From NCBI GenBank assembly GCA_011772205.1, contig WVZY01000020.1, positions 1 to 64,000 of the forward strand: a stretch of DNA of 64,000 bases, in the 5' to 3' direction. Under the pieces are notes generated by a model. That model saw only the letters and a program-made list of their open reading frames with translations. It did no database searches and was not told the DNA's origin. Below are positions 1 through 64,000 of this stretch, one piece after another. Origin of the DNA: Candidatus Latescibacterota bacterium (GTDB taxonomy: Bacteria > Krumholzibacteriota > Krumholzibacteriia > WVZY01). The position numbers and the translations under genes are program-made. Each line of letters begins with the position of its first letter. Position 1 is the stretch's first letter.

Positions 1-47
1 CCTACGTTTATATGCGGCTTCGTCCTCTCGAATTTCTTCCTGGCCAT
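1..47 (-). CDS. tuf: Elongation factor Tu, N-terminal fragment (runs off the window)
   Basis: Only the first 15 codons are inside the window. They read MARKKFERTKPHINV, the recognisable N-terminus of EF-Tu, the GTPase that delivers aminoacyl-tRNA to the ribosome. The ATG is at 47-45 and is preceded by a strong AGGAGGAG ribosome binding site (53-60). Four tRNA genes lie directly upstream on the same strand, as in the E. coli tufB operon, which supports the call. The rest of the gene lies before position 1. Confidence 0.9.
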   Translation of the reverse strand, partial: MARKKFERTKPHINV

Positions 48-87
48 CCGTTCTCCTCCTTAAAAAAGTTCTGGCCACAAATAATCA

Positions 88-163
88 TGGAGCCCACGAC
101 CGGATTTGAACCGGTGACCTTTTGCTTACCATGCAAATGCTCTACCGACTGAGCTACGTGGGC
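88..163 (-). tRNA. tRNA-Thr (anticodon GGT)
   Basis: Read on the minus strand it folds as a cloverleaf: acceptor GCCCACG (163-157) pairs with the segment before the encoded CCA (90-88). The D arm is present, the anticodon stem TTTGC/GCAAA encloses the loop ATGGTAA (anticodon GGT), and the T arm contains GGTTCAAATCC. It is the tRNA closest to tuf, matching the position of thrT in E. coli. The CCA end is genomically encoded. Confidence 0.95.
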
Positions 164-175
164 GACATGCAAGTC

Positions 176-252
176 TGGAGCGGGAAACGGGATTCGAACC
201 CGCGACCCTCAGCTTGGAAGGCTGATGCTCTAGCCAACTGAGCTATTCCCGC
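176..252 (-). tRNA. tRNA-Gly (anticodon TCC)
   Basis: On the minus strand the acceptor GCGGGAA (252-246) pairs with TTCCCGC ahead of an encoded CCA. The anticodon stem TCAGC/GCTGA holds the loop CTTCCAA with anticodon TCC, and the T loop GGTTCGAATCC is intact. It lies 12 bases upstream of tRNA-Thr(GGT), equivalent to glyT, and is presumably processed from the same transcript as tuf. Confidence 0.95.
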
Positions 253-270
253 TCCGCACACCGAAACTCA

Positions 271-355
271 TGGTGGGGAGGGGAGGATTCGAACCTCCGA
301 AGGCTTCGCCGACAGATTTACAGTCTGTTCCCTTTGACCGCTCGGGAACCTCCCC
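271..355 (-). tRNA. tRNA-Tyr (anticodon GTA)
   Basis: This is a type II tRNA of 85 bases including the encoded CCA. The acceptor GGGGAGG (355-349) has its complement before CCA. The anticodon stem CAGA/TCTG encloses CTGTAAA (anticodon GTA). A long variable arm (GGCGAAGCC region) is present, as expected for bacterial tRNA-Tyr. The position matches tyrU in the E. coli tufB operon. Confidence 0.95.
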
Positions 356-542
356 AACGAACTCGCGAATCATAGTTTAGCAAACTCAGCGGGCACAATA
401 ATGAAAGACAATCCCCCGGCTTTCCCGAAGCCATGGGGATAGCTTCCTGGATCGTCACTAAGGTGCTGAAATGCCCTTGGTGCTATAGCACTGTATGTCT
501 ATGAAGAGAGTAAAGATTAAGCCAACTGCCACGCGGTACTCT

Positions 543-617
543 TGGAGCTGGCGAGAGGATTTGAACCCCCAACCACCTCATTACAAATGAGATGCTCTAC
601 CGTTGAGCTACGCCAGC
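543..617 (-). tRNA. tRNA-Thr (anticodon TGT)
   Basis: On the minus strand the acceptor GCTGGCG (617-611) pairs before an encoded CCA (545-543). The anticodon loop TTTGTAA gives anticodon TGT, and the T loop GGTTCAAATCC is intact. It is first in the cluster. A 187-base spacer separates it from tRNA-Tyr; the spacer holds a perfect 12-base palindrome GTGCTATAGCAC (480-491) and no visible gene. Confidence 0.95.
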
Positions 618-659
618 CCGAAAATCAGAAAATTCGGCAACCCCCAAGAAAAATTCGCG

Positions 660-702
660 ATATAGACTATTAAAGTTATTGAACGTCAAGTTATTATGTC
701 AA
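660..702 (-). promoter_or_regulatory. Probable promoter(s) of the tRNA-tuf operon
   Basis: Two -35-like hexamers lie 40-85 bases upstream of tRNA-Thr(TGT) on the minus strand: TTGACA (702-697) and TTGACG (689-684). They are followed by AT-rich -10 candidates, TAACTT about 18 bases after the first and TCTATA 17 bases after the second. The -35 boxes are convincing; the -10 boxes are poor, so the exact start is uncertain. The position fits the promoter of a highly expressed stable-RNA operon. Confidence 0.45.
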
Positions 703-1280
703 GCAAAAAATAGCTAATCTGCAAAATTCATCAACCAGTAAATTAATTCCAGCAAAAAAACTGGCATGAATGAAGGGGCTCGTGAAAGACCAGCTCTTGC
801 ACGCTATTCATCCCCTCGATTGCTCCAGGATTCTCCAGCCTCGAGCATGCGACATCACCTTTTCGATGCCTGCGATTATTATGCCACAATTATTCATATT
901 TATATGAAACTCGTCTATCCTATTGTTAATTATCGTGTTACAACAGCCCGTTTCTCCAAGCCTTGGTCAATAGCATGCCTTGGCGATTTTCATAACGAGG
1001 CCCTGCGGATCGAAAGCGAAGGATCATCCTAGGGCGAAGGCATTTCATCGTTGTGAACGAGCCGCTCCCTCGAGGGATGCAACGACTCATCTGAAGCGGA
1101 ACAGATAACAAGCAGAAGCCCATTGCATTCGGCATTTATCGTTACATGCTGAAGGTGGAAAATTATATCGAGATGAAAAGGATGCTACTTGTCAGATTAT
1201 GCCCCCCCGCGGAGGGGGGCTGGCCGAATGATCCGACGCATCGACCAGTCCCCCGCGCGGGCAAAGGGGACCTCAGGGGG
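703..1280. other. Intergenic region between the tRNA operon and the protease gene
   Basis: No gene is supported here. The left part is AT-rich and lies upstream of the tRNA operon. The right end, just downstream of the protease stop codon, holds GC-rich inverted repeats: a 7-bp arm pair GCCCCCC (1201-1207) and GGGGGGC (1214-1220), and a looser TCCCC/GGGGA pair around 1249-1270. These could stop transcription from the protease gene, but no T-run follows either on the minus strand, so an intrinsic terminator is not proven. Short ORFs here have no signal peptide, ribosome site or recognisable family. Confidence 0.5.
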
Positions 1281-4200
1281 TTACTTCAGAAGAATCATTT
1301 TCCGTGTGAGCTTCATGTCACCCGCAGCAAACCGGGCGAAGTAAATCCCTGTGGAAACGGTCTGCCCGACGTTATTGGTGCCATCCCACTGGAAAGTGTA
1401 GACACCTGCAGGCTTCCTTCCAACAAAGACTGTCTTCACCAGCTGGCCGGTGACGTTGTAGATCTTGAGGCTCACCGAACCTTTGAGATCGTTCGGGATT
1501 CCCACTTTGATCGTGGTCACCGGGTTGAACGGGTTGGGGTAGTTCTGCCACAAAGTGAGCCTGTCCGGAATCTCCGGAGTCATATTCTCTGCGGCCAGCT
1601 CCACACCCTCACTGCTCATCGCGGTATCGAGCCAGTTCAACACCCGATCGAGAACCGCGGCGCGGCGACTTTCCTCCTGAATGTACTTCAGGTTGAATGA
1701 GAAGTACACGGAGGCATGCGTGGTGTTTACATACCGCACGCCGGCCGCCGAGTCCGGTCCGGTAGGCGCCATGGGCCACAGTTTCGGATCCCATGGTTTG
1801 CCTTCCTTCTCGTAGAACTCGCGGAGCTCCTGCTCCGTGTCGAACAGATCGAGAGAGGAGCCCATTCCGCTGTACTTATAAATCACTGCGCCACCGGGGT
1901 ACGTCGTCGACAGCTTGAGCTCATCCGGGTAGTAACCCTGTATGGTGAAGGTCTCGCCCGCACCAATGGGATCTCCCGGTGTGCTCGTCAGCTGCCGCCA
2001 GCCCGGATCGTCCCGCTCGTAAGCGGCGCCCGTGTACTGCTCCATCCACGGTCTCGCGGAGGAACCGTACGACAGATCGCGCCCGAGCATGAAGATCTGG
2101 TTGAGGTTCGGTCGAGCCGTGCTGAGGAACGCACCCAGCGTATCCCGTTGAGTCGTGTCGAAGTACCAGCTCTCGTCCACGATCACGGCATCATACGCCT
2201 GCAGGATCGCTACCGTGGGTACACCCAGATTGTCCCAATCCCAGATATCGGCCGTCCTGCCGATGGCAGAAAAGGCCGCCTGGAACATTTCCGGAGTGGT
2301 GTGTGACGCACCGCCGAGAAGGACCAGGTAGTCGCCCGAAGGCATGATCCCGAACTCGTACGTGGTTGCCGGAGCACCCGCCGGATCGGTCGATGTATTG
2401 GCGGCGTTGTCCGTGGCCTCGGCGTACAGCTTGATCCGGGTTCCTGAGGACTGTCCCGGAATGTCACCGCTGTACTCATCCGGACTGCCCGTGGGGCTCA
2501 TCGCCACAGATGTCCAGCTGCTGCCATCGTCGGTGCTGTAGTAAAGCGTGACCATGGCCACACCCGACAACGCATCCTGCACGGTGGTGGTCACCGTGTA
2601 CGGACCGACCGTGTCGAATGTGCTGGCAGGCACGTCTGTCGACACGAATTCAGGTGGTACCGTATCCTCCATCCCCTCGATTCGCACATCGTCCACGTAC
2701 CATCCAACCCTCTGGACGCTGGCATCGCTTCCGAAGTGGAGCCGGATGAGGACGGCCGTGCCTTTGTACGGCGTGAGGTCGAAGGTGGCCTTGTGCCAGA
2801 CGTCGTTGTTGTATCCGGAGAAGCACGGCTCGCCAGGGATCCCGGCGTTGCTCGAGCTCGCGGCATCTTCGGGGTACCCGATGTCCGGCGTGAGAATCGT
2901 CCACGAACTTCCGCCGTCCGTGGAGATCTTCACGTTACCACCGTCGAAGTAGTTCTCGATGTAGTACCACTGCCAGAAACTCAGTGCGGCATAGGTGGCA
3001 CCGCTCGGAACGATGACCGGCGGGAGATCCAGCTTCGAGTTGGAGCTGGAGGAATAGTTACCACCGACTTTGGTAGCCCACAGCTTTATGCCCGAATGTG
3101 CTGAATCCGGACCCTCCGTCGGCTCACCCCACTCCCAGTCGGGGCCTGTGGCGGTGAAGCCGCCGTCATCCGCCTCGAAATCCCACGCGTAGTAATCAAC
3201 GATCTCGAACGAATGGTATCCCACGGCCGGTTCTCTCGCGGTGTTCGGAACGTCCGCAATGTCCCTGGCGCGGATGTAGTAGTTGTACACATCACCGAGG
3301 ACGGACGGTCCCGGGATGTCTGCCTGGTACAGATCTCCGCCGAGGGAGGCCATTGGAATCGTTACGTTCGTTCCGCCGTTCTTGTTGTACGTGACGGACA
3401 CGCCGCTCGGATCGACACCGACGTTATCTGTGATGGTCGCTTGGATCCCGTACGGGCCGGTCTGATCCGCCGAATTGGGATACGGCGAGTGCACGATGAC
3501 TGGCGGTTCGGTATCGGCCGTCACTTCGAAGGTGTGCTGCTCGTCCGGAGCTCCCGGCGGATCGTAGGCCGTGCTCCCATCGACGTTCGCAGCTCTGATG
3601 TAGTAGCGCACCGTTGTACCGAACGATTGCGGAGGAATGGATGCTCCGTATTCATCCGGATTCCCGGTGGGCAGCATCTGTACGGTCACCGGGCCCGCGC
3701 CCACATCGTACGTCAGCTTGACGCGGGTCGGGTCGAGCGTCTCCGAGTAGACCAGAGCCACCACCGGGTAGGCACTGAGCGTATCCTCCGTGTCGAGCAG
3801 CGGTGTGTGCACGATGTCCGGCATCGAGAGCCAACCCAGCACGCGGTCCATGATGCCCGCTCGGCGAGCCGGCTCCTGGATGTAGTAGAAGTTGAAGCAG
3901 AAATAGACGGATCGATACGTGTCGGCGTTGTATTTCATCGCCGCTGTCGCATCGGTGCTCTTTGGAGCATGAGGCATGACGCCGTCCCACTCCTTGAAGT
4001 CCTTTTCGTACGTCTCCTCCAATTCTTCTCTGCTGATCAGGGAGGTTCCCTCTCCTGTGTACCGGTAGATGATCTCGCCGCCCGGGTAGGTTGCCGAGCG
4101 CTGGACTTCATCCGGGTAGGAACCCGAAATCACGAACGTCTCACCGGCGCCGATCGGCTCGCCGGGTTCACCGCTGAGCTGTGTCCAACCGGGATTGTCC

Positions 4201-7200
4201 TGGACGTACGCAGCGCGCATGTACTGCTCGATCCACGGGCGCGTCGAAGAGTAGTATCCGAGGTCGCGACCCAGGATGAAGATCTGTTTCTTCGCACCCA
4301 GTGCACCGGATTCGAGGTACGCCGCGAGATCATTACGCTCCGTCGTGGTGAGATAGCTTGTCTCGTCCACGATAACCGTTCTGTAAAGGCCAAGCTTGTC
4401 GGCGGACAGCCAGCCCTGGGTGGGCCTGTACCAGTAGTCTGCCGCATGGCCATTGGCCTCCAGCGCATCCCGGAACATTTCCAGTGATGTTGCCGGACTC
4501 GCCATCTGCAACACGAGAATCGGGGCGGAGGGCAGGATCGCGAATTCATACGTGTCTGCCGGTGCTCCCGGAGGATCCGTAGTCTCATTCGGTGTCGATG
4601 CCGTATCGGTCGCCTTGATGTAGAGCTTTATTGTTGTCCCGCTCGCCTGACCCGGAATATCGGCTACCCATTGATTCGGATCACCGCCCGGGCTCATCGG
4701 GAGCTCGGTGTAGCTTGCACCATCATTGGTGCTGTAGAACACTGACACCGTTCCTACACCGGAGAGCGCATCCACAACGTAAGTGCTCACCTCGTATGGT
4801 CCGATGGTGTCGAAGCTGCTCGCGGGTACTTCTGTATCGCTGATGACCGGCGGAATATTATCGACATCCGTGCTTCTCAGCATCACGTCATCGACGTACC
4901 AGCCGGATCTCTGGATACTGCCGTCGCTCCCAAAGTGGTAGCGAATGATGACCTGCTGTCCCGAATACGCGGAGAGATCGAACAGCTCTTCCTGCCAGAA
5001 GTCGTTGTTGTAACCGGTGAAGCAAGGCTCACCGGGTATCCCCTCGTTACCGGTACGGGCAATGCCATCGTAGCCGCCTAACGGCTCGACGACATCCCAG
5101 TTCGTTCCTCCGTCGGTGGAAACCTTTACGTTGCCGCCGTCATAGTTCGTTTCGATGTAGTACCAGTGCCAGAACGACAAGATCGCATAAGGCTTACTGG
5201 CAGCAAGAGTGATCGGCGGAATGTCGAGCGTTGCATCGGCCAACCTGGGATAATTTCCGTCCAGGACCGTCGCCCAAAGGTTGACTCCGGAGTGAGCACT
5301 GCCAGGACCGGTCGTCGGCTCACCCCACTCCCATACGTCGCCGGCCTGAGTGAATCCGCCGTCATCCATCTCGAAATCCCAGACGAACACTTTAACGATC
5401 TCGAAGTGATACGTTCCGGTTTCAGGTACACGGGTGACGTTCCCGGAGTAAGATTCATCCATCGCGTAGAGGTAGTAGTCGTAGTAGTCCCCTACTTCGG
5501 ATGGGCCGGGAATCTCGCCGTAGTACTGGTCTGACTGCTGCGTCATCTTCACCCGGTGGTACATGCCGCCGTTTTTCGAAAACATGAGATACACGCTCTC
5601 CACACCGATGTTGTCCGTGCAATCGGCGTAGATGCGGTACGGCCCGTCGAGATCGTTCGTGTTGTAGTACCTCCGATGCTCGACCACAGGCGCTTCATCG
5701 TCGGGCGCGACCCAGAAGGAGTGCTTGTTCATCGGAGCACCCATAGGATCCGTCGATGTGTGGCCTTCAATGTCGCTCGCAGTGATGTAGTAGTTCACCT
5801 GCGTATCGAGCGGCTGTGCCGGAATGAAGGCTTCATACTCATCCGGATTTCCAGTGGGTGTCATTGGAATGCTCGCCTCGGGTCCGCCGACATCATAGAC
5901 AACGGCAAAGGAGGACGGATCCAGTGCGAAATAATCGGAGGTGATCACCGCAAGAACCTGATACGGATCTGTCGTGTTCTCCGTATCCCCTAACGGCGTA
6001 TGGTCAATCTCCGGGTACCCCTGGAGCCAGTCCAGGATCCGTGCCATCACCGTGCTGCGGTCGCCGGCCGTAGCAATCGCCTCGAAGCCAAAGGCGAAAT
6101 AGACGAGCTTGTAAGTCCCGTCATCATAGGACAGTCCGGCAGTACCCGAACTGTTGATGCCGTTCGATGAGACCTGTTCCTTGACAAGAACTACCTCGGC
6201 TCCCGCGGTGGCTTCCGGAACGAGAGGATCGTATACGAAAGCTGTCAGCGCAGGAGCAATCGGATCGATCTCCGAGGCATAGCTCTGGTTATTGGCACCG
6301 TCGCCTCCCTTGATGTCGAAGGCGAGACCCGTACCAACGGGGTGGGTCGCCTCGCCAATAACGGCTCCTAGCTTTACATCATCCTGCACATAAGTTGCGT
6401 GGAGGTAGTTCGCGTAGAAATCTGCTGTACGGATATCGTAGCCGATGTCCTGCCCGGAGATGAAAAGTCGGCCCCCGCTGTCGAGGTAGGCGGCGATTTC
6501 TGCTTGATCAACCGCCGTGAGGGTGGTGGTGTAATCATCCCCTGTCAACCAAACGACGGACTCGAACAGGGCCATCTCGGCGGCCGTCGGCGGCGCCGTC
6601 ACGGTCAAATACGACCTGCCCGCAGCCAGGACCGCCTGTTCGTAGTACATCTGGTAGGCATCTCCTCCATCGTCGTCTACGATGAGAATCTGCGCACCTT
6701 CCATAGGCACATTCAACGTTGTGGTCATGCCTTCCATGATCACGATATCGGTTCTCGTTGTGATGGGATACGGAAACACCGGACTGAAGATCAGGTCGTA
6801 CGTTCCCACGGGGAGACCGATGCTGTATTCTCCCGTCGCAGGATTCGTCGAGCTCCATACAACCGGCTCGCCCGCGAGTTTCACGATGATATCCGCGGCA
6901 ATCCCAGCTGCGGTTTCCGCATCGGTCACATAACCGGCGACCGTTCCCGACGGAAGCTGGTTCAAGGTGAAATCCTGAACCGTCACAACGTCGGCTGCAA
7001 CTGATACGACCTCTGTAGCCGTTTCATAACCAAAACGTGAGACCTCAACGGTATGATCCCCGGCCACCAGCTGGACTGTGTAGTGACCGAACGCATCCGT
7101 GTACACCTTCTGCCCGGTATCCACGATGAGAACCTTGGCATTGTCCACGGTTCCGCCGCCGGAACTGTAGACGGTTCCCTCCAGTGTTCCAACACCGACA

Positions 7201-8654
7201 AGCGCAGCGCTAACTGCACCAAACGCGCTGACGCGACCCCACCCATAGCTGTTGTCCATTCCGGGATCGCCGTAGTCAATCGCCGTCTGGGAAAGAAGCA
7301 GCTTGGTCTGATCCACAGTGAGCATCGGATTGCCCTGGAGCATGAGAGCGATGGTACCGGAAACATGAGGAGTCGCCATCGATGTGCCGTTCCAGCCGTT
7401 CCATTCCCAGCCCCCGCCAGGAACACTGGAATAGATGGCCACACCGGGAGCAGAGATATCCGGTTTTATCCAGGTCCCTACATAGGGAGGGCTGTTCCAT
7501 GTAACCGGACCCCGGCCCGAGAAGCTTGCAATCACTTCGGAACTATCGGTGGCACCGACTCCATAAGCGCTCGGCACGTTGCCCGGGCTGGCTGTCGTGC
7601 TCGGGCTCGGGCCGCTGTTTCCTATGGCGAAGCTCGGAAACACATTTGCTGCCACCATGTTGTCCGTCGGAGCGATCATCTCCGGGTAGGTTCCCGTGGC
7701 TCCGAGAGACATGTTCACCAGCTGCGCGCCATCATCGGTAGCGGGGTTTTCGTCCGGGTCGATGATCCACTCCATACCGCCAGCCACCTGGGCGAACGTT
7801 CCGCTTCCCCCAGGAATTACCAGACCATGCATCAGATTCGCACCAGGGGCGACACCAATGTCATAGCCACTGGCGTTTCCTCCGATCATCGTTCCGGTCG
7901 TGTGCGTTCCATGATCGTCCGAATCGTGCGGCACAGAGCCCGGAATAATGTCTCCGTTGGAATCGAACTCCGCCCAGCCACCAGGATAAGTTGGGTCCAG
8001 GGGATTGTTGGTGACCATTTTCCCATTGATATCGGGGTGCGAGATGTCCACACCGGTATCAAGGCCCCCAACAACAACTCCCGTCCCATCCAATCCAAAC
8101 GTTGTCCAGACCTGCTTGGCTCCAATTCTCGTAATGGAGTCCCAAGGCTGCGTCTGTTGTTGCGCGGCGCGGTTCGGACCTCCCCATTTGCCTTCGGCCG
8201 AATCTTCAGGCCGTGGAGGCAGCGTGATGATAAAGTTTTCGAACACCGTCAAAACATCCGGGCGAGCAGCGATGGACTCAATGACGTCCCTCGTCGCTTT
8301 CACCAGCACGATGTTGTCGATCCAGAACTGTCGGATCTTTTGGACTCTGCTGCGCGTGCCTGGTGAATCGAGGTAACTCACGAGATCCGCTTGGGACTCC
8401 CTGGACGTTCGACGCAGTTCGGTGAATACAGCTGCGCGCATTCCCCGAATCCTGTTCGTGTTGGCGACTGCGCGCATTTTGACAATAGCCGTGACGACCT
8501 CGCCCGGCTGTGCAGCGGTGAGCTTAGCCGCTAATCCCGGTGAAATCTTATCTTTGATGTCTATGCTCGTATCCGCGCTGTATACCACCGGGATCAATAG
8601 CAGTACGGCCAAGAGAACCGCCACGGAACTCGATATCTTCTTTTTCTGCAACAT
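1281..8654 (-). CDS. Giant secreted subtilisin-like (S8) protease with repeated modules and FlgD-like C-terminal sorting domain
   Basis: A 2457-residue secreted serine protease. A signal peptide (about 1-27, ending VYSA) is followed by an inhibitor-like propeptide (about 40-145) and an S8 catalytic domain (about 170-485) with Asp199 (LDTGVD), His248 (DHGTHTTG), Asn346 (GNSG) and Ser425 (NGTSMATPH). Two carboxypeptidase-regulatory-like beta domains follow (about 488-655). The rest is modular: glutamine-amidotransferase-like or ThuA-like domains near 656-885, 1378-1618 and 2105-2345, separated by Ig-like domains, and two jellyroll (MAM-like) domains near 1085-1260 and 1816-2005. The C-terminus (about 2363-2457) is a FlgD/T9SS type A-like sorting domain with QNYPNPFNP and ending KMILLK. 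The ATG has a good AAAGGA ribosome site. It probably degrades external protein or acts at the surface. The substrate is unknown. Confidence 0.93.
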   Translation of the reverse strand: MLQKKKISSSVAVLLAVLLLIPVVYSADTSIDIKDKISPGLAAKLTAAQPGEVVTAIVKMRAVANTNRIRGMRAAVFTELRRTSRESQADLVSYLDSPGTRSRVQKIRQFWIDNIVLVKATRDVIESIAARPDVLTVFENFIITLPPRPEDSAEGKWGGPNRAAQQQTQPWDSITRIGAKQVWTTFGLDGTGVVVGGLDTGVDISHPDINGKMVTNNPLDPTYPGGWAEFDSNGDIIPGSVPHDSDDHGTHTTGTMIGGNASGYDIGVAPGANLMHGLVIPGGSGTFAQVAGGMEWIIDPDENPATDDGAQLVNMSLGATGTYPEMIAPTDNMVAANVFPSFAIGNSGPSPSTTASPGNVPSAYGVGATDSSEVIASFSGRGPVTWNSPPYVGTWIKPDISAPGVAIYSSVPGGGWEWNGWNGTSMATPHVSGTIALMLQGNPMLTVDQTKLLLSQTAIDYGDPGMDNSYGWGRVSAFGAVSAALVGVGTLEGTVYSSGGGTVDNAKVLIVDTGQKVYTDAFGHYTVQLVAGDHTVEVSRFGYETATEVVSVAADVVTVQDFTLNQLPSGTVAGYVTDAETAAGIAADIIVKLAGEPVVWSSTNPATGEYSIGLPVGTYDLIFSPVFPYPITTRTDIVIMEGMTTTLNVPMEGAQILIVDDDGGDAYQMYYEQAVLAAGRSYLTVTAPPTAAEMALFESVVWLTGDDYTTTLTAVDQAEIAAYLDSGGRLFISGQDIGYDIRTADFYANYLHATYVQDDVKLGAVIGEATHPVGTGLAFDIKGGDGANNQSYASEIDPIAPALTAFVYDPLVPEATAGAEVVLVKEQVSSNGINSSGTAGLSYDDGTYKLVYFAFGFEAIATAGDRSTVMARILDWLQGYPEIDHTPLGDTENTTDPYQVLAVITSDYFALDPSSFAVVYDVGGPEASIPMTPTGNPDEYEAFIPAQPLDTQVNYYITASDIEGHTSTDPMGAPMNKHSFWVAPDDEAPVVEHRRYYNTNDLDGPYRIYADCTDNIGVESVYLMFSKNGGMYHRVKMTQQSDQYYGEIPGPSEVGDYYDYYLYAMDESYSGNVTRVPETGTYHFEIVKVFVWDFEMDDGGFTQAGDVWEWGEPTTGPGSAHSGVNLWATVLDGNYPRLADATLDIPPITLAASKPYAILSFWHWYYIETNYDGGNVKVSTDGGTNWDVVEPLGGYDGIARTGNEGIPGEPCFTGYNNDFWQEELFDLSAYSGQQVIIRYHFGSDGSIQRSGWYVDDVMLRSTDVDNIPPVISDTEVPASSFDTIGPYEVSTYVVDALSGVGTVSVFYSTNDGASYTELPMSPGGDPNQWVADIPGQASGTTIKLYIKATDTASTPNETTDPPGAPADTYEFAILPSAPILVLQMASPATSLEMFRDALEANGHAADYWYRPTQGWLSADKLGLYRTVIVDETSYLTTTERNDLAAYLESGALGAKKQIFILGRDLGYYSSTRPWIEQYMRAAYVQDNPGWTQLSGEPGEPIGAGETFVISGSYPDEVQRSATYPGGEIIYRYTGEGTSLISREELEETYEKDFKEWDGVMPHAPKSTDATAAMKYNADTYRSVYFCFNFYYIQEPARRAGIMDRVLGWLSMPDIVHTPLLDTEDTLSAYPVVALVYSETLDPTRVKLTYDVGAGPVTVQMLPTGNPDEYGASIPPQSFGTTVRYYIRAANVDGSTAYDPPGAPDEQHTFEVTADTEPPVIVHSPYPNSADQTGPYGIQATITDNVGVDPSGVSVTYNKNGGTNVTIPMASLGGDLYQADIPGPSVLGDVYNYYIRARDIADVPNTAREPAVGYHSFEIVDYYAWDFEADDGGFTATGPDWEWGEPTEGPDSAHSGIKLWATKVGGNYSSSSNSKLDLPPVIVPSGATYAALSFWQWYYIENYFDGGNVKISTDGGSSWTILTPDIGYPEDAASSSNAGIPGEPCFSGYNNDVWHKATFDLTPYKGTAVLIRLHFGSDASVQRVGWYVDDVRIEGMEDTVPPEFVSTDVPASTFDTVGPYTVTTTVQDALSGVAMVTLYYSTDDGSSWTSVAMSPTGSPDEYSGDIPGQSSGTRIKLYAEATDNAANTSTDPAGAPATTYEFGIMPSGDYLVLLGGASHTTPEMFQAAFSAIGRTADIWDWDNLGVPTVAILQAYDAVIVDESWYFDTTQRDTLGAFLSTARPNLNQIFMLGRDLSYGSSARPWMEQYTGAAYERDDPGWRQLTSTPGDPIGAGETFTIQGYYPDELKLSTTYPGGAVIYKYSGMGSSLDLFDTEQELREFYEKEGKPWDPKLWPMAPTGPDSAAGVRYVNTTHASVYFSFNLKYIQEESRRAAVLDRVLNWLDTAMSSEGVELAAENMTPEIPDRLTLWQNYPNPFNPVTTIKVGIPNDLKGSVSLKIYNVTGQLVKTVFVGRKPAGVYTFQWDGTNNVGQTVSTGIYFARFAAGDMKLTRKMILLK

Positions 8655-8729
8655 GGCTAATTCCTTTCCTCGATTCCGCTGGGATGCCAGGGATGTTTGA
8701 TCCCTGGCCCATCGGTTTCATCTTGGCCT

Positions 8730-9464
8730 CTACTGATCAACGCTTCCCTCACTAGTTATCATGTACGTCACATGATAGTCTTCCACTTCCCCAAACAGCT
8801 GTTCGCCGTCCGGACTCATGTCGGGATCGTCGTAGCAAAGCACGCATCGAACCCATATGGGTCGAAGGTCCTTGTTCTGCCACTTAGTGGATCCCATACC
8901 GTCGTAGTCCTGGATTTCCGGAACGCTGAACTTGGTGAGGTAATTGACGCACACGGTTTCGGCAGTCGTGGGGAAGAGATGATGAAGATTGATGTTCTTA
9001 TGTAGCATCAACTCATTCTTGCCCCACTTCCCATCCTGATTCCAATCCGCCCAAAGTGCAACGGTGAGATCTTCCTCGAATTCGCTCGCCATTCGAAGTG
9101 CAGCTTCTGGTATTCGGATTTTCCACAAAACCAGAGCCCACTTCTTGGCCACCCACCACCTGCCAATATTCACGAAATGAACTCCCTCCATCTCAGCGCT
9201 GGAGCTCCCAAGCTGCTCGATGGCCTTGTCCCAAACGTGAACGTGAGGATAAGGTGGAGGCGCCGGCCCGGGGAGAACCTTCTGGTAATAAGGTTTCCCC
9301 TCGAGCATTTCAACCTCACCGGTTGAAATGAACTTGCCGACGTCGATGATTGAGGACATGTCCGGCGCGCAGATGTTTACAGTCATCTCGGCGGCCTGAA
9401 TGCTTGAAGCGGAAAAGACCAGGAACGGGAGAAATGCCAGCAAACACGGTCCTTTTTTGAACAT
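8730..9464 (-). CDS. Secreted protein with GEVED-type motif, function unknown
   Basis: 244 residues with a clear signal peptide (about 1-25, cleavage near IQAAE) and an AGGAGG ribosome site before the ATG. The segment WADWNQDGKW (138-147) followed by FGEVEDYHV (224-232) matches the GEVED domain layout, a beta-rich domain common in secreted multidomain proteins of Bacteroidota and related phyla. The mature protein has few cysteines and no membrane segment after the signal. It lies 75 bases upstream of the giant protease on the same strand, so the two may be co-transcribed. It lacks a C-terminal FlgD-like sorting domain. Its biochemical role cannot be read from the sequence. Confidence 0.75.
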   Translation of the reverse strand: MFKKGPCLLAFLPFLVFSASSIQAAEMTVNICAPDMSSIIDVGKFISTGEVEMLEGKPYYQKVLPGPAPPPYPHVHVWDKAIEQLGSSSAEMEGVHFVNIGRWWVAKKWALVLWKIRIPEAALRMASEFEEDLTVALWADWNQDGKWGKNELMLHKNINLHHLFPTTAETVCVNYLTKFSVPEIQDYDGMGSTKWQNKDLRPIWVRCVLCYDDPDMSPDGEQLFGEVEDYHVTYMITSEGSVDQ

Positions 9465-10319
9465 TTCTTCCTCCTGTTGCTTGTGCAGGCAGGTAATTTA
9501 TGAGGGGACGGGTTTCTCCTCATGACGATTTTAGAGGTTTTTTTGTACCCGAGTGGCTTCACCCCCTCTCTACAACCATGACTCCCTGATAAGAGCGAGA
9601 GCGCTCGCTCCGAATGTTTCGGTGCCCACATCCAGTGGTTGTCTTGGTGACAAACATGAAAAATACCACTTAAGAGCCGCTTAGCAGGATAGTCGTCTAT
9701 ACGGGGACACGACTCCCCTCGGATCGCAAACGGATCCATTCATCGCTAGAGCCACTCGATTCAGTGATCTCGAAATATTTGACAGAGACTCTAAGGGTTT
9801 TTGGGGTTCCTTGTTGTTTTAAAATGAGTTACCGGTTCCTCGTATATCACAGAATTCGGGAAAAGTCAACCGGAAACGAAAAAGACCTATAAGTTATTTA
9901 AGGTATTCTGAGGCAACTTGCTCTCGAACAACTAATTGAATGAGAACAGTGCGTCACCGCCGGCTGCAACCGGAGGATCAGGATCAAAAGAGGAGCACGG
10001 GAGGAATAGTAATAGACTAACCTGAATCCGTCGGAAAATCGCAGAGATTTACCTTGTAAGGTGCTTGGTGATAATCAAATGAAGGCGTATGTCTCGATCG
10101 CCCCTCGGCTCATGGTCCTCGCGCGCGTCTAAAGTTATATTATAGCGCGCTGCGGAAATCGCCTCGCGGTAAACGAGACATGCGCACTGTTGGATTTTGA
10201 CGGATTCAGGCTAATTTCTCGGAAACCAGCAGATTGCCTTTCTCGTGCCAGGGAAATCATCAGCTCACACCAAGATTCTCAGCGGAGGATCGGGATGACT
10301 GTGATAGCAGCAGGAATGG
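9465..10319. other. Long intergenic region carrying nested inverted repeats
   Basis: About 855 bases lie between the RND permease stop and the GEVED gene start without a supportable gene. The region holds a short hairpin GAGCGA/TCGCTC (9593-9610) and an inverted repeat pair CCTGAATCCGTC (10021-10032) and its complement (10199-10210). Inside that pair is the dispersed hairpin element described separately (10085-10185). The promoter of the GEVED gene should lie here, but no convincing -35/-10 pair was found. Confidence 0.6.
10085..10185 (+). repeat. Dispersed hairpin element, copy 1
   Basis: Two blocks (10093-10136, 44 bases; 10143-10169, 27 bases) are identical to the reverse complement of 21847-21890 and 21819-21845. 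Terminal arms 10085-10096 and 10174-10185 are complementary over 12 bases with one G-T type mismatch, so the whole element can fold into a long stem. An inner GCGCGC pair encloses an AT-rich loop that is 5 bases longer than in copy 2. It lies in non-coding DNA. The orientation relative to local transcription is opposite to that of copy 2, which favours a DNA-level repeat (REP or MITE-like) over a cis-acting leader. Confidence 0.85.
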
Positions 10320-13300
10320 TTATGCGTTACGAGTCTTGCGGCCTCTTCTGAACATCCAGCTGAACGCTCTGGAAATGTCGTCACCTATTATATAAAAGGA
10401 GGGTACCAGCGCCAGCGTCAGCGGCGTGGAGAACAGGAGCCCGTATCCAATCGCCAGCGGCATGGGAGCGATAAACGGATCGGTGCCCCCGATTCCGTAC
10501 GCCAGGGGGAGCAGCCCTGCTACAGTGGTAAGCGTCGTCAACAATATCGGCCTCAACCGATCGGCCGTTCCCTTTGCGACGATCCTGATGAGCAGTTCTT
10601 GAGGGTTTTGTTTTCTCAGTCGATTCACATGGCTTACCAGAACGAGTGAGTCGTTGACCACCACTCCGGAAAGGCCGATCACCCCCATCATCGCCAGGAA
10701 ACCAAGCGGCTGCCCGTGCAGGGCGAAAGCCATCACGACCCCCACGAGGCCGAAGGGTACGGCGCTCATTACCAGGATGGGCTGGGTTAACGAGTTGAAC
10801 AACAATATCAAAAGGAAATAGATACCGATGACGGCCGTTATGAACGCTACGCGAAGGCTCGCGATGGATTCCTGGGTTTCTTCCGCCTCCCCGCCAACGA
10901 CAAACCGCAGGCCCCGCCAATCCTCGTCGAGGTCAAAATGATTGAGCACCGCTTTTGTTGCTTCGAGCGGAGTTACCATCCCTTTCAAAATGTCAGCCGT
11001 GATAGTCACCGCTCTCTCACCGTCGAAATGATAAAAGTTGGCCGGCCCCGGTGCTGTTACGAGCCGCGCGACGTCTTTCAACGGGATCAGGCGGCCTTGC
11101 TGGTTTGCGATGAGCAATTCGTTCAAAAATTCCGGCCGGGCACGGGCTTTTTCTTCGAGCAGCACTCGGAAATCCACGTCTTCCTCTCCGTAGCGCACGC
11201 TCGTTACAACCTCGCCGTCGTAACCGATTCGAACATATCGAGCCACATCGGCAACAGTAAGTCCAAGTCTGGATAACTTGGCGAAATCGAGTTTGATCTC
11301 GACTTGAGATTTGCCGAGTTTGTCATCCCGGTCGATATCTTTTACTCCATCGATCGACATTAGCTTCGAAACGACAGAATCGGCGAGCTCCGTTCTCGAC
11401 CTATCGTCCGAACCGACCACTCTGATCGTTATCGGTCTTCCTACCGGCGGCCCTCCCGCGTCGATGATATAAACAATCTTCTCGAATCCCTCCAGCCTGT
11501 CAGTCTTTGCTCTCAACTCTTCGACGACTTCATCCGCTGTTCTATCTCTCGATGCAAATGGGGTCAAATGAACGGCCAAGTGCGCCCAATTCTCGTTCTC
11601 GCCGGCAGCAAAAAAACCGTGCGTGCCGATACGCGTAACAAAAGACCCGAGCTCGTCATCGGGCAGGCTCTTTACAACCGATTCGATCTCTCTCATTTTA
11701 TCCGATGTCGCTTGCAGCGACGTCCCGGTGGGAAGTTCGGTCAATATATAAAACTCATCGGCAGCAGAGCTGGGAAAGAGGACGAAATCCATGTAATTGG
11801 CCGTATACCAGAATGCGCCGGCGAGAAGCGCAACGGACAACACGACGAACACATATCGCAGCTTGAGCAGATGATAGACAGTGCGCTCGTAATGTTTTCG
11901 TAGCGCGTCAAACCAATGAGTCCTTACCCGCCCTGCTTTCTTCGACATCCCACGCAGACCCATCACGACATGTGCCGGCAGAGCGACGATCGCCTCGCCC
12001 AGGGATACCAACAGCGCCAGGCAGATGACCAGCGGAACAACGAAGACGAATTTCCCGAGGAGACCGGACATGAAGAAGAGCGGGGCAAACGCGAAGAACG
12101 TCGTCAGAATCGTTGTAATTACCGGCGCAAAGACTTCCTGGATTCCTCTCGCTGCCGCTTCCAGGGGCGCCTCTCCTTTCTCAGTCCTTCGATGGATGTT
12201 CTCGGCGATGATGATCGCATCGTCCACAACGATTCCAATCACCTGGATCATCGCGGCAAGTGCAATCGCATCGAGAAACGCATCAAAAAACGGCAAAAGG
12301 AACACAACACCAAAAAGTGTCACGGGAATCCCCAGTGCAACCCAGAAAGCCGTACGAATGTGCAAGAACATGGAGAGTAAAATAAGCACGAACGACAGAC
12401 CAATCAGCCCGTTGGATCGAACGACATCCAGGCGATTCCTCACGAAACGGGAGATATCATGGGAGTAGAGGATCTCGATTCCGCCCGCGATGGTTTTGCT
12501 CTCCTCTTCGACCAGCTCCTTGATCGCATCAACCGTCCGGATTACATCGGCGGACTCTTTCTTGTAAACGAGGAAAGAAATCGCCTCCCTGCCGTCCATT
12601 CGCGAAAGCGTTTTTTCATCTTCGAAATCATCTTTGATGATCGCCAGGTCTTTCACTCTAATGAGCGGTCCATCGAACGTCGACCGCACGATCACATCGC
12701 CCACTTCGAATGGATTCTTGAACTGCGCCAGTGTGACGACGTTTTTCTCGCTCGTGTAGGACTCGAACGATCCCCCCGTCAGGCGGATATTGCGGGCGCT
12801 GATCGCGGCCATGATCTCCCTCATGGGAATTTGATACTTCTGTATCGCTTCCGGAGAGATCTCCACTTTGATTTCTCTGTCTCTGTAGCTGAATTTCTCG
12901 ACCTTCGAAACGCCCGGTACCTCCAGTAATTTCTTTTCGAACAACCGCGCTTGCTCGCGAAGTTCACGGTAAGAAATATCCCCCGTGAGCCCCACCTCGA
13001 TCACGGGAAAGATCGTGGTTTTCAAATCTTCGACGAGAGGGGATTCCGTCACTTCAGCAGGAAAATCAGTGACGCGGCCGACCGCTTCGCGGATCTCCCT
13101 TTTGACTTCATCTTGATCTTTTGAATCGGGATCGATGACGACATGCACAATGGATATATTTTCCATCGAATAGGAGGCCATCCTGTCTATTCCCTCGACT
13201 TCTTTCAATTCCTCCTCGATGTTGTTCGTGACGTTCAGCTCGACATCCTCGGGTGACGCACCGGGATATCTCGTCGTAATGAATGTTTCACCGAAATCCA

Positions 13301-13421
13301 CTCTTGGAAACATGTCACGTTTGATACGTGTAAGGGCGCTGAGGCCCAGCAGTATCGTCATTAACGTAACGAGATGGGCCAGCAAGTGGCGCTCGGCAAA
13401 AAATTTGAAAAATGAATACAT
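10320..13421 (-). CDS. RND superfamily efflux permease (AcrB/HAE1-like)
   Basis: 1033 residues, full length for a resistance-nodulation-division inner-membrane pump that exports substrates using the proton gradient. It has the usual plan: an N-terminal membrane helix (about 10-31), a large periplasmic loop, helices from about 335 to 480, a second periplasmic loop, and C-terminal helices. The paired acidic residues of the proton relay are present as Asp400-Asp401 (GIVVDDAII). The C-terminal half has GVVVNDSLVLV in the matching helix and lacks the lysine of AcrB, as in other HAE subfamilies. It lies 86 bases downstream of a TetR regulator on the same strand. No membrane-fusion or outer-membrane partner is encoded nearby, so these must come from elsewhere or not be needed. 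Substrate unknown. Confidence 0.93.
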   Translation of the reverse strand: MYSFFKFFAERHLLAHLVTLMTILLGLSALTRIKRDMFPRVDFGETFITTRYPGASPEDVELNVTNNIEEELKEVEGIDRMASYSMENISIVHVVIDPDSKDQDEVKREIREAVGRVTDFPAEVTESPLVEDLKTTIFPVIEVGLTGDISYRELREQARLFEKKLLEVPGVSKVEKFSYRDREIKVEISPEAIQKYQIPMREIMAAISARNIRLTGGSFESYTSEKNVVTLAQFKNPFEVGDVIVRSTFDGPLIRVKDLAIIKDDFEDEKTLSRMDGREAISFLVYKKESADVIRTVDAIKELVEEESKTIAGGIEILYSHDISRFVRNRLDVVRSNGLIGLSFVLILLSMFLHIRTAFWVALGIPVTLFGVVFLLPFFDAFLDAIALAAMIQVIGIVVDDAIIIAENIHRRTEKGEAPLEAAARGIQEVFAPVITTILTTFFAFAPLFFMSGLLGKFVFVVPLVICLALLVSLGEAIVALPAHVVMGLRGMSKKAGRVRTHWFDALRKHYERTVYHLLKLRYVFVVLSVALLAGAFWYTANYMDFVLFPSSAADEFYILTELPTGTSLQATSDKMREIESVVKSLPDDELGSFVTRIGTHGFFAAGENENWAHLAVHLTPFASRDRTADEVVEELRAKTDRLEGFEKIVYIIDAGGPPVGRPITIRVVGSDDRSRTELADSVVSKLMSIDGVKDIDRDDKLGKSQVEIKLDFAKLSRLGLTVADVARYVRIGYDGEVVTSVRYGEEDVDFRVLLEEKARARPEFLNELLIANQQGRLIPLKDVARLVTAPGPANFYHFDGERAVTITADILKGMVTPLEATKAVLNHFDLDEDWRGLRFVVGGEAEETQESIASLRVAFITAVIGIYFLLILLFNSLTQPILVMSAVPFGLVGVVMAFALHGQPLGFLAMMGVIGLSGVVVNDSLVLVSHVNRLRKQNPQELLIRIVAKGTADRLRPILLTTLTTVAGLLPLAYGIGGTDPFIAPMPLAIGYGLLFSTPLTLALVPSFYIIGDDISRAFSWMFRRGRKTRNA

Positions 13422-13507
13422 CTCTGCGTTTCCCTATATAGGAATCTGTATGAGCATTAATCGAAGTCCGTGGAGATCATTGATGACGAAGGTTTCCGGT
13501 AACAATT

Positions 13508-14146
13508 CTATTCGGCTTTGAGCCCGTATTCTACCAAATCGAAGTAGCCGGATATAACATCTTCTGGATTTAGATGATGCCAATCCCGGATCTCATTTCC
13601 TTTTCTCGAGGCAAGCTGCATGATCCCCGTGGTCTGTCCCCACAGAACGACAGCCGCTTTCGAGGGATCGATATCGTTTCTAATCGTCCCGTCGCTTATT
13701 CCCGCCTTCAGAGCTTCAGCAATGACTCCTATCGTTTCATCACTTTGACTGTTGCACGCCGCGACAAGAGAATCTCGACCGCTCGAATCAAAGGTTTGAG
13801 TTTGGTAATAGAGCACCGCATCGAAGTAATCGGGATGCTCCTTATGAAAATCGGCGTAAGCTCTACCAATGGCCCTTACCTTCTCGATACCGCTTTGCGC
13901 GCTGTCTACCGCCGCTTCAAACATCGACCGCAGGACTTTGACACCCTGCAGGATAACGGCCGCGTACAATTCCTCCTTATTCTTGAAATACAGATACAGG
14001 GTTCCCTTGCTCAGCTCGGCCGCCTCAGCCACATCGTCCATCGTGGCCTTCTTGAGGCCTTTTGCCAGGAAAACCCGCTCGGCCGTTTGGATGATGTCTC
14101 GCCGACGCTGCTCTTTTTCGCGCGCCTTTCTCTCTGGAATGCCCAT
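13508..14146 (-). CDS. TetR/AcrR family transcriptional regulator
   Basis: 212 residues. The N-terminal helix-turn-helix is typical of TetR proteins: RRDIIQTAERVFLAKG, then ATMDDVAEAAELSKGTLYLYF (two parts of one DNA-binding domain, about residues 14-60). The C-terminal ligand-binding half is divergent, as usual. It is upstream of, and co-oriented with, the RND pump, which suggests local repression of the pump released by a pump substrate. A GGGGG ribosome site precedes the ATG. A palindrome 52-68 bases upstream of the start is the likely operator. Confidence 0.92.
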   Translation of the reverse strand: MGIPERKAREKEQRRRDIIQTAERVFLAKGLKKATMDDVAEAAELSKGTLYLYFKNKEELYAAVILQGVKVLRSMFEAAVDSAQSGIEKVRAIGRAYADFHKEHPDYFDAVLYYQTQTFDSSGRDSLVAACNSQSDETIGVIAEALKAGISDGTIRNDIDPSKAAVVLWGQTTGIMQLASRKGNEIRDWHHLNPEDVISGYFDLVEYGLKAE

Positions 14147-14197
14147 GCTGACCCCCTTTGCCTGGCATAGTTGATCAATATTAAGTCCAAGATATTT

Positions 14198-14214
14198 AAT
14201 GACTAATGGTCATT
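14198..14214. promoter_or_regulatory. Probable TetR operator
   Basis: AATGAC (14198-14203), a 5-base spacer and GTCATT (14209-14214) form a perfect 6-bp inverted repeat in AT-rich DNA, 52-68 bases upstream of the tetR start codon. TetR/AcrR dimers commonly bind short AATGAC/GTCATT-type palindromes and repress their own gene and a linked pump. Binding is inferred, not shown. Confidence 0.6.
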
Positions 14215-14695
14215 TTTTAAATAAAGTCTACCGAAGTCCGTCCTCAATGGCAAGCTCTTTCTGCGAGCTTTCAATCTACTTAAATTAAATAAGTTATCGC
14301 TAACCCGCCTGCGCGTGGGCTCTCTTGGGGGACGATAGCCGAGCCTAGGCGTTTAAGCGTGTTGCATCTTGGGGCTCACGCCTGGCTCCACAGAACTTTC
14401 GGCCGGTCGCTCTTCGTTTGACATGACTCGGGCCGGCAGCTTATCTTTGAATCGAAGCCAGGTTTATTCCCAGCCTTCGATTATCAACTCATTCGGGCAC
14501 ACTCTTGTCTACTCCCACCAGAACACTCATTACCCCGCAGGGCAGACAACCGATGCACGACGCTCAGTTGCTTTCGCAAGGATGCATTCATCCGTTGCGG
14601 TGACAGTCACCATGGGAATACGCAACCGGATCGGCCCAACGTTCTTCGCACCGGCGCAGACCGATTCAGTGCGGACACTCTAAAAGGGGGAAACG
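14215..14695. other. Intergenic region upstream of the large lipoprotein gene
   Basis: About 480 bases between the divergent tetR and the plus-strand lipoprotein gene. The left 70 bases are AT-rich and probably contain the tetR promoter. The right part presumably drives the lipoprotein gene, whose ribosome site AAAGGGGG lies 5-12 bases before its ATG. A 104-codon ORF (14369-14683, plus) has no ribosome site or recognisable features and was not accepted. No riboswitch or tRNA was recognised. Confidence 0.5.
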
Positions 14696-16990
14696 ATGAA
14701 CAAACGGAGGATATCTACTCTGTACAAAGTTCTTGCGGCCCTTGCCCTACTTGAGCTGCTTTCGCTTCAAGCAACCGGCTGCGATTCCGCGTATGAGGGT
14801 GTTCGTAAGCCGAATCAGCCGCCGGTTGTTTGGTTGACTTCCGGCCCCCCCGAGGGCTCGGTGTGGAGTTACAAGGTTCATTTCTTTTGGTACGGATACG
14901 ATCCCGATGGAAATATCCGATACTTCGAGTTTGCGATTACGGACAACGAGGATGGCGCATTCGATCCCGCTGATACAACGGGCTCCGATAAGTGGCACCG
15001 GACGTACGTCTATGATTCGGTATTTACATTCACTGCGGACGAAATCGCTGACAGCTCGGAGATCGAATGGATCACGGAATTCACCCGATCGCACACATTC
15101 TTCGTTCGTGCGGTGGATGACAAGGGTCTGGCATCGGACATTCCGGCTTACAGATCGTTTACAGCGCGGACACTTTCACCTGTAGCTGATATCACCGACC
15201 CCCCGTATAATGGCTACAATCCGGCTTACCTCTTACCCATCGCCACATTCCGCTGGGAGGCCAAAGATTACATCGATGACCTCCATGCCACACAGGAACC
15301 CGAGTCGATTCGATGGATTATTGTGAATACCGAAGAGCACAACAGCAGCTTCAATGATGCTCTGGAATACATTCGCACTCATCCCAACGCGCCAGAGTGG
15401 TCGGCATGGCACTATTACAAGGCGCCGCAAGACAGAGGGAAGTTTTGGACATCACCCCCTCTCGATTATGGAACCTACATGTTCGCCGTGCAGGCAAAGG
15501 ATGAAGCCGGTGCGGTCACGCCCGTGTTCGATGAGCGGCACAACGCGAGGAGGGTGGTCATCAGCTGCCGGCCGACAGGGCCGATGCTCACTGTGAGAAA
15601 CCCGTACATCGGAACGCTCAGATCCGCTTGGATCACCGAAGCCTATTCGATCGTGGACGTGTTTGCCGGCATACCGCTTGCCTTCGAGTGGACGGCCACC
15701 GCAGAATCTTATGGCGGAAAAGTATTGGATTATCGATACGGATGGGACATCACCGATTTTAATGACGACGACCAGTGGGATATTGATTGGACGCCGTTTC
15801 CTTGCCGCAGTTGCCGCGTGCTTTCTCCATCTTGGACATTCTATTTCGGCACACACACGTTCCATGTCGAGGCCATCGACAACGCTGGATTTAAGTCCAG
15901 AATCAACATCAAGATCAACTTCTTCCCCGTCACGATGGAAAGGGATCTTCTCGTCGTGGACGACTATGAGGAGGAACCGGCGGTGTGTGGCCTGGTGAGA
16001 AGCAATGGAGCAATGCCCTGTGACGACGAACACGATGCCTTCTGGGTGGGCTTGATGCAAAACATCGAGGGCTTTAATCCACTGATCGATCTGATCGAAG
16101 TGAGCACCAATAATCCGCTCCCCCTTACGACTCTTGCGCAGTACAAAAGCGTCGTTTGGGATGCATATGGAGGTTATGCGAAGCTCACGTCGAAACTACC
16201 GTTTCTTTATGACGTCATCAAATTTCGTTATGAAGATCCCAAGGCCCCCATCATTGGCAAGATAGAAGCGAATATGCTCGCCTTGTATCTCGCAGTCGGC
16301 GGACACGTAATGATCTGCGGCGAACAGCCGATGACAATGGTCATCAACCGTCAACTCGTCCCCAATCCGAAGTTCCCTTTCATCTTCAAGTACGAACTCT
16401 CGGGAGATAAGGATGGTGATTACTCGGATCAGATCGATGATCCCATTGGGGACGAATCCTTCGCTTACAAGGAAATGTGCCTCGACGTGCTGGACATTGC
16501 CTATACCGATCCCCTCTCGTTGAGAAAACCTGGATCGGGCGAGAACGGATGCGGCGTGACGCACATCCGCGGCGTCCGGCCAAAGGAAGATGGGCTTCGC
16601 GAGGCTTTACCATTGGATCCGAATTTCCCCCACATTGCATTGCGTCCCGAGGTATCGGAACCCGGTAAATTCTTTGCGCCGGATGCAAGGGGTTTGAATA
16701 ACGAACTGTACGACCCGCCGTATTTCACGTGCGGGCGCATGGATCTCGGTCCGCGCATGTGCTTCGAACCGATATACGGGCACGGCTGTCTCGATCCTGC
16801 TTCACCCATCTACGCCGCACCCATTGCAGCTTGGACAACGATGTTCCAGGACGTTGTCCCCGAGATCGCCGGTGGCATAGCGGCTCGAAGCGCCGTCTGG
16901 GGATTCGAGCCGTTCTACTTCGACACGACGGCCGTCAGGCACGCGCTGGAAGTGATTCTTTTCGATGAATGGAAGCTTCCGAGGAAGTAG
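14696..16990 (+). CDS. Large predicted lipoprotein with Ig-like and GATase-like regions, function unknown
   Basis: 764 residues. The N-terminus has a basic start, a hydrophobic stretch and a lipobox-like LQATGC (Cys29), suggesting a lipid-anchored envelope protein, although Ala at -3 is not ideal. Residues 36-160 and about 290-415 look like Ig/fibronectin-type beta domains (NQPPVVWLTSGPPEGS; DPDGNIRYFEFAI). From about 420 the chain reads DLLVVDDYEEE, then YKSVVWDAYGG, then LYLAVGGHVMICGEQ. This order resembles the amidotransferase-like domains of the giant protease in this window (ILIVDDDGG, SVVWLTGDD, YLDSGGRLFISGQD). No catalytic cysteine-histidine pair is evident, so it may be a binding fold. 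The gene ends 4 bases from the convergent sensor kinase gene. Confidence 0.8.
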   Translation: MNKRRISTLYKVLAALALLELLSLQATGCDSAYEGVRKPNQPPVVWLTSGPPEGSVWSYKVHFFWYGYDPDGNIRYFEFAITDNEDGAFDPADTTGSDKWHRTYVYDSVFTFTADEIADSSEIEWITEFTRSHTFFVRAVDDKGLASDIPAYRSFTARTLSPVADITDPPYNGYNPAYLLPIATFRWEAKDYIDDLHATQEPESIRWIIVNTEEHNSSFNDALEYIRTHPNAPEWSAWHYYKAPQDRGKFWTSPPLDYGTYMFAVQAKDEAGAVTPVFDERHNARRVVISCRPTGPMLTVRNPYIGTLRSAWITEAYSIVDVFAGIPLAFEWTATAESYGGKVLDYRYGWDITDFNDDDQWDIDWTPFPCRSCRVLSPSWTFYFGTHTFHVEAIDNAGFKSRINIKINFFPVTMERDLLVVDDYEEEPAVCGLVRSNGAMPCDDEHDAFWVGLMQNIEGFNPLIDLIEVSTNNPLPLTTLAQYKSVVWDAYGGYAKLTSKLPFLYDVIKFRYEDPKAPIIGKIEANMLALYLAVGGHVMICGEQPMTMVINRQLVPNPKFPFIFKYELSGDKDGDYSDQIDDPIGDESFAYKEMCLDVLDIAYTDPLSLRKPGSGENGCGVTHIRGVRPKEDGLREALPLDPNFPHIALRPEVSEPGKFFAPDARGLNNELYDPPYFTCGRMDLGPRMCFEPIYGHGCLDPASPIYAAPIAAWTTMFQDVVPEIAGGIAARSAVWGFEPFYFDTTAVRHALEVILFDEWKLPRK

Positions 16991-16994
16991 CGAA

Positions 16995-19190
16995 TTACCG
17001 AATCGGCAGCTTGATGGTGAACGTCGTCCCTTTTCCGATCTCACTGGACGCTCGAATGGAACCGCCGTGATCCTGGACGATGCGGTAGCTTATCGAGAGC
17101 CCCAGTCCGGTGCCGACGCCGACGCCTTTGGTGGTAAACCCAGGATCGAAGATGCGATCGAGATCTTCCGCCGGAATTCCTCTGCCGGTGTCCGATAACG
17201 TTAACACGACCCAATCGCCCTCTCTCTTTGTGGTGATGGTGATCGTCCCTTCTGCCCCGATTGCTTGGGATGCGTTCATCAGGACGTTCATGAACACCTG
17301 ATTCAGCTGGTGGGGGAAGCACTCGATTTGTGGAAGATTCCCGTAATGCTTTGCGACTTTCACGCGCTGTTTGAGTTCGTGCTGAAGCAGCGTTAGCGTA
17401 CTATTGATTCCTTCATGAAGGTCCGCACGCTTCCGCTCCGCTTCATCCAGACGCGCAAAATTGCGAAGAGATTTTACAATTTCCACGATTCGCCCGGTTG
17501 CGACGCGAGTGGTTGCGGTGGATTCGGTCAAAACGTCCATGGCTTGCTGAATCTTCGGATTTCTTGCAAATGACTCCGACAAATTTCCCGGATTTATCGA
17601 CGCTCTCAGCATGCTCAACGCCCGACTGGATACATCGGCATTCGCGCGGATAGATCCCAGTGGGCTGTTGATTTCGTGTGCAACGCCCGCGACGAGATTT
17701 CCAAGCGCCGCCATCTTTTCGGACTGCACCAATTGCTCTTGCGCATCACGGAGCTCACGATTGGTCGCTTCGAGCTCGGCGGCGTAAATCCGGATTCTGT
17801 GCTCTGCGTAAACGAGATCGGTCACATCCACCATCCAAATGAAGATCTGCCGCGATTCCTTGAGAGGCTTGTACGTTACGGCGAACGTGCGATCGAACAG
17901 CTCGACGCGTTCGTAGGGAATTGTCTGGTCCCGATCGATCAAACCCTGAATTTTTAAAACGAAATCATCGGGCATTAGGTCCGTGATACTCTTATCCGGT
18001 GATCCGTGCCATCTGGGAATGTCTTTTGCCGCCGGATTCATATAAAGAACATTGCCTTCGTAATCGAACCGGAGCACCGGAAACGGATTGGTTTCCGGAA
18101 ATCGGGCGAGCTGCTCGATTTCCGCTTCCAACTTTACATGTTCCGTAATGTCACGAATCGCACCCATTGTTAAGTCGGGATCTTCAATGCGGTGAACGGT
18201 AAGGTCGCATATCACCGGCTCTTCGGTGTGCCTGTGTTTTAGCTTGAGACGATAGTGATTGGGTGCGGGGTCTCCTTTGATCCTTGCCAGGTGGTAACCA
18301 ACGACTCTTTCCAGATCATCCGGATGGATCACCTCAGTAAAGCGCATTCTCAGAAGCTCCTCTTCCGTATAACCCAATATACCCGTGATCTCAGGATTCA
18401 CCAATCTGAACAGCTTGGTGTTGTTGTCGAATGCGAATATCCCATCTGAGGAATTTTCGAAAAGCGATCTGTATTTCTGTTCGGATTCGAGCGCTTGCTT
18501 GCGGAGATACTCCGCATTTTTTCGGGCTCCGAACTGCTTGTAGCGATTCGAGTAGATGAGTGCGCTGATGAGCATGGCGAAGAACGTCACCATGAGAAGA
18601 TAAACCATATACTGAGGTGGAGGTGGTGGTAGATGATCCCCGTAAAGCTGCGGGAAAAAAGTGATACTAAGATAATAGGTTATCGTCAATACAATACCGA
18701 GCCCAAACATTTGAATCGGGCGATATGGCATCGTCCCCACCGCAATCATCATCAGCATGGTGACTGTGAGAATGTAGTCTTCCGCTTCCATCTGGAAGTC
18801 GGACGTAGTACCCCCCGTTATCATGGCAAACAACATCACGACCATAACCAACGCGACGATCAGACGTCCCATTCTTTGCCCGATATGCGTAAACGAGATA
18901 CCGATGCAAAACAAGCCGAGCACAACGATGACGAGATCGTCCCACACCACCCAAACCGGCATTCCGCGGGTTGGCTCAACGGGAAAGAAACTGAATTGAT
19001 GCTTGAGAATCAGATTGGTGACGGCGATGGAAAACGTCGGACCGAATACGGCCAATACTCCGGCAAGCCGCATTCCCACTTTGTTGAGATAGATGATCTC
19101 ATCCCTGAAAGCCTGTTCCTTTTCACACATTTTCCTGGGGTGTGAAAAATTGCTCTGCCACATATCGTCTAGATGCTTGATGATGTTCAT
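16995..19190 (-). CDS. Membrane sensor histidine kinase with two PAS domains
   Basis: 731 residues. An N-terminal membrane domain of about six helices (roughly 41-213, with a PPPPPP turn at 188-193) is followed by PAS domain 1 (about 236-350, SLFENSSDGIFAFD), PAS domain 2 (about 360-460), a coiled linker and a HisKA domain with phospho-acceptor His505 (GVAHEINSPLG). The ATPase domain has the N box (FMNVLMNASQAIG), DTGRGIP and GTGLGLSISYRIV. It should sense a membrane or cytosolic cue and phosphorylate a response regulator. No regulator is adjacent, so the partner is elsewhere. It is last in the long yicC-cysS gene run, 24 bases after cysS, and converges with the lipoprotein gene. Confidence 0.93.
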   Translation of the reverse strand: MNIIKHLDDMWQSNFSHPRKMCEKEQAFRDEIIYLNKVGMRLAGVLAVFGPTFSIAVTNLILKHQFSFFPVEPTRGMPVWVVWDDLVIVVLGLFCIGISFTHIGQRMGRLIVALVMVVMLFAMITGGTTSDFQMEAEDYILTVTMLMMIAVGTMPYRPIQMFGLGIVLTITYYLSITFFPQLYGDHLPPPPPQYMVYLLMVTFFAMLISALIYSNRYKQFGARKNAEYLRKQALESEQKYRSLFENSSDGIFAFDNNTKLFRLVNPEITGILGYTEEELLRMRFTEVIHPDDLERVVGYHLARIKGDPAPNHYRLKLKHRHTEEPVICDLTVHRIEDPDLTMGAIRDITEHVKLEAEIEQLARFPETNPFPVLRFDYEGNVLYMNPAAKDIPRWHGSPDKSITDLMPDDFVLKIQGLIDRDQTIPYERVELFDRTFAVTYKPLKESRQIFIWMVDVTDLVYAEHRIRIYAAELEATNRELRDAQEQLVQSEKMAALGNLVAGVAHEINSPLGSIRANADVSSRALSMLRASINPGNLSESFARNPKIQQAMDVLTESTATTRVATGRIVEIVKSLRNFARLDEAERKRADLHEGINSTLTLLQHELKQRVKVAKHYGNLPQIECFPHQLNQVFMNVLMNASQAIGAEGTITITTKREGDWVVLTLSDTGRGIPAEDLDRIFDPGFTTKGVGVGTGLGLSISYRIVQDHGGSIRASSEIGKGTTFTIKLPIR

Positions 19191-19214
19191 GATGAAGAAC
19201 CTAGATATTTCCGA

Positions 19215-20648
19215 TTACTTCTTCCGCACACGCGCGCCGTCCGGCCGGTCCTCGATGACGTATCCCGCCCGCTCGATTTCCTCCCTCAACGCATCCGCGG
19301 TCGCGAAGTCCTTGGCTTTCCTTGCCTCCTGGCGTTTATCGACGAGCGCGGTTATCTCCGGCGGGATCGCTTCGAGTTTTCCAGGGAGTCCCATCTTAAA
19401 GAGCCCCAACACGGAGTCGAACTCCAGAATCGTCCCTTTTACCTCTTCGAGGGCTTCCCGGTCTTCCCCGATGGCCATGGCGTTCTCATCCAGCAGCTTG
19501 TTGTATGCCCTGACGAGCTCGAACACCGCGCCTATTGCTCCAGCACTGTTGAAATCGTCGTCCATTGCCGCGATAAAATTTTCTTTCGCCTTCGCTGCGG
19601 CTTCCTTCAATTGCTCGCCAGCAGGCGCAGAGACACCGCTTGCGCTGCCGATTTTTCCGAGGTTTTCTTCGATCGACATGCAGGCGAGCTGAAGCCTCTC
19701 GAAACCGCGCCTCGCTTCCTCGAGCCGATCGCGCGAGAACTCGCTTTGAGATCGGAAGTGGGTCGAGAGGAGGTAAAACCGGACGACGTCCCCATCGAAC
19801 TCCCTCAGCACATCCTCCATCGCAAAGAAGTGCCCTGTGGACTTGGACATCTTCTCTCCCGAGAGGTTCAATAGCCCGTTGTGAAGCCAGAAATGTACGA
19901 AATCGCAGCCCGTCGCGCCCTCCGACTGGGCTAGCTCGTTTTCATGGTGAGGGAAAATGAGATCCTCCCCACCACCATGAAAATCCAGCGTATTCCCCAA
20001 GTACTTCATCGACATGGCGGAGCACTCGATGTGCCAGCCCGGCCTTCCCCTTCCCCATGGGCTGTCCCAACCTGGATCGGACGGATCGGCCCCCTTCCAC
20101 AATGCGAAATCGAGGGGATCCTCTTTTTCCTCCCCGACTTCGATCCTGGCGCCGCTCTTCAAGTCGTCGATTTTCCTCTTGGAGAGTTTTCCATAGTTTG
20201 CGAAGGCCCGCACGCGGTAGTACACATCCCGGCCAGCCTGATAGGCGTATCCCTTTTCCTCAAGAACTCTGATGAGGTCGACGATCTCTTGAATATGCTC
20301 GGTGGCACGTGGAAAGATGGTGGCATCTTTGATGTTGAGCGCATTGGCACTTTCGAAGTACGCCTTGATATTTCGCTCGGCGATCTCAAGGTAATCGCAG
20401 CCCTCCTCTTTCGCCTTATCTATGATCTTATCGTCTATGTCGGTGAAATTCTGAATGTACGTGACGTCGTAGCCTTTGTATTCGAGATACCGCCGGATCA
20501 TATCCCCAGCAACGAAGGCGAGCATGTGGCCCATATGCGGCTTATCCTGGACGGTCATGCCGCAAAAATAGATGCCCACTTTACCTTCTTCTATCGGCTC
20601 GAACTCTCGTTTCTCGCCCCGAAGTGTATCGTAAACGCGAAGCGCCAT
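19215..20648 (-). CDS. cysS: Cysteinyl-tRNA synthetase
   Basis: 477 residues, normal length. This class I synthetase charges tRNA-Cys in the cytoplasm. The ATP-binding HIGH signature appears as HMGH (38-41) and KMSKS is intact near residue 270 (GEKMSKSTGH). The zinc site that selects cysteine is visible: Cys29 (YFCGM), the cysteine of WHIECSAM, and His/Glu in FPHHENE. The ATG has an AAAGGGG ribosome site. It follows ddl by 33 bases and precedes the sensor kinase by 24 bases, so co-transcription is likely. Confidence 0.97.
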   Translation of the reverse strand: MALRVYDTLRGEKREFEPIEEGKVGIYFCGMTVQDKPHMGHMLAFVAGDMIRRYLEYKGYDVTYIQNFTDIDDKIIDKAKEEGCDYLEIAERNIKAYFESANALNIKDATIFPRATEHIQEIVDLIRVLEEKGYAYQAGRDVYYRVRAFANYGKLSKRKIDDLKSGARIEVGEEKEDPLDFALWKGADPSDPGWDSPWGRGRPGWHIECSAMSMKYLGNTLDFHGGGEDLIFPHHENELAQSEGATGCDFVHFWLHNGLLNLSGEKMSKSTGHFFAMEDVLREFDGDVVRFYLLSTHFRSQSEFSRDRLEEARRGFERLQLACMSIEENLGKIGSASGVSAPAGEQLKEAAAKAKENFIAAMDDDFNSAGAIGAVFELVRAYNKLLDENAMAIGEDREALEEVKGTILEFDSVLGLFKMGLPGKLEAIPPEITALVDKRQEARKAKDFATADALREEIERAGYVIEDRPDGARVRKK

Positions 20649-20681
20649 ATTTACCCCTTTACGTTCAATCCGGCGCTGCCC

Positions 20682-21725
20682 CTAACGCGTTTCCAATGAT
20701 AAGTGCAGGATTCGCTCGACAAGCTCAGAAAAATCGATGCCCGCAGCCTTGGCAGCTTTCGGTACCAGGCTGCTCGCCGTCATACCGGGCAGCGTGTTGA
20801 TTTCAAGAAAATAATGCCTACAGTCTTTGGCAAGCCTAAAGTCAACCCTTGCATAAGCTCGGCATCCAAGGGCATGGTAAGCGCGGAGTGCGGAAGTCTG
20901 AATGGCTTCTGTGGTCTTTGCGTCGATCGGTGCCGGCACGAGATACTCATTCGCGCCGGGAGTGTATTTGTTCCGATAGTCGTAGAATCCTTCTTTCGTC
21001 CGAATCTCGAGAAGCGGGAGCGCTTCATTCCCCAGTATGCTGGCGGTGACCTCCGTCCCTTCGATGTACCGTTCGACGAGGAAGGCACGATCGAGGGGCG
21101 CCGCTTTCGAAAACGCCTCATGGAGCCCACCAGGTTCATCGACAATGGATACGCCGACACTCGACCCCTGCTGATTGGGCTTGATGACCACCGGAAAACC
21201 GACTTCGTCTTGAATCCTCTGCTCGATGTCAGCCATTTCCAGCTCGTCTTCTTTGATCACAAAACCTTCGGCCAGGGGAACGCCTCTCGAGGAGACGAGA
21301 TGTTTCGAGAGACTCTTGTTCATTGCCAGGGCGCAAGCCAGCGCCCCGCTTCCCGTGTAAGAGATACCGAGGAAATCGAGACACGCCTGGAGCGTCCCAT
21401 CCTCGCCGACACCTCCGTGAAGCGCATTGAAAACCACATCGAACTGTAGCTTTTCGAATCCGCAGAGGTACTCGAGAAAAGCCGCACGCGAAGCGAAGAT
21501 GTTCTCTCCGATTATCGGTGGTTCAGCTGTGATTTGTGACGCCTCGAACATTTTTGCGGGATCTTCGGTCGGAGGAATCTCGGGCCGGCCCGGATCTGCG
21601 ACGATTACCTTATATCCCTTTTTTTTGAGAGCTTCGTACATACTCTTGCCGCTCTCAATAGACACATCCCGCTCGGGTGAATCCCCACCGACGAGAAATA
21701 GAATTGTGTGTTTCTTCGTAGTCAT
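20682..21725 (-). CDS. ddl: D-alanine--D-alanine ligase
   Basis: About 347 residues from the ATG at 21725; an in-frame TTG two codons upstream is possible but less likely, because AAGG lies 8 bases before the ATG. It makes the D-Ala-D-Ala dipeptide for peptidoglycan with ATP. ATP-grasp features are clear: N-terminal HGGVGEDGTLQ, the central VIKPNQQGSSVGV nucleotide-binding segment, and C-terminal RVDFRLA and FLEINTLPGMT metal and substrate motifs. It sits between gltX and cysS; the gap to gltX contains hairpin element copy 2. Confidence 0.96.
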   Translation of the reverse strand: MTTKKHTILFLVGGDSPERDVSIESGKSMYEALKKKGYKVIVADPGRPEIPPTEDPAKMFEASQITAEPPIIGENIFASRAAFLEYLCGFEKLQFDVVFNALHGGVGEDGTLQACLDFLGISYTGSGALACALAMNKSLSKHLVSSRGVPLAEGFVIKEDELEMADIEQRIQDEVGFPVVIKPNQQGSSVGVSIVDEPGGLHEAFSKAAPLDRAFLVERYIEGTEVTASILGNEALPLLEIRTKEGFYDYRNKYTPGANEYLVPAPIDAKTTEAIQTSALRAYHALGCRAYARVDFRLAKDCRHYFLEINTLPGMTASSLVPKAAKAAGIDFSELVERILHLSLETR

Positions 21726-21806
21726 AGCCAAGGCCTTCTCTTGTTTGGATGAATGCTTGCGCGCCCATCATTGTACAGCACGATGGAGCGAAAATGATGG
21801 CCGTCG

Positions 21807-21894
21807 GTGCCTCGATCGCCGCGAGGCGATTTCCGCAGCGCGCTACAACTTTAGACGCGCGCGAGGACCATGAGCCGAGGGGCGATCGAGGCAC
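21807..21894 (-). repeat. Dispersed hairpin element, copy 2
   Basis: An 88-base element in the gltX-ddl gap. The arms GTGCCTCGATCG (21807-21818) and their exact complement (21883-21894) form a perfect 12-bp terminal stem. The inner 44- and 27-base blocks match copy 1 exactly in reverse complement. The terminal arms are not the same sequence as in copy 1, yet both are self-complementary. A 15-base near-perfect direct repeat (21775-21789 and 21915-21929, 14 of 15 identical) brackets it; the right one lies within the 3' end of gltX. In the transcript it would form an intercistronic hairpin. Confidence 0.85.
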
Positions 21895-21904
21895 TGCAAC
21901 AAAC

Positions 21905-23356
21905 TCATGTGCTCACAGCACGACGGAGCAATGCGACCGACTCTGCTTTTCCCTTGAATGCAGCAACCTTCGCGATGTCCGGCCCGTGGACCGATCCTGT
22001 GATGGCCGCGCGAACGGGAAAATAGAGATCCTTTCCACGTGTTGCCGTTTCCTTGCCCACGCGCTTCATTATGGACTTGAACGACTCCGGTGTCAGCGCT
22101 TCCTCCGCACCTTCGAGGGCTGATGCTACCGCTCGCACCACTTCCTGGGATTTTGCAGAGCTCAATACTGTTCTCGCCTCGTCGTCAATGGGAGGCGGTT
22201 TCAGAAACGCGCGCGATCGCTCTTCGAGTTCGGAGAACCGCTCTACTCTCTCCTGAAGAAGTGCGAAAATCTCCAGGCGCTTTGCTTCCGAGTAGGCTTC
22301 TTTGATTCCACTGGGGAAAAACGCGTCGGCTGCCGGGAAGAGCTCACCCGGAGCCTGCCTCCGGATGTGCATCCCATTCATCCAGAGGAGTTTTTGTTTA
22401 TCGAACACCGCGGCGCTCTTGCCCACACGCTCGAGAGCAAAATCGTCGATTAGCTCACTGACGGTGAGCACCTCTCGCTCTTCTGAGTGTGACCAGCCCA
22501 GCAGGACGAGATAATTGACCACCGCGGAGGAAAGATAGCCGGAATCTCGAAGCTCGTCCACCGAACTCGCCCCGTGCCGCTTGCTGAGCTTCGAGCGGTC
22601 CTCACCAAGGATTAACGGTAAATGCCCAAAATGCGGTGGCTCCACGCCCAGCGCTCCGTATATCAGAACCTGCCGGAGAGTGTTTGGAAGATGCTCCTCT
22701 CCGCGGAGGACGTGGGTTATCCCCATTTCGTGATCATCTACTGCCGCCGCGAAATTATACGTGGGCAGTCCGTTCGACCGGAGCAGCACAAAATCTCCCA
22801 CCATTGAAGTGGACAATTCCACGTTCCCACGAATGAGATCCGGAATCCGCACGACACCGAACTCCACTTTGAATCGAATAACTTCGGGGCTCTGCGCTTC
22901 CCTCCTGGCCGCCACCTCGCCGGCCGTGAGGTTCCGGCACGTCCCGTCGTAATGCGGCGATTCCCCTTTTTCCAGCGCCGCTTTGCGTTTCTTTTCCAGT
23001 TCCTCGTCGCTGCAAAAACATGGGTACGCAGCGCCCTTCCCCAAGAGCTCTTCCGCCGCTTTTTCGTACAAGCTCAATCGCTCCGACTGCCGGTAGGGAT
23101 CGTGCGGACCCCCCTTCCCGGGACCCTCATCCCAGTCGAGACCCAGCCAGCGGAGGTCATCGAGGAGCGCACGCTCGCTCTCGCTCGTGCTCCTCTCAAT
23201 ATCAGTATCTTCGATCCGAAGGACTAACGTGCCGTTGGATTTTTTTGCAAACAGCCAGTTGAATATCGCCGTCCTTACCCCGCCAACGTGAAGACGCCCC
23301 GTCGGGCTGGGGGCGAAGCGAACACGAACTGCTCGATTGCTACCTGTGTCGCTCAT
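21905..23356 (-). CDS. gltX: Glutamyl-tRNA synthetase
   Basis: About 483 residues from the ATG at 23356, preferred because AAGG lies 8 bases before it; an upstream in-frame ATG at 23389 has no such site. It charges tRNA with glutamate (non-discriminating forms also charge tRNA-Gln). Class I features: RFAPSPTGRLHVGG (HIGH region as HVGG, near residue 23), the editing-proof LRIEDTD motif, and KLSKR near residue 255 (RSKLSKRHG). The C-terminal anticodon-binding domain ends normally. It follows ispF by about 45 bases. Confidence 0.96.
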   Translation of the reverse strand: MSDTGSNRAVRVRFAPSPTGRLHVGGVRTAIFNWLFAKKSNGTLVLRIEDTDIERSTSESERALLDDLRWLGLDWDEGPGKGGPHDPYRQSERLSLYEKAAEELLGKGAAYPCFCSDEELEKKRKAALEKGESPHYDGTCRNLTAGEVAARREAQSPEVIRFKVEFGVVRIPDLIRGNVELSTSMVGDFVLLRSNGLPTYNFAAAVDDHEMGITHVLRGEEHLPNTLRQVLIYGALGVEPPHFGHLPLILGEDRSKLSKRHGASSVDELRDSGYLSSAVVNYLVLLGWSHSEEREVLTVSELIDDFALERVGKSAAVFDKQKLLWMNGMHIRRQAPGELFPAADAFFPSGIKEAYSEAKRLEIFALLQERVERFSELEERSRAFLKPPPIDDEARTVLSSAKSQEVVRAVASALEGAEEALTPESFKSIMKRVGKETATRGKDLYFPVRAAITGSVHGPDIAKVAAFKGKAESVALLRRAVST

Positions 23357-23401
23357 TCCAGGAGCCTTTCTGAGAGTAGCGCCGATCATCGAGAAACGGC
23401 A

Positions 23402-23878
23402 TTACCGCCTCACCGTGGCGATCGCTTCACAAGCGATCACCTCACCCCTGCCAACGGCGCCATGCCCTTCCCATGTGGTTGCTTTCACGCATACCTCATC
23501 GGGCCTCAGCCCCAAGTGAGAGGCGACGGTGCGGGCCATGTCTTTTTTCTTGGGACCAAGGCGAACTGCATCGGACATCACCGTGCAGTCGACATTTACG
23601 ATGCGGTAACCCTTCTCCGCCACCATGTCTCTCACGCGCTCGAGCAGCTTGCTACCCGGGCAACCTTCGAACTCCGGGTCCGTATCGGGAAAATAATCTC
23701 CGATATCCCCCAGAGCCGCGGCGCCCAAGAGCGCATCGCAAATCGCATGGCAGACCACATCCGCATCCGAATGTCCTTTGAGTCCTTTCTCTGCATCCGG
23801 GAAGTGAAGACAGCCGAGATGGAGTTCGGCGCCTTCTACAAGTGGGTGAACATCCCAGCCGATGCCAGTTCGAACCAC
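23402..23878 (-). CDS. ispF: 2-C-methyl-D-erythritol 2,4-cyclodiphosphate synthase
   Basis: 158 residues, starting with GTG at 23878 preceded by AGGAGA at 7 bases. IspF forms the cyclic diphosphate intermediate of the non-mevalonate isoprenoid pathway and works as a trimer. Metal ligands are visible in GWDVHPL (Asp and His) and GHSDADVVCHA (His), with the substrate loop GDIGDYFPDTDPEFEG. It lies directly after ispD, the usual pairing, and shows that the organism uses the MEP pathway. Confidence 0.97.
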   Translation of the reverse strand: MVRTGIGWDVHPLVEGAELHLGCLHFPDAEKGLKGHSDADVVCHAICDALLGAAALGDIGDYFPDTDPEFEGCPGSKLLERVRDMVAEKGYRIVNVDCTVMSDAVRLGPKKKDMARTVASHLGLRPDEVCVKATTWEGHGAVGRGEVIACEAIATVRR

Positions 23879-23909
23879 GTTTTATCTCCTGTTAATTGGT
23901 TGCGCGAAC

Positions 23910-24596
23910 TTATATGCTGGAAGAAAGTATTGCTTCGGCGACCTTCATATCTTCTGGATACGTGATCTTGATATTCCTTGCTTCGCCCGGAATCGTTCCG
24001 ACTAGCTCCCCCATTGCGAGAACGAGAGAACCGTCATCGCTGGATAGAAGCCCTTGCGATACGGCTCTCTTGTGCGCGCGAAGCAGAAGCTCGGCCCGAA
24101 ATCCTTGTGGGGTTTGCACCGCTGCAATCCGGTTGCGATCGAGTATCGCATCCACTGCGTTATCAACTTCTCTTACGAGGGTATCCACCGCCGGCATCAC
24201 CGGAACCACTGCATTACAGCTCTCCAGGGCTTTGCACACCCTTTCGATGAGGTCGCGGGAAACGCAGGGTCTGGCCGCATCGTGTACGAGGACGTACTCC
24301 ACCGTGTCGGCGAGTTCTTCCAATCCCAGTCGCACCGATTCCTGGCGGGTTTTACCGCCTGGAACGATGTTTCGGACCTTCTTCAGCCCGTGGTCTTCAA
24401 CCAGCCCGGCCGCCGCTTGTTCCAATCCAGGTGCTATCACGATGCTCACGCTTTCCACCTTTTCGATATCCGAAAAGATCCTCACCGCCCATCCGAGGGT
24501 CGGGCAACCGTTCAGCTTGCGGAACTGCTTCGGCTCCCCCGGGCCGAAGCGCCCCCCCGTCCCTGCAGCCATGATCAGTGCAGCCGTACGATTCAT
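23910..24596 (-). CDS. ispD: 2-C-methyl-D-erythritol 4-phosphate cytidylyltransferase
   Basis: 228 residues. It transfers CMP from CTP to methylerythritol phosphate in the MEP isoprenoid pathway. The N-terminal AALIMAAGTGGRFGP nucleotide loop with KQF, the central VLVHDAARP, and the C-terminal DDGSLV and NIKITYPEDM motifs are all family hallmarks. GGAG lies 10 bases before the ATG. It sits between mlaD (50 bases upstream) and ispF (31 bases downstream). Confidence 0.97.
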   Translation of the reverse strand: MNRTAALIMAAGTGGRFGPGEPKQFRKLNGCPTLGWAVRIFSDIEKVESVSIVIAPGLEQAAAGLVEDHGLKKVRNIVPGGKTRQESVRLGLEELADTVEYVLVHDAARPCVSRDLIERVCKALESCNAVVPVMPAVDTLVREVDNAVDAILDRNRIAAVQTPQGFRAELLLRAHKRAVSQGLLSSDDGSLVLAMGELVGTIPGEARNIKITYPEDMKVAEAILSSSI

Positions 24597-24646
24597 CTTG
24601 CTTTTTCTCCGGGAGCGGGTTGTTACAGGCCAACGGAAACACCCGC

Positions 24647-25555
24647 TCAGAAAAGAGAGAACGAGAGATACCTTCCGGGGTGCTTCTTGATATCAATGAT
24701 GAGAGTGTCCAGGTCGGCGACGGTTCTGTTGAGCTTATCCAGGAAATTTTCTTCGAATAGAATTCTCCCAAGCGCTCCATCTCCGGTGCGGAGTTGTTCC
24801 CCGATGTCCTTGAGTGCATCGGATGCTTCGGTGAGGTTCTTGACGGCAACTTCGAAGCGCTGCCCTGCCCTTCCAACCGATGCCAGGGACGAATCCAGCG
24901 CCGCATAGCGCCTCGTAAGAAGGCTGTCGAGCTTGGAGGAGACACGTTCGAATTTCTGGATTGCTACGAGAAGAGGCTTGTCTTCTTCCGTCAGATTGCG
25001 GAGATTCCTGCTTAATTCCTGCAGGTTTTCCATGCTTGTCTGGAGCTTTTCACCGCCCGTAACGGTGAGTAGGACCGACCGCAGCTCCCGGGTGGTTTCA
25101 GTCAGTTCTTCGAGGACCTTCCCCGCTCCTCCCAAAACCTCACTCATCCCCGCATGCATTTTTCCAATCAGCGTATCTCCCGGCTGGATGAACACACTCG
25201 CCGATCCGCTCTTTATCGCCACGAAGCGTTCTCCCATGATGCCCAAGCTTCTCAACGTAATGCGAGAGTCTACGGGAATTTTCACTCCTTCCAGAACGCC
25301 CATTTCCACGAGTACGTCACGTTCCCGCAGAAGGATATCGCCAACGCGGCCCCTTTCGACGCCGTTCACATTGATGGGGTCGTCCGGCGTAAGCCCGCCG
25401 ACCTCGGGAAACTGCACGAAGAAATCGTACCGTCTCTCGACGAGCTTGAATTTTTGAAACCACATGATCCCAACGATGAGGATCGTGCTGGCGACGACGA
25501 CGGTAATACCTACTCGGACTTCCAGTGCTTTCGGTGTCAAAAGGCCCTCCTGCAC
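24647..25555 (-). CDS. mlaD: MCE-family lipid-transport substrate-binding protein (MlaD-like)
   Basis: 302 residues. One N-terminal membrane helix (about 13-30, VGITVVVASTILIVGIMWF) is followed by a single MCE domain (about 38-120, VQFPEVGGLTPDDPINVNGV) and a long helical tail that can form coiled coils. MlaD proteins assemble as hexameric rings in the periplasm and pass phospholipids between the membranes. It follows mlaE and mlaF. A GTG start at 25555 is likely, with GAGGGAG just before it; a TTG five codons in, after AGGAGG, is an alternative. No MlaB or MlaC partner is visible here. Confidence 0.92.
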   Translation of the reverse strand: MQEGLLTPKALEVRVGITVVVASTILIVGIMWFQKFKLVERRYDFFVQFPEVGGLTPDDPINVNGVERGRVGDILLRERDVLVEMGVLEGVKIPVDSRITLRSLGIMGERFVAIKSGSASVFIQPGDTLIGKMHAGMSEVLGGAGKVLEELTETTRELRSVLLTVTGGEKLQTSMENLQELSRNLRNLTEEDKPLLVAIQKFERVSSKLDSLLTRRYAALDSSLASVGRAGQRFEVAVKNLTEASDALKDIGEQLRTGDGALGRILFEENFLDKLNRTVADLDTLIIDIKKHPGRYLSFSLF

Positions 25556-25588
25556 AAACTCCCTCGTTCAGAAACGGCCAAACGCCGA

Positions 25589-26368
25589 TTATACCCCGGC
25601 GGATATCGGCCCATCGGCGCTCCCCTCGATGAATTGCCGTAAGAATTCGTTATCGCTCATCCGCACTTCATCGGGCGTCCCCATAGTGATGATCTTTCCT
25701 CCGTGCAGCATCGCGATCGAATCCGCCACTTTATAGGCACTCTGGATATCGTGCGTGACAATGACGCTCGTAATGTGCAATTCGGACTTCAACTTCAAAA
25801 TCAAGTTGTTGATCACGTCGGCCATAATAGGGTCGAGACCAGTGGTGGGTTCATCATATAGGACGCAGGCGGGATTCATCACGATTGCCCTCGCAATGCT
25901 TACCCGTTTTTTCATCCCTCCGCTGAGTTCCGCCGGCATTTTGTCCGTTATCTCATCCATCCCAACCATTTGGAGCTTTTCCCGAGCGATCTCTATGATT
26001 TCCTCATTGCTTTTCTGTGTATGTTCTTTTAATGCAAGACTGACATTTTCGCCGACGGTCAACGAATCAAACAGTGCTGAACTTTGAAAAACCATACCAA
26101 AGCGCATTCTCACTCGAAAGAGATTTCTACGGCTCATCATAGTTATGTCTTCACCTTCGACAAGCACCCGTCCCCTATCCGGCTTCAACAGCCCGACGAG
26201 GTGTTTGAGCAGGACGCTCTTTCCGCACCCGCTCTGGCCGATGACAACCATCGCCTTTCCCTTTGCCACTTTGAGGTCGACACCCTCGAGCACCGGCTTA
26301 TTCTGGAAGTGCTTCCATATGTTGTCGCATTCGATCATGTAACTGTTATCATTCATGTCCAACATCAT
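25589..26368 (-). CDS. mlaF: Lipid-transport ABC ATP-binding protein (MlaF-like)
   Basis: 259 residues. ABC ATPase with Walker A VIGQSGCGKSVLL, signature LSGGMKKRVSIARA, Walker B CVLYDEPTTGLDP and the switch histidine in VTHDIQSA. It powers the MlaE permease on the cytoplasmic face of the inner membrane. The ATG at 26368 has GGAG at 9 bases. It follows mlaE by 81 bases and precedes mlaD by 33 bases, giving the standard mlaEFD order. Confidence 0.95.
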   Translation of the reverse strand: MMLDMNDNSYMIECDNIWKHFQNKPVLEGVDLKVAKGKAMVVIGQSGCGKSVLLKHLVGLLKPDRGRVLVEGEDITMMSRRNLFRVRMRFGMVFQSSALFDSLTVGENVSLALKEHTQKSNEEIIEIAREKLQMVGMDEITDKMPAELSGGMKKRVSIARAIVMNPACVLYDEPTTGLDPIMADVINNLILKLKSELHITSVIVTHDIQSAYKVADSIAMLHGGKIITMGTPDEVRMSDNEFLRQFIEGSADGPISAGV

Positions 26369-26449
26369 TGCGAGCTTCTCTCCGCTTTACCTAATGCTCG
26401 CTTTTCGACGAATTTCCATGCGCCGGAGCGAGTGACGTGCCCAGGCATT

Positions 26450-27244
26450 TCAGGTCCCCCTGTAAAAAATGATCCGGAACAGCACGGTTGCTAGGAAGTA
26501 ATTGGTGATCAATATTAGCAGGCAGCTGGATACGACCGCGTGCATGGTGGACTTGCCAACGCCTTCCGCTCCCCCGTACGTTCTAAATCCATTATAGCAG
26601 CCCATGAGCGCAATGATACCGCCGAATGCAACGGTTTTCAGAAGACCGCTGACGACGTCTTCGACATAGAAAAAGAGCCTCAATCCTTCATTGAACGTTG
26701 CAACATTCACATCAAGAGCAATGTTGGCCACGACCATCCCTCCTAAAATCGCGAGAAAGTCCGAGAAAATCGTCAGCACGGGGAGCATGATGATGGCGGC
26801 CGCCATCCTGGGAAGGACGAGATAGCGAACGGGGTCGATGGCGAGTATTTCCATTGCGTCGATTTGCTCGGTGACTTTCATCGTCCCAAGCTCCGCTGCA
26901 ATCGACGCGCTGACGCGCCCTCCAACAACCAGAGCGGTCAGAACCGGCCCCAGCTCGAGAATCACTGACTTACCCACAACGGTGCCGAGAAACCGCATGG
27001 GCACATAGTCCTGGAACTGATATGCCGCCTGGACGGCCGCTACAGCGCCGACGAATACGGACGTTACGAGTACCAGAGGAATCGAGCCGATACCGATTTG
27101 CTCCATTTGGTAGAGCGTCGGCTTGATCGTTCGCGGAAATTCCCTGACGCTGCGGAACACCCTTCCAAGGAGCAAGAACGTCCCGCCGACGTCCTGAAGA
27201 AAATTGAGGAAGACGCTGCCGATGAGACGGAATGCGCTGCCCAC
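26450..27244 (-). CDS. mlaE: Lipid-transport ABC permease (MlaE-like)
   Basis: 264 residues with about five to six membrane helices. The family core is recognisable: GVLIELGPVLTALVV-type sequence appears here as ILELGPVLTALVVGG, followed by AAELGTMKVTEQIDAM and LVLPRMAA. It forms the inner-membrane channel of the MCE/Mla phospholipid transporter. The start is GTG at 27244, 16 bases after the dnaB stop codon. Presence of this system implies an outer membrane. Confidence 0.95.
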   Translation of the reverse strand: MGSAFRLIGSVFLNFLQDVGGTFLLLGRVFRSVREFPRTIKPTLYQMEQIGIGSIPLVLVTSVFVGAVAAVQAAYQFQDYVPMRFLGTVVGKSVILELGPVLTALVVGGRVSASIAAELGTMKVTEQIDAMEILAIDPVRYLVLPRMAAAIIMLPVLTIFSDFLAILGGMVVANIALDVNVATFNEGLRLFFYVEDVVSGLLKTVAFGGIIALMGCYNGFRTYGGAEGVGKSTMHAVVSSCLLILITNYFLATVLFRIIFYRGT

Positions 27245-27260
27245 AGAAACTCTGGCCTCT

Positions 27261-28616
27261 CTATTCGGAGACTGGTGCCAAGCGCTCGAAGCGCGTGAAT
27301 TCTTTTATGAACGCAAGTTTGATGGTTCCCGTCGGTCCGTTCCGTTGTTTTCCAATAATCAGTTCGGCGATCCCTTTGCTGTCCGAATCCTCCCCTTCAT
27401 ACACCTCGGGGCGATAAAGAAAGAGAACCACATCTGCGTCCTGCTCGATCGCACCGCTCTCGCGGAGGTCGGAAAGCATCGGTCTCCTGTCCCCACCCCT
27501 CGCTTCCACTGCTCTGGAAAGCTGCGACAGCGCGACAACCGGTATATTGAGCTCCTTCGCCAACGCCTTGAGCCCGCGTGAGATGATCGAAATTTGTTGC
27601 TGCCGGTTCTCCGCTCTTTCCCGCACCGAGATGAGCTGCAGGTAGTCGATGATAATGAGCCCGACGTTCACCTCAGCCTTGAGTCTTCTGGCCTTTGCTC
27701 GGATCTCCATGGTAGAGATCCCTGCGCTGTCATCGATATATATCGGTGCCTCGCTCAGATAACCCGCCACGATCGCCAGCTCGGCATACTCGTTGCTCTT
27801 CAAATATCCCGTGCGGAGCCTGTGCGAATCCACCCGCGCCTCGCTGCACAAAAGCCGCATCACCAGTTGCTCACTGGCCATTTCAAGACTGAACACTCCA
27901 ACCGGAACTTTCTCCCGGATGGCGAGGTGCTGGGCGACATTTAGAGCAAAGCTCGTCTTCCCCATAGAAGGCCGCCCTGCGACGATAACGAGATCGGCGT
28001 TTTGGAATCCGGATGTATAGGAATCGAGTTCATCATATGAAGACGAAAGCCCGGAAACATGCCTGCGGCTCTCATAAAGTTTTTCGATGTTCTCGAACTT
28101 TTGCTTTATGATTTTCCCTACTGGGGTGAATCCTTTCCGAACTCCCCTCTCCGACACCTCGAATATGCGCTTTTCCGCTTCATCGAGGATTTCTTCGGTT
28201 TCCCGCTCGTCGGCATAGCACTCAGTAGCTACCTCACCGGAGATCGAGATTAATCTCCTGAGTATATACTTATCGAGGACCAAACGTGTGTAGTACTCCA
28301 TATTCGCCGATGTGTGAACGTCCTCCAGGATCGAGGAGAGATAGGAAGCGCCCCCCATGGCCTGATATCTGCCCATCCGTTTTAGTTCTTCGGACAACGT
28401 GATGATGTCGATCGCCTCACCCTTTTGAAAAAGGTTTTCCATCGCTTGGAAGATGTCCTGATGGGCTCTCTTATAAAAGGTGTCTCCGGAAAGGTATTCC
28501 ATCGCGATGGACAAGGAGGCGTTGTCCAACAGAATTGCGCCAATGACAGCTTTCTCGGCTTCGAGGGACTGTGGCGGCAGCTTATCTGTGAAATCGCTCT
28601 GTGGAACGTCGGCCAT
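27261..28616 (-). CDS. dnaB: Replicative DNA helicase DnaB
   Basis: About 451 residues from the ATG at 28616 (MADVPQSDFTDKLPPQSLEAE), which has AAGGGA upstream; the open frame extends 33 codons further up without support. DnaB is the hexameric helicase that opens the replication fork. The N-terminal primase-interaction domain (LPPQSLEAEKAVIGAILLD) and the RecA-like domain with Walker A AGRPSMGKTSFA, IIIDYLQLI and ALSQLSRAVE are clear. It lies between the uracil-DNA glycosylase gene and mlaE. No intein was seen. Confidence 0.96.
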   Translation of the reverse strand: MADVPQSDFTDKLPPQSLEAEKAVIGAILLDNASLSIAMEYLSGDTFYKRAHQDIFQAMENLFQKGEAIDIITLSEELKRMGRYQAMGGASYLSSILEDVHTSANMEYYTRLVLDKYILRRLISISGEVATECYADERETEEILDEAEKRIFEVSERGVRKGFTPVGKIIKQKFENIEKLYESRRHVSGLSSSYDELDSYTSGFQNADLVIVAGRPSMGKTSFALNVAQHLAIREKVPVGVFSLEMASEQLVMRLLCSEARVDSHRLRTGYLKSNEYAELAIVAGYLSEAPIYIDDSAGISTMEIRAKARRLKAEVNVGLIIIDYLQLISVRERAENRQQQISIISRGLKALAKELNIPVVALSQLSRAVEARGGDRRPMLSDLRESGAIEQDADVVLFLYRPEVYEGEDSDSKGIAELIIGKQRNGPTGTIKLAFIKEFTRFERLAPVSE

Positions 28617-28666
28617 TATTTGTCCCTTCTCTCTGACCAGGAAGCCAGACGAGAACCTCCCGTCGA

Positions 28667-29407
28667 TTACGGCGATGCTTCGAGCATCGCTTTCAGTTTT
28701 TTGAAATCCTCCCAAGCTGGTCGTTTGAACTGCGGGTTGCGGAGCAGCGCAGCGGGATGGTACGTCACTAGCACACGAATCCCTTGATAATAGTACTCAC
28801 CGGTGCGGAGCGTTCCGAGAGGCGCTTTGGTTTGCAGCAACCACTGCGCGGCGATTCTCCCAAGGGCGCATATCAGCTTGGGCTGGATCAGTTCGATCTG
28901 CGAGATGAGGTATTTCTCGCAGCACCGCACCTCGCTTTCCTGAGGATCCCTGTTATCGGGCGGGCGGCACTTCAGTATATTCGTGATGTAAACATTCTCG
29001 CGCTTCTGGTCGATGGCTTCGAGGATCTTTGTGAGCAGCTGCCCAGCCCTCCCCACGAACGGTTCTCCTTGCAGATCCTCATCGCGCCCCGGCGCTTCCC
29101 CAATGAACATCACCTTTGTGCCCGGATTACCCACGCCAAATACCACCTGAGTCCGTGTTTCGTGCAGCGGGCAATCCGTGCATGCACGAACTCCTTCCTC
29201 GAGCTCCGCAAGATCCTTTCGAATCGCTGTCACGGGCACAGGTTCTCCTCCTTCCGCACTCGTCGAGGACGGTTGTTCAAATGGGCCGCTTTCCTCGATG
29301 TCATCCAGGTACAAGGATCTTATACCTTTTCCCTCTAGGTGTTTTAAGTACGAAATCAAGTCGGGGAGGATTTCCTGTGGAAAACTGCTGGGTAGCTCTT
29401 TTTTCAT
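28667..29407 (-). CDS. Family 4 uracil-DNA glycosylase (iron-sulfur)
   Basis: 246 residues. It removes uracil from DNA to start base-excision repair. The catalytic motif [20 protein letters not shown] (about 103-122) and the C-terminal HPAALLRNP loop (217-225) are typical of family 4. Four cysteines, Cys76, Cys79, Cys147 and Cys163, have the spacing expected of the [4Fe-4S] ligands. The first 60 residues are a low-conservation extension often seen in this family. It lies 39 bases after coaBC and 50 bases before dnaB. Confidence 0.95.
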
Positions 29408-29446
29408 CTGTCTTGGGAGGAAGGATAAGGCGCGCCTGGGCGATAA

Positions 29447-30667
29447 TTATACGAGTATCTTTTGAAAAGCATCCGTGTCGTGCGCTGCGTGGAGGATCGC
29501 TTCGGCGATCTCTCTCTTCGACCGCACACCCGTCGAAATCACTTCACCGCTATGCCCGTAAATAGTTACTTCGTTTGTGTCGACTTCGAAACCGGCACCT
29601 TCTTCCAGAGGATTATTGACGACGAGCAGGTCACAGTTTTTCTTGCGCAGTTTCTCAATGGCATTTTTTTCGACGTCGTCCGTTTCGAGCGCAAAACCGA
29701 TGACGAGGCGTTTTCCCTTCATTTTGCCGAGCGATGCGAGAATGTCCTCTGTCCTGGTGAGTTCGATGGTCCAGCCATCCCCCTTTTGCTTTTGGGAAAG
29801 GGGGGCCCTGGGACGGTAGTCCGAAACGGCCGCAGCCATGACCAGCACATCGGAGTCAACGAACAGCTCTTTGAGTGTATGGGACATTTCCTCTGCCGTT
29901 CTCACATTGACGATGTGCACCCCAACCGGAAGGGGGATGGAAGTACGCCCTGCGACGACCGTTACCTTCGCCCCGAGGTCTCTCGCCGCAGCGGCGATTG
30001 CGAATCCCATTTTCCCTGTGGAGCGGTTGGAGATACAGCGGACTGGATCCAAATCCTCCTCGGTACCGCCTGCACTCACGAGCACGCGCACACCGCTGTA
30101 GTCGGATGCGTAGATGTTCTTTAGAAACGCGAGAATGGACTCCGGCTCTGCCATCCTGCCTGCTCCTTCGTACCCGCAGGCAAGGTCACCGGGTTCGGGA
30201 GGGACCGTCCGGAATCCGCGGGCGACAAGAATCCTCAAGTTTTCCTGCGTAGCCGGGTTTTCCCACATAACGTCGTTCATCGCCGGAGCGAGTATAACAG
30301 TGCCCGCATAGGCGCATATCACGGCGCTCAGGAGATCATCGGCTTTTCCGGAGGCGAGCTTCGCGATCGTATTGGCCGTCGCCGGTGCAACGATCACCGC
30401 ATCGGGCCACTTTGCGAGCTCGATGTGCTCGACCGGGGAGGCCACGTTCTTTTCGCCATCGCCTCCAAACATTTTAATGTGGACTTTGTTTTGAGAAAGC
30501 GTCTCAAACGTCAGGGGCGCCACGAACTCACAGGCCGCTTCCGTCATGACCACCCGTACTTCCGCCCCTTCGCCTTTCAGCAGTCGAAGCAGGTACACGG
30601 ATTTATAAGCGGAAATCCCCCCTGTTACTCCGAGGAGAATCTTCTTATTTTCGATCGCCCGCTTCAC
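29447..30667 (-). CDS. coaBC: Bifunctional phosphopantothenoylcysteine decarboxylase / phosphopantothenate-cysteine ligase
   Basis: About 406 residues. CoaBC joins cysteine to phosphopantothenate and decarboxylates the product in coenzyme A synthesis. The N-terminal flavoprotein half shows LGVTGGISAYKS, the catalytic His of PVEHIELAKW, PAMNDVMWENPATQ and the redox cysteine of GDLACGYEGAGRM. The C-terminal half has the ligase motifs SAGGTEEDLDPVRCISNRSTG (two adjacent segments) and VIGFALET. The start is uncertain: GTG at 30667 gives the usual N-terminus, while a TTG 12 codons upstream is also open. Confidence 0.93.
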   Translation of the reverse strand: MKRAIENKKILLGVTGGISAYKSVYLLRLLKGEGAEVRVVMTEAACEFVAPLTFETLSQNKVHIKMFGGDGEKNVASPVEHIELAKWPDAVIVAPATANTIAKLASGKADDLLSAVICAYAGTVILAPAMNDVMWENPATQENLRILVARGFRTVPPEPGDLACGYEGAGRMAEPESILAFLKNIYASDYSGVRVLVSAGGTEEDLDPVRCISNRSTGKMGFAIAAAARDLGAKVTVVAGRTSIPLPVGVHIVNVRTAEEMSHTLKELFVDSDVLVMAAAVSDYRPRAPLSQKQKGDGWTIELTRTEDILASLGKMKGKRLVIGFALETDDVEKNAIEKLRKKNCDLLVVNNPLEEGAGFEVDTNEVTIYGHSGEVISTGVRSKREIAEAILHAAHDTDAFQKILV

Positions 30668-30743
30668 CGGGAATGCATCCTGTTTCAACCTGTATCCATT
30701 CAAAAACTAAACCGGGCCGGGAGAACCACGGCCCGATGACACG

Positions 30744-30983
30744 TTACTCCTCTTCTTCGTCAAGCTGCAGTTCGACTTCCTCCTCCTCCACATACTCATA
30801 TTTCACCTTGTTCTCGAGAAGGCGCCTGAGCGCGATCGATGTGGGTTTCTTATCGATCTCGCCTTGTGCCCCTCGAACGAGGAGGGCGTTGATTCGGCGG
30901 GCCTCTTTCGCCATGATGCGTACGGCTTCATACTTGTTTGCTACTACCTCAGTCAGTTTGTCGATGAGAACCACGTTTTTCAC
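30744..30983 (-). CDS. rpoZ: RNA polymerase omega subunit
   Basis: About 79 residues from GTG at 30983, which has GAGG 9 bases upstream; a GTG at 31040 is a longer alternative. Omega helps assemble the beta' subunit of RNA polymerase. The conserved core is present: ANKYEAVRIMAKEARRIN and KKPTSIALRRLLENKV. The tail is strongly acidic (EEEEVELQLDEEEE). The position between gmk and coaBC is the standard one for rpoZ, which strengthens the call for so short a protein. Confidence 0.9.
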   Translation of the reverse strand: MKNVVLIDKLTEVVANKYEAVRIMAKEARRINALLVRGAQGEIDKKPTSIALRRLLENKVKYEYVEEEEVELQLDEEEE

Positions 30984-31091
30984 AAGAATGGCCTCGTGGG
31001 CCCTCCCCCCTTTCCGCTGTTGATCTAGATATAATATCACTTTCTCGAATACCTCCCCGATGAAAATGGGCCTGCTCCGTACACTGGAGCC

Positions 31092-31709
31092 TCAACCTCC
31101 GGATTCTCCCGTAAGGTTGCCTAAAAACCGCTCTCTTTTGCAGCGCTCGGCCTGCACAATCCCTGTCAGCCGGTCTACTGCTCTCTCAACCGTATCGTTT
31201 ACAACGAGATAGTCGTATGCGCTCGACGCCTGGATCTCCTTCCGGGCATTTTCGAGCCGCTTTTGTATCTCGGATTCGGAGTCCTTTCCCCGCCCCCGAA
31301 TGCGGGCTTCGAGATCTCCGATGGACGGTGGTAAGATAAATACCAACACGGCGTTGGGAAAGACCTTTTTGACGTTTATTCCCCCCTGCACATCGATGTT
31401 GAGAACGGGATCATACCCGCTCTCGAGCTGCTCTTCAACGAAGCGGCGGGGTGTGCCGTAGTAGTAACCGTGTACCTCGGCCCATTCGACGAGCTCCTCG
31501 GTCTTCATTGCGTTGAAAGCCGTTTTGTCCGTAAAAAAGTAATCTTCGCCTTCCACCTCGCCTCCCCTGGGGGCGCGGGTGGTCACAGAAATCGAGCGCC
31601 GGAGAAGCGAATCCTGATGCAGCAACTGATCGAGAAGAGTGTTCTTCCCTACTCCTGACGGGCCCGATATGACGATTGGAAATGGTTTCGAATTCCGCAA
31701 GAACCGCAC
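31092..31709 (-). CDS. gmk: Guanylate kinase
   Basis: 205 residues, normal length. It phosphorylates GMP to GDP using ATP. The P-loop reads SGPSGVGKNTLL, with Asn in place of the more usual Ser after the lysine. The GMP-binding segment TTRAPRGGEVEGEDYFF and the lid VHGYYYGTP are typical. The start is GTG at 31709 with a weak ribosome site. It lies 54 bases after yicC and about 108 bases before rpoZ in the common yicC-gmk-rpoZ order. Confidence 0.96.
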   Translation of the reverse strand: MRFLRNSKPFPIVISGPSGVGKNTLLDQLLHQDSLLRRSISVTTRAPRGGEVEGEDYFFTDKTAFNAMKTEELVEWAEVHGYYYGTPRRFVEEQLESGYDPVLNIDVQGGINVKKVFPNAVLVFILPPSIGDLEARIRGRGKDSESEIQKRLENARKEIQASSAYDYLVVNDTVERAVDRLTGIVQAERCKRERFLGNLTGESGG

Positions 31710-31763
31710 CCCGCTATACCGCTTATACTGCTTCCCGGTACCGATGGTTTCATTTGCGGCGGC

Positions 31764-32639
31764 TCATTCGATATTCTGCACTTGCTCCCTCAGCTTCTCC
31801 GTCTCTTCTTTGAGATTTACAACGAGGGATACGATCCCGGCATCGGAGGCTTTCGAGCTGATTGTTGTTGCCTCCCGATGAATTTCTTGCAGGAGATAGG
31901 TAAGCCGTTTGGAGACCGCTCCGCCTTCATCGAGGCATTTCTTGAACTGTGCGGTGTGGCTCTTCAACCGGGTGATTTCCTCCGTGAAGTCGAGCTTGTC
32001 GGCCAGAATCGCGATCTCGGTCATCCACCGGTCATTATCCACCTCAGCGCCGCCCATGATTTTCGAAAGGCGTTCTCTGAATGTCTCGGTGCGCTGTTTT
32101 ATCACCGCGGGTGCGAGCTTTTCGATTTTTCCGGTGATGGTTCGCATCTCACCCAGCCGCCCCCTGAGATCCGCCTCCAGCGCTTTGCCCTCTTCCAGGC
32201 GCATCTTCCTACAAGCGTCGATAGCCTGATCCAGCTCTTCCTTCACCACCAACCACAACTCTTCCGATCCACTCTCGTTCTCCTCTTTAACGAATACGTC
32301 GGGAAGCATCGCGAGAGTATGCATGTCCACATTTGGAGAAAGACCGTGCTTATCGGCAAAATCCCTGAGCAGTGCCAGGTATTCCTCCATCAGTTGCGTG
32401 TTCACCTTTACTTTGGAATCCGGTTCGGTCGTTTCGGCGCTGATATTGATAGTGACTCTTCCCCGTGAGAATTTCGAACGAATGGCTTCCTTGATTTCCT
32501 GTTCCCGGTTGGCCAGCCCCTTGGGTGTCTTGATCGAAATGTCAAGGAAGCGGTGGTTGACGGTTCGTATTTCGACTGATACTCTCGCCGTTTGGTTGGC
32601 CACTTCCGCCTGGCCATAACCGGTCATGCTGATCAACAT
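31764..32639 (-). CDS. yicC: YicC family protein (putative endoribonuclease)
   Basis: 291 residues, full length. The N-terminal SMTGYGQAEV and RTVNHRFLDISIKTP, and the C-terminal RLTYLLQEIHREATTISSKA, are signatures of the YicC family, reported as an endoribonuclease that acts on small RNAs in E. coli. It is the first gene of the long minus-strand run. AGGAG lies 8 bases before the ATG, and a near-consensus promoter is centred about 60 bases upstream. Confidence 0.93.
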   Translation of the reverse strand: MLISMTGYGQAEVANQTARVSVEIRTVNHRFLDISIKTPKGLANREQEIKEAIRSKFSRGRVTINISAETTEPDSKVKVNTQLMEEYLALLRDFADKHGLSPNVDMHTLAMLPDVFVKEENESGSEELWLVVKEELDQAIDACRKMRLEEGKALEADLRGRLGEMRTITGKIEKLAPAVIKQRTETFRERLSKIMGGAEVDNDRWMTEIAILADKLDFTEEITRLKSHTAQFKKCLDEGGAVSKRLTYLLQEIHREATTISSKASDAGIVSLVVNLKEETEKLREQVQNIE

Positions 32640-32684
32640 TCCATGAACTCCTGTATTTGGGAGGGGGAAAAGTGCTGAAATTCG

Positions 32685-32713
32685 ATTCTATAGAGGACGT
32701 GCTGGCATGTCAA
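32685..32713 (-). promoter_or_regulatory. Sigma-70-type promoter of the yicC operon
   Basis: On the minus strand, TTGACA (32713-32708), a 17-base spacer and TAGAAT (32690-32685) match the housekeeping consensus at 11 of 12 positions with ideal spacing. The predicted start is near 32678, giving a leader of about 38 bases before the yicC ATG. It is the best promoter seen in the window and could drive up to 15 genes down to the sensor kinase. Confidence 0.75.
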
Positions 32714-32784
32714 CGGGTAAAATATAAGCTTACAAGGAGTTATTCATAACATACCAAGCGCTGCCATGCCAAGGATCACCTACA

Positions 32785-34416
32785 ATGAACCATTTCCTTC
32801 TCCATCTTCTCCTGCCGGCGCTCCAGAAAGATTTGATTGAAAAACGGATCGCCGGCATCGCGTGGCTCGAACCGATTTTCACGATCATGTTCACGACTCC
32901 CCGACAAAAACATTTCGTCGCGTTCCTCACCCACCCAGGACCATTTTGCTTCCTTGCTGAGGAAAATCCTATCGCAGATTGCAACGCAGACATTGTGCTC
33001 GAAGCAGCCACCGGCGCCAGAGTGACTGGCGTGTCGATCCCGGCGGCGGACAGAACCCTGCTCTTTGCGCTGTCTGCACGGAGAAGCAAGATCGCATTGT
33101 CCCTCTCGCTGTATGGCACAAGCGGCAGGGCAGTTATTTCTCGAGATGACCGCGTGATCTCAACTGTAGGGTCCATGGGAAGCCCGCTCACCTCGCAGGA
33201 TGCAGCCCCGGGTATGCTCCTTCCCCTGGCCACTTCCGGGGCGCATGAGCTGGCCGCAGCCCTTGAGAGCGGCCAATCCCCGCGCGAGCGCTTTCCTGGT
33301 CTCGAGCCGGAACTCATCGACGCCTTCGCCTTGCCTTCCGGCGATTGCGACGTGCCGAATCTGCTCCGTTTTCGTGATGGAGTACTCCAGGGTAAGCAGC
33401 CTTTCTCTCTCGCAGCCCGCAGGTCCATGGCCAGCGCTTTCCCGATCCCACCTTCACGAGCTGTCGGAAGAGAAGGGATGACCGTCATGGGGCCGTTCGA
33501 AATCGGCGAGGAGGCCTGCCGCCACCTTGGGGAGCGCCTGCTTCCAGCGGCATTCAACATCATTGTCTCCAGACGCACAAAACCGATTCGCAAGCGGCTT
33601 GCTTCGAGGAAAGCGCTTTGCTCGAAACTTCAGAACGAACTCGAGATCGCCAAAAATCACTCCAAGCTCCGCAGGGAAACCGAGGCGCTAGCAGCTTACC
33701 AATCACGCATCTCCCCGAGAGCATCACATGTGGAACTGCCGAACCCGTATGAACCCACGGCATCGTTATCGATCGCATTGAATCCATCGATCCCGCTCCA
33801 GGATCAAATTCGGAAGCGTTTCAAAAAAGCGGCGAAGCTCGAAAGGAGCGTAAAGAGAATCCGCCGGCGGCTACGTGAGATCGAGGGTGAAATCCAAACA
33901 TTGCAAACAGCGCTCGAGGCCGATAAAGCCTCTCATTCGTTGTCAGAGACGCTCGGTAACATTGACCGTGTCGTCTCGGACTTGGGATTTGCTCCCCACC
34001 GCGGCAGGACAATCGGAAGGAAAAAAAAGGAAAAGCAGTATCGCCGGTTCGACCTCGATCCAGTATGGTTTGTGCTCGTTGGGAGAAACAACCAGGAGAA
34101 CGACGAGATCACTTTCCGCATCGCAGGGCCGAACGACCTTTGGCTCCACGCCCAGAACGTCCCCGGCTCACACGTGGTCCTCAAATCGAGAGGCACAGAG
34201 GGGAATCCCCCAGCGAGAGTTCTCGAGGCGGCAGCCGGGATCGCCGCATTCTACTCGAGATCCCGCTACTCTTCGCTCGTGCCAGTCGTCTATACGCGCC
34301 GCAAATATGTCCGCAAGCCCAAAAAAGCTTCCCCCGGCAAGGTCATCTGCGAGCGAGAAAAAACAATTTTCGCCGAACCTATCTTACCAACCGAAGAAAA
34401 CCCGAGAGATTCTTAG
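32785..34416 (+). CDS. rqcH: RqcH/NFACT family ribosome quality-control protein
   Basis: 543 residues. RqcH binds stalled 50S subunits with peptidyl-tRNA and recruits tRNA-Ala to add C-terminal alanine tails. The NFACT-N domain holds the key Asp-Arg pair (Asp89-Arg90 in AADRTLLFAL), a central helical coiled-coil region spans about 265-390, and the NFACT-R domain carries NDLWLHAQNVPGSHVVL (about 455-471) and VVYTRRKYVRKP. Older databases call such proteins fibronectin-binding, but the motifs fit RqcH. The gene is divergent from yicC, with 145 bases between them, and is alone on the plus strand here. AAGGA lies about 10 bases before the ATG. Confidence 0.9.
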   Translation: MNHFLLHLLLPALQKDLIEKRIAGIAWLEPIFTIMFTTPRQKHFVAFLTHPGPFCFLAEENPIADCNADIVLEAATGARVTGVSIPAADRTLLFALSARRSKIALSLSLYGTSGRAVISRDDRVISTVGSMGSPLTSQDAAPGMLLPLATSGAHELAAALESGQSPRERFPGLEPELIDAFALPSGDCDVPNLLRFRDGVLQGKQPFSLAARRSMASAFPIPPSRAVGREGMTVMGPFEIGEEACRHLGERLLPAAFNIIVSRRTKPIRKRLASRKALCSKLQNELEIAKNHSKLRRETEALAAYQSRISPRASHVELPNPYEPTASLSIALNPSIPLQDQIRKRFKKAAKLERSVKRIRRRLREIEGEIQTLQTALEADKASHSLSETLGNIDRVVSDLGFAPHRGRTIGRKKKEKQYRRFDLDPVWFVLVGRNNQENDEITFRIAGPNDLWLHAQNVPGSHVVLKSRGTEGNPPARVLEAAAGIAAFYSRSRYSSLVPVVYTRRKYVRKPKKASPGKVICEREKTIFAEPILPTEENPRDS

Positions 34417-34424
34417 ATAATCGG

Positions 34425-34465
34425 TCCGAAAAAAAACGGAGGAAGCACGCAAGACGTGCTTCCTC
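34425..34465 (-). terminator. Intrinsic terminator for minus-strand transcription
   Basis: An 11-bp perfect stem GAGGAAGCACG (34439-34449) with its complement (34455-34465) encloses a 5-base loop. On the minus strand it is followed at once by a run of eight T (34436-34429). It lies about 400 bases beyond the stop codon of the small secreted protein gene at 34865 and just past the rqcH stop. On the plus strand the stem lacks a T-run, so it mainly stops minus-strand transcripts. Confidence 0.8.
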
Positions 34466-34864
34466 TCAATCCAAGAGGATAATACGCAAGCGGAATCACG
34501 CTAAGGGCAAGGGCTATGATTCACCGGCTTGACGAGCCACTCAGGGGGAAGGCGACAGGCTAGCGCCTGTCCTCGGTAGAATCTTGGCATAGCTGCCCGT
34601 ATCACCCTCCATGGAACCGCATCTTCCCTCTTCCCGAAGTTCCTCGGTTTCGAGGACTACAGCTGACTCATGCGGCAAAGTCAGCATGCTAGAGGCAGAT
34701 AGGATCACTGCAATAATTATTCCAGGTGAGGGCACAACATTGCATGCAGCGGCACAATAACTTGTTGAAGATAAAGAGATTGGGAGGGGAGGTAATCTTC
34801 CCCTAAAACTGTGCTTCTTACTCTTGAGAGATTCGTAAAAATATTTTACGACAGTAAGATTATT
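34466..34864. other. Transcribed-looking spacer with small hairpins and a weak 64-codon ORF
   Basis: This stretch lies between the 34865 gene stop and the terminator, so it is probably transcribed on the minus strand. It contains an AT-rich 7-bp hairpin (34834-34850) just after that stop, a 7-bp hairpin GACAGGC/GCCTGTC near 34553-34570, and a minus-strand GTG-started ORF (34541-34735) with a hydrophobic start but no ribosome site. None of these proves a gene or RNA. Confidence 0.4.
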
Positions 34865-35254
34865 TTACTTTTCGGTGTACCCTGATTCCGTATCGAGAAT
34901 GACGGTCCAGGGATCATCTGGTGGCTCTCCTGAATAGAGCTCTGAATTCCAGTTCACCCAAAGGATCTGGAGTTCGCTTCCCCCCGCGTTAGGGATGACA
35001 TCTCTAAATTCGCCTCGTGCAAGCCGGACTTTGACCGTGATGCGGATCTTGTTGATATCCGTGGCCATAAATGTCACTTGGAGAGACGTGCTCGTGGTGA
35101 AGATGAAGTTCTGTCCGGCATACGACACGTGTGTGGTCCCAGGCAGAATGAATTTCTCCATCTTCTGCGGAAGCTGGCCAAAAAGTGCCGCTGCGGGGAT
35201 CAAAATGGCGAGAACCAGCAGGCATACGAACGAGAATTTCAACACCATTCTCAT
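34865..35254 (-). CDS. Small secreted protein, function unknown
   Basis: 129 residues. A signal peptide is clear (about 1-26, FSFVCLLVLAILIPAAALFG) and AGGAAAAA precedes the ATG. The mature part (about 103 residues) is predicted beta-rich, with alternating sequence such as TSLQVTFMATDINKIRITV and ILWVNWNSELY, and contains no cysteine. No family was recognised. It lies about 200 bases after selB and has its own extended -10 promoter, so it is probably an independent unit that ends at the terminator near 34440. Confidence 0.7.
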   Translation of the reverse strand: MRMVLKFSFVCLLVLAILIPAAALFGQLPQKMEKFILPGTTHVSYAGQNFIFTTSTSLQVTFMATDINKIRITVKVRLARGEFRDVIPNAGGSELQILWVNWNSELYSGEPPDDPWTVILDTESGYTEK

Positions 35255-35404
35255 CGCTTTTTCCTCCCCCCCAGAGTGCAGGATGACAAAAGCGGCTCGG
35301 TTTAGATATATCCGATCCCCATTATCTCAAATGAAGGTAGTGATGTCGCACAAAGATGAGAACCTCGCCCCAAGACCGGGAATCGAAATAGCAAATTATA
35401 TATT

Positions 35405-35413
35405 ATTATAGCA
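35405..35413 (-). promoter_or_regulatory. Extended -10 promoter of the small secreted protein gene
   Basis: On the minus strand TGC followed directly by TATAAT (35413-35405) gives a perfect extended -10 element. The upstream -35 region (TTTCGT at 17 bases) is poor, as tolerated with an extended -10. The start would be about 35398, with a leader of about 145 bases before the ATG at 35254. Confidence 0.6.
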
Positions 35414-35451
35414 CATTTCTCCTTACGACGAAAGACCTAATCGTTATTTTT

Positions 35452-37389
35452 TCATAGCTTACGGGGTCCCGCTCTTCCGGGGTCCCCGCAATTCCTGAAT
35501 CGCCAGCTGGAAAAACCAGGACCTTTTTCCCGCATGTTCGCCACACGCAAGGTGACTTTCTCGGCATCCATGAGTTCCAAGAGCGGGATTGCGTGTTTTC
35601 TCGTCAGGTCGCAGGCCTTTTTGAAATCCGCCACCGAGATTTGATGGTGCTTCTCGAAGAGTGTCTCGAGCTTCGACAAACAAGTCAAGAGCGCTTCCCT
35701 GTGAATAAATCCATCTGCGCCGACTGCAACGACGCGTCCTTCGTCTCTCAAATATTGGATGGCATCGACAAGCGGGCTTTCTCCAGTCCACTTTTCCTCG
35801 ATTTCCTTCCGCGTCAAAAACAGAAGGCCTGCCGATCTGAGGATCTGTTCCAAGCGTTCCATTTCACGTTGGAGTTTTTCGGGCAAGGAAAAGATCTCGC
35901 TCTGAGATCTCACCCTGTTCCGTTTCACGTAGACCGGTTGGTATTTGCCGAGTTCTTCGAGCGCACGGTTGAAAACCAGCATTGGATGGGGGAAACGGGT
36001 TTTCTGACGGAGCTCCTCTTTGTCGATGCCGTAACGGAGTGGGTAGGCCTCGCAGTAGCTTCTAGCGAGGGCAGAGACTTTTTCGGCGAGCGCGTCAAGT
36101 GCGTTACGGTGAAAAGCAATGCCTTCGATGACGATGACGTCCCCTTTCTCGACGAGCGGCCGCAGTGCGCTTGCATCAAGGTCTTTTTCGCGCGCGCCCT
36201 TGAGCTCCGCGATGCGAATGGCCTTTAGCAATGTCTCTTCCGGCGCTCCTCGCATCAACAACTGGAGGTCCTCGAGAACAGACGGATCATGCCGTTTGTG
36301 TCTCACCGCATGAGGAGCCAGCACCTTCCCGCCGCCCATTACACGTACTGGAGAATACTTTCTGATGACAAAGGAATCGCCGTCACCGGGCACAATGGAA
36401 GATTCCAACCGGAACTGCGCAAAAGCGCTTTCCCCGGACCGGAGAACATTCCGATCGAGCAGAACGGCTCGGCCCAATACTTCCTTCGCTCCATGGTGAA
36501 ACCGGATCCGTTCCCTGTTCTTGAGCTCGAAGTTTGCGTACGTTCCCAAACGAATATGCGCATCTATCATCTCACTTGGACGGAATTGAGCGGGGCTTAC
36601 CAGCATATCTCCCCGCGACATTTCGTTCAGTTTGATCCCCTGGAGCGCGATCGCCAACCGCTCTCCAGCCACACCTTTTTCTATCTTGGTATTAAAACTC
36701 TGAAGCTCCCTCACACGGACTTTTTTCCCGGAGGGAAGCAATTCGAGCGTGTCTCCCACTTTTACCATGCCGGAATAACAGCTGCCCGTGATGACGACCC
36801 CAATACCCTTTCGATGGAATATCCGGTCCACCGGCAAGCGGAAAGGACCGTTGGTATCGCGACTCTCGAAATCAGCGGTGAGCGTCTTGAGTTCTCTTTT
36901 TAGGGATTCTATTCCCTCACCTGTCCTGGCAGAAGTCTCGACAATAGGGGCGCTTTCGAGAAAAGTTCCCTCCACGAGTTCTTCGATCTCATCCTTCAGA
37001 ATCAGCTTCATATCTTCGCTGGCGAGATCACATTTCGATATGACCACAATGCCGACGGGGATCGACAGTGATGAAAGCACTTCGAGATGCTCCTTTGTCT
37101 GGGGCATCACGCCTTCGTCTGCCGCAACGAGCAGAAGCGCCATGTCGATGCCCACCGATCCCGCCACCATCTTCTTCACGAACCGTTCGTGGCCAGGTGC
37201 ATCGATGATTCCGATGAATGTATCTTCACCCAGCGCCAGTGGGGCGAAACCTAACTCGATCGAGATGCCCCGCTCTTTTTCTTCCTTGAGCCGGTCGGTA
37301 TCCCTGCCCGTCAGCGCCTTGACGAGTTCAGTTTTTCCATGATCGACGTGGCCAGCGGTTCCTAGAATATAATGTCTCATAGTTCGCAT
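35452..37389 (-). CDS. selB: Selenocysteine-specific elongation factor SelB
   Basis: 645 residues. SelB is an EF-Tu-like GTPase that carries selenocysteinyl-tRNA to UGA codons with a SECIS hairpin. GTPase motifs: GTAGHVDHGKTELV (G1), DAPGHERF (G3) and SKCD (G4). Domains 2 and 3 follow (about 175-345), then C-terminal winged-helix repeats (about 390-620, for example EIEEKWTGESPLVDAIQYL) that bind the SECIS. The start is ATG at 37389 or three codons later. It follows murA by 103 bases. No selA, selD, tRNA-Sec or recognisable selenoprotein is in this window, but the gene implies that the organism makes selenoproteins. Confidence 0.94.
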   Translation of the reverse strand: MRTMRHYILGTAGHVDHGKTELVKALTGRDTDRLKEEKERGISIELGFAPLALGEDTFIGIIDAPGHERFVKKMVAGSVGIDMALLLVAADEGVMPQTKEHLEVLSSLSIPVGIVVISKCDLASEDMKLILKDEIEELVEGTFLESAPIVETSARTGEGIESLKRELKTLTADFESRDTNGPFRLPVDRIFHRKGIGVVITGSCYSGMVKVGDTLELLPSGKKVRVRELQSFNTKIEKGVAGERLAIALQGIKLNEMSRGDMLVSPAQFRPSEMIDAHIRLGTYANFELKNRERIRFHHGAKEVLGRAVLLDRNVLRSGESAFAQFRLESSIVPGDGDSFVIRKYSPVRVMGGGKVLAPHAVRHKRHDPSVLEDLQLLMRGAPEETLLKAIRIAELKGAREKDLDASALRPLVEKGDVIVIEGIAFHRNALDALAEKVSALARSYCEAYPLRYGIDKEELRQKTRFPHPMLVFNRALEELGKYQPVYVKRNRVRSQSEIFSLPEKLQREMERLEQILRSAGLLFLTRKEIEEKWTGESPLVDAIQYLRDEGRVVAVGADGFIHREALLTCLSKLETLFEKHHQISVADFKKACDLTRKHAIPLLELMDAEKVTLRVANMREKGPGFSSWRFRNCGDPGRAGPRKL

Positions 37390-37492
37390 CCAGCTTCGGA
37401 TTGCTCTCAGGCTCCCGATCGAGCACCCTTCACTTCACCATTTCCGAGCGATATTCCAAGCGGCACGGTCCGATGACAGCACCCAGGCGGTG

Positions 37493-38746
37493 CTAATCCG
37501 AAACGCGCTGTATCTCAGCACCCAGCCCACGCAGCTTTTCCACTATTCGATCGTATCCTCTGTCGATGTGATAGACGCGAAGGACTTCGGTGGTTCCTTC
37601 CGCGACGAGCCCCGCGAGAATCAACGCAGAACTCGCCCGGATGTCCGTCGCCATCACGGGCGCTCCCTGGAAGGACGGCACGCCGTTGATAACGGCGAGG
37701 TTGCCGTCGAGACGGATGTCCGCCCCGAATCGCCGGAGCTCCGGAACGTGGGTGAACCGATCCGGATAGATCGTATCTTTTATCGTACTGAATCCTTTCG
37801 CGCGGCAGAGGACGGCCATAATTTGCGCCTGCATATCCGTTGGAAATCCCGGATATTCCCTCGTAACGATGTGCCCGGGCTCGGCCCGCTTCGGCCCCTC
37901 GACCAAAACGCTTTCGTTTTCTATTTTGATCTCTGCCCCGCTGGCTTTCAGCGCATTGAAAACGGCTTCCATGTGCGACGGGTCACACCGGTGCAAGCGA
38001 ACGGAGCCGCCGGTGATGACCGCCGCGGCGGCATACGTCCCCGCCTCGATTCTGTCAGGAATCACTCGGTGGCGGAAAGGATTTAGACTCTGGGTGCCCT
38101 CAATGGTTAGCGTCGAGGTGCCAATGCCATCGATAGCGACGCCTCCAGAAACCAGAGCCTTGGCGAGCTCGGATACCTCCGGTTCCAGCGCTGCATTGCG
38201 GATGACCGTCGTTCCCCTGGCAAGGGACGCAGCCATCATTGCGTTGGCCGTGGCGCCTACGCTCGATACGGGAAAAGCGATCTCGGTCCCTTTTAGCCGT
38301 TTTGAACTGGCATAAATGTAACCGTGATCGAGCTTGACTCGCGCTCCCAACCGCTCGATCGCCATCAGGTGCAGGTCGATCGGTCTCGGACCCCAGGCAC
38401 AACCCCCGGGCAGGCTTACCCTCGCCTTACCATGCGTGGCGAGAAGCGAGCCCAGCACATAGATGGAAGCACGCATGGTACGAACCAGATCGTAAGGCGC
38501 TTCGATCCCGTTTGCGCTCTTGGTATTGATCGAGAGCACGCTGCCATCGAGACTCGCTTCTGCGCCGAGGATCCGGAGCAATTTGATCATCGTCCGGACA
38601 TCTCTCAAATCCGGAACGTTTTCTATGGCACTCTCGCCGCGGGCAAGGAGCGAGGCCGCCATAAGAGGAAGAACTGCGTTCTTGGCGCCGCTGATTTCTA
38701 CATCGCCCTGCAGCCTGCGCGGTCCCTGGATTATGAACTTGTCCAT
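37493..38746 (-). CDS. murA: UDP-N-acetylglucosamine 1-carboxyvinyltransferase
   Basis: 417 residues, standard length. MurA transfers enolpyruvate to UDP-GlcNAc, the first committed step of peptidoglycan synthesis and the fosfomycin target. The N-terminal GAKNAVLPLMAASLL and catalytic Cys116 in LPGGCAWGPRPIDLH are present; since the reactive residue is Cys, the enzyme should be fosfomycin-sensitive in principle. AGGAGAG lies 7 bases before the ATG. The prfA-prmC-murA order is common in many phyla. Confidence 0.96.
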   Translation of the reverse strand: MDKFIIQGPRRLQGDVEISGAKNAVLPLMAASLLARGESAIENVPDLRDVRTMIKLLRILGAEASLDGSVLSINTKSANGIEAPYDLVRTMRASIYVLGSLLATHGKARVSLPGGCAWGPRPIDLHLMAIERLGARVKLDHGYIYASSKRLKGTEIAFPVSSVGATANAMMAASLARGTTVIRNAALEPEVSELAKALVSGGVAIDGIGTSTLTIEGTQSLNPFRHRVIPDRIEAGTYAAAAVITGGSVRLHRCDPSHMEAVFNALKASGAEIKIENESVLVEGPKRAEPGHIVTREYPGFPTDMQAQIMAVLCRAKGFSTIKDTIYPDRFTHVPELRRFGADIRLDGNLAVINGVPSFQGAPVMATDIRASSALILAGLVAEGTTEVLRVYHIDRGYDRIVEKLRGLGAEIQRVSD

Positions 38747-38884
38747 CGTTCGACTCTCCTGGCGGTAGTCCCGAGGCTCACATTCGCATCATTAGAGGGC
38801 AACGATTCCCTTCTTCTCCAGCAGTCATTGTATTGAAATCCTTTCGTGCGTTCGAGAGGAATCCGCAGAAGGGTTGAGGAAGAA

Positions 38885-39757
38885 TCAATGCGGACGTTGT
38901 CCGATGACGACCCGGTCCCTCCCACCGTAGTCCCAGTGCGACTCAATCTCGACAAAACCCGCTCCCTCGAGAAGCGTTTCGACCGTTTCGCGTTGCGGCG
39001 GGCCGATTTCGAATGCCGCATAGCCACCGGGGCCGATCCTGCCCGGGAGCAGCGGGATAATCATCCGGTATAAATCCGTGCCGTCGGCTCCACCATCCAG
39101 AGCCCCCACCGGCTCATGGTTCCGAATCTCGGGGGCGAGCTGGGAAATGTCACCTGTTGGTACATAAGGAGGATTGCAAACGACCACATGAAATGCTTCG
39201 CTCCCGGAGCCGAGAAACTCCCGAGCGTCCGCGCGAAGGATTCGGACGCAATGCGAAACGTTGTTCAACGAAGCGTTTTCGATGGCAAGCTGGACGGCTG
39301 CTTCACTGGAATCGACGCCGATTACTTCCGTGTCTCTGAGCCTCGCAGCGAGCGATACAGCTATCGCTCCTGTACCGCAGCATAGGTCCAGAATCCGAAG
39401 GTGCGCTGCATGGCCGATGATTTTCTTTTCGATCTTCTCCACCAGGACCTCGGTGTCGGGACGTGGAATGAAAACGCCCGCTCGGACTTTGAATGGAAGC
39501 GCCATGAAAGCGGTATCTCCGGTGATGTACTGCAGAGGTTCCCGGCTTGCTCTTCGTTTGAGATAGTTCTGATAGCGCTCAACTTCTCCGACGTCGGGTA
39601 TCCGCTGCGAATCGACGTAGAGCTCGAGTGTGCTGCAACCGAGCGCGGAGGCCAGCATCCACTCGGCGTTTTTCCGCGCATTGGGCACACCGTTCTTTTC
39701 CAAGTGCGCCCACCCCTCTCGTATGAGTTCGCGAATATTCAACCGCGTGGGCAGCAT
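38885..39757 (-). CDS. prmC: Release factor glutamine methyltransferase
   Basis: About 290 residues from the ATG at 39757 (MLPTRLNIRELIREG). A further upstream ATG at 39817 would overlap prfA by 41 bases. PrmC methylates the GGQ glutamine of release factors. The SAM-binding LDLCCGTGAIAVSLA and catalytic VCNPPYVPTG motifs, plus the N-terminal helical domain that holds the release factor, are clear. It follows its substrate gene prfA by 19 bases. Confidence 0.94.
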   Translation of the reverse strand: MLPTRLNIRELIREGWAHLEKNGVPNARKNAEWMLASALGCSTLELYVDSQRIPDVGEVERYQNYLKRRASREPLQYITGDTAFMALPFKVRAGVFIPRPDTEVLVEKIEKKIIGHAAHLRILDLCCGTGAIAVSLAARLRDTEVIGVDSSEAAVQLAIENASLNNVSHCVRILRADAREFLGSGSEAFHVVVCNPPYVPTGDISQLAPEIRNHEPVGALDGGADGTDLYRMIIPLLPGRIGPGGYAAFEIGPPQRETVETLLEGAGFVEIESHWDYGGRDRVVIGQRPH

Positions 39758-39776
39758 TGCATGGATTGAGCAAATG

Positions 39777-40835
39777 TTATTGGACCTTCGAAATAGTATC
39801 CGCCTCGGCAAGGGCATCGATCAGCGGATCCAGTTCCCCGCTGAGGATTTCATTCAAGCGGTGCAGGGTGAGGGTTATACGATGATCCGTTATGCGCTGC
39901 TGAGGGAAATTGTACGTTCGGATTTTCGCACTCCGGTCTCCAGATCCTATTTGGGTTTTGCGCTCCTTCGCGACTTTCTCCTCCTGCTCTCTTCTCGCTT
40001 TGTCGAGAAGCCGCGCCCTCAGGACCCTCATCGCTTTTTCCCTGTTTTTGTGTTGGGACTTTTCATCCTGGCACGTGACCACAAGACCGCTTGGAACATG
40101 CGTGATCCGCACAGCGCTGTCCGTTGTATTCACGCTCTGTCCCCCCGGACCGCTCGATCGGAAAACATCCAGGCGAATGTCTTTGGGATCGATCTGGACG
40201 TCCACCTCCTCCGCCTCCGGAAGCACGGCCACCGACACGGCGGATGTGTGGATCCTCCCGCTGGATTCGGTGACAGGTACCCTCTGCACCCTGTGAACGC
40301 CGCTTTCATACTTCAGCTTCCCGTAGGCATTGGAGCCACGGACCAGAAAAATTACCTCTTTGACCCCGCCGAGCCCCGTCTGATTGGTGCTGAGAAGTTC
40401 CACTTTCCATCCCTTCGCTTCCGCGTATCGCGTATACATGCGGAGCAGATCGGAAGCGAAAAGAGTGGCTTCCTCTCCTCCAGTTCCAGCGCGGATCTCG
40501 ATAATGGTGTTCTTCGAATCGTTCGGGTCCTTGGGGACCAGGAGACTCTGGATGGTTTCTTCGAGCTTTTCCCTTTCGACCTCCAGCTCCTCGATCTCGC
40601 TCCTGGCCATATCGACGAGTTCGTCGTCCCCTCCCGAAGCCACAATCGCCTTGTCATCCTCCAAGGCCCCTTCGACGTCCTCGAGCTTCCGAATCGCCGA
40701 AGCCGCTTCCTCTAACTCGGCCCTTGCCTTGGCGATCTCTTTATAGCGATTGGGATCTCCCAGAACGTCCTCATCGGTCAGTTTCTTCGTAAGGTCGTCA
40801 AATTTCAACAATATCAGCTTATATTTTGCTTCCAT
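39777..40835 (-). CDS. prfA: Peptide chain release factor 1
   Basis: About 352 residues from the ATG at 40835; a GTG four codons earlier (40847) is an alternative. RF1 reads UAA and UAG stop codons. The stop-recognition tripeptide is PVT ([11 protein letters not shown]), the RF1 rather than RF2 form, and the peptidyl-hydrolysis motif GGQ is in [16 protein letters not shown] lies upstream of the ATG. It follows yqhQ by 38 bases. Confidence 0.95.
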
Positions 40836-40873
40836 ATCGAGTGGCACCTCTCAGCGCTTTTGAGGGAAAATGA

Positions 40874-41782
40874 TTAAGTAGAGGGAAGCTCGAGCTTGAC
40901 GGATTTGTAATCAAGGCATGCATCCAAAGCGGCAATCGCAACTTCCAGCATGTCTTCGGAAGGCTCTTGTGTGGTGATTTTTTGAAGTGCAAGCCCGGGC
41001 CAAACAGCGGGTTTTACTATTCTACTGAAGCTCTCCTTGGATGACAGCTTGACGAACTCGAAGGAGATACCGCCGATCAAAGGGATCATGGCGAAACGCA
41101 GGAGCCGGTCTGACCAGGAATCCGGACGCCCTAGGAAAATAAAAACGATGATGCTCACTAACATCACAACGATGAGAAAACTAGTCCCGCAACGCGGATG
41201 GAGGGTCGAAAACTCCTTTGCAGTCTCCGTCGTCAGATCTTTGCCCGCCTCGAAGGCGAATATCGTTTTATGCTCGGCGCCGTGATACTGGAATATCCGT
41301 CTCATCTCTTTCCAGCGTGAAACGAGATAAATATACAAAAGAAAAATTGCCAGGCGAAACGCACCGTCGAGGAGGTTGAACGCCAGGCCACCCTTTACCG
41401 GAGTGAGCTCGGTCAGAACAAGCGGCAGGTAGAAGAAGAGAGAAATCCCCAGCCCAAGGGCGAGAACAATAGACCCGAAAATCGCCAGCGTGGATCCACC
41501 GGATTTTTTACTGCGGTCCTTTTCTTCCTCTTCTACCGCCTGAGAGGCCGAAAACGATAACGACCGGATGCCGACAAACAAAGTCTCGATGAGGTTGATC
41601 GCCCCTCTGATAATCGGGATGTTGAGAAACTTGAACCTGTGTGTAAGACCTACATAGGGAGTTTTCTGGATGACGATCCTTCCTTGAGGCGTACGAACGG
41701 CCGTTGCGTAATACGTGGGAGAACGCATCATCACTCCCTCGATCACCGCCTGGCCTCCTATATTCACTTTGCTCCTGGACAT
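40874..41782 (-). CDS. yqhQ: DUF1385 family membrane protein (YqhQ-like)
   Basis: About 302 residues from the ATG at 41782 (MSRSKVNIGGQAVIEGVMMRSP). The family signature GGQAVIEGVMMRSP, the central RIFQYHGAEHKTIFAFE and HPRCGTSFL are diagnostic of DUF1385. About four membrane helices lie between 110 and 250. Its function is not established. The position rpmE-yqhQ-prfA-prmC is widely conserved, which suggests a link to translation or envelope metabolism. Confidence 0.88.
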   Translation of the reverse strand: MSRSKVNIGGQAVIEGVMMRSPTYYATAVRTPQGRIVIQKTPYVGLTHRFKFLNIPIIRGAINLIETLFVGIRSLSFSASQAVEEEEKDRSKKSGGSTLAIFGSIVLALGLGISLFFYLPLVLTELTPVKGGLAFNLLDGAFRLAIFLLYIYLVSRWKEMRRIFQYHGAEHKTIFAFEAGKDLTTETAKEFSTLHPRCGTSFLIVVMLVSIIVFIFLGRPDSWSDRLLRFAMIPLIGGISFEFVKLSSKESFSRIVKPAVWPGLALQKITTQEPSEDMLEVAIAALDACLDYKSVKLELPST

Positions 41783-41863
41783 GAATATATCCCGCTCGAA
41801 ACGCAGTCGGCCGACCGCCACATTGCCGGCCGGCCTACCGCAAATTCTTAGCTTGATAAGAAC

Positions 41864-42082
41864 CTATTTCTCTGGATCAGAGTCCTGGTAGTTATACTTT
41901 TTCCGGAAACGCTCGACACGCCCGGTGGAATCGACGAGCTTCTGCTTTCCGGTGAAAAACGGGTGGCAGTTGGAACAAATTTCGACGTGAATATTTTCGA
42001 CGGTAGAACGCGTCTCGATCATGTTGCCGCAGTGGCAAATGATTTTCGTCAGTTTGTACTCGGGATGAATTCCCTTCTTCAT
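41864..42082 (-). CDS. rpmE: 50S ribosomal protein L31
   Basis: 72 residues from the ATG at 42082, which has GAGGAG 8 bases upstream; the open frame extends 16 codons further but without a site. It is a zinc-type (C+) L31: Cys16, Cys18, Cys36 and Cys39 (ICHCGN and [14 protein letters not shown]). It lies between rho and yqhQ, as in many bacteria. Confidence 0.95.
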
Positions 42083-42244
42083 TCCATATCTCCTCTCTTG
42101 AACGCCCTCTTTCCGAGGGAACACCCGCAACGGCTACTCACAGGCCGACCGGGTTTCTCAGCTTGAACTTAAATATAACAGCAGTCCCGAGTTGAAGCAA
42201 CTGTGTTCTTGTTCGAAATATATTTCGATCATAAGATGAGCCGG

Positions 42245-43492
42245 CTAGGCGTTCATGGATTTGAGGAATTGGGCATTCGTCTTCGTTTTTCCGAGCTTCT
42301 CCAGGAGAAATTCCATGGCTTCAACGAGTGGTTTTTCGTTCAGGAACTTCCTCAAAATCCATATTTTATCCAGTGTTTTCTTCTCTATCAGGAGCTCCTC
42401 TTTCCGGGTACCCGATTTAAATATGTCGATCGAAGGGAATATTCGCTTTTCGGTCAGCCTCCGGTCAAGAACGAGCTCCATGTTGCCCGTCCCTTTAAAC
42501 TCTTCGAAGATCACCTCATCCATCCGGCTCCCCGTTTCAATAAGGGCTGTGGCGATGATTGTGAGACTTCCGTTCCCCTCGATATTTCTCGCTGCTCCGA
42601 AAAAGCGTTTCGGCCGTTGGAGGGCGTTCGAATCGACACCACCGGAAAGGATCTTTCCGCTGTGAGGCACGACCGAGTTATGAGCGCGTGCGAGACGCGT
42701 GATGCTGTCGAGCAGAATCACCACATCCTTGCCGTGCTCGACGAGACGCTTCGCCTTCTCGATAACCATGTCGGCCACCTGAACATGTCTTTCCGCCGGT
42801 TCGTCGAAAGTCGAACTGATTACCTCCCCCTTAACGGAACGCTCCATGTCGGTAACCTCTTCGGGTCGTTCATCGATGAGGAGCACAATGAGCTTGACCT
42901 CTTTGTGATTCGTCGTGATCGCGTTGGCGATTTTCTGGAGCAGGATCGTCTTGCCCGTTCTCGGCTGCGCCACAATCAATCCTCTTTGGCCCTTGCCGAT
43001 AGGTGTGAGGAGATTTATCAACCTTGTTGAAAGATCACTCGCTGAGTTTTCGAGATTTAGCATCTCCTCCGGATAGAGCGGCGTCAGGTTGTCATACAGA
43101 GGCTTTGCTTTGGAAACATCGGGATGCTCGAAGTTTACCGCTTCGACCTTCAGGAGGGCGAAGTACCGCTCGGAGTCCTTTGGGGACCGGATCTGGCCGG
43201 AAATGGTGTCCCCCGTCCGCAGATCGAATTTCTTGATCTGGGATGGAGAGACGTAAATGTCGTCCGGCCCGGGCAAATAGTTATAATCCGGGGATCTCAA
43301 GAAACCATACCCCTCAGGCAGCACCTGGAGTACGCCCTCGGCGAAGATCAAACCGTTCTGCTCGGTTTGAGCTTCGAGGATTTTGAAGATCAACTCCTGT
43401 TTGCGCATGCTGCTGGTACCTTCGATTTTGAGGGAGTTGGCAACGTTCAACAACTCCATGATCGTTTTATTCTTTAGCTCTGCTATGTCCAT
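42245..43492 (-). CDS. rho: Transcription termination factor Rho
   Basis: 415 residues from the ATG at 43492 ([15 protein letters not shown]), supported by AGGAG just upstream; 43 extra open codons lie further up but look unlike Rho. Rho is the hexameric RNA helicase that ends transcription. The N-terminal RNA-binding fold ([33 protein letters not shown]), Walker [14 protein letters not shown]-loop [20 protein letters not shown] region and [12 protein letters not shown] are all present. A likely leader of about 150 bases precedes it, common in self-regulated rho genes. Confidence 0.96.
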
Positions 43493-43870
43493 GTACGCAC
43501 TCCTGAAAGTCATCGGATTGTGTGGCACCTCCGGATGTCGATTCCGGTCTGGAAGTAAGGGGCATCGGAGCAGAGTGAGAGCGGCTGCTCGAACCGCCTC
43601 ACTCCCCCTCCAGCACACCATTACGCCAGAAGAAGGAAAGCCATAATTAATGAAGGCTTAGAGGGTTGTGACAAGGGGGGCAAAGAATATCGGGCTTGTT
43701 CCAGTGCCACCCCTGATGATTCGCGAGCTACTATAGCCGCTAACCGGCTTCAGATGCAAACAACGATAAAAAGAGCAATTTTCATTCCAGAACCGGCTTC
43801 CGAGCCTATTCTTGCTCAATATGAAAGCTGACGAATTATGTTTTGAAGAACAACCGCCTCTTCCCGGATT
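43493..43870 (-). promoter_or_regulatory. rho leader and promoter region
   Basis: About 380 bases without a supported gene. A weak promoter candidate on the minus strand is TTGTCA (43674-43669), a 17-base spacer and ATTAAT (43651-43646); it would give a leader of about 150 bases. Further upstream a 5-bp hairpin AGCCG/CGGCT lies near 43735-43750, and the 10-base word GAAGCCGGTT occurs twice on the minus strand. Nothing here is a convincing intrinsic terminator for the lipoprotein gene. Confidence 0.35.
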
Positions 43871-44962
43871 CTACTGTCCCTGTTCTTTCTTTGCCATTAT
43901 TTCTGCATATTTCTCGGCGCATTGTCTGGCCTTTTCCTTGTCGCCAATTTTGCTATAGCTCATTGAAAGAAGCCGCCAGCCGCGTTCATCATCGGGCCAG
44001 ATGTTGATGTACTTCTCGCCCCATGCAATCCCGCTGGACCAATCTTCTTTAGCCATATAGGCGATGATCAGGTTCATCATCGTTTGGGCATCTTCCGTTT
44101 CGAGTTCCAATGCTTTTTCATAATAGTAAATAGCGCGATTGAGTGCCTCGGGATCTTCCTCTCTCATGAAGTAATTGACTCGACCCAGATCGTAATAGAG
44201 CTTGAAGTCCTCGGCACCAATTTTAATGCGGGCATCCGCAGCCATCTTGAGAAACATGTTGGCGGCTTTCCAGTCTTGATTGTTGAACCGCTGGACACCC
44301 AAGCGTTCGATCACATCGTAATTCGCTGGATCTTCCTCGACCAACCGATTAAACCGCGAGACCGCTTCCTCGACACGACCAACTTCGGCAAGCTCCCTGC
44401 CTACAAGCCCCAGAGCGTCTATATAATGGCTCTGATCTGGAGTGCTCTTTTCGAGACACTGTTCGAGAGCTTCGATCGATCTCTCATGATAAGTGGAATC
44501 CTCTGCGGCAAGTCTCGAATAAGCGACACCGAGGTTATAGTAAGCGACGGACTGGCGCGGATCAGCCTGGGTAGCCGCTATGAATTCCTCAGCGGCGGCG
44601 TTATACTCCTTGTCCTGGAATGCAGCCTGGCCGGAGTTGTAATGCTTCGAATAATTGTGCTTGATGTTGTTCTCTGCAAGCTCTTTTCTCTTATCGCTCG
44701 GATCGAGTTCCACTGATTTCTGGAAATTCTCATACGCTAACGCGACGCTGTCCAGGTTGCTGTAGGAGATGCCGAGCTGGAAATAAGCTTCTGCATCTCT
44801 CGGATTCTCTTGGAGCGCCTGCTTCGCGTATCCGATCGCAAGATCGTAGTTCCCCTCCTGGTTTCTCAGAATGGCACTCGTGGTCGCTACCGACTTGCAT
44901 CCACTGACAACGACGATCGCCAGTAACATCAGCCAAGCTATATGCGCTAGACGAATCTTCAT
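43871..44962 (-). CDS. TPR-repeat lipoprotein
   Basis: 363 residues. The signal peptide ends in the lipobox VVSGC (Cys22), so it is an envelope lipoprotein. The rest is tetratricopeptide repeats, about eight to nine helical pairs, for example EAYFQLGISYSNLDSVALAY, VAYYNLGVAYSRL and AIYYYEKALELETEDAQTM. TPR lipoproteins act as scaffolds in envelope assembly or secretion; no specific partner can be named. GGGAGGG precedes the ATG. It is preceded by tandem promoter candidates about 250 bases upstream. Confidence 0.85.
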   Translation of the reverse strand: MKIRLAHIAWLMLLAIVVVSGCKSVATTSAILRNQEGNYDLAIGYAKQALQENPRDAEAYFQLGISYSNLDSVALAYENFQKSVELDPSDKRKELAENNIKHNYSKHYNSGQAAFQDKEYNAAAEEFIAATQADPRQSVAYYNLGVAYSRLAAEDSTYHERSIEALEQCLEKSTPDQSHYIDALGLVGRELAEVGRVEEAVSRFNRLVEEDPANYDVIERLGVQRFNNQDWKAANMFLKMAADARIKIGAEDFKLYYDLGRVNYFMREEDPEALNRAIYYYEKALELETEDAQTMMNLIIAYMAKEDWSSGIAWGEKYINIWPDDERGWRLLSMSYSKIGDKEKARQCAEKYAEIMAKKEQGQ

Positions 44963-45340
44963 TCACATCCCTCCCATTAAGATAATAGAAGCGCTTCCAA
45001 CCTGGGTTTCCAGTCTAAGGATTCCACCGCAAACTTGCAAGCAATGCTAACACCCGCCCACCAAAACGGGCAACCACCATCGCTGGCCCGGTTGATTACA
45101 AGTAGCCGTGATCCTATTCAAGTTAGAGGCGGGTATCGTGTATAGATGGTTTACCAAATGTCGCTTACGCGGGCAACTGAATACTCAATAATTCGGGGGT
45201 GTGTCCTGATTAAATACTAATGCTTTTCCCCTGAGTGTCAAGGCATTTTAGCCGGGTGCCCGAATCCTTGTCAATCGATTTCGCCTTTTAGATTTGGACC
45301 TAGGGCGTCGCGGGTGGGGTATCCTCGGTCGCTGCTGGAT
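44963..45340. other. Intergenic region with a long leader upstream of the TPR lipoprotein
   Basis: About 380 bases between priA (stop 45341) and the TPR lipoprotein (start 44962). The left half would be a leader of roughly 210-250 bases if transcription starts at the tandem promoters at 45214-45274. It contains a GCCC/GGGC hairpin near 45060-45080. A possible third promoter closer to the gene (TTGCAA, 17 bases, TAGACT) was noted. No riboswitch class was recognised. Confidence 0.45.
45214..45274 (-). promoter_or_regulatory. Tandem promoters upstream of the TPR lipoprotein gene
   Basis: Two good -35/-10 pairs overlap on the minus strand. P1 is TTGACA (45274-45269), 18 bases, TAAAAT (45250-45245). 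P2 is TTGACA (45241-45236), 16 bases, TAGTAT (45219-45214). Both -35 boxes are perfect. They imply strong or doubly controlled expression with a long untranslated leader. Confidence 0.6.
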
Positions 45341-47578
45341 TTAGTAAAAGGATTCCGGGTCGATGTCCCACCGTAGTTCCACCGACCGACCGCCTTCTTC
45401 CCGTGCTGTGATTCTCTCGAAGGCCGTCAGCGCTGCCTGCTTGTTTTCGCTCGAAAACCGGCCTTTGATCAGGACCTGCTCCCGATAGCGGTTCTTGACG
45501 CGTGCGATGACCGGAGGGGAGGGACCGAGAATATCGGCTTTTCCTCGAGGAAACACTTCCCTGATGTCTCTTGTCCATTTCGATACTACACGCTTGAGCG
45601 CTCTCTGATTGGCCGAGCTGAGGGAGGCAAGGATAATCCGGCTGAATGGTGGATATTTCAAGAGCTTTCGCACCTTCAGCTCCTCTCTCATGAAACCTGC
45701 ATAATCGTGAGCTTGGAGGAACTTGAACACGTGATGTTCCGGCATAAACGTTTGCACGATTACATTCCCTCCGCGCCCCTCTCGCCCCGCCCGCCCAGAC
45801 ACTTGGGCTAGAATCTGGAATGTTTTCTCGGCCGAGCGAAAGTCGGGGAAGTTCAGGCCCTCTTCGGCATGGAGAACCCCCACCAGACTCACACCAGGAA
45901 AATGATGGCCTTTCGTTACCATTTGTGTGCCGATGAGCACGGGATACCTCCCCGTGCTAAAAGCCTCGAGTATTTTCCGGTGGCCCCGTTTTCCTCCCGT
46001 TGTGTCCGCATCCATTCGGAGGATCCCGACTCCGGGGAATAGGCCTTGTAATTCAAGCTCCACCCGCTGCGTCCCCACCCCGGAGAAAAACAACCGCCTT
46101 TCCCCACAGACCCGGCAACGGGAGGGCGCCGCTTCATCGTAACCGCAAAAATGGCATAACAGCCTGCGGCCGATACGGTGATAGGTAAGGGATATATCGC
46201 AGTTCCTGCAGCGGGCAACCCACCCGCAGGCGCCGCACTGGACGAATCTCGCGTGGCCCCGTTTGTTGAGAAAAATAATGCTCTGCTGTCCTGCGCTGAT
46301 GCTGGCTTCCAACCGTTCGATGAGGACTTTCGAGAAAAAGCCGCTCCTTGCAGGTTCCTCTCTCATATCGATCAAATGGATCCGGGGCATTTCCGTTCCG
46401 CCGACGCGCTCGGGGAGGACGAGATACTCATATCGACCGGAGTCGGCCTGGTGAAGACTCTCGGCCGAAGGTGTTGCTGAACCGAGCAGGACGGTGAGGT
46501 TTTCGTATTTACCCCTCATTAGCGCCACACTTCTTGCGTGGTAGCGGGGTTTATCTTCCTGCTTGTATGAATCATCCTGCTCTTCGTCCACTATGATCAG
46601 CTTCAAATTTTTTACCGGGCTAAAAATCGCGGAGCGTGGCCCCAATACAAGCCGGCACTTCCCGTCCTCGATTTGCTTCCACATCCGAAGACGTTCGGCA
46701 CGGTTTAGACGGCTATGGATGATTGCGATGCCCTTCCCGAACAACCGCCTGTAACGTGTTGTCGCTTGTGGAAGAAGACCGATCTCGGGTACCAGAACGA
46801 TGCAGCCCCCATTTTGGGAGAGCGCGTAGCGTGCGGCGCGGAGATATACTTCGGTTTTCCCACTCCCCGTTACACCGTGCAGAAGAAAGGGTGAAAAACC
46901 ACCAGCCGCTATGGATTTCTCAACCGATTCGAGAGCCTTTTTCTGCGATGCATTCAGCCTTTTTACTTCGCGCTCGATCGATTCCAAAGGCGAAATCACC
47001 TTCTCGGGCTCGAGCAAGACGAAGCCTTTCTCCACCAGATTTTTCAAGACTGTGCGGGGGTACCCCCATTCGCTGACGATCACATCGAGCGGCGCCCCGC
47101 CCCCGGCGATGTTGAGCGCTCTTAACAGAGCGAGCTGCCGGTTCGCTCGCGTGAGCGATCTCTCCGCTTCCTCCAGCGCGCCCCCGGAACGGGTCAGGCG
47201 CGCCACGCCCTCAAAGCGGCTCCTGGCTTTCGACGGTCCCGCTCGGGGCGGGAGTAATGCGTGGGCCGATTCACCGAGCGAGCAGCCGTAATAAGAGGCG
47301 ATCCATTTCGCCAGTTCGACGAGAGACGGATTCAGATAGCCGTCTGCCACGCTTTGGATTGCACGCGTTTTGGGGAAATCACTTTTGTCTGAAACACCAA
47401 GGACGAGACCGCTCAATACTCGTTTGCCAAGAGGGACTTCAACCCGGCTGCCAACGAATACGGAGCCAGCAAACTCTTGCGGCACCTCATAAGTAAAGAG
47501 GGTATCCACTGGAATGGGTAGCGCGACTTTGACGAACGTCGCAGCGCGGGTGGGTGAACGAATGACTCCTGCTTGCAT
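45341..47578 (-). CDS. priA: Primosomal helicase PriA
   Basis: 745 residues. PriA reloads DnaB at stalled forks. The DNA-binding N-terminal domain (about 15-110), Walker A HGVTGSGKTEVYLRA, DEEQ box IIVDEEQDDSYKQ, helicase motifs QMVTKGHHFPGVSLVG and QVSGRAGR, and the paired zinc motifs between the two (CGACGWVARCRNCD and CHFCGY with CRVCG) identify it. The ATG at 47578 has no clear ribosome site, and a promoter -10 box lies only 8 bases upstream, hinting at a near-leaderless transcript. It also lies 83 bases after the receiver gene. Confidence 0.94.
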   Translation of the reverse strand: MQAGVIRSPTRAATFVKVALPIPVDTLFTYEVPQEFAGSVFVGSRVEVPLGKRVLSGLVLGVSDKSDFPKTRAIQSVADGYLNPSLVELAKWIASYYGCSLGESAHALLPPRAGPSKARSRFEGVARLTRSGGALEEAERSLTRANRQLALLRALNIAGGGAPLDVIVSEWGYPRTVLKNLVEKGFVLLEPEKVISPLESIEREVKRLNASQKKALESVEKSIAAGGFSPFLLHGVTGSGKTEVYLRAARYALSQNGGCIVLVPEIGLLPQATTRYRRLFGKGIAIIHSRLNRAERLRMWKQIEDGKCRLVLGPRSAIFSPVKNLKLIIVDEEQDDSYKQEDKPRYHARSVALMRGKYENLTVLLGSATPSAESLHQADSGRYEYLVLPERVGGTEMPRIHLIDMREEPARSGFFSKVLIERLEASISAGQQSIIFLNKRGHARFVQCGACGWVARCRNCDISLTYHRIGRRLLCHFCGYDEAAPSRCRVCGERRLFFSGVGTQRVELELQGLFPGVGILRMDADTTGGKRGHRKILEAFSTGRYPVLIGTQMVTKGHHFPGVSLVGVLHAEEGLNFPDFRSAEKTFQILAQVSGRAGREGRGGNVIVQTFMPEHHVFKFLQAHDYAGFMREELKVRKLLKYPPFSRIILASLSSANQRALKRVVSKWTRDIREVFPRGKADILGPSPPVIARVKNRYREQVLIKGRFSSENKQAALTAFERITAREEGGRSVELRWDIDPESFY

Positions 47579-47586
47579 TTTGAAAG

Positions 47587-47615
47587 ATTATAATCCTCTG
47601 ACGTCTTACAAGCAA
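47587..47615 (-). promoter_or_regulatory. Probable priA promoter giving a near-leaderless mRNA
   Basis: On the minus strand TTGCTT (47615-47610), a 17-base spacer and a perfect TATAAT (47592-47587). Only 8 bases separate the -10 box from the priA ATG (47578), so transcription would start at or next to the start codon. The absence of a ribosome site before priA agrees with this reading. Confidence 0.5.
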
Positions 47616-47661
47616 GCGGATCGCTCATCGCGGGAAATGATGGTCTTCCGGAACGCATATC

Positions 47662-48039
47662 CTACTTTCTGCACCCGAGTATTTCCTGAATCCTCTCTAT
47701 CAGCCGATTCGGGCTGAAAGGCTTCACGACATAATCCACGGCTCCAACTTCGAAACCGAGCCTCTTATCCACGTCCCGGCCTTTCGCTGTTAGAAGGACG
47801 ACCGGAACGCTCTTCGTTTCCGGATCACGCTTGAGCCTTCGGCACGTTTCGTACCCATCGAGGACCGGCATCATGATGTCCAGCACGACGAGATCAGGTT
47901 TCTCCTGCTTTGCTTTTTCGATGGCAAGTTCACCGTTGTTGGCCGTGATCACCTCGAAACCCTCCGCGCTGAGGCTGAACTCTAGGATATGGAGAATGTA
48001 GACCTCGTCGTCCACAACAAGAATTTTCCCCAACGGCAT
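47662..48039 (-). CDS. Single-domain response regulator (CheY-like receiver)
   Basis: 125 residues, one receiver domain only. Acidic pocket Asp10-Asp11, phospho-acceptor Asp54 (VVLDIMMP), Thr in VVLLTAKG and Lys in DYVVKPFSP are all intact. With no output domain it must act by protein contact or as a phosphate shuttle. AGGAGG precedes the ATG. It is the last gene of the signalling island, 48 bases after the larger kinase, and is the obvious phosphorylation partner of one of the three kinases. Confidence 0.93.
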   Translation of the reverse strand: MPLGKILVVDDEVYILHILEFSLSAEGFEVITANNGELAIEKAKQEKPDLVVLDIMMPVLDGYETCRRLKRDPETKSVPVVLLTAKGRDVDKRLGFEVGAVDYVVKPFSPNRLIERIQEILGCRK

Positions 48040-48087
48040 ATTGATTTCCTCCTTGAAGGCACAGGGCCGCGACCCTCTTGCATCACG

Positions 48088-51000
48088 TTATGCGCGTTCC
48101 CCTTCCGGCACTCCTCCCACCACATCATCTCTGCGAGGGAATAGATGCCCGCATTCCTCCAGTTTCTCCAAAAATGCATCCACAATATTCGGATCGAAAA
48201 ACGTTCCCGAGCGGTGCCTGATCACATCCTTAGCCTCATCCAAGGTGTATTTCTTCTGATAGGGACGATTCGATATCAATGCTCTGAGAGAGTCGGCAAC
48301 TCTGAGGATTCTGGCCTCTATGGGAATTGCTTCCCCCGATAATTTGCCCGGATACCCCGTCCCATCGAAATTCTCATGATGGTACAAAATTATATCCCGA
48401 ATATTGCGGGCCATCTCGAATGTTTTGAGCATTTCGGCGCCTTGCACCGTATGCTGTTCGATTGCTTTCCGATCCTTTGCAGACAGTTCAAAAGGCTTTT
48501 TGATGATGTGATAACCGACTTTCGAAAGACCCAGATCATAAACGCTCATAAGGTAGCGGAGAGAGGACTGCTGCTCCTCGCCTAGGCCCAGTTTCTTGGC
48601 GACTTTGCTCACAAGCTCCGTGATCCCCTCCGCATTCTGAACATCGATGTAACGCTTCACATCGAGAATTGCTTTGAAAGTCGCCCTGACCTCGCTGAAA
48701 TCGATCGAGGTTTCGACGAATCTGCCCAGCTTGACCAGGGCCGCACTAAGTCTCTCTGCAAAAAGCTCAAGAAGCTTACAGTCTTCGGCATCGAACCTCG
48801 CCTTGCTGATGTGGTTTGCAACGTTCACCACGCCGACGACTTGCTCCTCTTTCATTATCGGCACGGACAGGAACGAATTCGATTCGTACAGAAAATCATT
48901 GTTCTTTCTCATAAGCCTTGGATCTTTTTCAATATCCTGTACCAGCCAAGACTTTCCCTCCCGCAGTATCCGACCGGCAATTCCTTCGCCCGCTTTCAGT
49001 TTGGCGTGCTCGACAACCTCTTCATCGAGACCAATGGCGGACTCGACCCTCAGTTCTCTCTCAGTATCGTCGAATAGCATGATCGAGACTCGCTTGGCAC
49101 CAACGAGTTCAGCCACCAGCTCCACTAGCAACTCCATATAGCGCTCGACCTCGAACCGGTGAACCATCTCCCCGAGATTCAGTAGCTGAGAACGAACAAC
49201 CACTTCTTTTTTAGGCAGTACTATTATGAACCGGGAACCGCGGTCAGGGTGGTTTTCAACCCAAATCCGCCCATCATGCCAGTCCACAATGTTCTTGCAT
49301 ATCGCCAGGCCCAATCCCGGGCCACCGTACTTTCGCGTTGTCGATCCATCAACTTGATGAAAACGATCGAAGATCATGTCGATCTGTTCTTCGGGGATCC
49401 CGATTCCATCATCCTCTACAATGATTCGGGCGGAAAGCGTTTCGTTCTCGAGCCTTATCCAGACATTTCCTCCGTCGGGCGTGAATTTCGAAGCGTTGTG
49501 CAGGAGGTTGATGATCAGCTGCTTCATGAGTTCTCTTTCTGCGCGAATCGTAACTTCCGAATCCGGCAGCTCTTGATGGAGAGTTATGTTTTTTTGTTTG
49601 AAATTCTTCTCCATCTCCTTGGCGGCAATTGTGATGGTCTCGTTGAGACTGCAAGGAGTTCTTTCGAATTTGATCGCGCCCGATTCCATCTGAGAAAAGT
49701 CGAGAATATCTTCGATGAGTGTCATAAGACGCCCGCTTTCCTCTTCTATCACAACGAGGAATTCTCTGAGAATTTTTCTTTCTACTTGGTCCACGTTCTT
49801 CAATAAGGTCTCACAGTATGCTTTGATCGAAGTCAGCGGCGTCCTGAATTCGTGGGAAACGGTCGCAATGAAGTTGGCCTTCATCTTATTCAGGCCTGAG
49901 ATTTTCGAGGTATATGATTTGAGCTTCTCGTTTTTGCTTTCGAGCTCTCCAAAGAGATTTGCGTTTCTGATCGCTGCCACAGCGAGGGACGCGACGCTTT
50001 CCAGATTTTCGATCACTTCCGCTATGGAGACGTTCGCATTTTCGGGATTTTCCACGGACAAGTAGCCGATCGTTCCAGATCCTTCTTCAGTCAGAGGTAC
50101 TATAAGAAGGTCGATATCTCCCCACGCATTGCCGACCAACATGGACTCGCCCTCCTCTGGGGCTTCGCCCGACTCCCCTTCCCGGCTGAGTGAACTCTGG
50201 CGGAAGAAATAGCTTTTGCTCATACGGAATTTTGCCTCGATCATTTTTTCATACTCCGCCTGAGGCATGCGATAGCTCAGAACGGTCTCCCTTACTTCTT
50301 CATTCAGACCTGCATATGCCCGTGTTTCAAAGCTATGTGTCTTCTCGTTCAAAAGACGGAGAATCACCGTTTTGAATCCGAGGTTCTCCCTGACGAGATC
50401 AACTATCATCTGGAGCAGTTCGCCGAGTTCTTTCCGCTTTTGAATAGTCAGACCGATATGGAGAACCTTCTCTAGATTCTCCACCCGCTTCGCTAGGGAG
50501 AGAGTTTGTTCCTTCTGCCGCTTGATCAACACATTGTTGTCTTCGTAAACATCTGATGCGATTTTACTCAGTTTCGCGAGTTCTTCTTTTGCCCTCGTCA
50601 TTTCCTCCATGCTGGCATCGGACTTGTTCTTATAATAAAGCCCAAGACGCATGTTATGCGAATGCAGCAATGCCAACCCACTAAACAGCAAGAGGAGGTC
50701 TGCGAGCATTGAGATCGTCCTAAACGCTCCCACTCCGGTGTGGAATGCCATCGCGGCAAACATTGCAAGCCATGAAACAGCAAGCCAAGGGATCGAAATA
50801 TAGAGCCCCCGCCTTTGTTCTGGACCAAATCCATGGACGATTTCGAAAATGAACATAACCGGCCTAGCCATTGCAGTGAAAAGCGCCATATTGACGATTC
50901 CGATAGCCGTAAGTGATAGCGCACCTGCTTGGGTCAAGAAAAAGCAGGTAAATCCTCCTGCAACAAAGAGGTACCCCGTCTGTTGGAGAAGAATGGCCTC

Positions 51001-51357
51001 CTCGCTCGCACCCTCCGGATTTTCTGGAGAGGGGTGGTGGTTCTCGTGCGCGGGGGTGTACTGCACCAGCAGCTTGGTCAAACCGAAAGCAGCGAAAATG
51101 AGACTCATCAGGTTTAGCGCCGCCCAGAGTGTTTCAGGAAACAAGCGCCCACCGTCGATCGCACTCATGAAAGCGAAAGCAAGGCCCCTCGCTAACAAGA
51201 AAGTCAGGACGGCAAGAAATATCAGCTCGTAAACTCTGTGTTGGACGACCTTTCTTCCCTTTATGAGATCATACAACACGAGGAGGGACAGAATCACAGC
51301 GAGGAACATATAAGCGGCGCCCCATTCGAGTGAGATGATTCTATTCGCAACTTCCAT
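48088..51357 (-). CDS. Membrane histidine kinase fused to GAF and degenerate HD-GYP (YD) domains
   Basis: 1089 residues. The N-terminus has about seven membrane helices (roughly 12-235), then a coiled coil (250-300), GAF 1 (about 300-470), HisKA with His502 (TVSHEFRTPLTS), HATPase (N box INLLHNASKFTPDGG; DGIGIP; GPGLGLAICKNI), GAF 2 (about 735-880) and an HD-GYP-like domain (about 900-1065). In the last domain the catalytic HD pair reads Tyr940-Asp941 (SVYDLG), although His969, His993-His994 and GYP (1001-1003) remain. Loss of the first histidine suggests weak or no c-di-GMP hydrolysis, perhaps a binding role. AAGGGG precedes the ATG. It follows its HD-intact paralogue by 30 bases. Confidence 0.92.
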   Translation of the reverse strand: MEVANRIISLEWGAAYMFLAVILSLLVLYDLIKGRKVVQHRVYELIFLAVLTFLLARGLAFAFMSAIDGGRLFPETLWAALNLMSLIFAAFGLTKLLVQYTPAHENHHPSPENPEGASEEAILLQQTGYLFVAGGFTCFFLTQAGALSLTAIGIVNMALFTAMARPVMFIFEIVHGFGPEQRRGLYISIPWLAVSWLAMFAAMAFHTGVGAFRTISMLADLLLLFSGLALLHSHNMRLGLYYKNKSDASMEEMTRAKEELAKLSKIASDVYEDNNVLIKRQKEQTLSLAKRVENLEKVLHIGLTIQKRKELGELLQMIVDLVRENLGFKTVILRLLNEKTHSFETRAYAGLNEEVRETVLSYRMPQAEYEKMIEAKFRMSKSYFFRQSSLSREGESGEAPEEGESMLVGNAWGDIDLLIVPLTEEGSGTIGYLSVENPENANVSIAEVIENLESVASLAVAAIRNANLFGELESKNEKLKSYTSKISGLNKMKANFIATVSHEFRTPLTSIKAYCETLLKNVDQVERKILREFLVVIEEESGRLMTLIEDILDFSQMESGAIKFERTPCSLNETITIAAKEMEKNFKQKNITLHQELPDSEVTIRAERELMKQLIINLLHNASKFTPDGGNVWIRLENETLSARIIVEDDGIGIPEEQIDMIFDRFHQVDGSTTRKYGGPGLGLAICKNIVDWHDGRIWVENHPDRGSRFIIVLPKKEVVVRSQLLNLGEMVHRFEVERYMELLVELVAELVGAKRVSIMLFDDTERELRVESAIGLDEEVVEHAKLKAGEGIAGRILREGKSWLVQDIEKDPRLMRKNNDFLYESNSFLSVPIMKEEQVVGVVNVANHISKARFDAEDCKLLELFAERLSAALVKLGRFVETSIDFSEVRATFKAILDVKRYIDVQNAEGITELVSKVAKKLGLGEEQQSSLRYLMSVYDLGLSKVGYHIIKKPFELSAKDRKAIEQHTVQGAEMLKTFEMARNIRDIILYHHENFDGTGYPGKLSGEAIPIEARILRVADSLRALISNRPYQKKYTLDEAKDVIRHRSGTFFDPNIVDAFLEKLEECGHLFPRRDDVVGGVPEGERA

Positions 51358-51387
51358 CGCGATCCCCTTATGGATTGCTCAACGAGC

Positions 51388-54387
51388 TCAATTTGAAATG
51401 CTTTCCCTGAGCATTTCGCGGAACTCCTGGGCTTGATGGGCAGTGAGCTTTCCCTCTTCTCTCAAAACCTGGAGAAATGCATCCACGACTTCGGGATCAA
51501 ACTGCTTATTTGCATTGTCCACGAGCTCCTTCAGAGCAGCCCCCATCGGCATTCTCTTACGATATACACGATCAACCGTCATGGATTGATATGCGTCTAT
51601 TACGGCGAGAATCCTGGCTCCTGTGGGTATCTCGTCCCCTTTTAGCCCCATGGGGTAACCCAGGCCATCCATTCGCTCGTGGTGATAGAGGATTATGTTG
51701 CTGACCAGCTCGACGAACTCGAGCGGTTTGATGAGTTCTTTCCCTGTACTCGGGTGTCGTTGAATTTGCTCGATTTCGTCATTCGTAAGGTTCAACGTTT
51801 TGTTTAGAATTTCATCGCTGACCTTCGTCATGCCTATGTCATGAACGCTCGCTACATATTGAATAACTCTGACCTCTTTATCACTGAGGCCGAGCTTTCT
51901 GGATACGCGGACGGCGAGATCGACGATCGTCTCGATCACGCCGGTCTTCATTTGTGCGTTCAGCATCTTTCTGAAGGCTTGCACGGTATCTTTGAGGAGA
52001 GCAGTAGAATCATCAACCGTACGGACTCTCTCCAGCGCTTTGGATATTCTCTCTCCGAAAGATATCAAGAGATTCATATCATCCCTCGTGAACGGCATTC
52101 CCGAGGTCTTATTGTTCACATTTATTACCCCCACAACCACTTCGCCGATGAAAAGCGGAACGCTTATAAGCGATGTAGTTTCATACTGAGGATTATTGGG
52201 GCATGCGTAGATCTCGTTTTCTTCTATGTTATCTATAAAAATCGGAACTCCACTCTTCGCCACCTTGCCGGAGATACCCTCCCCGATCTTCATCCGAGTC
52301 TGCTCGACGATCCACTCATCGAGCCCGTAGGAAACTTTGATAAAGAGCTCCGACCTGTTCTTGTCAAGGAGCATCAAAGAGACGGTTTTTGCAGATAAGA
52401 GCTCCGCGATCATCCTGATGATCAATTCGAGCATCAGGTGAAGTTCATCCCTTGCATTTACCACTTCGGCTATATAACCGAGGAGATCGTTGTAGCAGTG
52501 CTCTTTAGGAATGGTAATTATAAAATTGCTGCCTACGTTCTCCTCGCTTTCTACCGTGATCGTACCGCCATGTTGTTCGACGATATTCTTGACGATCGCC
52601 AACCCCAGCCCAACTCCTTCGTAACTCATGGTCTCATCGGACCGGACACGGAAGTATTTATCGAATATTCTCCCTATCTCCTCGCGTGGAATACCGATGC
52701 CCTCATCACTGACGGACGCGCTTATATCAACCGCACCTTCTTCAGCAGTAATTTTTATTTTCTTCCCTTTCTCGGAGTATTTCACTGCGTTGTTGATAAG
52801 ATTGATGAAAACCTCCTTCATAAGATCCTCGTCGGCATCGATATTAGGTAGATTCGGCGGAATATCTTTAACCACTTGGAGGTCCTTTTCATCAAGAGCC
52901 GGTTTCATCGTTGCGATTGCTTCAAGAACCAGATCATCTAGACTGACGTTTTTCCTGTCGAGGGATCTCTGGCCGAACTCGATTTTGGTAACATCGAGAA
53001 TTCCATTTACGATTCGAATGAGCCTTTCAGTCTCTTTGGAAATGATTTCAAGGAACTGCTTGCTCTGTGGAAAATTCGGATCGTTACTATAGTTGCACAG
53101 CGTTTCAACGTACGCTTTGATCGACGTTAAAGGTGTTCTCAATTCGTGCGAAACATGCAGTACGAAATCCGACTTCAGCGAGTTTGCTTTCTCCAAGCGA
53201 GCAACATCTTCTTCCAATGAGTTGATTTTTCTTTCGAGTGACTCGTATAACCGACTTTTTTCAATGGCTATAGAGAGCTGATTACTGAGGATCATTATCA
53301 GTCTCAAATGCTGATCCTCAAATCTCTTCGGCAAAAAGTCACCTGCAAGCATCAATCCAAAAACCTGATTGCCGGCGGTGAGGGGGCATCCAATGAATGA
53401 ACGCATCCCACTCTGGACAAAAGCATCGCTCCCGCCGGATACACGCTCTAGCTTGACATCCTCGACTACCACTGGGGAATTGCGACTGCGAATCCACTCA
53501 GAAAGGCCGCTACGCTCTAGATGATCGTTTAGCTTCGGATTATAACTCTGGCGCAGGCCCACAAAAATCGAGTTTGTAATTTCCTGCTTGCCGTTGAAGA
53601 GGATTATTCCGGCCCATGGTTGAGACAGAAGTATTGTCGCTTCTTTCGCAACGATCTTGAGAAGGGTATCGAGCGTTATCACGGAGTTGATACCCAGGCT
53701 GATATCATAGAGACGCGTTAACTCGAGGATCTTGTCTTCGGATTCCTTGTCCTTTTTTCGGAGTCTCTCTACGGTAAGTTGAAGCCGATTTTGAAAAACT
53801 GAGGAGAGAAAGAGAACGAAACCCATGAATGCGCATAGGACCAGGAGCGAACCGACATAATAATGGCCGCTCTCGAAAGCACTGCCTTGCGGAGAATAGC
53901 AGCTATGGTGTGGGATGATTCCGCGAAATTCGAGGAAACCCAATACAGCGACTAAGACAATCGCAGTGCAAAAATAATACAAGATATTCTGTTTCGAGGA
54001 GAATATGTAGCTTGCAAAGAATAGGGGGACTGCAAGAAGAATAAGAAACGGACTTTCAAGCGTGCCGGTGAGGTATATCAGCGAAGCTACTACGATCAAA
54101 TCGAGATAGCTTGAGTACCAGTGCACTGCGGTATCAACTTTTCTGCGCGCCCAAGAGCGTTTCGACCCAATCCACTCCCAAAGCCCTTTACCGTAATACT
54201 GGAAAACAGCAGCGCCAACGAATATAAAAAGTAGAGCATCAGAGTTGTAGTCGAAGCTTGCGAAGTATTTCGAGATGACCACGATGAGAAAGAAGGAAAA
54301 GAGCTCCACGAGGCGAAGGGAAATCACATTGACAGAGTCTCTTCTCCCAAAGGGTATGCTCGCGAATCTTCTAATGTCTGAATCCAT
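51388..54387 (-). CDS. Membrane histidine kinase fused to GAF and HD-GYP phosphodiesterase-like domains
   Basis: About 999 residues from ATG 54387 (a TTG two codons upstream is open). About six membrane helices (30-200) precede a coiled coil, GAF 1 (about 225-385), HisKA with His414 (HVSHELRTPLTS), HATPase (FINLINNAVKYSEKG; EGIGIP; GVGLGLAIVKNI), GAF 2 (about 640-790) and HD-GYP (about 815-985). The HD pair is intact (SVHDIG, about 849-850), with His-His (YHHERMDG) and GYP (910-912), so c-di-GMP hydrolysis is plausible. The lysine usually following HDIG is Met. A kinase and a c-di-GMP hydrolase in one chain is an unusual layout. Only 9 bases separate it from the upstream soluble kinase, so the genes are probably translationally coupled. 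Confidence 0.92.
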   Translation of the reverse strand: MDSDIRRFASIPFGRRDSVNVISLRLVELFSFFLIVVISKYFASFDYNSDALLFIFVGAAVFQYYGKGLWEWIGSKRSWARRKVDTAVHWYSSYLDLIVVASLIYLTGTLESPFLILLAVPLFFASYIFSSKQNILYYFCTAIVLVAVLGFLEFRGIIPHHSCYSPQGSAFESGHYYVGSLLVLCAFMGFVLFLSSVFQNRLQLTVERLRKKDKESEDKILELTRLYDISLGINSVITLDTLLKIVAKEATILLSQPWAGIILFNGKQEITNSIFVGLRQSYNPKLNDHLERSGLSEWIRSRNSPVVVEDVKLERVSGGSDAFVQSGMRSFIGCPLTAGNQVFGLMLAGDFLPKRFEDQHLRLIMILSNQLSIAIEKSRLYESLERKINSLEEDVARLEKANSLKSDFVLHVSHELRTPLTSIKAYVETLCNYSNDPNFPQSKQFLEIISKETERLIRIVNGILDVTKIEFGQRSLDRKNVSLDDLVLEAIATMKPALDEKDLQVVKDIPPNLPNIDADEDLMKEVFINLINNAVKYSEKGKKIKITAEEGAVDISASVSDEGIGIPREEIGRIFDKYFRVRSDETMSYEGVGLGLAIVKNIVEQHGGTITVESEENVGSNFIITIPKEHCYNDLLGYIAEVVNARDELHLMLELIIRMIAELLSAKTVSLMLLDKNRSELFIKVSYGLDEWIVEQTRMKIGEGISGKVAKSGVPIFIDNIEENEIYACPNNPQYETTSLISVPLFIGEVVVGVINVNNKTSGMPFTRDDMNLLISFGERISKALERVRTVDDSTALLKDTVQAFRKMLNAQMKTGVIETIVDLAVRVSRKLGLSDKEVRVIQYVASVHDIGMTKVSDEILNKTLNLTNDEIEQIQRHPSTGKELIKPLEFVELVSNIILYHHERMDGLGYPMGLKGDEIPTGARILAVIDAYQSMTVDRVYRKRMPMGAALKELVDNANKQFDPEVVDAFLQVLREEGKLTAHQAQEFREMLRESISN

Positions 54388-54396
54388 AATCAATAA

Positions 54397-55218
54397 TCAA
54401 GAGTCGGATTTTTGTTTCTGAAGCGTTGGCACCGTAATATAGACGGTTGTTCCTTGATTTGTTTTGCTTTTGATCGATACATCGCCTCCGTAAAGCTCTA
54501 TGAGGCTGCGAACAAGTGTGAGGCCTAGTCCCGACCCGCTTACCTTTTCACTTGGGACCCTGACGAACGGGTTGAAAATCTTCTGGAGGTACTCCTCCGG
54601 TATTCCCACACCTGTGTCGACAATCTGTATTTTGAAAATCTCTCGGGGTGTCGTCCCGCGCTTGTCCGGCGATCGCTTGACCGATACCTTAACCTCGGAG
54701 TTCTGTGGAGAGTAGATGAGGGCGTTCTCGACAACATTGACGAGGATCAGCTTGAGGGCATTCGGATTGAATTCAATATGCTTGGCGTTATCCGAAACGG
54801 ATACCTTCACACGGCTCCGAGCGTGAAGCTTGACCGGGAAGTCGTCAACGACGCCGTCAACAAAACCTTGAATGTCGATTTTCCTGATATTTAAGTCCTC
54901 GTCCTCGTTGTCGATCCTGAGAAGTTCCAGAAAAAACTCGTTCAGTTCGTTGAGCAGCTCGCAATCTCCTCTGGCTTTCTTGATGTTTTCCACCGCGTCG
55001 CATCCCGCCCACATCTCCAGATCTTCCAGAGCGAGATCCAGATAACCGCTGATTGCTGTCGTGGGGCGCTTGAGTTCATGCCCCATGATGAGACGGGTTG
55101 CAAGGAGGGTGCGCTTGTACTTCTCGAGTCTCTGCCTCAAGCTGTCCGCTTCAGCTCTCGCTTCACCCAACAAACTCAACAGAACATCCGTTTTGGTGTT
55201 TTCAACATCAATCGTCAT
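54397..55218 (-). CDS. Soluble histidine kinase
   Basis: 273 residues from ATG 55218, which has GGAG 9 bases upstream. There is no membrane or sensory domain: a short coiled coil leads directly to a HisKA-like segment with His47 in IMGHELKRPTTAISGYL, then a HATPase domain with VENALIYSPQNS (N box), DTGVGIP and GSGLGLTLVRSL. Such stripped kinases often take their signal from partner proteins or act on a neighbouring receiver. It is 15-36 bases after the receiver-GGDEF gene, its likely substrate. Confidence 0.92.
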   Translation of the reverse strand: MTIDVENTKTDVLLSLLGEARAEADSLRQRLEKYKRTLLATRLIMGHELKRPTTAISGYLDLALEDLEMWAGCDAVENIKKARGDCELLNELNEFFLELLRIDNEDEDLNIRKIDIQGFVDGVVDDFPVKLHARSRVKVSVSDNAKHIEFNPNALKLILVNVVENALIYSPQNSEVKVSVKRSPDKRGTTPREIFKIQIVDTGVGIPEEYLQKIFNPFVRVPSEKVSGSGLGLTLVRSLIELYGGDVSIKSKTNQGTTVYITVPTLQKQKSDS

Positions 55219-55254
55219 AATTTCACGCTCCAGAAACAAGGATCCTGAGCCGGA

Positions 55255-56235
55255 TCAACGGCCCTTCCCTTTTTTTGCCGGACTGATTTCATCCTGCCTT
55301 CGTTCCTTCACAACCACACTGCCTTTTATTTTCTTCCCGTAGTTCTTCACTTCTTTTGCAATGTCGCTTATCTCAGCGAAGTGCTTGATTTTGTAATCGG
55401 TACTGATAACGAGCGCAATAGTGACTGCCATAAGTGGAACACGGTGAACATCTCCCTGCCTGCTCGTCACCTCGAGATATCCGCGCTCGACGTCGTCTTC
55501 GCTGAGAACAAACAGAGCGTTCTTATCGAACTCCTCGATGATGTGCTGGGCGATGAACTCCGCCCGAGCGGGAGCTGTCACCAAAACAAAGTCATCTCCG
55601 CCGATATGGCCGATAAAATCATCTTTTGTCCCGAGTTTTTCGACCGTCCTCGACAGGACGCCGGCGAGAAATTCTATGATTTCATCGCCCTTTTGGTAGC
55701 CGTAGAAGTCGTTAAAGCCCTTGAAGTTATCGATGTCTATGTACAGAAACGCAAATGGCTTCCCCTGATCGATGCGGCTTTTCAGCTCGCGCTCGATCGC
55801 CGTGTTTCCAGGAAGCCCTGTGAGGGGGTTGGCCTCTTTTTGTCGTATGTTCCACTCGAGGACGTTTCTCACGCGCAAGAGAAGTTCCTCATTCGAATAC
55901 GGTTTTATCAGGTAGTCGTTGGCCCCGCCTTCGAGACCCTTGACCTTTTCGTTGAGATCGCCCCGGGCGGTAAGCATAATGATCGGGATTTGATTCATCT
56001 TAAAATCTTCTCGCATTTTGCGACAAACTTCGAAGCCATCCATCTTTGGCATCATTACATCGAGAATCACGAGGTGAGGTTTCACCTCCCCAATAAGCTC
56101 CAACGCTTCCACACCGTCTTGAGCAGTGATGACCTGGTACCCAGCCTTTTCCAGAGTAAACTTCAATATTTGAAGAATATGCGGTTCATCATCGACGGCC
56201 AGAATTCGGTACGCCGCCTGATCGGGTGTGAGCAT
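55255..56235 (-). CDS. Receiver-GGDEF response regulator (diguanylate cyclase, PleD/WspR type)
   Basis: 326 residues. A receiver domain (1-125) has Asp15-Asp16, phospho-acceptor Asp59 (VILDVMMP) and Lys111. The GGDEF domain (about 130-310) has the metal site YIDIDNFKGFND and the active-site motif as GGDDF (212-216). The usual upstream RxxD inhibitory site reads TKDD (203-206), so feedback inhibition by c-di-GMP is probably absent. Phosphorylation should switch on c-di-GMP synthesis. It is first in the signalling operon, with GGAGGAG before the ATG and a sigma-54-type promoter about 45 bases upstream. The C-terminal 20 residues are basic. Confidence 0.93.
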   Translation of the reverse strand: MLTPDQAAYRILAVDDEPHILQILKFTLEKAGYQVITAQDGVEALELIGEVKPHLVILDVMMPKMDGFEVCRKMREDFKMNQIPIIMLTARGDLNEKVKGLEGGANDYLIKPYSNEELLLRVRNVLEWNIRQKEANPLTGLPGNTAIERELKSRIDQGKPFAFLYIDIDNFKGFNDFYGYQKGDEIIEFLAGVLSRTVEKLGTKDDFIGHIGGDDFVLVTAPARAEFIAQHIIEEFDKNALFVLSEDDVERGYLEVTSRQGDVHRVPLMAVTIALVISTDYKIKHFAEISDIAKEVKNYGKKIKGSVVVKERRQDEISPAKKGKGR

Positions 56236-56279
56236 CTCTCCTCCAACATGTCCAGTGGCTTGAAGTTATCAGAGAATTC

Positions 56280-56294
56280 GCAATAAATATGCCA
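56280..56294 (-). promoter_or_regulatory. Candidate sigma-54 (-24/-12) promoter of the signalling island
   Basis: On the minus strand TGGCATATTTATTGC (56294-56280) keeps the invariant GG and GC pairs with exactly 10 bases between them, plus TTGC at -12. The predicted start is near 56268, giving a leader of about 33 bases that contains the GGAGGAG ribosome site of the receiver-GGDEF gene. No competing sigma-70 promoter was seen in the 200-base gap. RpoN dependence is inferred from the match only; no NtrC-type activator is encoded in the window. Confidence 0.6.
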
Positions 56295-56435
56295 GGGTAG
56301 AGGCGGCCGGTTGTGACAGGATAAGAGATGTTATTTGAACATATTACAAAAGGTTGGAAGGAGCACGCCGGGAGCGAAATTCGTGCCGCCTGGATCGAGG
56401 CACACTTGCACTTTGCCGTCCGGAATGCTCCGGAT

Positions 56436-57443
56436 TCAGGCCCAAGATGTCACCGGCCCACGGGCGAATACATCGAGGTCAAGGCCGTCATTTCGTCCAC
56501 AGGAGAGCTGTTTTGCCGCGGCACAGGCCACCATCGCCGCGTTATCCGTGCAGTACTGGATGAGCGGTGCGTGATAGGTCATTCCCTCTTTCTCGCAGTG
56601 AGTCTTGAGGCATTTTCGCAGGGAACCGTTTGCGGCAACACCGCCTGCAAGGTATGCGTGTGCAATCTTATGCTTCTTCGCGCACGCAATCGTCTTTTGA
56701 ACGAGCACATCGACGATCGCTTCTTGTGCGGATGCGGCGATGTCGGCGATCGTTTGCTGATCGAGTGAATTGCGGCTCTCGATATAGAGCCTCACAGCTG
56801 TTTTGAGCCCCGAGAAGCTGAAATCGAATTCGTTCTTACCCAGCATAGCCCTCGGGAAATGAACCGCATCCTTATTGCCCGGTTTGGCCGCTTCTTCGAC
56901 AGCTGGACCTCCAGGGAAACCGAGGCCGAGAAGCTTGGCGATTTTGTCAAACGCCTCTCCAGCCGCATCGTCACGTGTCGTTCCGAGGAGTGTGTAGCGT
57001 CCTGCGCAATCCACCCTGTACAGACACGTATGTCCCCCGGAGACAACGAGAACGAGACATGGATACCGAAGCTCTTCCAGCTGGAGCTCATTTGCCAGGA
57101 TATGCGCTTCGATATGGTGCACGCCGACAATCGGGATTTGCAGAGCCATAGCCAGCGCTTTGGCGAAGCCCACGCCGACTAGAAGAGAACCGAGAAGCCC
57201 GGGACCGTTGCTAACGCCGATGCCGTCGATCGCGTGTTCATCCACTTTATCCCGCGCGAGCAACTCGGCAAAAACAGGAAGAAGCGTTTTTAGATGTTGT
57301 CGCGAGGCGATTTCCGGGACGACACCTCCATACTTCTCATGGACGAGCTGGTTCGCCGTGAGGACTTCGATTACACCTCTCTCCGGGGAGAACAGCGCAA
57401 GCGACGTGTCGTCGCAAGAAGTTTCGATTCCAAGCACGATCAT
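56436..57443 (-). CDS. tsaD: tRNA threonylcarbamoyladenosine transferase TsaD
   Basis: 335 residues, normal length. With TsaB and TsaE it adds the threonylcarbamoyl group to A37 of ANN-reading tRNAs. The N-terminal LGIETSCDDTSLAL, the metal motif HHIEAH (HIEAHILANEL), VSGGHT and the C-terminal GGVAANGSLR are diagnostic of the Kae1/Qri7/TsaD family. It lies 78 bases downstream of glnB and 200 bases upstream of the signalling island. Confidence 0.97.
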   Translation of the reverse strand: MIVLGIETSCDDTSLALFSPERGVIEVLTANQLVHEKYGGVVPEIASRQHLKTLLPVFAELLARDKVDEHAIDGIGVSNGPGLLGSLLVGVGFAKALAMALQIPIVGVHHIEAHILANELQLEELRYPCLVLVVSGGHTCLYRVDCAGRYTLLGTTRDDAAGEAFDKIAKLLGLGFPGGPAVEEAAKPGNKDAVHFPRAMLGKNEFDFSFSGLKTAVRLYIESRNSLDQQTIADIAASAQEAIVDVLVQKTIACAKKHKIAHAYLAGGVAANGSLRKCLKTHCEKEGMTYHAPLIQYCTDNAAMVACAAAKQLSCGRNDGLDLDVFARGPVTSWA

Positions 57444-57521
57444 GATGCGTCATTTATCGAGAAAGAATGACATGGGTTGATATCGGAGCAAGCTGATGCC
57501 GGAGGGGTGGGCGTGAAAAAG

Positions 57522-58193
<672 letters not shown>

Positions 58194-61100
58194 ATGCAAA
58201 AACCGCCAAAAGCAATCGAATCGCTCATCGAGTCCATTATCGAAGAAACGACAGGACTCGATATCACTGCGCAACTCGGTGCGCTGGGATACCCGAAGTC
58301 ACCCAGACTTGCCGATGTTCTCCAAAAGCTGACCAAGACATTCTGCACCGACCGGGCTTCAATCGAGCTTTTCTCCTCCATCGTCATCGACTTCCTGAAC
58401 GCACCGCACCCTGAAGGCGCGTTGATAAACCTCTCGAGGTATGCGGATATTGTCGGCGCGCCGAATGTCCTGCTAATCACTCTTGCGCAGGCAGGCCCGC
58501 TCCGCGAGATCCTCGCCACAACGTTCGGTTCCAGCCAATACATGGCAGATATCGTCATCCGAAATCCAGGTTATCTCTACTGGCTGATCGAAAAACAAAC
58601 GTGGGATCAGGAGGAGAGCCTGACCTTTTTCGAAACGGAACTGGAACGCGAGATCGCATACTTTCGAACAAAAAAAGGAAAACTGAACGCCGTACGAAGA
58701 TACCACCGTATGGCACTTCTCCGCATAGGCGTCCAGGACCTTCTCGGTCAGCAATCGATCGAAAGCACGTCGGAACGCCTGAGCCATCTCGCCGATGCGA
58801 TCGTCAATACGGTACTCGAGATTCTGTGGCGGGATCTGATCCAGCATCCATTGGAACAACAAACCGATTCAGGACAGGCCCGGCGCCGGAGAAAATTATC
58901 GAACGATTCTGACTCAAAAGTGCTTCCGAGGCCAAACACCGGCTTTTCTGTGCTCGCCCTGGGCAAACTGGGCGGAAGGGAGTTGAACTACAGTTCCGAC
59001 ATCGATCTCATCTACCTTTGCGCAGACGCGGACGATGATGTGCTCGCCTTCTACCGGACACTGTCGCAATCGCTCACAGGAGCGCTCACTGAAGTGACTG
59101 AAGAAGGATATCTCTACCGTATAGATCTGCGTCTCCGGCCGGATGGTAGCTCCGGCCCGCTGGTGAACTCAATGACATCCATGCGGATCTACTATGAGAA
59201 CCGCGGAAAGCCCTGGGAGTTTCAGGCGATGCTCAAAGCACGCGTCATCGCAGGCGACCGCCAGCTGGGAGAGACGTTCTTGGAAAACATCTCCGGCCTG
59301 ATCTACAATCCCTCGCTGCCCTATTCGCCGGTCGAGGACATTGCCCGCATGCGCGTGCGGATCCAGGAAAACATTCCAGCGCGCGAAAGACCTTTCAACA
59401 TCAAGCTGATGGAAGGAGGGATCCGGGATATCGAGTTCATCGTTCAGACCCTCCAGCTCCTCCACGGTGCCGGGCACCCGGAACTCCGCGCACCGGGAAC
59501 GCTCGATGCGCTCGACCGCGCCGCCAAGCAGAGACTCTTGAAGAAAAAGGAAGCAAAGACACTCGCCGATGCCTACCGGTTTTTGAGGCTAGTCGAGCAC
59601 CGTCTCCAGATGATGCACCAGATCAAAACGCACACCGTCCCGGAATCTCCACAAGAAGTAGCGCTTCTTGCCGCCAGGGTGTCGAATGGGCCTCTGGGAT
59701 CTTACGCATACGCCGAATTCATAGACGCGCTCACGAAACATTTGAAGAACGTCCGCATATTGAGCGAGAGCTTCTTCGCCGAGGGAAGCCAGGATGCCTC
59801 ATCGCTGCTCCTCCTCCCCGAAACGGACGCGGAAGCGCTGCAAATGCTCGAGAGCTGTGGTATTGCAGATCCAGAGAGAGCCATCAAAGTCATCCATACG
59901 ATGGCTTATGGGTCGTTCCCCCGGCTGCTGGACCGAAATACTCGGGCCGCATTTGCCGACTTGCTCCCGCACTTACTGGACGTTGTTTCAACCACAGGCG
60001 ATCCCGGGCTGACGCTCACAAACGTCTCCAGAATTGCAGCAGCGGGGAGGAGCGAATACGCACTTTACAAATTCCTCAGGGAATCCGATGGGGCCCGTGC
60101 GCTGGTGGTGGCGCTCGCCGGTGTCTCATCCCGTCTGACGGACTATCTATGCAGCCGCATCGAAACCCTCGATGCGCTTCTCGTGGACCCGGAGGATTTG
60201 ATCCGGGCCTCTCTTGACCATCAGCCGGTTTGGGAAGGGTTCAAACGTCTGGACAAAAAATCGATGACAGACAAGGACATCGTTATCGGCTCGCTGCAAA
60301 AAGAGTTGAGACAAGCTCTAGACAGACTTCATCTCGCTTCGTTCCTCGTGGACTTCGAAGCACGCTCGTTTCCCGACAGGCTCGCGGCATCCCGTGCGTC
60401 TTTCGCCAAGCGTTCGATCGCCGATGCGTTCGATAGCGCTTTTGAAGAGGAAACGCAGGCGGCGCTTTTCGCCATGGGCTCCTTTGGCGTTGGGGAACCG
60501 CGATATGGAAGCGATGCCGACCTTCTAGTCGTCTCAAATGTAGAAGACACCGAAGCTATTACGCGAAACGTCCAGACGATCAACCGAGTTTTTACGGAAG
60601 GCAGGATCTTCAAATTGGATTTCAGGCTCCGCGGAGAAGGAGCCAACGCACCGCTCGTGCAGGATTTGCAGTTCTACGATAATTATTTCAAAAATCGCAT
60701 GTCGCTGTGGGAGCGGATCGCCTTTTCGAAGTGCGCCCTCTGGTGGGGCGACCAGAAGATCGCCCATTCATTTCTAGGTGTACTCGAGGGGGAGCTGACA
60801 ACGCCATTTGCCAAGAACGAAATCGAACCGCTCCTCCTCATGAGGAGAAAACTCGACGTGCTGGGCCAAAAAACCGGCCTTACTTGGGAAACAAAACGCT
60901 CCCCCGGTGGACGCTATGACATCGAATACCTGTGTGGGATTGGAATAGCCAAAATAGCAGCCGCCGCAAGATTTCCCTTTACGGCATTCACGGGCGAGCG
61001 TCTCGATATGTTGAAAGAAGCAGGAATGCTCGACAAGGACGAGTCCACCGTCTGCAAAGAGGCACTTGAGTTTTACTCGAAGCTCGAGTACATTCTCGAG

Positions 61101-61277
61101 CTGCAGGGATTTGCGATCCCGCAATCCGATGAGCGTGAGCGTTATCTCGAGAGTTATGTCGAGAGAACCTTCGACTACCTGGGTTTTCCGTTGCGAGTCG
61201 GTATTAGAGATGAAATCAGAAGTGTCAAGCGGGCAGTTCGCAGCATTTTCGAACGATTTATTGAAAAGGTTGCATGA
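58194..61277 (+). CDS. glnE: Bifunctional glutamine synthetase adenylyltransferase/deadenylase
   Basis: 1027 residues. GlnE adds and removes AMP from glutamine synthetase, directed by PII and glutamine. Two nucleotidyltransferase domains are visible: LGKLGGRELNYSSDIDLIYL near 258-277 and GSFGVGEPRYGSDADLLVV near 761-779, each with the GS-x-DxD metal motif and linked by a helical region. The length is close to the enterobacterial protein. The ATG at 58194 has only a weak GAAG upstream. It is divergent from glnB and convergent with glnD, with 47 bases between the stops. Confidence 0.95.
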   Translation: MQKPPKAIESLIESIIEETTGLDITAQLGALGYPKSPRLADVLQKLTKTFCTDRASIELFSSIVIDFLNAPHPEGALINLSRYADIVGAPNVLLITLAQAGPLREILATTFGSSQYMADIVIRNPGYLYWLIEKQTWDQEESLTFFETELEREIAYFRTKKGKLNAVRRYHRMALLRIGVQDLLGQQSIESTSERLSHLADAIVNTVLEILWRDLIQHPLEQQTDSGQARRRRKLSNDSDSKVLPRPNTGFSVLALGKLGGRELNYSSDIDLIYLCADADDDVLAFYRTLSQSLTGALTEVTEEGYLYRIDLRLRPDGSSGPLVNSMTSMRIYYENRGKPWEFQAMLKARVIAGDRQLGETFLENISGLIYNPSLPYSPVEDIARMRVRIQENIPARERPFNIKLMEGGIRDIEFIVQTLQLLHGAGHPELRAPGTLDALDRAAKQRLLKKKEAKTLADAYRFLRLVEHRLQMMHQIKTHTVPESPQEVALLAARVSNGPLGSYAYAEFIDALTKHLKNVRILSESFFAEGSQDASSLLLLPETDAEALQMLESCGIADPERAIKVIHTMAYGSFPRLLDRNTRAAFADLLPHLLDVVSTTGDPGLTLTNVSRIAAAGRSEYALYKFLRESDGARALVVALAGVSSRLTDYLCSRIETLDALLVDPEDLIRASLDHQPVWEGFKRLDKKSMTDKDIVIGSLQKELRQALDRLHLASFLVDFEARSFPDRLAASRASFAKRSIADAFDSAFEEETQAALFAMGSFGVGEPRYGSDADLLVVSNVEDTEAITRNVQTINRVFTEGRIFKLDFRLRGEGANAPLVQDLQFYDNYFKNRMSLWERIAFSKCALWWGDQKIAHSFLGVLEGELTTPFAKNEIEPLLLMRRKLDVLGQKTGLTWETKRSPGGRYDIEYLCGIGIAKIAAAARFPFTAFTGERLDMLKEAGMLDKDESTVCKEALEFYSKLEYILELQGFAIPQSDERERYLESYVERTFDYLGFPLRVGIRDEIRSVKRAVRSIFERFIEKVA

Positions 61278-61324
61278 ACGCTCGTTTTTATGTAGAGAAG
61301 GGAGACGTTGATCTCAGTGGTATT

Positions 61325-63979
61325 CTAGGCAATCTCCTTTTCCAGCCGCGTCCGAATCCTCCTCAACTTCGAAGCGCGCGTCACTTTCCCACCGTCTCTG
61401 CCGTGCACGTAAAAAGCATCGATTGCCCGGTTCGCCTCGGTCGAAATCCTCGCGCGGTATATCACGAGCCCCTCGCTCGAAAGCGCGTACGTAATTTTGA
61501 AAAGCAGCCCCGGCGCGTCCGGTGCGAATATATCGATGATCGTGAAATCACCGGATAAATCGTTCTCGATCTCGACTTTGAGGGGAACAGGGATGGATGC
61601 GTCGCGCCTGCGCTTCCACTTTTCCACGTGAGCATTCACCCGATAGCGGATGTCCCCCGGCCCACGGAGAACGGACAGGAGATCTTCCCTGACACTTTCA
61701 ACCCGCTCCTCGCCAAGGGATGCTCCCTCTATCAGATCCTCGACATGGAAGACATCGATAACCTTGCCATCCTTCCTGGTGAATGCATGAGCATGGAGTA
61801 TGTTGAGATCGTTCATCGTGAGCACGCCGCAGAGCTGCGACAGTCGGAAGGGTTTGTCAGGCGTACAGAATGTAATTTCTGTCGAATGCCTCCTCTTTTT
61901 CGCGACAACCACTGCTTTTTCTTCCTCCAGGCGATCGACCAGCCTGAGATGCGCCTTCACCTGCGATGGACGCATCGTGAGAAGGTAGCGTCCCGGGAGC
62001 AAATCGAGATGCTCGAGGGCCTTCTCTCTTTGTGCGCCGGGGGGAAACGTCTTGAGGATATCTCGCTTTCTTGCCTTGTAGAATGCCTCGGGGCGCTTTT
62101 CTTTTTTCGCCATGTACTGATGGGCTTTCAGGTACAGCGCCCAGACCAGGTTTCGTTTCCATTCGGTCCAAACAACGGGGGACGTCGCCTTGAGGTCCGC
62201 GTACGTGAGGAGGCAGAGATACTTGAGGTTTGTCCTGTTTTTTACCTTGGAGCAGAACGCTTCGAGCGTCCCAATATCGGTTGGGTCTCGTCTCTGGCTG
62301 AAGTGTGACATCAGAAGATGGTGCTCGATCAGATAACATACCGCATCGATCTGCTCCGGTTTGAGGAATATCCTCGTGAGTATCTTTCGCGCGATAACCG
62401 CCCCTTTCCTCGCATGCCCCCGTCCCTCGATTTTTCCCACATCGTGGAGCAGCGCGGCCAGAAACAGCACCTGTTTGTCGGGGATCTCGAAGTAGAGGCG
62501 GCCAAAAGGGGTCAACCTCGCCCCGGAAGTTCGGATGAGGAGCTCGAGATTTCGCACGACCTTGAAACTGTGCTCGTCCACTGTGTAGTGATGGTAAAGA
62601 TCGTACCGCTTGAGACACGAAAGGAAGTTGTATTCTGGAATCACCTGTCCCAGGAACCCCGTTTCATGCATTGCGTGAAGGATCAGCGAGTTGTTTTTTC
62701 CGTTCCGGAACAGCTCAGCAAATCTCTTGCGCATTCGTGCAATTTCTCTGCGCCCTGTGAGGTCCGACTCCAGTACAGCTGCCAGGCGGCGTTTGACCGC
62801 CCTGTCCAATTTGAGTCCAACCTGTTTTTGATGGTTGAAAACATACAAGGGATCAGACCGGAGTTTTCTCCTGTCGATTCTGACATTGAGTTTGTTGCCA
62901 TCGCGTACAACCTTTTTTCTGCCCAACAAAATATCGCTTGCAGATCCGAATTGCAGGTCTTCGAGGATGTCTTCCGTAATTCGGAAAATTGTGCGCGTGT
63001 TCGTATAGTAATCCTTCATGAAGAGCTCAACACCGAGGTGGTCGCCCCTGCTGCCGTATCCAAGCTGCTCCGCGATTGTTTTTTGCATTCGCACGGTGAG
63101 CTGATCCTGCTTGGATCGCGTGGCTGTGTGAAGCACTACGCGTACTTTGAGAAGAAAGTCGTAGGCTTGATTCAGCGCTTTCTCTTCTCCAGGTAGAAGT
63201 AGCCCTTTGTTTCTCAGAGCAGAAAAACCCGCGTTCCTCTTTGCCACCATTCCGAGCCAGCCGAGTGTTTGATAATCACGGAGACCGCCCGGGCTCAATT
63301 TTACGTTGGGTTCGACGAGCTGGTAGCTGTTGTCGTACTTCCTGTGGCGCGTGCGTGCGTCCTTGACTTTTCTGATGAGGAACTCCTCGCGGTCCTTTCG
63401 CCGGATCCGTGAAATCTGTTTACAAATCTCCCGTGCGATCCGCTGCGAACCGCAGATCCACCGGCTCTCAAGGAGCGCCGTCTTCGTGTCGGGGTGGCGG
63501 GCGAGAACGCTTTCGCTCTCAACGAGGGATTCAACGGAGTGGCCCAGCTCAAAGCCCACATCCCACATCAGCTGGATGAAAATCGTCGCTACCCGCTTGA
63601 CCTGACGGGTCTTTCGTTTGCAAAGAAACAAGATGTCCACATCGGAGTAGGGGGCGAGTTCTTCGCGCCCGTACCCACCCAACGCAAGAACGGCGATCTC
63701 AGCTTTCTCGGCCGGGAGATGGTTCTCCTCGAGCGCTCGAAAGAACACCATCCCTACGACGGCATCCACGATCTTGCTGTACGAATTGACGAATCTTCTC
63801 CCAGTGAAATCGCTGGGCTTGTCCAGGCCGAGGAGCTCCTCCTGTAGATGGGACAGGTAATCCCGGCACATTTCGAGAAACACGTTTCTTGGGATCGATG
63901 CGCCGCCTGTAATGAGGGCAGGAAGAGAAAACGCATCCTCCTCGTCGACGCCGGCGGGCTTTTGCGGTTGAACGCTCAT
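61325..63979 (-). CDS. glnD: PII uridylyltransferase/uridylyl-removing enzyme GlnD
   Basis: About 884 residues from ATG 63979; a TTG four codons earlier is open and the frame continues to the window edge, so the true start could lie beyond it. GlnD senses glutamine and adds or removes UMP from PII Tyr51. The nucleotidyltransferase motif LGGYGREELAPYSDVDILFL (about 103-122), the HD hydrolase motif ALLHDVGKIEGRGHARKG (about 497-514) and two C-terminal ACT domains (about 685-880, the last ending near RRIRTRLEKEIA) are present. It probably modifies the glnB product encoded 3.5 kb away. Confidence 0.94.
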   Translation of the reverse strand: MSVQPQKPAGVDEEDAFSLPALITGGASIPRNVFLEMCRDYLSHLQEELLGLDKPSDFTGRRFVNSYSKIVDAVVGMVFFRALEENHLPAEKAEIAVLALGGYGREELAPYSDVDILFLCKRKTRQVKRVATIFIQLMWDVGFELGHSVESLVESESVLARHPDTKTALLESRWICGSQRIAREICKQISRIRRKDREEFLIRKVKDARTRHRKYDNSYQLVEPNVKLSPGGLRDYQTLGWLGMVAKRNAGFSALRNKGLLLPGEEKALNQAYDFLLKVRVVLHTATRSKQDQLTVRMQKTIAEQLGYGSRGDHLGVELFMKDYYTNTRTIFRITEDILEDLQFGSASDILLGRKKVVRDGNKLNVRIDRRKLRSDPLYVFNHQKQVGLKLDRAVKRRLAAVLESDLTGRREIARMRKRFAELFRNGKNNSLILHAMHETGFLGQVIPEYNFLSCLKRYDLYHHYTVDEHSFKVVRNLELLIRTSGARLTPFGRLYFEIPDKQVLFLAALLHDVGKIEGRGHARKGAVIARKILTRIFLKPEQIDAVCYLIEHHLLMSHFSQRRDPTDIGTLEAFCSKVKNRTNLKYLCLLTYADLKATSPVVWTEWKRNLVWALYLKAHQYMAKKEKRPEAFYKARKRDILKTFPPGAQREKALEHLDLLPGRYLLTMRPSQVKAHLRLVDRLEEEKAVVVAKKRRHSTEITFCTPDKPFRLSQLCGVLTMNDLNILHAHAFTRKDGKVIDVFHVEDLIEGASLGEERVESVREDLLSVLRGPGDIRYRVNAHVEKWKRRRDASIPVPLKVEIENDLSGDFTIIDIFAPDAPGLLFKITYALSSEGLVIYRARISTEANRAIDAFYVHGRDGGKVTRASKLRRIRTRLEKEIA

Positions 63980-64000
63980 GGGGCTGGACAAAACATCTCT

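Follow-up and report, generated by a model that had tools for sequence, protein, structure and literature searches.

Five closely packed genes lie on the minus strand of the 64 kb window, i.e. of the whole stretch of DNA that was analysed, with intergenic gaps of 15, 3, 30 and 48 bases. The first gene, A (55255..56235, 326 aa), encodes a response regulator consisting of a receiver and a GGDEF-type domain (Pfam Response_reg and GGDEF, structure model). It is followed by B (54397..55239, 280 aa, TTG start), encoding a soluble HisKA-HATPase histidine kinase (Pfam HATPase_c, HisKA sub-threshold). C (51388..54393, 1001 aa, TTG start; Pfam GAF, HisKA, HATPase_c, GAF and HD_5) and D (48088..51357, 1089 aa; Pfam HisKA, HATPase_c, GAF and HD_5) are membrane/GAF histidine kinases fused to a GAF and an HD-GYP domain, both with N-terminal hydrophobic/sensor regions. 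E (47662..48039, 125 aa; Pfam Response_reg), a single-domain receiver of the DivK/CheY-like type, is the last gene before priA. ORFs, gaps (3-48 bases) and Pfam domains agree with the original prediction of five closely packed same-strand genes in this order. None of the five proteins reached an NCBIfam equivalog cut-off among the matches listed. The unit is flanked downstream by priA (45341..47578) and upstream by tsaD (56436..57443), both on the minus strand, too. Further outwards the window contains PII, glnE and glnD beyond tsaD, and a TPR protein, rho and prfA beyond priA. A link to the neighbouring PII/GlnD/GlnE genes was considered and is taken as coincidence, the conserved flanks being tsaD and priA, while PII adjoins tsaD only sometimes.

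In front of A, 44 bases from its ATG, we detected a candidate sigma-54 (-24/-12) promoter, TGGCATATTTATTGC (56280..56294, minus strand); nowhere else in the 64 kb window is TGGCAYRN4TTGC matched exactly. The GG and GC of this element, 10 bases apart, are conserved. The strict pattern was present upstream of A at 35 of 41 loci from Krumholzibacteriota and at 8 of 27 from Eisenbacteria. In the Krumholzibacteriota upstream regions of the other genes it was never found (priA, 40 regions; tsaD, 35; rho, 19; C, 39; D, 42; E, 27), and all 1.52 Mb of strand searched at the loci of this phylum contained just 36 matches. Two Eisenbacteria loci exhibit the pattern upstream of rho. As a conserved exact promoter pattern precedes A, the operon is very likely transcribed by sigma-54 RNA polymerase, presumably as a single transcript over the five genes. 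A scan for sigma-70 promoters gave fewer matches than shuffled sequence and was uninformative.

Relatives of C at 55-57% identity belong to the same family and order, and those with names (CP070677.1, CSMAG_1114 and SW_4_19) indicate Krumholzibacteriota. A was found in 76 of 80 Krumholzibacteriota genomes, including 46 of the 46 high-quality ones, and a GAF-HD-GYP fusion of the D/C type in 68 of the 80. In the phylum Eisenbacteria the corresponding values are 44/47 and 30/47. We inspected the gene neighbourhoods at about 80 loci of both phyla. Wherever both flanks were on the contig, A adjoins tsaD and the lone receiver adjoins priA (48/48 loci; 32/32 in Krumholzibacteriota, 16/16 in Eisenbacteria). 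Between A and E there are zero, one or two HisKA-HATPase-(GAF)-HD-GYP kinases, in the variants B-C-D, C-REC-D, a single fusion, two fusions without B, or no kinase; in other families of Krumholzibacteriota B is swapped for a lone receiver or missing. Because these middle genes vary up to the complete absence of a kinase, A and E constitute the invariant core, and the fusions are usual but non-obligatory partners.

In a tree of 119 fusions (a quick likelihood run, no bootstrap) the C and D groups are separated by one branch with 98% support, and each group holds both phyla. The duplication leading to C and D is therefore older than the split of the phyla. Conservation of this kind is far beyond chance since the same gene set occupies the same chromosomal place across two phyla. 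Whether the homologues co-occur had been named as a check in the original prediction; the genes were almost always found together across the two phyla, conserved as a unit. Its term "island" does not describe the locus. A local horizontally acquired island is ruled out by the same chromosomal place and the largely vertical tree in two phyla, and on these comparative grounds the five-gene unit is a vertically inherited core operon. Outside this group kinase-GAF-HD-GYP fusions are rare (2 of 198 Nitrospirota genomes at E<=1e-60), in line with the suspicion that the architecture is unusual, and fusions of the YD type occur outside the two phyla only sporadically, in Desulfuromonadales and Nitrospirota. 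A strong homologue of A was found in none of ten genomes of other phyla (Zixibacteria, Gemmatimonadota, Poribacteria, Aminicenantes, Planctomycetes, Armatimonadota and others).

The assignment of A as a receiver-GGDEF protein was right concerning the domains, but not the motif: the signature GG(D/E)EF is absent and replaced by GGDDF. The phospho-Asp, T and K of the receiver as well as DxD, ND, GD and GGDDF are essentially invariant over the two phyla. All REC-GGDEF sequences aligned from Krumholzibacteriota carry GGDDF (the alignment also contains two lone receivers collected by mistake), as do 26 of 30 Eisenbacteria copies searched by regular expression. A GGDDF protein can be an active enzyme like GSU1937 or inactive like PA3258 (PMC8835794). 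It might be that the module has left c-di-GMP altogether, the GGDDF domain of A being dead or serving to bind GTP or contact proteins, with the phosphorelay via E as the sole output. The inactivity of proteins such as PA3258 would be in accordance with this, as would a Pfam match that leaves the last third of the GGDEF profile uncovered and the lack of an RxxD I-site in the alignments of A from both phyla. Against it stand the active GSU1937 and the invariance of the motifs. Furthermore, the AlphaFold model of A (pLDDT 84) has a complete REC-GGDEF fold with WspR, PleD and DgcR as best matches over its length. We therefore consider a departure from c-di-GMP highly doubtful, and A is probably a diguanylate cyclase response regulator. 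In domain order and predicted fold it resembles the REC-GGDEF regulators of the WspR/DgcR type, from which it differs in GGDDF versus GGDEF/GGEEF and in the missing RxxD inhibition site. c-di-GMP signalling in the organism as such is not in doubt, because three canonical GGDEF/GGEEF proteins and five canonical HD-GYP proteins are encoded elsewhere in the genome.

Two more specific identities of A were rejected. With 169.3 bits against a cut-off of 474 (NCBIfam PRK09581) and with one receiver instead of two, A is no PleD orthologue. The Ser at residue 348 separates cGAMP (Hypr) cyclases (PMC6456294). In all 41 Krumholzibacteriota copies the Asp of the GD motif stands at this position, which by our own reading of the motif would be the equivalent of 348, and an Asp instead of Ser/Thr rules out a Hypr cGAMP cyclase.

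The kinase boxes H, N, G1 and G2 are conserved in C and D and the phosphoacceptors in the receivers of A and E. This conservation gives good grounds for a relay from several kinases onto A and E, the pairing of the individual kinases with A and E being presumptive.

For the HD-GYP domains of C and D we used the residue numbering of PmGH (PMC4159591), anchored by HMMER alignments to 4MCW. In the window D exhibits YD instead of HD, N for H189, L for K225 and R for D308, and keeps D222, H250, H276, H277, D305 and GYP. The YD of the second fusion had been recognized in the original prediction and is real. Overlooked was that C, with its HD dyad kept, deviates from the consensus, too (H189 to V, K225 to M, D308 to Q). 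Of 121 module copies, a single one has the H-site ligand H189 and not one has the second-shell residue K225, in place of which nearly all carry M or L (57/57 C copies M). This weakens the idea that one operon can produce as well as degrade c-di-GMP. D308 is substituted in almost every copy, by E in Eisenbacteria. The HD dyad (H221, D222) is found in 43/43 C copies from Krumholzibacteriota and 13/14 from Eisenbacteria; in D copies H221 is Y in 43/44 from Krumholzibacteriota, and most Eisenbacteria have HD. D222, H250, H276, H277, D305, G284, Y285 and P286 show little or no variation across the 121 copies. The nucleotide contacts comprise Y285 in 116 copies, R314 in 97 (plus 5 with K), R or K at 317 in 114, and a mostly aromatic residue at 316; R314 is replaced by G in 18 of 44 D copies. 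As controls served 76 HD-GYP domains picked up by the same DNA pattern and not fused to a kinase, of which 62 have H189 and 61 K225. In the genome from which the window derives, five of the six other HD-GYP proteins have both residues; the canonical ones there retain the complete set of metal ligands and contacts. Read from these alignments, the module HD-GYPs represent a coherent loss of the H-site from the tri-metal centre with the rest retained.

In PmGH, replacing H189, H221 or K225 by alanine abolishes activity, and a hydroxide bridging the M and H metals is the proposed nucleophile; c-di-GMP was seen bound when iron occupied the G-site alone (PMC4159591). RpfG has phosphodiesterase activity despite lacking E185 and H189 (PMC4159591), and VCA0681 is active without D308 (PMC4212101). 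Due to these two examples C can be called only probably not a c-di-GMP hydrolase. D, with its YD, very probably is none, since V. cholerae HD-GYP proteins without HD are inactive (PMC4212101). Alternatively at least C might be a phosphodiesterase for c-di-GMP that has a binuclear centre and is gated by the kinase, D being a degenerate regulatory copy, so that the operon would make and degrade c-di-GMP. The HD dyad in all Krumholzibacteriota C copies, the kept H250, HH, D305 and GYP, and the activity of RpfG speak for it. But the lysine indispensable in PmGH is methionine in every C copy, D308 is gone in nearly all, and the missing H-site ligand belongs to the metal that, together with the M-site, would hold the hydroxide proposed as nucleophile, whereas HD-GYPs without a kinase mostly keep H189 and mostly keep K225. 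We regard a hydrolase in C as quite unlikely. As the parts needed for destruction are lost, the HD-GYPs more likely sense c-di-GMP or a partner protein, and a receptor or docking role would fit the domains better than make-and-remove.

A non-catalytic HD-GYP as a demonstrated c-di-GMP receptor is known from DvhD of Desulfovibrio vulgaris (2026, PMC13090378), and DvhD (9RBZ) is among the closest solved relatives of the C/D HD-GYP by sequence and fold. The AlphaFold model of the D GAF-HD-GYP part (mean pLDDT 86) had 4MCW as first and c-di-GMP-bound DvhD (9RBZ) as next match; its inter-domain arrangement is untrustworthy, with a high rmsd over the full length. Like C and D, DvhD, one of their top matches, carries its HD-GYP behind a sensory domain and a helical stalk in a membrane protein and has lost metal ligands. 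In DvhD both the HD and HH ligands are lost (SQ, MN) and no metal is present, whereas in C and D the H-site alone is lost; DvhD signals to a periplasmic protease, while the partner in the module is a histidine kinase.

Another precedent is RpfC/RpfG together with WspR-RpfG, combining an HD-GYP, a phosphorelay and a GGDEF response regulator in one pathway, with RpfG likewise devoid of E185/H189. There the HD-GYP resides on a response regulator, in the module on the kinase. RpfG inhibits the REC-GGDEF protein WspR by an HD-GYP:GGDEF contact independent of phosphodiesterase activity, and phosphorylation of WspR weakens the binding (PMC9758175). The HD-GYP of the fusions might accordingly be a dock whose GYP face holds unphosphorylated A inactive and hands it to the kinase, phosphorylation setting A free; the ligand would then not be c-di-GMP. 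In Xanthomonas an HD-GYP:GGDEF contact is mediated by the GYP and the GGDEF DxD motifs (PMC3749722), and in the module GYP is almost invariant, all seven A proteins that were aligned share DxD, and A and the fusions usually co-occur. However, pure docking needs none of the buried metal ligands H250/H276/H277/D305, which are near-invariant, and in some Eisenbacteria A persists without an HD-GYP partner at the locus. We judge the dock unlikely. By analogy, the HD-GYP is best read as a sensor either of c-di-GMP, like DvhD (PMC13090378), or of the cyclase, like RpfG with WspR (PMC9758175), and either way sensing would give feedback on the kinase.

The reading we prefer, with a probability of roughly 0.5, is that a sigma-54-dependent phosphorelay sets the production of c-di-GMP and that the HD-GYP domains are non-hydrolytic c-di-GMP receptors feeding back on their kinases. 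The membrane-anchored C and D, together with the small kinase B, would exchange phosphoryl groups with A and E. Phosphorylated A would dimerise and make c-di-GMP, and E may serve as a shuttle, a sink or an allosteric cofactor, in the manner of DivK with PleC/DivJ. Without hydrolysing it efficiently, the HD-GYP domains may bind c-di-GMP via the kept metal/GYP/R314 side of the pocket, the H-site being lost. The helical stalk from HD-GYP over GAF to the kinase would transmit the occupancy and thereby provide product feedback on the kinase/phosphatase balance. Both this binding and the sign of the feedback are putative. Against this reading speak the activity of RpfG and VCA0681, the loss of R314 in part of the D copies, the different, metal-free receptor site of DvhD and the existence of inactive GGDDF proteins. 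Since some Eisenbacteria have A and E with no kinase in between, kinase feedback is not the universal part.

The PleC/DivJ-DivK-PleD circuit (with DivL and CckA) of Caulobacter crescentus likewise combines two kinases with a single-domain receiver and a receiver-cyclase. Unlike A, the Caulobacter cyclase has two receivers, and the genes of the circuit are scattered, not gathered in one operon. In the Caulobacter network c-di-GMP feeds back on its kinases, and modelling work describes a bistable switch (PMC3772055, PMC7010744). CckA and ShkA are controlled allosterically by c-di-GMP (PMC7010744), which acts there on other kinase parts, such as the ShkA pseudo-receiver, instead of an HD-GYP. The module may work like this circuit without being a member of its family; a bistable switch would be ascribed to the operon purely by analogy with PleC/DivK/PleD (PMC3772055). 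That we deal with a core module of two uncultured phyla, in which kinases sense c-di-GMP via an HD-GYP minus one of its three metal sites and feed back on the cyclase of the same operon, i.e. a PleD-like switch of independent make, has in our estimation slightly less than an even chance.

Searches of the open-access literature for these taxa, or for kinase fusions, in connection with c-di-GMP signalling brought up no description of the module. Judged against this literature, the parts are known, and new would be the kinase-borne HD-GYP without H-site, the fixed operon, the conservation in two phyla and the sigma-54 promoter. The findings warn against annotating such kinase-HD-GYP proteins as phosphodiesterases. 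They also offer a natural experiment on degenerate HD-GYPs, in which one metal site was lost in step and the rest preserved, on a kinase beside its own cyclase. If the proposal is true, the few c-di-GMP inputs known for histidine kinases (CckA, ShkA, SgmT, RavS) would be extended by the HD-GYP as a new input class. That a regulatory operon has stayed at the same chromosomal position throughout two whole phyla suggests a core role in cell biology, which may lie in surface life, the cell cycle or envelope control.

Upstream of the five-gene operon, an exact match to the sigma-54 promoter consensus was detected on the minus strand (window 56280-56294). This promoter, which had not been part of the original prediction, is kept across Krumholzibacteriota. 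The operon with its predicted sigma-54 control is bordered by nitrogen-control genes, a cluster of glnB (encoding PII), glnE and glnD immediately past tsaD (window 57522-63991).

In six Eisenbacteria loci (L261-L264, L266, L267) the interval between tsaD and priA comprises only the REC-GGDEF gene A and a lone receiver. As there is no kinase at the locus, the kinase genes must be situated elsewhere.

The signature of gene D (YD instead of HD, leucine instead of K225) also occurs in scattered kinase-GAF-HD-GYP fusions beyond these two phyla, namely in one MAG each of Desulfuromonadales (L095/L216) and Nitrospirota (L096/L217) and in L277. None of the remaining operon genes was seen among the neighbours of the Desulfuromonadales and Nitrospirota fusions. 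A further pair of degenerate and intact HD-GYPs is encoded in the genome to which the window belongs, away from the operon, on one strand of contig C14: L007 (131462-131944) and L002 (133037-133534), about 1.1 kb apart, the former degenerate (RDIGM, lacking the metal ligand H189), the latter canonical.

In family f8 (L039, L044, L091), the GHEL motif of the soluble kinase B is replaced by SNEF or GSEF. The resulting loss of the phosphoacceptor histidine suggests that gene B of this family encodes a DivL-like pseudokinase.
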